From a virus: a stretch of 21,674 bases of DNA. Shown here piece by piece: positions 1 to 21,674 of this stretch. Both the position numbers and the translations under genes were made by a program. Numbering within the stretch: position 1 is the first letter of the stretch; every line of letters starts with the position of its first letter. The notes under the pieces were generated by a model that saw only the letters and a list, made by a program, of their open reading frames with translations, was not told where the DNA came from and ran no database searches. Where the stretch lies: the IMG/VR virus record IMGVR_UViG_3300030118_004102, positions 1 to 21,674 of that record. One strand, 5' to 3'.

Positions 1-853
1 AACCTACGTTTCCGGGTGATGTAACACCGGGGTTTGTTGCTGACGCAGTACCATACTTAGTACCATACTTACCGAAGAATGGGATGTTCATTGACTTGAA
101 GATCTTGATACCTGCAATCTCAATGATTCCGTTTCCTTTCTGTAAGCTATCACCCTGCTCGTCACGGTTAACTAGACCGTTAGAACCTACAGCTTGGATA
201 AGTTCATAGTACTGGCGAGGGTTTAATACACCTACTCTACCTTCTGTACTAATTCCTTTTTCGTCTAATGCAGCAGCGGCATCATAGAAGCCGTTGATTA
301 GACACTCAGAGTCGTATGCTGCAGTAGCGTTAGTAACTCCAGATCTAGTTAGTTGGATCTGTGTTCCACCGGGTTCTACAAAGTTAGACTTAGTGATAGG
401 TGATGCCTGTCTTGCTCCCTTTGCGATTGCACGGAAGATAAGTCTGTCATACTTCTCAGCAAGAGCATATCCAATCTTCTTAGATATCTCTCCTCTCAAT
501 TCGTAATGAGCCAATGTTTCATCTAGCTCGTATACAAACGCTGAACTGATTAGAAGGTCATCAATAGTGATGGTCTTCTCAGCTACTGGAGGTGCTCCAT
601 CGGAGTTACCGAGGATAGCGTTACCCGGAGTATGATACTCAGCGGTTGTACGACCTGTGTAGATGAACTGTAAACTCTTACCATTTTTAAGAGTTCTCTT
701 CATTACTAGATCCCGAGCAATTGCATTGTTCTGGAATCCTTTAAACATTTCTCCACTGAACAATTTGAGATATAAAGCTCTCGCATCGTTAGCGGAGTTC
801 AGTTGACCCGGCCTCGTGAGTGAGGAGGTCAAATCAGATGACTGATGTGCCAT
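1..853 (-). CDS. Major capsid protein, T7 gp10-like (3' end beyond window)
   Basis: Forms the icosahedral shell of the head. The frame opens at ATG 853 (MAHQSSDLTSSLT) and stays open for 284 codons to the left edge, so the C-terminus is missing. The identification rests on gp10-like blocks: SGEMFKGFQNNAIARD near the N-terminus, NGKSLQFIYTGRTTAEYHTPG around residues 55-75, then EKTITIDDLL and VYELDETLAHYELR. The last two match T7 gp10 EKVITIDGLL and IYDIEDAMNHYDVR as I recall them. No Shine-Dalgarno sequence is visible before the ATG, where an AT-rich stretch follows a structured leader and a 46-codon ORF ending 13 nt upstream. A strong terminator at 1045-1076 separates it from the psbA segment, so it probably has its own promoter or relies on readthrough. 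The position after scaffold, hli and psbA is that of cyanopodovirus capsid genes. Confidence 0.93.
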   Translation of the reverse strand, partial: MAHQSSDLTSSLTRPGQLNSANDARALYLKLFSGEMFKGFQNNAIARDLVMKRTLKNGKSLQFIYTGRTTAEYHTPGNAILGNSDGAPPVAEKTITIDDLLISSAFVYELDETLAHYELRGEISKKIGYALAEKYDRLIFRAIAKGARQASPITKSNFVEPGGTQIQLTRSGVTNATAAYDSECLINGFYDAAAALDEKGISTEGRVGVLNPRQYYELIQAVGSNGLVNRDEQGDSLQKGNGIIEIAGIKIFKSMNIPFFGKYGTKYGTASATNPGVTSPGNVG

Positions 854-866
854 TATTTTATGTTAT

Positions 867-1007
867 TTAAAAATAGATATTTACTTTCTTCAGCTGAAAT
901 TTTTTGATCATTTTGTTGTGGTCTTTCCCACCGTCTAGACGGCTAATGGGTATCTCCGTAGAGGCCAGAAGCCAATTAGAATGAGGTCCGACATTGAGGT
1001 GTCTCAT
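867..1007 (-). CDS. Possible 46-aa leader protein before capsid
   Basis: An open frame of 46 codons fills most of the gap between the terminator at 1045-1076 and the capsid gene. It begins MRHLNVGPHSNW, continues ASTEIPISRLDGGKDHNK, and ends with a lysine-rich tail (KKFQLKKVNIYF). It stops 13 nt before the capsid ATG, so translation could be coupled. AGGA abuts the ATG with no proper spacing, which argues against efficient initiation. The same nucleotides form stem-loops, so the conserved element may be RNA rather than protein. I recognise no domain. Confidence 0.35.
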   Translation of the reverse strand: MRHLNVGPHSNWLLASTEIPISRLDGGKDHNKMIKKFQLKKVNIYF

Positions 1008-1040
1008 TCCTGTGGTAGTTCAAGTGCATTGTTTCTACCA
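927..1040 (-). promoter_or_regulatory. Structured leader upstream of the capsid gene
   Basis: Read on the minus strand after the terminator, three clear stem-loops follow one another. TGGTAG pairs with CTACCA (1040-1035 with 1018-1013). GAATGAG pairs with CTCATTC (1009-1003 with 985-979), with a possible inner GACA/TGTC. CCCA plus CCGTC pairs with GACGG plus TGGG (950-927), with a one-sided four-base bulge. This could be a 5' untranslated regulatory RNA or mRNA-stabilising leader for the capsid transcript. No known RNA family was recognised. Confidence 0.45.
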
Positions 1041-1044
1041 TAAT

Positions 1045-1076
1045 AAAAAAGGATAGCAGCCCGAAGACTACTATCC
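1045..1076 (-). terminator. Strong intrinsic terminator with UUCG tetraloop
   Basis: On the minus strand an 11-bp stem starts GGATAG, ends CTATCC, is capped by a C(UUCG)G loop, and is followed at once by a run of six T. Two G-U pairs are the only irregularities. It lies after the 47-aa ORF and before the capsid leader, so it closes the scaffold-hli-psbA transcript or attenuates readthrough into the capsid gene. Confidence 0.93.
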
Positions 1077-1094
1077 ATAGTTCATTGAATTTTT

Positions 1095-1238
1095 TCACAT
1101 CGATGAAAGAACTTCAGCGATAGTGATTTCCTCATCAAATTTTTCGGGAGTTTTTTCATGCTCCTCTGGCTTGTTATGATGAGTTTCAGGACTAAAGGAT
1201 GTAACAGAAGCCCTTGCTTTACTGGTTTGGTGTGCCAT
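1095..1238 (-). CDS. Small 47-aa protein with capsid-like N-terminus
   Basis: The frame starts at ATG 1238 inside the 3' end of the preceding ORF and stops just before the terminator. It begins MAHQTSKARASV, which resembles the first residues of the capsid protein (MAHQSSDLTSSL). The rest is polar and acidic with a histidine/glutamate-rich middle (ETHHNKPEEHEK) and the end EEITIAEVLSSM. It is last in the psbA transcript. Length and location suggest an accessory structural or regulatory peptide, but I recognise no family. No strong ribosome binding site is visible, so overlap coupling is possible. Confidence 0.5.
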   Translation of the reverse strand: MAHQTSKARASVTSFSPETHHNKPEEHEKTPEKFDEEITIAEVLSSM

Positions 1239-1341
1239 ATGTTTTTGGTAAAGTGTACTCTACGCCACGATACTTGAGTTTAGTAAGTCTTTTAAGATCT
1301 GTTTGCTCTTTAACACGAGCTTGTAGTTCTACTGGAGACAT
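1219..1341 (-). CDS. Small 40-aa hypothetical protein
   Basis: The chosen start at 1341 (MSPVELQARVKEQ) has GAGGA about seven bases upstream. An upstream in-frame ATG at 1389 would give 56 residues but would run through the three-way-junction RNA. The product is basic and amphipathic (KRLTKLKYRGVEYTLPKTYG). It overlaps the start of the 47-aa ORF by 20 nt, suggesting coupled translation. It follows the psbA-linked 25-aa mini-gene. No family recognised. Confidence 0.5.
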   Translation of the reverse strand: MSPVELQARVKEQTDLKRLTKLKYRGVEYTLPKTYGTPNQ

Positions 1342-1367
1342 AGTAAGTTCCTCATAGTATCTGATCC

Positions 1368-1411
1368 CCGTTCCATGATCAGATTTCATGCGTCCTAATT
1401 AGGATGAACGG
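1368..1411 (-). promoter_or_regulatory. Three-way-junction RNA candidate upstream of short ORF
   Basis: On the minus strand CCGTTC (1411-1406) pairs with GAACGG (1373-1368). Inside are two hairpins: the perfect palindrome TCCTAATTAGGA (1404-1393), and CATGA/TCATG with a 7-nt loop (1390-1374). The layout (GTTCATCC, GGACG, GGAACG) recalls the glutamine riboswitch/Downstream-peptide RNA class of cyanobacteria and cyanophages, which sits before short ORFs. The conserved GAAGUAGG-type segment I remember is not present, so this is a resemblance, not an identification. The 40-aa ORF begins 27 nt downstream. Confidence 0.35.
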
Positions 1412-1420
1412 ACGTTAGGA

Positions 1421-1498
1421 TTAATAACCTTTCTTTGTACCCTTTTTCTTAGGTGGGCGGCCTACTTTTGAACCATAGGTTCCTTTGCCTTTAGGCAT
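1421..1498 (-). CDS. 25-aa basic mini-protein with GRPPKKKG motif (copy 2)
   Basis: The ORF starts at ATG 1498, overlapping the 3' end of psbA by eight bases. GGAGGTG, an excellent ribosome binding site, lies within the last psbA codons. The peptide starts [16 protein letters not shown] and ends with a lysine-rich tail. GRPP plus basic residues resembles an AT-hook DNA-binding motif. A same-length paralogue lies on the other side of hli-psbA (2775-2852), sharing GTYG and GRPPKKKG. The role is unknown; nucleic-acid binding or charge neutralisation in the virion are possibilities. Confidence 0.72.
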
Positions 1499-2549
1499 TT
1501 TGAATCACCTCCGATGATGTTGACGCTAGGTCAAGTGGAAAATTGTGAGCGTTACGCTCGTGCATTACTTCCATACCAAGATTAGCACGGTTTAATACAT
1601 CTGCCCAAGTAGGGACAACCCTACCACCTGTGGCTAACACGGACTGGTTAAAGTTGAATCCGTTGAGATTAAAAGCCATAGTGGAGATTCCCATACTGGT
1701 AAGCCATATGCAAACGACGGGCCAAGTAGCAAGGAAGAAATGTAAGCTACGACTATTGTTAAAGCTGGCATATTGGAAGATAAGTCTCCCAAAGTAGCCA
1801 TGAGCCGCAACAATGTTATACGTCTCCTCCTCTTGACCGAATTTATATCCATAGTTTTGTGAGGTAAGCCCAGTGGTCTCCCTAACGAGTGAACTCGTAA
1901 CGAGACTTCCGTGCATTGCAGCGAAAAGAGCACCGCCGAATACCCCAGCAACACCGAGCATATGGAAAGGATGCATGAGGATATTGTGTTCGGCTTGGAA
2001 TACGAACATAAAATTGAAAGTACCGCTAATACCAAGAGGCATTCCATCACTAAAACTCCCCTGTCCGAATGGATACACGAGGAAGACAGCAAAGGATGCT
2101 GCAACAGGTGCGGAATAAGCTACACAAATCCATGGCCTCATACCTAATCGGTAACTAAGCTCCCACTGTCTCCCCATGTAAGAGACGATACCGATAAGGA
2201 AATGGAAGACGACGAGTTGATAAGGTCCACCATTGTAGAGCCACTCATCGAGATTCCCCGCTTCCCAGATAGGGTAGAAATGTAAGCCGATTGCGTTAGA
2301 GCTTGGGACAATGGCTCCTGAGATGATGTTGTTTCCATATAATAATGAGCCGCTAACTGGCTCTCTGATTCCATCTATGTCTACTGGTGGTGCTGCTATA
2401 AAAGCAATTATAAAACAGGTCGCTGCTGTCAAAAGGCAAGGGATCATAAGCACGCCAAACCACCCCAAATAGAGGCGGTTGTTTGTGCTTGTTACCCACT
2501 CACAAAAGTTTTGCCAATTGCTAGACCTCTGTAAAGTAGTTGTTGCCAT
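1491..2549 (-). CDS. psbA: Photosystem II reaction-centre protein D1
   Basis: Full-length D1 (352 aa), the phage copy of the cyanobacterial photosystem II core subunit in the thylakoid membrane. D1 turns over rapidly under light, and phage expression is known to sustain photosynthesis during infection. Characteristic segments seen: [17 protein letters not shown] (first membrane span), [30 protein letters not shown]-like [21 protein letters not shown], and the C-terminal [13 protein letters not shown], where mature D1 is processed after Ala. No intron interrupts the frame. The start codon directly follows the hli stop (TAA-ATG), so the two are co-translated. Base composition is less AT-rich than many neighbours, as expected for a gene acquired from a host. 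A strong ribosome binding site for the next mini-gene is embedded in its 3' end. Confidence 0.99.
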
Positions 2550-2714
2550 TTAGAAGACACCTGGGATGATTTGACCAGTAGTGACGTATGCACCAATAGC
2601 TGCAACAAAACCAATCATTGCTAACTGTCCGTTTGTTTTTTCGGCTGTTTCAAAATAAAACTGTTCTTCGGCTACTCGTGCTGGTACTTCTTTTGCGTAA
2701 ATGTTATCAGGCAT
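2550..2714 (-). CDS. hli: High-light-inducible protein
   Basis: A 54-aa single-helix member of the chlorophyll a/b-binding-like family, which binds pigments and protects photosystem II from excess light. The frame runs from ATG 2714 to a TAA directly abutting the psbA start. The diagnostic membrane helix is present: FETAEKTNGQLAMIGFVAA, matching the Hli consensus with AE, NG and AMIGF. A short N-terminal tail (MPDNIYAKEVPARVAEEQ) precedes it. The gene sits between a 25-aa basic mini-protein and psbA, the standard photosynthesis cassette in cyanopodoviruses. No clear Shine-Dalgarno is visible in the AT-rich 20 nt upstream. Confidence 0.95.
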   Translation of the reverse strand: MPDNIYAKEVPARVAEEQFYFETAEKTNGQLAMIGFVAAIGAYVTTGQIIPGVF

Positions 2715-2774
2715 TTTTATAAAATAAATAAAAGGACGTGAGGCGATGATGAATGTTCAGGTCGCCGCGTCTAA

Positions 2775-2852
2775 TTACTTCTTTTTACCACCTTTCTTTT
2801 TTGGTGGTCTACCTTTTTTAGTGCCGTATGTGCCGGGTCCGTATGGTGACAT
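2775..2852 (-). CDS. 25-aa basic mini-protein with GRPPKKKG motif (copy 1)
   Basis: The ORF runs from ATG 2852 to TAA 2775 and encodes MSPYGPGTYGTKKGRPP followed by a lysine/glycine tail. Its length (78 nt with stop) equals that of the ORF at 1421-1498, and the two proteins match at about 15 of 19 aligned positions. DNA codon choice differs strongly, so the duplication is old or the second copy came from elsewhere. GRPP flanked by lysines resembles an AT-hook. It lies between a 43-aa lysine-rich ORF and hli, in the late structural transcript. Function unknown. Confidence 0.68.
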   Translation of the reverse strand: MSPYGPGTYGTKKGRPPKKKGGKKK

Positions 2853-2859
2853 AATTTTT

Positions 2860-2991
2860 TTAAGGTTTAAATTCTTTGCCTATCCCTTTCTGTGGATTCT
2901 TACCGGGATAAGGTGGTTTTTTCTTAGAGGATTTTTTAATTCCACATCCTTCATTAAAAGCGGCTTCAACGCTTGGGCTTCCTTTTGCCAT
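2860..2991 (-). CDS. 43-aa basic protein downstream of scaffold
   Basis: Starts at ATG 2991, two bases after the scaffold stop, and ends eight bases before the 25-aa mini-gene. The sequence begins MAKGSPSVEAAFNEGCG, then turns lysine-rich (IKKSSKKKPPYPGK) and ends KGIGKEFKP. The tight packing between scaffold and mini-gene supports translation. Short basic proteins at this position could be virion components or DNA-binding factors, but no family is recognised. Confidence 0.6.
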   Translation of the reverse strand: MAKGSPSVEAAFNEGCGIKKSSKKKPPYPGKNPQKGIGKEFKP

Positions 2992-2993
2992 AA

Positions 2994-3776
2994 TTAAAAA
3001 TCAATGTTAGATCGTTCTAGTTTTGCTTGTATAGATTGTCTATATGCTGGGTCATCATGATATCTATCATCTTCCATAGCTTTAATAAGTTCAGCTTGGC
3101 TATTAAATACATCGTTAGAAGCTTTAGGTGGTTTACCTGTAATTAATTCACCATCTCTACCTGACGCATCTTGATATTTTAATGCTAAAGCTTGTACGGC
3201 AAAGTAAGCCGCTAAAGGATCGCCCTTAGACATTACTGCATCGTAAAGTTTTACTTCTTGTTCAGGCAGGTAATTACCCGCCCAATCTACAAGGTTGCTG
3301 TACTGTTCTTCACCGCCTACTAAGTTTTCTATTTGTTGTATATCAGCATCTGAAAATTCTCTTGGACCTGCATTTTCAAAAGTGTTTCGTTGCTGCATTG
3401 CCATCTTTGCAACTTCCACAGGGTCCATTTTTTGTAGCTGTTCAAAAGTTTCTTTAGTTAAACCTTCTCTTTCATCCCATAGTTGGTCAAGAATGTTTTC
3501 TTTAGGTTCAGGTTTATCTTCTTCTACCTCAACTTCTTCCTCTACTTCTTCGACCTCTTCTACTTCTTCTGATTTATTACCTATTTTACTTTCTAATTCT
3601 TTGTATGCTTTTTCTAATTCCTCTTTGGTTTTATATTTACCTGCTAGTAGCTGACTTTCGTTCTCTTCCATTTGCTCCCCTATCTCTAGGGATTCTTTTT
3701 CATCTTCAGATAAATTATCCTCAGTCGTTACGGTTTCTACGTCAGCTTTATATGTGTAAGTTTGTTCTTCGCTCAT
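2994..3776 (-). CDS. Capsid assembly (scaffolding) protein, T7 gp9-like
   Basis: The internal scaffold guides procapsid assembly and leaves before DNA packaging. The 260-aa product is strongly acidic and predicted mostly helical. A Glu/Val-rich stretch (SEEVEEVEEVEEEVEVEE, about residues 69-86) follows a K/E-rich coiled-coil-like segment (YKTKEELEKAYKELESK). The C-terminus is basic (QSIQAKLERSNIDF), as in phage scaffolds that bind coat protein through a charged C-terminal helix. It lies directly after the portal gene with an ATGA stop-start overlap (3776-3773). This is the T7 order of portal then scaffold. Identification is from position, composition and length (T7 gp9 is slightly longer). 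Confidence 0.85.
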   Translation of the reverse strand: MSEEQTYTYKADVETVTTEDNLSEDEKESLEIGEQMEENESQLLAGKYKTKEELEKAYKELESKIGNKSEEVEEVEEVEEEVEVEEDKPEPKENILDQLWDEREGLTKETFEQLQKMDPVEVAKMAMQQRNTFENAGPREFSDADIQQIENLVGGEEQYSNLVDWAGNYLPEQEVKLYDAVMSKGDPLAAYFAVQALALKYQDASGRDGELITGKPPKASNDVFNSQAELIKAMEDDRYHDDPAYRQSIQAKLERSNIDF

Positions 3777-5365
3777 AGTTGTTCAGGTGGTGGTGTATTT
3801 TGAGTACTTTGTGGTGCAATCTCTTCAGCTAATGCAGGGTTTTTAGATGGGTCCATTATTGGAGTTTTTAACATTGCAGTTTGTTGTTCTGCCTGTTGTG
3901 CCTGCATTGCCATTTGCTGGGCTTGTTGCTCTTGGCCTTGTATCTCTTGCATTGATCTCACAAGATTTAGAGTTTCAATACCCTGAGCTGCAGCTAGACG
4001 TTTAACTACTTCCTCTGGATTAATAAATTTTTGTACTGCCTCTGGACCCATTGTATTAGCTACAACAGTTAAAAATTGTCCTAAGCTTTCAGCATCTTGA
4101 TTTCTACCTAATGCATTGATACCAGCCACTAAAGTAGGTTTAACTATATTTTTGGGAAGCCTTGGAATCTTTCCTTGTTTTTGGAATTGATTCAAATATC
4201 TGTTTAAATATGGCAGTAAGAATGATGTAGTAAGTAATTGGAATATACCTGCGAGTTGGCGTTCAAGAGCTGTCTGAGTCATTCTCACTTCCTCGGCGGT
4301 AGTGCGTTCTGAATCTCTAACAGCATCTGCAAGAAACGCTTCGTTTAATCTCTTCTCTATTACTTGCGTCATCTCAAACGCGGTTTTAAAATCTGCAGTC
4401 TTACCTACTGTTATTACTCCAACGTCATCAGGACGTGAACTAATGATTGCCCCATTTGGTGCATTACTCAGCGTGCTTGGTTTCGTGGTAGAACTAGGCG
4501 ATAAAGTAAATACGACTTTTGCAGCCGCCGCACTTCCTTCAACTAATGCTTGTGACAAACCTTCAAGAGATTTTAGGTCGCCAATAAACTGTCCACACCT
4601 GCCTCTGCCATAATTTTCTCCTTCCACTGAATTCCACGTCAACGGCAACCAAGGTGTTAAATCTATAGGAGCTTTGCCTCTAGATTTTTCTAATATTTTA
4701 CCGTGTACTTCTTGATGCCAAACAAATCTATTGTTATCTCTTTTGACGTAAGTGTAGATATCACATTCCTCTACATCAGATACCGATTTATCTACAACTG
4801 AATCGTATTGATTTAAAATTTCAGGTGGTAATTGATCTTCAATTAATTTTTTAGCAATTGTTTCTTTCGTGATTATTTCGATCACATTTCCGCTACCGTC
4901 TTTTTCTATAACGTAACGATTAAGCGGGTATAACTTTAGACCATCCTTACTCATAAAAATTAAAACATTACCACCTACAATTAAATGTAGTAATGCTTCA
5001 TGTATGACAACACGATCATTAGACGCTGAAATAGCTTCTGTAATTGTGCGTTCAATTTTTGCAAAAGATAAGTCTAGTTCCGATTTAACTTGTGGTCCAA
5101 ATTCCTGACCAAGTTGACTTTCATCTACCTGTAATTTAAAGAAGCTAGTTTGCACTGGTAGCATTGCTAGCATTAATTTACTAGCAAGGGTGGTACACAG
5201 TTTAGCCCCAACAGCTTGGTAAGGTGTAGGCAAATTCCTCATCCCTTTTTGGAATTGGTCTTTTGTAATTAAATACGGAAGTGTTAATTCTGCCGCTTGT
5301 TCTGCTTCGCTTAGAAACTGGGTACGTTCTCCTGATAAATAATCATACCTAGTTTTTGCTGTCAT
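3773..5365 (-). CDS. Portal (head-tail connector) protein, T7 gp8-like
   Basis: The 530-aa dodecameric portal forms the DNA entry and exit channel at one capsid vertex. The N-terminus (ARTRYDYLSGER-like KTRYDYLSGERTQFLSEAE) matches the gp8 family. The segment TPYQAVGAKLCTTLASKLML (about 47-66) and the later ADAVRDSERTTAEEVRMT (about 342-359) are typical of podovirus portals. RTTAEEV is a hallmark of the family in my recall. The C-terminus is glutamine-rich (QQAQQMAMQAQQAEQQ) and low in complexity. Length agrees with T7 gp8 (about 536 aa). It follows the DUF4214 gene with a 3-nt gap and overlaps the scaffold gene by four bases. Confidence 0.95.
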   Translation of the reverse strand: MTAKTRYDYLSGERTQFLSEAEQAAELTLPYLITKDQFQKGMRNLPTPYQAVGAKLCTTLASKLMLAMLPVQTSFFKLQVDESQLGQEFGPQVKSELDLSFAKIERTITEAISASNDRVVIHEALLHLIVGGNVLIFMSKDGLKLYPLNRYVIEKDGSGNVIEIITKETIAKKLIEDQLPPEILNQYDSVVDKSVSDVEECDIYTYVKRDNNRFVWHQEVHGKILEKSRGKAPIDLTPWLPLTWNSVEGENYGRGRCGQFIGDLKSLEGLSQALVEGSAAAAKVVFTLSPSSTTKPSTLSNAPNGAIISSRPDDVGVITVGKTADFKTAFEMTQVIEKRLNEAFLADAVRDSERTTAEEVRMTQTALERQLAGIFQLLTTSFLLPYLNRYLNQFQKQGKIPRLPKNIVKPTLVAGINALGRNQDAESLGQFLTVVANTMGPEAVQKFINPEEVVKRLAAAQGIETLNLVRSMQEIQGQEQQAQQMAMQAQQAEQQTAMLKTPIMDPSKNPALAEEIAPQSTQNTPPPEQL

Positions 5366-5368
5366 TTT

Positions 5369-6151
5369 TTATTTTTGATTTAATGAACTTGTCGATAAAG
5401 ATGAGCCGCTTCCACTGCCTGAACTATTTAAACTTTTAAATGCGTTCATAAAACCCATCATATTTTGATATGGATTAGCTGCCGCTACTCCACCTGGAGC
5501 CCCGCCACCGTATCCCATATTTGGGTAGGAGTAACGACTACTGCCAAACAAACCATCAATCCCACTTAAAGCAGTCATAAATTTTAAAAACTGGTCAAAG
5601 CTATTGTCTGATGTAGTTGACGGATTATTTGTATTAGCAGTGTTTGATGTATCGACAGTGGCTGATGTGTCAACAGTATCTGCTGTATTAGCTGCTGCGT
5701 CTTCTAATGTTTTTATCTTACTGTTGGCATCGGTTAATTTATTTTCATACCAGTTGTCAGTACCTTTCCATGTATCTTTCATGGCTCCAGTTTCATCAAA
5801 CATATCTGAGTACGATGGAACCGTACCAGCTCTTACACCATCACCTCTAGCTATAGAATCCCTTGCGGCTTGTCTATTCTGTTGAGCTAAAGTAGCAGAT
5901 CTTCCTTTGAACGCACTTGGTAAAGCGTCTAACACTGATTCCGCAGGGTTTCCCTTACCTGCATCTTGAAATTCTTTTACTTTTAAAGCTCTATCTTTGT
6001 ATTCATCACTACCCATTAAAGTTTTTTTGATTGAGTCAAGTGATGTACGTTGTTGGTTAAGCTGTTTATTCCAATAATCAAAACCGCCTTCATCTATATC
6101 TCTTCCAACAGTAGATTGATATAGTTTATTTAAGGCACTTAAATTAGCCAT
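5369..6151 (-). CDS. DUF4214-domain protein next to portal
   Basis: A 260-aa protein whose first 55 or so residues match DUF4214: LNKLYQSTVGRDIDEGGFDY, then W, and later LMGSDEYKDRA. DUF4214 occurs in bacterial surface and calcium-binding proteins and in several marine phages; its function is unclear. A helical middle follows. A Thr/Asn/Asp-rich linker (about 155-180, repeated TVDTS/NTANT elements) leads to a Gly/Ser-rich C-terminus (SSGSGSGSSLSTSS). The composition suggests an extracellular or virion-exposed protein rather than an enzyme. It overlaps the 68-aa ORF by eight bases and precedes the portal by three, so it belongs to the late structural transcript. Confidence 0.75.
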   Translation of the reverse strand: MANLSALNKLYQSTVGRDIDEGGFDYWNKQLNQQRTSLDSIKKTLMGSDEYKDRALKVKEFQDAGKGNPAESVLDALPSAFKGRSATLAQQNRQAARDSIARGDGVRAGTVPSYSDMFDETGAMKDTWKGTDNWYENKLTDANSKIKTLEDAAANTADTVDTSATVDTSNTANTNNPSTTSDNSFDQFLKFMTALSGIDGLFGSSRYSYPNMGYGGGAPGGVAAANPYQNMMGFMNAFKSLNSSGSGSGSSLSTSSLNQK

Positions 6152-6350
6152 TAGGATCTTCTTTTATACGTGTTTTTATCCACTCCACAACGTCACGCTG
6201 ACCAGCTTTGAACATGATGGTTTCAATTGATTCATTGGGAGAAGGGTTTGTAGGTGGAAAAATAATCTCTAGTTCTGAGATAATTTGTTCTATTGATGGG
6301 CCGATTATTGGCTCAAGAATATTGGGGGAGATTGACATTACTGTGTTCAA
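6144..6350 (-). CDS. Small protein between nrdB and the DUF4214 gene
   Basis: A 68-aa product from ATG 6350 (an alternative ATG four codons later, MSISPNIL, is equally good). It overlaps the nrdB 3' end by 38 nt and the next gene by eight. The sequence is Ile/Pro/Glu-rich (PIIGPSIEQIISELEIIFPP), then a short helix, RDVVEWIKTRIKEDP. Conserved tight overlaps support translation. No domain recognised. Confidence 0.6.
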   Translation of the reverse strand: MNTVMSISPNILEPIIGPSIEQIISELEIIFPPTNPSPNESIETIMFKAGQRDVVEWIKTRIKEDPNG

Positions 6351-7035
6351 AAAATGCTATTGCTCTTGCTCTTTTTGTATCGTTAAGCTCTGGGGCTTTG
6401 CCCTCATACATCAATCGATCTGAGGTATCGGTCCAAAAATTTTTGCTCAAATATTTATCGCCGTAAGTATTTTTACTTAGTGGCTCCATAATCCAGTGGA
6501 TAGTGGCTTTGCGGAGCTTGTCGAGAGATGGACTAGGGTTAAGGTCTAATTCTTTACAAACTAATGTATTACATGATACGTGAACCTGTTCATCACGAGA
6601 GATATCCATCGATATACTCCTTAATCCACCGTCACCATTAAATCTAAAAAATGGCAGTAGAACGAAAAATATCGCTCTTTCTGCCACTAATGCTTTTACT
6701 ATTTCATGGTCTGGATGTGCCATCCATGCATCTCTAATTCTTTTTGCTTCAGCCTCTGCTTTCGGGTCTACACCATGAGCATCCGTAGCAAAACCTAAAG
6801 CTTTATCATGGTTAAATTCATCTCTTACATTCGATTCAAGGAGACGTATGGCAGATGAGGGAACCTCTTTACCAAGTGTCTCAGTAATCCATTCACCCAC
6901 AGGTAGCTCCATGTGCCTAGCTGCGAGACAACGGTAGAGGGCTTCTTCGCTTCCTTCTTTAAGTTTTCCAGCGTCTGGTTTAACTGGGGTCCATTTTCTC
7001 TTTCTATTGAGTAATTTTTCATATGGGTTTTTCAT
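6313..7035 (-). CDS. nrdB: Ribonucleotide reductase class I small (beta) subunit
   Basis: The beta subunit houses the metal cofactor that generates the radical passed to NrdA, for making dNTPs from host ribonucleotides. The product is about 240 aa, much shorter than bacterial NrdB (about 350-375 aa). Metal-ligand motifs are visible: ExxH in VRDEFNHDKAL (about 70-80), a carboxylate in LVAERAIFF (about 120-127), and a second ExxH in ISRDEQVHVSCN (about 150-160). The first ligand is probably in the EEALYRCLAARHME helix. The start chosen is ATG 7035, which overlaps the nrdA stop as ATGA; an ATG three codons earlier (7044) is also possible. Compact alpha and beta subunits of this type are known from P-SSP7-like phages. 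Confidence 0.88.
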   Translation of the reverse strand: MKNPYEKLLNRKRKWTPVKPDAGKLKEGSEEALYRCLAARHMELPVGEWITETLGKEVPSSAIRLLESNVRDEFNHDKALGFATDAHGVDPKAEAEAKRIRDAWMAHPDHEIVKALVAERAIFFVLLPFFRFNGDGGLRSISMDISRDEQVHVSCNTLVCKELDLNPSPSLDKLRKATIHWIMEPLSKNTYGDKYLSKNFWTDTSDRLMYEGKAPELNDTKRARAIAFFEHSNVNLPQYS

Positions 7036-8435
7036 TCTTGACATTCACAAGCTATTGGGTCACTGTCTGGTTTGTCAGACAATATGCCCTGCAAATATTC
7101 ATCGACGTCTAGATCCCCTAATGCTGCGTGTACATCGGTCTTGTCTTGTGTCGTACTCATTACTTGCAACGCATAGTACATACTGGTTTGCGGAGACCGA
7201 AGCCACTCATTTATAAATTCTTCGTCGTATGTGACCATATCTGACCACGTATTAAACGAATATCCATGATGAAGTCCTGTGGATATTAAGAGGTTCATAA
7301 AATTATCGGCTACTTTTTTATAAGCATCCCATCCTACCTCTTCAGCTATTTCAACTGGGCCATAATCGTAACTCTGAACACCGTGAATAGAACTATCTCT
7401 ATCCACATATCTGCTGATAGGTGGTGCTATTTCAGGTGTTGATGTATAGCCTTCTTTTGTTTTACTTCTATAACTACAGCTAGCGGTAGGAGCTATGCAA
7501 AAAGCTCTTTCCATGCCGTAGTACTTAGCGACCTCAGCCGCTTCTTTAATTCCTTCATATAATTCGCCTGCAATAATCCCACCAACACCTTTTCTGATGT
7601 TGTTGTGTAGAACATCATGTAATGCGTCTCCAAATTCTGCATAAGAAACACTGTGTTGTCCAAGTAAATTAGCTAGTCCAAGGAATCCAAATCCGACTTG
7701 GCGATCCGTGGCTGGCATTTCATATTGGCCTGACCGTCCAACACCAGTTTTAGAATGAAGTTCGCACAAGTCTCGCATACCCTCACGGATAGATCCACGT
7801 ATTTCCCCGATTTCGCACGCTCCCATGTTGCAATGCTGCAACAGGCATGTGCATCGACTGCGTAAAAAGATTTCCAGGCAGACGTTATTTCTGATCCTTT
7901 CTCCATTTTTGTCATATCTTATTTTGGCAAGCCAAATGTCTCCAGCTTTAATGCCTTCGATGATGGCGGTTTTAGTTTCTCCACTTGCTGCGTCCCAACT
8001 TTCTTGATCAAGGTTGACGCACCTTTTGACCCAAGGGAGTTCAGATCTAGGAGTTTGCACGAACTCAAGAATATCGTCACAAAAGATATCAAGGCAAAGC
8101 GTAATCGCACCATTGGGATATTTTCCCCCTCTTCTAAGTACTTCATTTAATACAGAATAGATTTTTCCAAATGAGACGGGGCCAGATGCGGTAAGCCCTT
8201 TGCCGTTCTCATGTCCTCTTGGACGCAAATTAGATAGGTGTACTGCGACGCCTGCTCCATGGCGAAGGCCATATGATGTAAAGATCCAAGAGTTTTGAAT
8301 TGAGTCTCCACTTTCTTCAATGCTATCGTCTACGGTTATTTGTGTACAACTGACGGGTAGGCGTTGTTCAGGATCATCAATCCAATTCTGAACCCTGCCA
8401 GTTCTGGCTATGGTGTGTGCGTATTTTTGATTCAT
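7032..8435 (-). CDS. nrdA: Ribonucleotide reductase large (alpha) subunit, cyanophage type
   Basis: Reduces ribonucleotides to deoxyribonucleotides. At 467 aa it is far shorter than typical class I NrdA (about 750 aa) and lacks an N-terminal ATP-cone. Catalytic residues can be placed: the first redox cysteine in LPVSCTQ (about residue 30); the active-site N-x-C-x-E in NNVCLEIF (about 182-189); the partner cysteine in LLQHCNMGACE; and the shuttle pair CEC at the extreme C-terminus. The glycine-rich LRPRGHENGKG loop and SCSYRSKTKEGYTSTPE fit the substrate pocket. This type was once annotated as class II (B12) in P-SSP7 and later reassigned to class I because a beta subunit follows, as it does here. 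The start directly follows the MazG-like gene stop. Confidence 0.95.
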   Translation of the reverse strand: MNQKYAHTIARTGRVQNWIDDPEQRLPVSCTQITVDDSIEESGDSIQNSWIFTSYGLRHGAGVAVHLSNLRPRGHENGKGLTASGPVSFGKIYSVLNEVLRRGGKYPNGAITLCLDIFCDDILEFVQTPRSELPWVKRCVNLDQESWDAASGETKTAIIEGIKAGDIWLAKIRYDKNGERIRNNVCLEIFLRSRCTCLLQHCNMGACEIGEIRGSIREGMRDLCELHSKTGVGRSGQYEMPATDRQVGFGFLGLANLLGQHSVSYAEFGDALHDVLHNNIRKGVGGIIAGELYEGIKEAAEVAKYYGMERAFCIAPTASCSYRSKTKEGYTSTPEIAPPISRYVDRDSSIHGVQSYDYGPVEIAEEVGWDAYKKVADNFMNLLISTGLHHGYSFNTWSDMVTYDEEFINEWLRSPQTSMYYALQVMSTTQDKTDVHAALGDLDVDEYLQGILSDKPDSDPIACECQE

Positions 8436-8807
8436 TTATACTAAATCGTCTAAGTGTGGTGGTTTATAGTTTTTACCTTTTAATACTTTTCCATCCTCTC
8501 TATATTTAGGATGACCATTTTCGAGTTTAGACATATTGCTTTCATGTACTCGTCGGTATGATTCATCTAAGTCCCAACCCATATTTGCAGCGTATTGATA
8601 ACAAACATATACGAGGTCAGATAACTCTTTTAAAGCTTCTTCATGTAGTGCAAGGCTTTCACGAAATAACATGCCTTCCGCTTCTAAGAATTCTTTAAAT
8701 TCTTCAACGATCAAATTCCTCTGTAAGGTACGGGCCTTCAACGTCTTTGTGTTTTTCACTGCGAACGCATTCCTGAACTCGTTTGCTTGTTCTAAATTCG
8801 ACTTCAT
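8436..8807 (-). CDS. MazG-like / HisE-like nucleotide pyrophosphohydrolase
   Basis: A 123-aa protein of the all-alpha NTP-pyrophosphatase fold. The metal-binding helices are visible: RNLIVEEFKEFLEAEG (E-E-x2-E type) around residues 30-45, and ALKELSDLVYVCYQYA (E-x2-D) around 58-73. The conserved C-terminal tail with SNMSKL, DG-like and GKVLKGKNYKPPHL follows. Family members hydrolyse NTPs, dNTPs or (p)ppGpp-like substrates to monophosphates, which in phage may shift the nucleotide pool. It stands between the DUF3310 gene and nrdA. The annotated start overlaps the DUF3310 gene by 104 nt, unusually long, so the true start could lie slightly downstream, though no good later ATG preserves the fold. 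Confidence 0.85.
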   Translation of the reverse strand: MKSNLEQANEFRNAFAVKNTKTLKARTLQRNLIVEEFKEFLEAEGMLFRESLALHEEALKELSDLVYVCYQYAANMGWDLDESYRRVHESNMSKLENGHPKYREDGKVLKGKNYKPPHLDDLV

Positions 8808-8994
8808 TTTTTAGGTAGTGGATTGCTTTTTCTAAATCGTCAATATCGTCATATTTGTGATCAGCACGGCAAACGTATTTAATAACATTACCGAGATGAA
8901 AGTTAAGTCCTTGGTCTCTTATAAAGTCCCAGACTTGGATGCTCCCCCTTTTGTAGTACGTAGGGCCACTAAGATTTGAGGTGGTTTGGGCCAT
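8704..8994 (-). CDS. DUF3310 family protein (possible nucleotide kinase)
   Basis: A 96-aa protein with the DUF3310 signature: PTYYKRGSIQVWDFIRDQGL, then HLGNVIKYVCRADHK, then DDLEKAIHYLKNEV. The family is widespread in phages, and I recall a link to the T7 gp1.7 nucleotide kinase. The catalytic role here is inferred only. The conserved domain ends near residue 70; the last 26 residues are basic and encoded in the overlap with the MazG-like gene. Together with MazG and nrdAB it forms a nucleotide-metabolism block. Confidence 0.82.
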   Translation of the reverse strand: MAQTTSNLSGPTYYKRGSIQVWDFIRDQGLNFHLGNVIKYVCRADHKYDDIDDLEKAIHYLKNEVEFRTSKRVQECVRSEKHKDVEGPYLTEEFDR

Positions 8995-9137
8995 TTGTCG
9001 ATTAAATTAGTAATTGAGTTTGAAAGTACAAAATTTTGCTCTTGTAATGCCATAAATACGGTGCAAATATCTTCTCTACTTGTTGCTGGGTTTTCTATTG
9101 CGTCCTTAATCTGCCTCAACTTCAAGTCTTGCTCCAT
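8919..9137 (-). CDS. Small protein overlapping exonuclease and DUF3310 genes
   Basis: Start placed at ATG 9137 (MEQDLKLRQIKDAIENP), giving 72 aa. An earlier in-frame ATG at 9197 would add a proline/lysine-rich extension lying wholly inside the exonuclease gene. The product is helical (REDICTVFMALQEQNFVL, then SITNLIDKW) with a basic tail. It overlaps the exonuclease by 32 nt and the DUF3310 gene by 76 nt. I recognise no family. Confidence 0.6.
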   Translation of the reverse strand: MEQDLKLRQIKDAIENPATSREDICTVFMALQEQNFVLSNSITNLIDKWPKPPQILVALRTTKGGASKSGTL

Positions 9138-9870
9138 CGTCAAAGCTGTAATTGGGGGCGGGGGTCCATAAGATGGGTTCTTTTTTTTGGAAGTCATAAT
9201 CGTCTTTTGTAAGAATTTTTGCTAGTCGAGCGTTCATCAAAGCTACATCTTCAGATAGTCCTTTTTCTGCGTATGCATCAACTACTGTTTTCCATGTATA
9301 ACCCTTTTCCTCAAACAACTTAATAGCTTTTTTTATGCCAATACCAGGAATTCCGCTATAGCCATCGGTTGCGTCTCCGCTAGTGAGCTGTATTGCATGC
9401 CATCTACGAGCGAATTGTGGTGTGATGACTGTGACATCTTCAAAGTTATATAAATTCCCAGGTATTTGTTTCATATCTTTATCAGGTGAAACAATTATAT
9501 TTCCTGGGTTTTGCGTACTATACAAACCAATAGCATCATCAGCTTCAAGTTTAGGTATTCGTACTACATCAAATTCCTCAGCTAATTTATTTATAACTCT
9601 TCGATATCCGCATGGTTTCTTTTTTTGTCGGTTGCCTTTGTAGCTGCTTTCTATATCTTTTCTAAAATTTTGACTATCACTGAAAAATAAAATTAAGTTA
9701 CCAAATGCACCAAATTTTAAGGCAATTTTTTCTAGCTCTCTTCTTACCATTCCATAGGCTTCAGAAAATCTAGAAGTAACAACTATAATGTCGTCGCCAA
9801 AATCAATCTCGCTTTCACATCCAGCACAACATTTATATACGACAAAATCGCAGTCTACAAGAATCTTCAT
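9106..9870 (-). CDS. 5'-3' exonuclease, T7 gp6-like
   Basis: Degrades DNA 5' to 3' and removes RNA primers. In T7 it also breaks down host DNA and aids recombination and concatemer processing. The start used is ATG 9870 (MKILVDCDFVVYKC), which overlaps the upstream gene's stop as ATGA. Features seen: the N-terminal metal-binding Asp in LVDCDF, DSQNFRKDIESSYKGNR, the PKLEADDAIGLY acid cluster, VSPDKDMKQIPG (phosphatase-like DxD), and the helix-hairpin-helix GYSGIPGIGIKKAIKLF (about 200-216). These are the ordered FEN/5'-3' exonuclease motifs. Length about 254 aa compares with roughly 300 for T7 gp6. Confidence 0.95.
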   Translation of the reverse strand: MKILVDCDFVVYKCCAGCESEIDFGDDIIVVTSRFSEAYGMVRRELEKIALKFGAFGNLILFFSDSQNFRKDIESSYKGNRQKKKPCGYRRVINKLAEEFDVVRIPKLEADDAIGLYSTQNPGNIIVSPDKDMKQIPGNLYNFEDVTVITPQFARRWHAIQLTSGDATDGYSGIPGIGIKKAIKLFEEKGYTWKTVVDAYAEKGLSEDVALMNARLAKILTKDDYDFQKKEPILWTPAPNYSFDDGARLEVEAD

Positions 9871-10190
9871 TTCCAGAAACCCTCCCAACCTTTAGGCTCT
9901 TGTCCTTTTATCCATCGAATTTCTCTTGTGATTGGGTGAATGTAAACGTGTGCAGATCCACGCTTTTTAGCTCCCGTTGTTTTCCAATATCCATCTTGCT
10001 CTCTCATTTGCTTAACATCGCATTTGATAATCTTGCCTTCCCACTCCAGTACTAAATCTGTAGCACCAGTTCTATATATGTTTTTGAATACTTCCGCACC
10101 TTTTTCAGATGCCTTTAATGCGACTTGGTATTCCCAATAGTCTCCTAACCTTGCGTCGTCATCAATGAACGTCGGCCCAAGTGGACCCAC
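9867..10190 (-). CDS. PD-(D/E)XK-like nuclease-fold protein
   Basis: The frame can start from GTG 10190 or ATT 10166; the longer ATG start (10277) lies deep inside the polymerase gene and is unlikely. The domain begins RLGDYWEYQVALKASEKGAE. A catalytic-looking pattern follows: TGATDLVLEWEGKIIKCDVK, with Asp, about ten residues, then D-V-K, as in PD-(D/E)XK nucleases. An upstream Glu lies in WEYQVA. The tail contains basic and aromatic residues (KGQEPKGWEGFWK). It lies between DNA polymerase and exonuclease, so a repair or recombination nuclease role is plausible but not shown. Confidence 0.65.
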   Translation of the reverse strand: MGPLGPTFIDDDARLGDYWEYQVALKASEKGAEVFKNIYRTGATDLVLEWEGKIIKCDVKQMREQDGYWKTTGAKKRGSAHVYIHPITREIRWIKGQEPKGWEGFWK

Positions 10191-11433
10191 TCTTTGCGTC
10201 GGCTTCGATTTTAACTCGCAACTTATAGTATTCTCCAGCTCTAAGGGCTGAGTTTTCAAGGGTGAACTTAAGGTCATTTATATCGTTTTGTTTGCACTCG
10301 TATTGAATTTCGTCGTGGATAAAAGCTAATTGGTGAGCACAAATACCAAGAGCTTTTATTGTGTTATATGTAATTAAAAGCCACCGTTTTGCCAAGCAAG
10401 CACAGGAACCTTGAATAATAAAGTTTAATGCTTTGTGGGGGCTTTCTACTTGAAGTGTTCGACCATCAATAGTTTTGATCGAACCTCCAGATGCCCGCTT
10501 CGATACAGCCTGTAATAGCTCATCCAATCCAGGGGTTGCTTTGACAAATGCTTCTCTAATTTCTTTTCCTTTTTTTGATGCATTATCCTCACTTAGTAAT
10601 GGGTCATAGCTCCAACCTATTCTTTTATTCGATCCTCCATACATCCAACAGTACGTGATTGTTTTTATTTGTTTACGTGACACGCCGATTGCATTAGCGT
10701 TGACTTGATGAATGTCTCCTGTAAGTAGAATTTTTGCGTAACGACCTCCATCATAACGAGCCAAGAGATGTGAGAAATAACGCAATTCAACACCACAAAG
10801 GTCAGCCCCGACCATATAATAATTCGGGGATGCACAGAAGAGTTTTCTAAAATTTTCATCGGAATTTACCTGACTAAGGTTGGGTGTACGGTGATGGCAT
10901 CGATGTGTAGCTGTACCAACTGCACAATGATGATGGATACGATTAGATGTCGTAACAAGTTTGTTGTAGGCGTTGACGCCTTCTGATAGACTCCCTAACT
11001 GTTTTTTTAGGGTCAAGCATCGGACAAGTATCATCGCAATATCCGTCCCAATTTCCTTCAACACTTTCTCGTCTATTACAGGTTTCCCGGTCGCTGTTCT
11101 CAGCGTCGGTTCCCATCCGTAATGTGTTTGCATTATCCATGCTATGTGATCTCTACTCGTAATATTGAATTCTTTGAGACGTGTAAACGTACACCCCTCT
11201 ACATATCCTTGTGTTTTATTATTTCTTCTAGGAGTAAAAGTTGATCCGTACACGAAAGGGTGTTTCCTTCGAAGTATCCGATAATTTTCTTCCAGTTCGG
11301 TCCTGATACTTTCCTCAAGTTCCCGTGAAGATTTCGCATCAAAATACCATCCATGTTCCTCCTGTTCTTGTAATATCAGTGCTACCTTGTGCTCCATTTG
11401 GACCCATTCAGGTAGCTTTGGAAGTGATCGCAT
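10162..11433 (-). CDS. DNA polymerase, family A, polymerase-domain part
   Basis: Carries the palm and fingers of a T7 gp5-like polymerase. Motif A is MVGADLCGVELRYFSH. The fingers helix is RKQIKTITYCWMYGG, with the Arg, Lys and Tyr of the O-helix. Motif C is LAFIHDEIQYEC. The C-terminus GSTWADVH ends like T7 gp5 (WAICH). The region that would hold the T7 thioredoxin-binding loop is much shorter here (about 30 residues between RRKHPF and NITSRDHI). The frame starts at ATG 11433 with a TAA two codons upstream, and overlaps the exonuclease-domain ORF by 52 nt. As read, the polymerase is two polypeptides. A -1 shift within 11382-11439 would fuse them; translation from the internal ATG or a missing base are the alternatives. 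Confidence 0.95.
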   Translation of the reverse strand: MRSLPKLPEWVQMEHKVALILQEQEEHGWYFDAKSSRELEESIRTELEENYRILRRKHPFVYGSTFTPRRNNKTQGYVEGCTFTRLKEFNITSRDHIAWIMQTHYGWEPTLRTATGKPVIDEKVLKEIGTDIAMILVRCLTLKKQLGSLSEGVNAYNKLVTTSNRIHHHCAVGTATHRCHHRTPNLSQVNSDENFRKLFCASPNYYMVGADLCGVELRYFSHLLARYDGGRYAKILLTGDIHQVNANAIGVSRKQIKTITYCWMYGGSNKRIGWSYDPLLSEDNASKKGKEIREAFVKATPGLDELLQAVSKRASGGSIKTIDGRTLQVESPHKALNFIIQGSCACLAKRWLLITYNTIKALGICAHQLAFIHDEIQYECKQNDINDLKFTLENSALRAGEYYKLRVKIEADAKSGSTWADVH

Positions 11434-11927
11434 AATTTAGTTGTGACTCTTACATCTTGTTCGCAATAGGTTTCCATCTCTTGTGACCACTCAGACCAAT
11501 CTGTAGTTTCACCAAACTCTCCTTTATACTCTCCTAATCTGTAGCCGTATGCTTTTAAACTGTGGCGTCCGTATTGACTAAGTGGCATGTTAGGCCATTT
11601 ATGATTTTGGTCAATTTCTAATAAATTAGGATGGTATAAACGTGATAATAGCAATGTGTCTACTATTTCAGCCCTAGTAGAGAAGAATGGGTAAAGCTTT
11701 CGTATAGCTGGTAAATCAAAATGGATACCGTTATGGGCGATAATAGTATCAGCAACAGAGAGTTTAGATAATCCCTCAGTAATTGAATACTTGTTATTTT
11801 TCTCGTCATTGAAAGTTTCAATTTCATTTAACTCCGAGTTGTAAATTGCGATGCAATGTATTCTTGATAAATCTTGTAAAAGACCATTGGTTTCAATGTC
11901 GAATACGAGTGTTATCTTTCCAGACAT
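11382..11927 (-). CDS. DNA polymerase, 3'-5' exonuclease-domain part
   Basis: This 181-aa frame carries the proofreading domain of the T7 gp5-like polymerase. Exo I is LVFDIETNGLL (D-x-E), Exo II is IIAHNGIHFDLPAI (N-x3-D), and Exo III is YCEQDVRVTTKL (Y-x3-D). The last 17 residues (from about LNGSKWSTR backwards) read through the start of the polymerase ORF in another frame and do not resemble gp5, so the authentic coding probably ends near CDHFQS. Upstream it overlaps the 47-aa ORF by 35 nt. Whether exonuclease and polymerase function as separate subunits is unknown. Confidence 0.93.
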   Translation of the reverse strand: MSGKITLVFDIETNGLLQDLSRIHCIAIYNSELNEIETFNDEKNNKYSITEGLSKLSVADTIIAHNGIHFDLPAIRKLYPFFSTRAEIVDTLLLSRLYHPNLLEIDQNHKWPNMPLSQYGRHSLKAYGYRLGEYKGEFGETTDWSEWSQEMETYCEQDVRVTTKLCDHFQSYLNGSKWSTR

Positions 11928-12036
11928 ATGTTTTGTCTACAAATTTAGCTTTTTCAATCTGTAGTTTGGTAGGTGGGTTAGGTTTATGTAATTCTGGACT
12001 AAACATTTTCACTAGATCATAAGTAGGATATACCAT
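11893..12036 (-). CDS. Small 47-aa protein between helicase and DNA polymerase
   Basis: Starts at ATG 12036, whose A is the last base of the helicase stop codon (TAATG), and ends inside the start of the polymerase exonuclease frame. The sequence is MVYPTYDLVKMFSPELHKP, then basic (KLQIEKAKFVDK), ending NTRIRH. The stop-start overlap and lack of gap favour translation by reinitiation. No domain recognised; an accessory of the replisome is only a guess from position. Confidence 0.55.
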   Translation of the reverse strand: MVYPTYDLVKMFSPELHKPNPPTKLQIEKAKFVDKTYVWKDNTRIRH

Positions 12037-13169
12037 TAGAAATCTGTTGAGGGGTTAAACTCTGGTTCATTATCTACTTCCTTAAATTTACATGTCTCAT
12101 TATTGTAGCTAAGCATAGAAGCTACACCGACTAAACCACTGTATCTGTTTTTCAATACTCTTAAAGTTGTATTCCCTCCATCGTCTCTTTTTTGACTATC
12201 AGCTTCGAGGGTTATTACTGAATCGCTTATTTGCGAAACGCTGTGAGATCCTCTAAGGGATGCCAAGCTAACGCGACCTCCCTCCTCTGCACTTTTAGAA
12301 TCACTGCCACCTCTTCTTAAATGTGAGACAAGAAAAAGAGTTATTCCCGTTCGTTCAACAAGTGAACGTAAATCGGTCATCACTTGATCAATAAGCCGAC
12401 GTTCATCTTTAACTTCTTTTAAACCAGAAATTAATATCGACAGGTGGTCTAAGAATATAATTTTGCAGTCAAGACCAGTAGCTAAATACTCAATACGGTT
12501 ATAAATTAAATCGCATTGGAAAGAACCAAAACCATCAAAGAGGTAGAGATTCCAATTAGCAATTGTTTTGTTATACGCTTCTTCAAGTTCTTCTTTCTCA
12601 TACTCTTTCAAATGAAATGGTTTGCCTAAAGAGGCAGACATCAAGCCGAGGGCTGTCCGTCTATTTGATTCTTCAAGACCCAGGAAACCAACCCGTTCTC
12701 CTTTATCAAGAAGGTAGCTTGCAAGTTGCCTGACAAATGTTGTTTTGCCTCCCCCTGTGGGGCCAGTAATTGTGAGAAGCTCTGAATGCCTGATCCCTCC
12801 CAACTTTTCGTTAAGTCCATTGAATTCGTATTTATAAAGACAAGGTTGATTTGGAGTAGTGACTAAATCAAATAAATTTTTTCCATCAACAATTCCATCA
12901 GGTCGGTAAGTTTCAGCGTCCCAGATTGCTTTTCTTATGGCTTGCGTGTTGTTTGCCTGTAGTGCATCACTGGCATCCTTGTAATTATCAAGCCGAGCGA
13001 TCTTTACCTTTCCAGGTGGAAGGATGCTGCAAACTTCCTCAGTTGCTTTTCTCCCTGCGTCGTCATTGTCGAAAAATAAGATGACTTCCTCATATCCCTG
13101 CGTCGTCATTGTCGAAAAATAAGATGACTTCCTCATATCCCTGCAAAAAAGGTATCTGTTTTTTAACAT
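12036..13169 (-). pseudogene. Primase-helicase, helicase part (frameshifted)
   Basis: The DnaB-like/T7 gp4 helicase that unwinds the fork on the lagging strand. Genuine sequence begins at QGYEEVILFFDNDDAGRK, the end of the TOPRIM fold; the first 23 residues from ATG 13169 are an out-of-frame reading of the upstream segment. Walker A is TGPTGGGKTTF (about 135-145), Walker B is IIFLDHLS, and LFLVSHLRRG (H4-like), GSHSVSQISDSVI and a C-terminal RNRYSG-like LKNRYSGLVG follow. An exact 43-bp tandem duplication causes the shift; deleting one copy would restore a single frame of about 525 aa. The C-terminus is acidic (DNEPEFNPSTDF), as in gp4. A helicase-only product from an internal start could survive. 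Confidence 0.9.
13052..13144. repeat. 43-bp tandem duplication inside primase-helicase
   Basis: Two exact copies of a 43-bp unit lie head to tail (13052-13094 and 13095-13137), followed by a 7-base partial third copy (TCCCTGC, 13138-13144). In the gene the unit encodes the TOPRIM acidic motif GYEEVILFFDNDDAG, so the peptide appears at the end of one frame and the start of the next. Since 43 is not a multiple of three, the frame is lost. Confidence 0.97.
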
Positions 13170-13656
13170 CCTTCTTTGCTGAGGCTGCCCCGTGAGGCAG
13201 CGAGCATATGGGCCAAGAGCCGAAAGCAGCTCTTATACTGGCTGCATCTAATTCGCCTTCAGATAAAATAAATCTTTTACCTGTAGATGGAAATTTATGT
13301 TGACCGAAAAACGTGTCTGTTGGTTCTCCTTCGTAAAAGAAATCCTTCGACTTAGTTTTTACTTTAAAGCCTTTTAATATTCCATCTATAGTATAATAAG
13401 GAAACCTTAAAGTTTCACCATCTCTATAAATTTTATAGAATTCGTTTGTTTCTTCATCTATATTTCGTTTAGATAATCTTTGAGCAGAACCTTTAAATGA
13501 AACACTAGAAGTCATTTTATGCTTGTGATAATTATCGTCAGTAGTTGTAATGTTTTGACAAACAAAACAGTAGGTATGACCGTCGCTATATAAACTATTG
13601 CCATCACTTGATCCGCATTGAGAACAGGCAAGATGCCTGATAAACTCACTTTCCAT
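13090..13656 (-). pseudogene. Primase-helicase, zinc-finger and primase part (frameshifted)
   Basis: N-terminal part of a T7 gp4-like primase-helicase, which makes RNA primers on single-stranded DNA. The start used is ATG 13656, overlapping the endonuclease stop as TAATG (an in-frame ATG four codons earlier also exists). A zinc-binding module is visible: CSQCGSSDGN, then YCFVC, with two CxxC pairs at about residues 11-14 and 30-33. The primase/TOPRIM fold follows, with FILSEGELDAASIRAAFG (catalytic Glu) and VILFFDNDDAG (D-x-D). Only one residue and a stop follow DDAG, because of the 43-bp duplication. Everything up to that point looks intact and conserved, so the break is recent or technical. 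Confidence 0.9.
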
Positions 13657-14006
13657 TACGTTAGCCAACTAATAGGAATATCAGTAAATTGACAATGTTT
13701 TATATTATGTTTGTCGCACCACATGGCATAAGTTGTTTTTGATTTTTTGCTGATACGATTGTTTTCGTTTTGAAATACCATGCGGATATCAACCTGTGGA
13801 TTTTGCTCAATTATGTTTTTAGTTTTGCGGCGATCTGCTGCTGACCAATAACCCTTTGTTTCTAAAAAAATACCGTTTGCTAAATGAAAATCTGGTAGGT
13901 AGAAATGTTGTATTTGATATGGGATTCTGTGATCTTCATATTCATACTTAACGCCCAGATTACATAACAAATCTGATACTCTTTCTTCTAATCTTGACCT
14001 GAACAT
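13656..14006 (-). CDS. Endonuclease I / Holliday junction resolvase, T7 gp3-like
   Basis: A 116-aa structure-specific endonuclease that cuts branched DNA. In T7 it resolves recombination intermediates and helps degrade host DNA. The catalytic signature is visible: YLPDFHLANGIFLETKGYW, with Asp, Glu and Lys corresponding to D55, E65 and K67 of T7 endonuclease I, and an upstream Glu in SRLEERVSDLL. The C-terminus KKSKTTYAMWCDKHNI matches family members. TAATG overlaps link it to ssb before and primase-helicase after, giving the T7 order ssb, endonuclease, primase-helicase. Length is close to T7 gp3 (149 aa) but shorter at the N-terminus. Confidence 0.95.
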   Translation of the reverse strand: MFRSRLEERVSDLLCNLGVKYEYEDHRIPYQIQHFYLPDFHLANGIFLETKGYWSAADRRKTKNIIEQNPQVDIRMVFQNENNRISKKSKTTYAMWCDKHNIKHCQFTDIPISWLT

Positions 14007-14590
14007 TAGAAGTCATCGTCAATAGAAGAAGGCGAACCAGTTCCAACTAATTCAACATTTGGATCTTGTGATTTATACCCTTGACATTTACCAAATAATT
14101 CGGCAACTTCCGTTTCATCTAAATCACCAGAATCAATACCAGCTTTTGATTCAATGCTTACTACTTGTATCCCAGCAATTTTTAATGACGTGCCAAATGT
14201 CTGACCATCTTTTAAAACGTAGGGTCTTTGTGTAAATCCTATTTTTACCTTTGATCCTTCGTATAAAGGTGTGGCTTTATCTCGAATAATTACTCCCTCT
14301 GAGTCTACAATAGGCGGTTCATTGCCTTCTTTCCAACTAAACTTAATTGCATATTTACCTGGACGGTTTGGCTCTTCCTCCCATGGCTCAGGTTTTGCTA
14401 CTGATCTCTTTGGTGATGCGACTTTTGAAAGGCACCACTTAACACAGTCTTCGCGTTCTTCTTCTAGACGATCAATAATATCTTGATCTACTATTGCTCT
14501 TAATGTATAACCAAACTTGCCAGGTTTCATGACAGCTTGAAAGCCTTCTAATGTAACTGGTGATGGTGTTGTGTGTATTGTTCTAGACAT
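14006..14590 (-). CDS. Single-stranded DNA-binding protein, T7 gp2.5-like
   Basis: A 194-aa protein that coats single-stranded DNA and organises the replisome through its tail. Evidence: the OB-fold-like N-terminal region (PGKFGYTLRAIVDQDII), a middle segment YAIKFSWKEGNEPPI, SKVKIGFTQRPYVL, and LKIAGIQVVSI. An acidic C-terminus ends SSIDDDF with a terminal Phe, the gp2.5 hallmark that contacts polymerase and primase-helicase. It begins 24 nt after the RNA polymerase gene and overlaps endonuclease I as TAATG. Confidence 0.92.
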   Translation of the reverse strand: MSRTIHTTPSPVTLEGFQAVMKPGKFGYTLRAIVDQDIIDRLEEEREDCVKWCLSKVASPKRSVAKPEPWEEEPNRPGKYAIKFSWKEGNEPPIVDSEGVIIRDKATPLYEGSKVKIGFTQRPYVLKDGQTFGTSLKIAGIQVVSIESKAGIDSGDLDETEVAELFGKCQGYKSQDPNVELVGTGSPSSIDDDF

Positions 14591-14614
14591 TTAATTGGGT
14601 GAATAAATTAGTAA

Positions 14615-16972
14615 TTAACAAAAAAAGTATTTAGATTTAATAACATCTTTTACGTTAAAATCTCCTATAATTGGTGGCGGTGTTTCTGCGTTTATTTGTT
14701 TAGCAAAATCGTTTAATACATCATTAGATGTAAAAATCTCTGCGTAAGTTTCCCTTACGTTTTTAGCTAGTTGTTCCATATCTGTTGCTCTACAGAGAAC
14801 AGAATCATGTATCAAAGCTATTGGTTTATCTCCCCATCTTTTTATCAATAAATGTAAAAGAGAGGAGTCTAGGCTGTGGATAAAATTAGGACAAGTTGCG
14901 TTCTTATGGTGTGCAACATCGACTTGATTTGTATCTCCTGTTGCGACTCTTAGCTGACAACGGCCTAACAGTTGTAGGTCCATTGTTACAAATTTCTTTT
15001 TCATCAACCGTTGCGTCACAACAAAACCAGATGGAGTAGTCCATCGCAGCTCTGTTGCTCCGCGTTTAAATGCTTTACCAACTTCAAGATCAATCCATTT
15101 TAAAACTTGCAAAGGTCCAGGCAAAACCTCATTCATTGCTTTGGTCATTGCCTTTGTACATTGCGATAATTCCTCTTTAGAAATCTCAATGCCTTTTTCT
15201 TTAAAGGCTTGTTTGATGTAGGCTTTTCGGCTCCACTCTTTTGCTGCATAGCAGATTGTCATGACAGCTCTTTTGACAATTTTTCTATCCCAGTTAGGTT
15301 TTAATCTTTCTGGTATGTCATCACGAGCTGCATCTGCTACGGCTTTATACGCATCCTGTGGTTTATCGCTTGGAATAACATTGACCATCTTGGCGGCTAA
15401 ATGGTCTTTGCTAATCGTGGATAAAATTTGTATTCCAGAACAGGTGGCATCAATACCACAAGGTATGGATGTTGTTTTTCTATCTTTTTTTATACAGCAT
15501 CTGTAGTATTCCTCTGCCAAAGCAAGGAAACACCATGGTTCTTCGGCTGCCTCCCACATCGTTAAATTACGAATTGGATCTGTGGCAACGTCTGTGATGT
15601 AACCCTCGTGACTATCAACCCAATCGATGCGTTCTTCCATCGTTGATTTGTCTAGTCCATACGCTGTAGCAAGAGATATTTTTAGCCATTTCTCACCATT
15701 ACTGTCCAAGTGCACAGGTTGGCTAAACTTTAAAAGGCTCTTGCCAAAGTCGCTGTCCTGAGGATGCAGCAGGGATGGAATGCTGTACGCACGTCCTCTG
15801 TAATCTAGATTCCAACACAGAAAAAACTCTGGGTAAACCTGTCCATTTGCGTAACTAAACCGCTTAATCATCTCTAAAATCTGCCGAGTTCGGCATGATC
15901 TACGGAAGACGTGGTTTTGTTCGTTTAGTGCTTTTGCTGTATCAATGCAATATCTTTTCTTAGCTATTTCATTGGTCGCAATATCGTAAGGTTTGTTGGG
16001 TAGAACCACTTCATAAGCGGGAACAAACTTACCAACAACACGCCCAAGCTTTTCTAATTCTTGGGCTGTTTCGCAAGTAAACGAGTTAAGGACAAATCCT
16101 GTCTTTTGAATTGTGTTTACAAAGTCATAAACAGTCTTTCCCTGTATAGGTAAGGGTGTCCCGTTTCTGACAAATTTATGTGATCTTTTGACTTCATTTA
16201 GCAAATAACCTCCATCATCTGTGGGCGTCCAATCGTTAGGTTTTACGAGCATTGGAAAGGCTAAAGGTGCATATAATTCTGCCTCTTTCATTACCTTGTC
16301 TTTTATGTCTAAAAACTCTGGAGTTGGTAACAAATTCAAATGAGTTCGTTTACCAACACGCACTGAGTTTTTCATAAACCAGCCGGAACATTGAGTGACG
16401 GTATCTAATAACCAAACACCCAATTTAATTTGAGTTTTTGTACCCCAAGATTGCCAAGGTTGAACCTTGCAGCGATTCATCATGGTACGAATTACAACAA
16501 ATTTTTGGTGGGTTCCAATTGCGTTGTGCCAATACTTTTCTTTTAAGGATTTCATTAAACCAGGAGCACATTTTTGATAATGAATCATTTGTGCTTCTTG
16601 CTCGATAGCCTGACCTATGGCCTGGCAAATCCCTGTAATTCGATTGCTGTTTTGTTTGTAACTAAAAACGCGATCAAAGATAATTTTGCAAGCGATAGTT
16701 CCAGCCGCAATAGGTTCAACATCATTGAGATATTTGCGTATCTCTTTGAAACTGACTCCGTTGTAGCCTCTCTTAGCTCTTGCAGATGTTCTTTCTAAAT
16801 GTTCAACAACGAGGGGCAAAAGTGTATCGATGCTTGTGACTCCGACAACAGAAGCGGAATAATATTCCTTTTCTTTTAATTTCCTGTCGTTGTTTTTTAA
16901 GTTAGTTTTACCAAGCTTAATTGCAGCTTTCTCAAGATTAATTTCTGCCTCAACTAATTGCGGTGATGCCAT
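14615..16972 (-). CDS. Single-subunit DNA-directed RNA polymerase, T7-like
   Basis: Transcribes the middle and late phage genes from phage-specific promoters. The start chosen is ATG 16972 (MASPQLVEAEINLEKAAIK), giving 785 aa. An in-frame ATG 16 codons earlier (17020) adds a segment unlike the family. Motif A is IPCGIDATCSGIQILSTI (catalytic Asp). Motif B is RKIVKRAVMTICYAAKEW, with the Lys and Tyr that select NTPs. Motif C is ALIHDSVLC (second Asp). NLDYRGRAYSIPSLLHPQ corresponds to T7 DMDWRGRVY. The C-terminus ends KYFFC where T7 ends FAFA, so the terminal foot differs by a cysteine. The protein is about 100 aa shorter than T7 RNAP, mainly at the N-terminus. It follows integrase and the attachment site and precedes ssb. 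Confidence 0.96.
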   Translation of the reverse strand: MASPQLVEAEINLEKAAIKLGKTNLKNNDRKLKEKEYYSASVVGVTSIDTLLPLVVEHLERTSARAKRGYNGVSFKEIRKYLNDVEPIAAGTIACKIIFDRVFSYKQNSNRITGICQAIGQAIEQEAQMIHYQKCAPGLMKSLKEKYWHNAIGTHQKFVVIRTMMNRCKVQPWQSWGTKTQIKLGVWLLDTVTQCSGWFMKNSVRVGKRTHLNLLPTPEFLDIKDKVMKEAELYAPLAFPMLVKPNDWTPTDDGGYLLNEVKRSHKFVRNGTPLPIQGKTVYDFVNTIQKTGFVLNSFTCETAQELEKLGRVVGKFVPAYEVVLPNKPYDIATNEIAKKRYCIDTAKALNEQNHVFRRSCRTRQILEMIKRFSYANGQVYPEFFLCWNLDYRGRAYSIPSLLHPQDSDFGKSLLKFSQPVHLDSNGEKWLKISLATAYGLDKSTMEERIDWVDSHEGYITDVATDPIRNLTMWEAAEEPWCFLALAEEYYRCCIKKDRKTTSIPCGIDATCSGIQILSTISKDHLAAKMVNVIPSDKPQDAYKAVADAARDDIPERLKPNWDRKIVKRAVMTICYAAKEWSRKAYIKQAFKEKGIEISKEELSQCTKAMTKAMNEVLPGPLQVLKWIDLEVGKAFKRGATELRWTTPSGFVVTQRLMKKKFVTMDLQLLGRCQLRVATGDTNQVDVAHHKNATCPNFIHSLDSSLLHLLIKRWGDKPIALIHDSVLCRATDMEQLAKNVRETYAEIFTSNDVLNDFAKQINAETPPPIIGDFNVKDVIKSKYFFC

Positions 16973-17061
16973 AAAAAATAACGCACTGGATTGTATATAT
17001 GGACTAGTGCTTAAGTGCACATGTTAGTTGTTGGTTGTTATCTTAGATATTTTCTATGACC

Positions 17062-17077
17062 TGTGCACGCATGCACA
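17062..17077. repeat. TGTGCA/TGCACA inverted repeat by the attachment site
   Basis: TGTGCA and TGCACA flank four bases, making a perfect 6-bp dyad just beside the tRNA-Leu fragment. A further TGCACA lies at 17016-17021 near the RNA polymerase start. It may be an integrase or regulator binding site, or part of the polymerase gene promoter; the sequence alone cannot decide. Confidence 0.5.
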
Positions 17078-17080
17078 ATG

Positions 17081-17130
17081 GAAGCACAAGAACCTAAAAC
17101 CAACGCGTCTACCAATTCCGCCAGGTGGGC
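17081..17130 (-). other. attP: Putative attP: 5' half of a tRNA-Leu(UAG) gene
   Basis: On the minus strand about 39-42 nt read as the beginning of a cyanobacterial tRNA-Leu. They include the acceptor strand GCCCACC (17130-17124), the D-arm GGCGGAATTGGTAGACGC, and the anticodon loop TTTAGGT with anticodon TAG. Beyond the loop the sequence no longer pairs with the 5' anticodon stem, so homology stops there and no complete tRNA is made. It lies about 100 bp downstream of the integrase stop. P-SSP7 is known to carry a 42-bp match to its host's leucine tRNA in the same place. The inference is a site-specific integration core. Confidence 0.85.
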
Positions 17131-17231
17131 CAATGGATCTCGAAGAATCCAGAGAGCTATACGGTTGAGGGAGCCTAGCAAAAACCTAGTGTTTTCGTAG
17201 GCTTTCCCAACCAATGGATACGCTGCATTGA

Positions 17232-18104
17232 TCATATTCGATCAATCGCGTCTTGCAAACTCTTATCTGAAGTATCAGCATACCTCAGCGTTGTATTGAT
17301 GTTTGCGTGTCCCATCATCTTTTGTATCTTTCTCATCGAGATATCACCCTCGACGCCAAAGTGTCCAAAAGAATGTCTTAAACAGTGGAAGCAATATCCC
17401 TCATCAAAGTTTAAATATCTTTGAATAATATTTTTAAATGATCTGGTAAGAGAGTGTCTTGATTTCCAATCGTCTTTAAATAAATAATCATTTGGTCCTT
17501 TGTTTTCTATTCTTTCAGCGATCAAATCTTTAATCCTTCTATGAATAGGAACACTACGATATTTACCAGGCTTTGTTGTGTTGTCTGGTCTATCGCCTAG
17601 ATGAAATTGATTGAAAGCTAAATCAACATCTTTAACTTTTAGTTTTAACAATTCACCTTGCCTCATGCCTGAATATGCAGCAGCTAATGTGATATCACCT
17701 AGCGGCTTATTACCATATTCTTGATATGCAATTTTGGCTATCAGTTCTACCTGTTCTTTTGTGTAAAACTTTCGCTTTGGTTCAAATTTATTTTTCCTAC
17801 GTTTAAAACGTGGAACTTGGAAATCAATTACTTCCATGTCATAAGCAAACTTTAATACAGTTGAAACTGCAGAAGTTTTCTTATTAATAGTGTCATCACA
17901 AATACCTGTATCTTCTAGCATTAACTGCCAATCGATCATTAGTTTTTTTGTGATGTTTTTTGCAGGGAATGAATAACCAAAGTCTTTAACGAAATGTCCA
18001 CTGTTAATCATTGCAGCCTTACGACCGCCGCCTGATCTCCAAGTGTCTAATTTATTTAAAGCTAAGTCTCTTAATTCCCCAAAAGTAGCATTGGGATTAC
18101 TCAT
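17232..18104 (-). CDS. int: Tyrosine recombinase / phage integrase
   Basis: Would integrate the phage into, or excise it from, the host chromosome, here probably at a tRNA-Leu gene. The 290-aa protein has a SAM-like N-terminal core-binding domain (about 1-110). The catalytic domain contains all key residues: Arg in AAYSGMRQGELLKLK, a Lys in the beta-turn before the HxxR, H-x-x-R in HCLRHSFGHFG, His in KMMGHANINTT, and the nucleophile Tyr in LRYADTSDK. Nothing appears missing, so it is probably active. It overlaps the MarR-like gene by eight bases and they form an operon. Integrases of this kind are common in podoviruses of Prochlorococcus although lysogens are hardly ever seen. Confidence 0.95.
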   Translation of the reverse strand: MSNPNATFGELRDLALNKLDTWRSGGGRKAAMINSGHFVKDFGYSFPAKNITKKLMIDWQLMLEDTGICDDTINKKTSAVSTVLKFAYDMEVIDFQVPRFKRRKNKFEPKRKFYTKEQVELIAKIAYQEYGNKPLGDITLAAAYSGMRQGELLKLKVKDVDLAFNQFHLGDRPDNTTKPGKYRSVPIHRRIKDLIAERIENKGPNDYLFKDDWKSRHSLTRSFKNIIQRYLNFDEGYCFHCLRHSFGHFGVEGDISMRKIQKMMGHANINTTLRYADTSDKSLQDAIDRI

Positions 18105-18450
18105 TTAGGATGCGTTTAATTTGAGTAGCTAATCGCCGTCCTTTCTCTGTAAGAGTTAAAATAGAACGTCGTCTGTTTGTGCGGTCTTGTTCTTTCCTTA
18201 TTAAGTCAAGTCCTGGCTTTCTTAATCTGTGCATTTCAGATAAGAAATCAGTATTACGAGAACCGCTTGAAGTTGATAAATCTAGATACTCTTCCATTGC
18301 TTGTTTGTGACATCCATCGTGGGAAGCTACATATAAAAAGCAACTTACAGCGATGGGTGTGATGTCATCATCTAGCAGTCTGAGTAAATCATTTATCCTT
18401 AATATTCTATCCACATCTGCACAAGTTAGGGTCTTTTGTAACGGAATCAT
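18097..18450 (-). CDS. MarR-like winged-helix transcriptional regulator
   Basis: A 117-aa DNA-binding protein. The predicted winged helix spans about residues 30-105: VSCFLYVASHDGCHKQAMEEYL, then SRNTDFLSEMHRLRKPGL (recognition region), then the wing RTNRRRSILTLTEKGRRLA. The TEKGRRLA end is typical of the MarR family. It is transcribed first in an operon with int, so it may control integration or the early genes, possibly via inverted repeats in the upstream 360 bp. Targets and ligand are unknown. Confidence 0.8.
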   Translation of the reverse strand: MIPLQKTLTCADVDRILRINDLLRLLDDDITPIAVSCFLYVASHDGCHKQAMEEYLDLSTSSGSRNTDFLSEMHRLRKPGLDLIRKEQDRTNRRRSILTLTEKGRRLATQIKRILNE

Positions 18451-18483
18451 TTAATTAATACCGCTTAAAAACAGTAACTATAA

Positions 18484-18669
18484 TTATGCTAAATATACTA
18501 GCTCGATTTTTATTCTGTAAATGTGGATATGAAGTGTGTTGCGAGACTTGTTTACATACATGTCCCACAATGGATAGGTTTGTAGCTTATCGCAATGTAG
18601 GGGTTCATACCCTATATATAGTGGACCAAATGAAAATAGTGTCATGATGCCCGCTAAATCAGTAATCAA
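18484..18669 (-). CDS. Doubtful 61-aa ORF in the regulatory block
   Basis: A TTG-started frame with AGGAG placed too close upstream, or an internal ATG at 18645 giving 53 aa. The peptide is unusual (FSFGPLYIGYEPLHCDKL, then HIHIYRIKIELVYLA) with many Tyr and Ile, and has no family resemblance. The frame includes the TAGGG/CCCTA dyad, which suggests that regulatory DNA rather than a protein is being conserved. Listed for completeness. Confidence 0.2.
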   Translation of the reverse strand: MITDLAGIMTLFSFGPLYIGYEPLHCDKLQTYPLWDMYVNKSRNTLHIHIYRIKIELVYLA

Positions 18670-18723
18670 TAGCTCCTAGATGCACAGGTATACTATCATT
18701 TTTTGTTAATAAAATATACGTCA

Positions 18724-18750
18724 TGCATTAATTGCTCTTGTATTAATGCA
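18724..18750. promoter_or_regulatory. Perfect 9-bp inverted repeat, possible operator
   Basis: TGCATTAAT and its exact complement ATTAATGCA are separated by nine bases, an arrangement suited to a dimeric regulator. It sits between the 110-aa gene and marR. The local AT content is high, so chance is not excluded, but a perfect 18-base dyad is noteworthy. The MarR-like or XRE-like proteins of this phage are candidate binders. Confidence 0.4.
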
Positions 18751-18810
18751 ATTAATTCAGTTCTGCATGTATTACTTGTTACTTCATTCACAAGTTTATT
18801 AACTTTTGTT

Positions 18811-19143
18811 TCAGTTGTAGTTTTGGTCATCAATGATGCTATCGCAATTTATGTGATGTGTTTCGTTATGGGTAACTACGCAAATCGTAGTGTTCTCCTG
18901 GGAAAACAGTTTTTTTACTTTTGTTTTAGCAGCGTATGGTTTTTGATAAACGTGCTCTTTTATTTTGAATTTGCCGTTTAATTCAGATTCCTCTCTGATT
19001 AAGCAACACACCGATGAAGGCAGCTCCCACCCTTCACATTTCCAAAGCATGAATTCCATGAAATCAATCTCTTTGAAAAAACTTGAAGGTGCCGCTTCAT
19101 ACTCTGCCCAATTATTTGGGTAATATTTTTTCTTTTTTTTCAT
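18811..19143 (-). CDS. Early hypothetical protein, 110 aa
   Basis: Starts MKKKKKYYPNNWAEYEAAPSS and is rich in lysine at the N-terminus, acidic and cysteine-containing in the middle (FMLWKCEGWELPSSVCCLIREES), with a polar tail (THHINCDSIIDDQNYN). The four cysteines do not form an obvious zinc-binding pattern. An antisense hydrophobic frame on the plus strand is judged spurious. It overlaps the preceding 54-aa frame by 32 nt. In T7-like phages this region holds host-takeover proteins, but no function can be assigned. Confidence 0.75.
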   Translation of the reverse strand: MKKKKKYYPNNWAEYEAAPSSFFKEIDFMEFMLWKCEGWELPSSVCCLIREESELNGKFKIKEHVYQKPYAAKTKVKKLFSQENTTICVVTHNETHHINCDSIIDDQNYN

Positions 19144-19276
19144 TTAGTTGTACGTCAGCGAGCAAGCTGTTTGTATCTTTGCAATATTTCAAAGCGGTCC
19201 ATGCCGCTAGCTCGTCATCCTCAGCTAATAAATAAAAATAACCTTTGGATGTTGAGATCTTGTATTCATTTAGCAA
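19112..19276 (-). CDS. Small 54-aa protein with TTG start
   Basis: An open frame from TTG 19276 (just inside the 3' end of the upstream gene) to 19112, overlapping the 110-aa gene. The translation looks protein-like: NEYKISTSKGYFYLLAEDDE, followed by a helix ELAAWTALKYCKDTNSLLAD. There is no in-frame ATG and the ribosome site is poor, GGAAGA touching the TTG. Reading-frame quality and tight overlaps support it; initiation is uncertain. Confidence 0.45.
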   Translation of the reverse strand: MLNEYKISTSKGYFYLLAEDDELAAWTALKYCKDTNSLLADVQLNEKKEKILPK

Positions 19277-19806
19277 TCTTCCAATCGTTTTGCTATGGAT
19301 TCACCTATCTGTCCCCCTTTACGTTGACTAAAAGCGTTTACCCATCCATTTACTAACCATCCCATTACTGGAATAGATGAAACAGTTGGACTTGCAGCCG
19401 CACTTAAAGTAGATCCTGTTAGGCGTCCTTGTTGGTTTCCTTGAATGCCTGCTTTTAAGCATGCCAATTCTTTTTCAGTTAAACCGCCTTTGCTTTGGGT
19501 ATATAACTCAGAGTTAATTGTGTAATCTCTCGATGTTGTTATAAGTTTTTCTCTTTTTCCAAATCCCACTGGTACAGCCTGCGTCCTTGTCTCTTGCATG
19601 ATCAATGGATCATTAGCTCGATAGTTAACGCGGTAGCCCTGGTGAGTGGCTTCAATGTTGTAACTGGTATATTCTCCAATCTTGGGAATATTGATTTGTG
19701 GTAGTGACGATGTACGCTTTAACGATGAACCAAATATCAATATGTTAGATAGTCCTAGTAAAGCAGCAAATAATATAAACCACTTTTGCTGTTCATCTTT
19801 TCTCAT
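19270..19806 (-). CDS. Membrane-anchored early protein, 178 aa
   Basis: The ATG at 19806 (MRKDEQQKWF) is preferred; a longer TTG frame to 19863 would overlap a hairpin beside the tRNA-like element. A single N-terminal membrane segment (FILFAALLGLSNILIFG, about residues 10-26) follows a positively charged start. The rest is a soluble domain with conserved-looking SYNIEATHQGYRVNYRANDP and a Gly/Ala-rich stretch LTGSTLSAAASPTVSS. It probably faces the periplasm with one transmembrane anchor. The role is unknown; an effect on host envelope or superinfection exclusion is only a guess. Confidence 0.75.
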   Translation of the reverse strand: MRKDEQQKWFILFAALLGLSNILIFGSSLKRTSSLPQINIPKIGEYTSYNIEATHQGYRVNYRANDPLIMQETRTQAVPVGFGKREKLITTSRDYTINSELYTQSKGGLTEKELACLKAGIQGNQQGRLTGSTLSAAASPTVSSIPVMGWLVNGWVNAFSQRKGGQIGESIAKRLEDC

Positions 19807-19845
19807 TCTTCTTCGATAGTTAAATCTCCGTGATATATGTGAAAT

Positions 19846-19861
19846 GCTTGTGAAAACAAGC
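19846..19861 (-). repeat. 6-bp hairpin after the tRNA-like element
   Basis: GCTTGT and ACAAGC pair around a four-base loop (TTTC on the minus strand), directly 3' of the tRNA-like segment. No T-tract follows, so it is not a good terminator. It could mark the end of a processed small RNA. Confidence 0.4.
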
Positions 19862-19863
19862 AA

Positions 19864-19933
19864 CGCCCAGGAAAGGAATCGAACCTTTTCTCCAACCGTG
19901 CTGGGCTGGGCTTATATGGGCTAGCCACCGCCC
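19864..19933 (-). ncRNA. tRNA-like element with T-arm and acceptor 3' strand
   Basis: On the minus strand the T-arm AAAGG-TTCGATT-CCTTT (5-bp stem, 7-base loop with TTCGA) is followed by CCTGGGC and a G, as in the 3' end of a tRNA. GCCCAG lies about 45 nt upstream and could pair with CTGGGC, giving a shortened molecule. Further upstream TGGGC/GCCCA forms another hairpin. No full cloverleaf with anticodon arm can be drawn and there is no CCA. It is either a tRNA relic or a small tRNA-like RNA in the gap between the XRE gene and the membrane protein gene. Confidence 0.45.
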
Positions 19934-19945
19934 AATGCCATGTAG

Positions 19946-20245
19946 TTAATGTGTTGGTACTGTTGTTTTTATGTAAGTAAAAAAGCTATCAAGTTGGCTG
20001 GTTTTTAATAGCTTGATATTTAATACTTGGCATAAAGTACCAAACCTTAGTAAGTCGATTCTTTTTGAGGTTAATAGCTGGTATAGATAAGGTCTACCAA
20101 CTCCTAACTCTTGTGCAATCTCCCTAGCAAGTACTCTTTGTTTCTTGCGGTCGAATGCTCTTATTAAAGAATCAGTGTCATTATCCGTCAGGGTTACATA
20201 TGGGTTTGTATGTTTTTCACCTAACGGATATGTAATGGAAGCCAT
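19946..20245 (-). CDS. Cro/XRE-like helix-turn-helix protein
   Basis: Start placed at ATG 20245 (MASITYPLGEKH), overlapping the stop of the upstream gene as TAATG; the product is 99 aa. The helix-turn-helix region is about residues 37-72: VLAREIAQELGVGRPYLYQL, then LTSKRIDLLRFGTLCQVLNI. This gives the XRE pattern of two helices joined at LGV and a following RIDLLRF helix. It lies in the early region and could repress early transcription or participate in a lysis-lysogeny decision with MarR and Int. Target sites are not identified. Confidence 0.8.
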   Translation of the reverse strand: MASITYPLGEKHTNPYVTLTDNDTDSLIRAFDRKKQRVLAREIAQELGVGRPYLYQLLTSKRIDLLRFGTLCQVLNIKLLKTSQLDSFFTYIKTTVPTH

Positions 20246-20448
20246 TAGAACAAAAGTGCACAAGTTGTAGTTACTAATAAAAGTATAAACAATACTCGCT
20301 GCTTTTGTGAGAAGTCTTTGTTACTTTCTTTATAAAGTTTAAGACTTAAAGCATCAACAGCTTGACACTCCATAGCAGCTCCAATAATTTCATCTTTACT
20401 GCTACGTTCAGTGATGGTTAACAATGGTTTTTGATGGTTGTTGTTCAT
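20245..20448 (-). CDS. Small tail-anchored membrane protein, 67 aa
   Basis: The start at ATG 20448 (MNNNHQKPLLTITERSS) is preferred over one 11 codons earlier, because the earlier start has no visible ribosome site. The N-terminal two thirds are polar and helical (DEIIGAAMECQAVDALSLKLY). The C-terminus is a hydrophobic helix (VLFILLLVTTTCALLF), so the protein is probably anchored with its N-terminus in the cytoplasm. It overlaps the 75-aa gene by 41 nt and the XRE gene at TAATG. Function unknown. Confidence 0.7.
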   Translation of the reverse strand: MNNNHQKPLLTITERSSKDEIIGAAMECQAVDALSLKLYKESNKDFSQKQRVLFILLLVTTTCALLF

Positions 20449-20635
20449 CAATTTCCTGTACTGGGTGGTAAGTTTTCTCACTAATTTGTCTTAATGAGTA
20501 TTCTTTAACGTCCTTGACTATTTCACGGCAACGTGCTCTTTCTTTTGGTGAAAGTTCTTTGCCATGTTTAGCTAATTGATCAAGAGCTAACATAATTAAG
20601 CCCCTATCTTTTGACGTTGTAGATGTGAGATTCAT
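20408..20635 (-). CDS. Small charged early protein, 75 aa
   Basis: The frame starts at ATG 20635 just after an intrinsic terminator. The peptide is mostly helical and charged (MLALDQLAKHGKELSPKERA, then CREIVKDVKEYSLRQISEK) with a polar tail (EIDEQQPSKTIVNHH). It is translated together with the overlapping membrane and XRE genes. No Shine-Dalgarno is visible in the T-rich upstream bases. No family recognised. Confidence 0.65.
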   Translation of the reverse strand: MNLTSTTSKDRGLIMLALDQLAKHGKELSPKERARCREIVKDVKEYSLRQISEKTYHPVQEIDEQQPSKTIVNHH

Positions 20636-20649
20636 TAGATAAATTAAAG

Positions 20650-20678
20650 AAAAAAAGTAAGAGGGTTTGCACCTCTTA
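20650..20678 (-). terminator. Intrinsic terminator after the 56-aa gene
   Basis: On the minus strand TAAGAGG pairs with CCTCTTA around a seven-base loop and is followed by a T-rich run (CTTTTTTTC). A second perfect hairpin lies just upstream. It ends or attenuates the transcript from the ardC-like region before the 75-aa gene. Confidence 0.8.
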
Positions 20679-20679
20679 G

Positions 20680-20697
20680 ACAGCCTCGCAAGGCTGT
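20680..20697 (-). repeat. 7-bp hairpin preceding the terminator
   Basis: ACAGCCT and AGGCTGT form a perfect stem with a TGCG loop on the minus strand, one base before the terminator stem. It may strengthen termination or protect the 3' end of the upstream mRNA. Confidence 0.7.
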
Positions 20698-20710
20698 GAA
20701 AGAGAAACAG

Positions 20711-20881
20711 TTAACCCACTCTCTTTGTCCAGGTCAAGGCACGCTCAGCGTCCTTGAAATCTTCTTCTCCCAGGTGTTCAAATAAATACCTATGTCGTAA
20801 GAAGTGTTCTTGCTTTTCAGAAAGAACTCCCGTGTTTCTCCACTCTTTAATAATTGAGTGAATTGTCCATAAGTAACCCAT
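20711..20881 (-). CDS. Small 56-aa early protein
   Basis: From ATG 20881, with AAGGTG about nine bases upstream as a plausible ribosome binding site, to TAA 20711. The peptide MGYLWTIHSIIKEWRNTGVL, then SEKQEHFLRHRYLFEHLGEE and a basic end (ERALTWTKRVG), is amphipathic and rich in aromatic and charged residues. It is terminated downstream by two hairpins. No family recognised. Confidence 0.65.
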   Translation of the reverse strand: MGYLWTIHSIIKEWRNTGVLSEKQEHFLRHRYLFEHLGEEDFKDAERALTWTKRVG

Positions 20882-20938
20882 CGAAATAAAACACCTTGAT
20901 GTTTGTGAGAAGATAAGAGAATCGTATGATTCCCCCGT

Positions 20939-20964
20939 GAAACCTTTAATTAAATAAAGGCTTC
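20939..20964 (-). repeat. 10-bp AT-rich hairpin between two early genes
   Basis: GAAGCCTTTA pairs with TAAAGGTTTC around a six-base loop (one G-U pair). It lies ten bases after the stop of the 55-aa gene. The short GTTTC tail is not a convincing T-tract, so terminator function is uncertain; an mRNA processing or stability element is possible. Confidence 0.5.
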
Positions 20965-20973
20965 ATGTGGGCG

Positions 20974-21141
20974 TCATTGGTATCTTTTATCAATTGGATT
21001 AATTAAGTCGTCAACCTCGTTAAAAATCCAATCGTCAAGGTGTTTGGCTGTAATTTGTTGAGATCTTTTAGCATTAATGCCAGTATCTAAACGATCAGAG
21101 AATAATTTAATCCTCCTCATTACGTCCTTGTGGTCAATCAT
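20974..21141 (-). CDS. Small 55-aa early protein
   Basis: The frame starts at ATG 21141 (MIDHKDVMRRIKLFSDRLD). A second ATG seven codons later has a better ribosome site (AAGGA) and would give 48 aa. The product looks helical (NAKRSQQITAKHLDDWIFNE, then VDDLINPIDKRYQ). The first ATG is inside a small ATTAG/CTAAT hairpin that could hinder initiation. It is flanked by a structured non-coding region upstream and a hairpin downstream. No family recognised. Confidence 0.6.
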   Translation of the reverse strand: MIDHKDVMRRIKLFSDRLDTGINAKRSQQITAKHLDDWIFNEVDDLINPIDKRYQ

Positions 21142-21260
21142 TAGTGGCTAATACGCGGGCCTCAGTGGCTCCGCAATACAAGACCGGGGAATTGCACCCC
21201 GTAAGCCCTTTTGGCGTCTTGTAGTCCCTCTAAGTGTGCTTAGGTGGACAAGTTGGGTAT
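21142..21260 (-). ncRNA. Hairpin-rich non-coding segment between ardC-like gene and 55-aa ORF
   Basis: Read on the minus strand, four stems follow each other. CTAAG/CTTAG comes first (21241-21228). A composite element follows in which ACAAGAC pairs with GTCTTGT (21222-21216 with 21184-21178), enclosing a short GCC/GGC hairpin and a T-arm-like CGGGG-TGCAATT-CCCCG. Next is GCGG-GCC/GGC-CCGC with one bulged A (21174-21155). Last is ATTAG/CTAAT, overlapping the next start codon. The acceptor-plus-T-arm shape resembles a miniature tRNA without an anticodon arm. A small RNA, leader or processing element are possible; no known family was recognised. Confidence 0.5.
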
Positions 21261-21674
21261 TCAAGCTTCTGGTGCTATAAGGTCGGCTGCTTTCTTTGCA
21301 TCACGCAAAACTTTAAAAAGTATTTTGTGATCCTCTTTCAAAACAGAAATCCAGTTATCTAGATATGCTGCGTGGTTCTGCATATCGGACCCAATTTTTA
21401 AGCGATAAGCAACTATTACCGCACCAAACTCGGCACGTAGTTCTTCGATCGCGTAGTCTTTGGAACCGAAAGCGTTGCCTAGCTTTCTATCTAGTCTCGA
21501 TTTATGCCCGGTTGAGTGAATCTGTTCATGAGCCAGTGTGGCTAGATAAGCCTCGATGCTTGTGAACGATTCTTTATCGGGCATCCGTATTTTGTCCTCA
21601 AGTGATGAGTAGCATGCTCTAGTTCCACCATGTAAAACTTTTACTTCCCAACTGTTCAAGATCTTTTCTGCTTT
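21261..21674 (-). CDS. ArdC-like antirestriction zinc metalloprotease, C-terminal part
   Basis: The frame is open to the right window edge, so the N-terminal single-stranded-DNA-binding domain of the usual 300-aa protein is out of view. Visible here is the zincin domain: HGGTRACYSSLEDKIRMPD, SIEAYLATLAHEQIHSTGH (HExxH zinc site), SRLDRKLGNAFGSKDYAIEE, then LRAEFGAVIVAYRLKI. The terminal motif is NHAAYLDNWISVLKEDHKIL followed by DAKKAADLI. These match ArdC of conjugative plasmids, which protects incoming DNA from type I and II restriction. As the first gene seen in the early region it would act at DNA entry. Confidence 0.85.
   Translation of the reverse strand, partial: KAEKILNSWEVKVLHGGTRACYSSLEDKIRMPDKESFTSIEAYLATLAHEQIHSTGHKSRLDRKLGNAFGSKDYAIEELRAEFGAVIVAYRLKIGSDMQNHAAYLDNWISVLKEDHKILFKVLRDAKKAADLIAPEA

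Follow-up and report, generated by a model that had tools for sequence, protein, structure and literature searches.

An exact 43-bp tandem duplication within the TOPRIM region of gp4 in a cyanopodovirus contig

Introduction

The primase-helicase gene gp4 is essential in T7, and it is therefore a question how a T7-like phage contig can carry a gp4 that ends in one reading frame and starts again in another. The sequence analyzed here, called the window, is the whole 21,674-bp IMG/VR record IMGVR_UViG_3300030118_004102. It is an assembled ocean-phage sequence and represents a fragment of a P-SSP7-like, T7-like cyanopodovirus. It contains psbA and the genes for the portal, class II RNR, polymerase, gp4, endonuclease I, RNA polymerase and integrase, in the same order as in P-SSP7. 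The break in gp4 coincides with a perfect tandem duplication, which could have arisen in the phage, could be a device for the production of two proteins, or could be an error.

Results and Discussion

The duplication and its effect on gp4

Tandem Repeats Finder located the duplication at 13052-13144, with a period of 43, 2.2 copies (2.16), 100% matches and 0 indels, and an exact pattern search revealed that the 43-bp unit occurs twice within the record. The first-pass annotation had described two abutting identical units followed by a 7-base partial third, and this was borne out by both analyses. The sequence at the junction of the two units is CTTCCTCATATCCCTGCGTCGTC. A perfect tandem copy of 43 bp is far beyond chance. 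The features of the locus are as follows, where L003 is the nearest relative in IMG/VR:

13052..13094, plus strand: first 43-bp unit in window order, the second copy met in the mRNA (Tandem Repeats Finder, exact pattern)
13095..13137, plus strand: second 43-bp unit in window order, the first copy met in the mRNA (Tandem Repeats Finder, exact pattern)
13138..13144, plus strand: TCCCTGC, 7-bp direct repeat (GCAGGGA in the mRNA), found on both sides of the single copy in L003
13090..13668, minus strand: gp4 N-terminal ORF, 192 aa from TTG, with the zinc ribbon and the TOPRIM up to DNDDAG, then TGA at 13092-13090 (ORF list, Pfam, L003 comparison)
12036..13169, minus strand: gp4 C-terminal ORF, 377 aa, with the second copy of the DxD strand, the remaining TOPRIM and the DnaB-like helicase (ORF list, Pfam)

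The duplication is situated within gp4, which is encoded on the minus strand, and the frame shift occurs directly after the TOPRIM DxD motif. The additional 43 bp are 1 mod 3, and thus the frame is shifted past the DxD strand and a TGA is brought in frame. The N-terminal ORF, which starts with the TTG at 13668 or the ATG at 13656 (minus strand), has the C-terminus ...GYEEVILFFDNDDAGI before the stop. It passes through the Cys-rich zinc ribbon and the TOPRIM as far as GYEEVILFFDNDDAG before the TGA, and a second copy of this peptide is present in the C-terminal ORF, in the other frame and together with the helicase. The early claim that the peptide ends in one frame and restarts in the next therefore holds for two minus-strand ORFs that each carry it.

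The Pfam search yielded only Zn_Ribbon_Prim for the N-terminal ORF, just below the cut-off of that model, and Toprim_2 was not found in it. In the C-terminal ORF, DnaB_C was complete, and Toprim_2 was represented by its second half (model positions 42-88). The N-terminal ORF was 99.5% identical to residues 1-191 of L003 gp4. The zinc-binding primase motif, the TOPRIM and the DnaB-like helicase of a T7-type gp4 are all present at the locus, but they are distributed over two ORFs in two frames instead of forming a single protein. In an alignment with T7 gp4, the break lies after the equivalents of E157, D161, D207 and D209, and the equivalent of D237 is on the other piece. Because the break separates the equivalents of D207/D209 from that of D237, the TOPRIM is cut in two.

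The C-terminal ORF has two possible restart ATGs, at 13136-13134 and at 13109-13107, and the latter is 17 nt upstream of the TGA stop. No Shine-Dalgarno sequence at a sensible spacing was found for the restart ATGs, no terminator favouring two transcripts was found inside gp4, and promoter-like matches were not clearly above those in shuffled sequences. If the duplication is real, some helicase could be made via a restart ATG, and no primase would be expected from the broken gene.

Relatives and the ancestral state

A comparison with related genomes had been proposed together with the first description of the locus, and it revealed that the nearest relatives carry the 43-bp unit once and have a whole gp4. 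L003 (IMGVR_UViG_3300030098_004281; 98.2% identity over 10.8 kb) contains a single unit with TCCCTGC on each side, at 10829-10878. Its gp4 is intact, with a length of 529 aa when counted from the TTG and of 525 aa when counted from the ATG (codon 5), in agreement with the about 525 aa that had been predicted for a gene with one unit. The gp4 of L005 (90% at the protein level) is likewise continuous, and in both relatives the zinc-binding primase motif, the TOPRIM and the DnaB-like helicase are united in one protein. Because L003 has one TCCCTGC-flanked unit and an intact gp4, and the gp4 of L005 is also continuous, the intact single-copy gene is, judged by these sequences, ancestral, and the window duplication is derived, one repeat-to-repeat length (43) having been added once.

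An exact pattern search of IMG/VR with the 50-bp string of unit plus repeat matched only L003, with one match, and did not detect any other copy of the duplication. The junction was absent from every other fetched locus, and a scan of genome contigs for the duplication returned distant gp4 only. gp4 was in one frame in 80/80 polymerase-selected contigs, 58 of them with a near full-length gene, and in all 20 RNR-selected contigs that contained gp4, i.e., the break was conserved in none of the 100 contigs chosen by other genes. The duplication represents no trait of the lineage, and no common fault of this contig collection either.

L003 gp4 could be aligned with T7 gp4 (PDB 6n7i) over residues 6-515 (E 1.7e-85), and the value against P-SSP7 gp4 was 63%, so that the window locus is homologous to both. 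In the gp4 proteins of T7 and P-SSP7 the zinc ribbon, the TOPRIM and the DnaB-like helicase are arranged in the same sequence, and the gene has the same neighbours, namely RNA polymerase, SSB and endonuclease I before it, and polymerase and exonuclease after it. In contrast to both, the window ORF is broken inside the TOPRIM by the duplicated 43 bp.

The junction and how it could have been formed

The TCCCTGC at both ends had initially been taken as support for microhomology slippage, and the geometry is backed by the relative, in which the single copy has the direct repeat at both ends, as is typical for a microhomology-mediated tandem duplication. A homology of at least 7 bp at a random junction has a probability of p ~0.001, whether the lag is 43 or lies within 20-100, and is thus longer than expected by chance. 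For this reason, the junction was likely formed when a 3' end re-paired at the other TCCCTGC. In this scheme, the 3' end would have been extended across the second TCCCTGC and would then have re-paired at the first, whereupon the 43-bp stretch between the repeats would be copied again. The copying step is inferred; the exact duplication, the single-copy relative with its repeats, the frame effect and the uniqueness were observed.

The re-pairing may occur in the phage, in the amplification reaction, or, via a spurious short overlap, during assembly. Template switching by the T7 replisome has been described in vitro (PMC9484634). MDA chimeras are primed at complementary stretches that are short (2-21 nt), and close chimeras in direct orientation are rare, 11/475 (PMC1855051), which counts against the technical reading considered below. 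The window duplication does not differ structurally from microhomology-bounded tandem duplications generated by replication slippage or template switching, which have the same single-copy ancestor, a short repeat at each end and a duplicate of one repeat-to-repeat length; an origin in the phage and an origin in the tube are the two alternatives. Potential sites are plentiful, as 137 direct repeats of at least 7 bp with a spacing of 20-100 bp were found in 14.7 kb. Hairpin-driven slippage was not supported, since local folding was no better than that of shuffled sequences (z ~0) and no strong hairpin was found at the site.

Rarity and age of the duplication

Perfect tandem duplications with a period of at least 12 were searched for in 363 IMG/VR contigs (3.26 Mb), including the window. 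Fifty were found, and the period was divisible by three in 49 of them. The window duplication was the only exception, and it was also the longest; the next-longest unit in these related contigs had 33 bp and was in frame. Given this base rate, an exact duplication that is out of frame in related viral contigs is a useful indication of an error or a dead allele. In-frame perfect minisatellites with units of 12-33 bp were frequent in the portal-selected contigs (e.g., L175, L180, L182, L184, L226 and L238), and their periods were always multiples of three.

The two 43-bp units are identical, with zero divergence. The gp4 regions of the window and L003 differ by 23 substitutions, which are spread over both sides of the break, and 20 of these are synonymous. 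Within 6166-16957 the frame is broken only by the 43-bp insertion when the window is compared with L003, and the one other indel comprises 3 bp. The remaining genes common to the two contigs are open, including a hypervariable gene at 5369-6151, which aligns only partly and yet is open. Because of the identical units, the synonymous pattern and the open state of the other genes, the duplication appears, on this comparison, to be either very recent or never to have existed in nature, and no sign of decay is apparent in the window.

Origin of the duplication

We consider it probable, by a modest measure, that the duplication is a technical error, introduced between sampling and contig by amplification, library construction or assembly. 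This origin is favoured because an allele that destroys gp4, a gene essential in T7, would not be expected to prevail as the consensus in a natural phage population. The duplication is present in the sequence but is without function, and it is not a functional feature. A frame break of an essential gene in a single metagenomic phage contig calls for caution, and a comparison with relatives and with the reads is needed before a biological reading.

One part of this technical reading is a pure assembler fault, which taken by itself is rather doubtful. Two graph segments with an overlap of k = 43 could have been joined untrimmed, or the 7-bp TCCCTGC could have served as the overlap in place of the true 50-bp one, which would yield exactly unit, unit and TCCCTGC. 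The unit length equals one of the MEGAHIT k-mers used at JGI (23, 43, 63, 83, 103 and 123; PMC6081815, PMC6243002, PMC12796325), which would be suggestive if this list was applied to the window record. However, an untrimmed k-mer overlap would not account for the microhomology and would make the 7-bp repeat a coincidence expected once in 1000 cases, which also speaks against the technical reading, and the 7-bp join needs both contig ends to lie exactly at the repeats. Furthermore, among the other contigs of the 363, none had a tandem unit as long as one of the JGI k-mers, and therefore the fault is not a systematic one of the assembler.

The second possibility, to which we give clearly less weight than to a technical error, is real slippage or strand switching between the TCCCTGC repeats in the phage. 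It would have generated a very recent loss-of-function allele of gp4, in a genome that is defective or complemented in mixed infection, and reversion by loss of one of the two 50-bp overlapping copies would be likely. The slippage geometry, with the single copy of L003 between 7-bp direct repeats, the plentiful candidate sites and the purifying pattern on either side of the break, which fits a very young event, are in accord with such an allele. On the other hand, an allele that inactivates a gene essential in T7 should be rare, while contigs report the majority, the duplication is found in no relative, no comparable frame-breaking tandem duplication is present in the 3.26 Mb, and the site lacks a strong hairpin that would promote slippage.

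The first-pass annotation had considered an artefact, recent slippage and a device that gives separate primase and helicase products. The first two readings are kept, but the device is unsupported, because no relative has a split gene (100/100 contigs have a one-frame gp4) and because the TOPRIM is cut in two. According to this very improbable reading, gp4 would be split into a primase-side and a helicase-side product, the latter made by termination-reinitiation at the ATG 17 nt upstream of the TGA. The restart ATGs predicted just upstream of the stop, the full DnaB_C domain of the helicase half and the fact that the polymerase of this lineage is already encoded by two ORFs would be in line with it. 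T7 also yields two forms, gp4A and gp4B, from one gene, but it does so with an internal start in an unbroken ORF, whereas the frame of the window gene is broken within the TOPRIM, and the short form gp4B retains the whole TOPRIM domain, so that the likeness is at most one by analogy. In a split gene the break would be expected between domains, with each piece complete. Here it lies after DNDDAG, inside the TOPRIM and not between primase and helicase, and thus no working primase results. The lack of a Shine-Dalgarno sequence at a sensible spacing also argues against a device, and exact, undiverged copies have no history of selection. Least probable of all is that gp4 is switched reversibly between an intact and a split state through gain and loss of a unit at TCCCTGC, with the duplication common in the phage population; a real and frequent duplication would represent a rare example of a phage that tolerates the loss of its replicative primase or switches it.

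gp4 frameshifts in sequenced isolates

Frameshifts in gp4 are also present in GenBank records of isolates, namely P-SSP7 GU071093, P-SSP2, P-SSP3, NATL1A-7, NATL2A-133, P-SSP10, P-SSP6, P-GSP1, S-RIP2 and S-CBP4 KC310804. The frameshifted records (L007, L008, L010, L011, L013, L015, L017, L018, L021, L244 and L245) have differing single-base indels, mostly around codons 63-107, and the gp4 CDS is missing from the annotation of most of the isolate records. In several records the break is a one-base change within a homopolymer run. A-runs cluster within codons 63-104, and those of P-SSP7 gp4 are at codons 63, 69, 73 and 104. Homopolymers are not involved in P-SSP7 GU071093, which has an extra A, or in NATL2A-133, which has lost a T. 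Two phages were sequenced twice, and gp4 is intact in P-SSP7 AY939843 and S-CBP4 HM559717, but broken in GU071093 and KC310804; homopolymer indels distinguish the two full P-SSP7 records at other sites too. GU071093 is a 454 assembly, from a study in which 88% of the indels were in homopolymers (PMC2816706). Because the resequenced P-SSP7 and S-CBP4 are intact, the isolate frameshifts are likely pyrosequencing (454 homopolymer) errors. A habit of cyanopodoviruses to split gp4, as support for a device, was thus rejected on the basis of the twice-sequenced phages, the 454 data and the homopolymer breaks.

The split DNA polymerase

Downstream of gp4, the DNA polymerase is encoded by two ORFs:

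11382..11927, minus strand: DNA polymerase 3'-5' exonuclease ORF, intact, normal lineage split (181/181 identical in L003; same annotation in P-SSP7)
10162..11433, minus strand: DNA polymerase ORF, intact (99.3% identical to L003 over 423 aa)

Within 10162-11927 the two ORFs overlap in different frames, as do the ORFs of the split cyanopodovirus DNA polymerase (P-SSP7_017A/017B), which likewise represent one ancestral protein. Whereas the gp4 break is unique to the window record, L003, L005, L006 and the isolates that were examined all have the polymerase split. The idea of a second lesion in the window polymerase was rejected, as the split is typical of the lineage. The P-SSP7 annotation leaves both a split gene and a programmed event possible.

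Additional features of the window

A Glutamine-II riboswitch (RF01704, 58.5 bits) is present at 1359-1413 (minus strand), between psbA and the downstream capsid-like gene. A zincin-like metallopeptidase (MPTase-PolyVal, E 1.3e-41) is encoded at 21261-21674 (minus strand) and is cut by the end of the window; it is similar to the peptidase portion of antirestriction proteins of the ArdC type. A stretch at about 17080-17140 (minus strand) resembles the 5' part of a tRNA-Leu gene and lies directly downstream of the integrase (17232-18104). ARAGORN did not call a whole tRNA there. The stretch likely represents an attachment site, in line with what has been proposed for P-SSP7. Lastly, the hypervariable gene at 5369-6151 (minus strand) encodes a DUF4214 protein and corresponds to 3123-3926 of L003. 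It is probably the result of a module swap, because the two versions are almost unalignable except for the C-terminus, while the neighbours are 99% identical.
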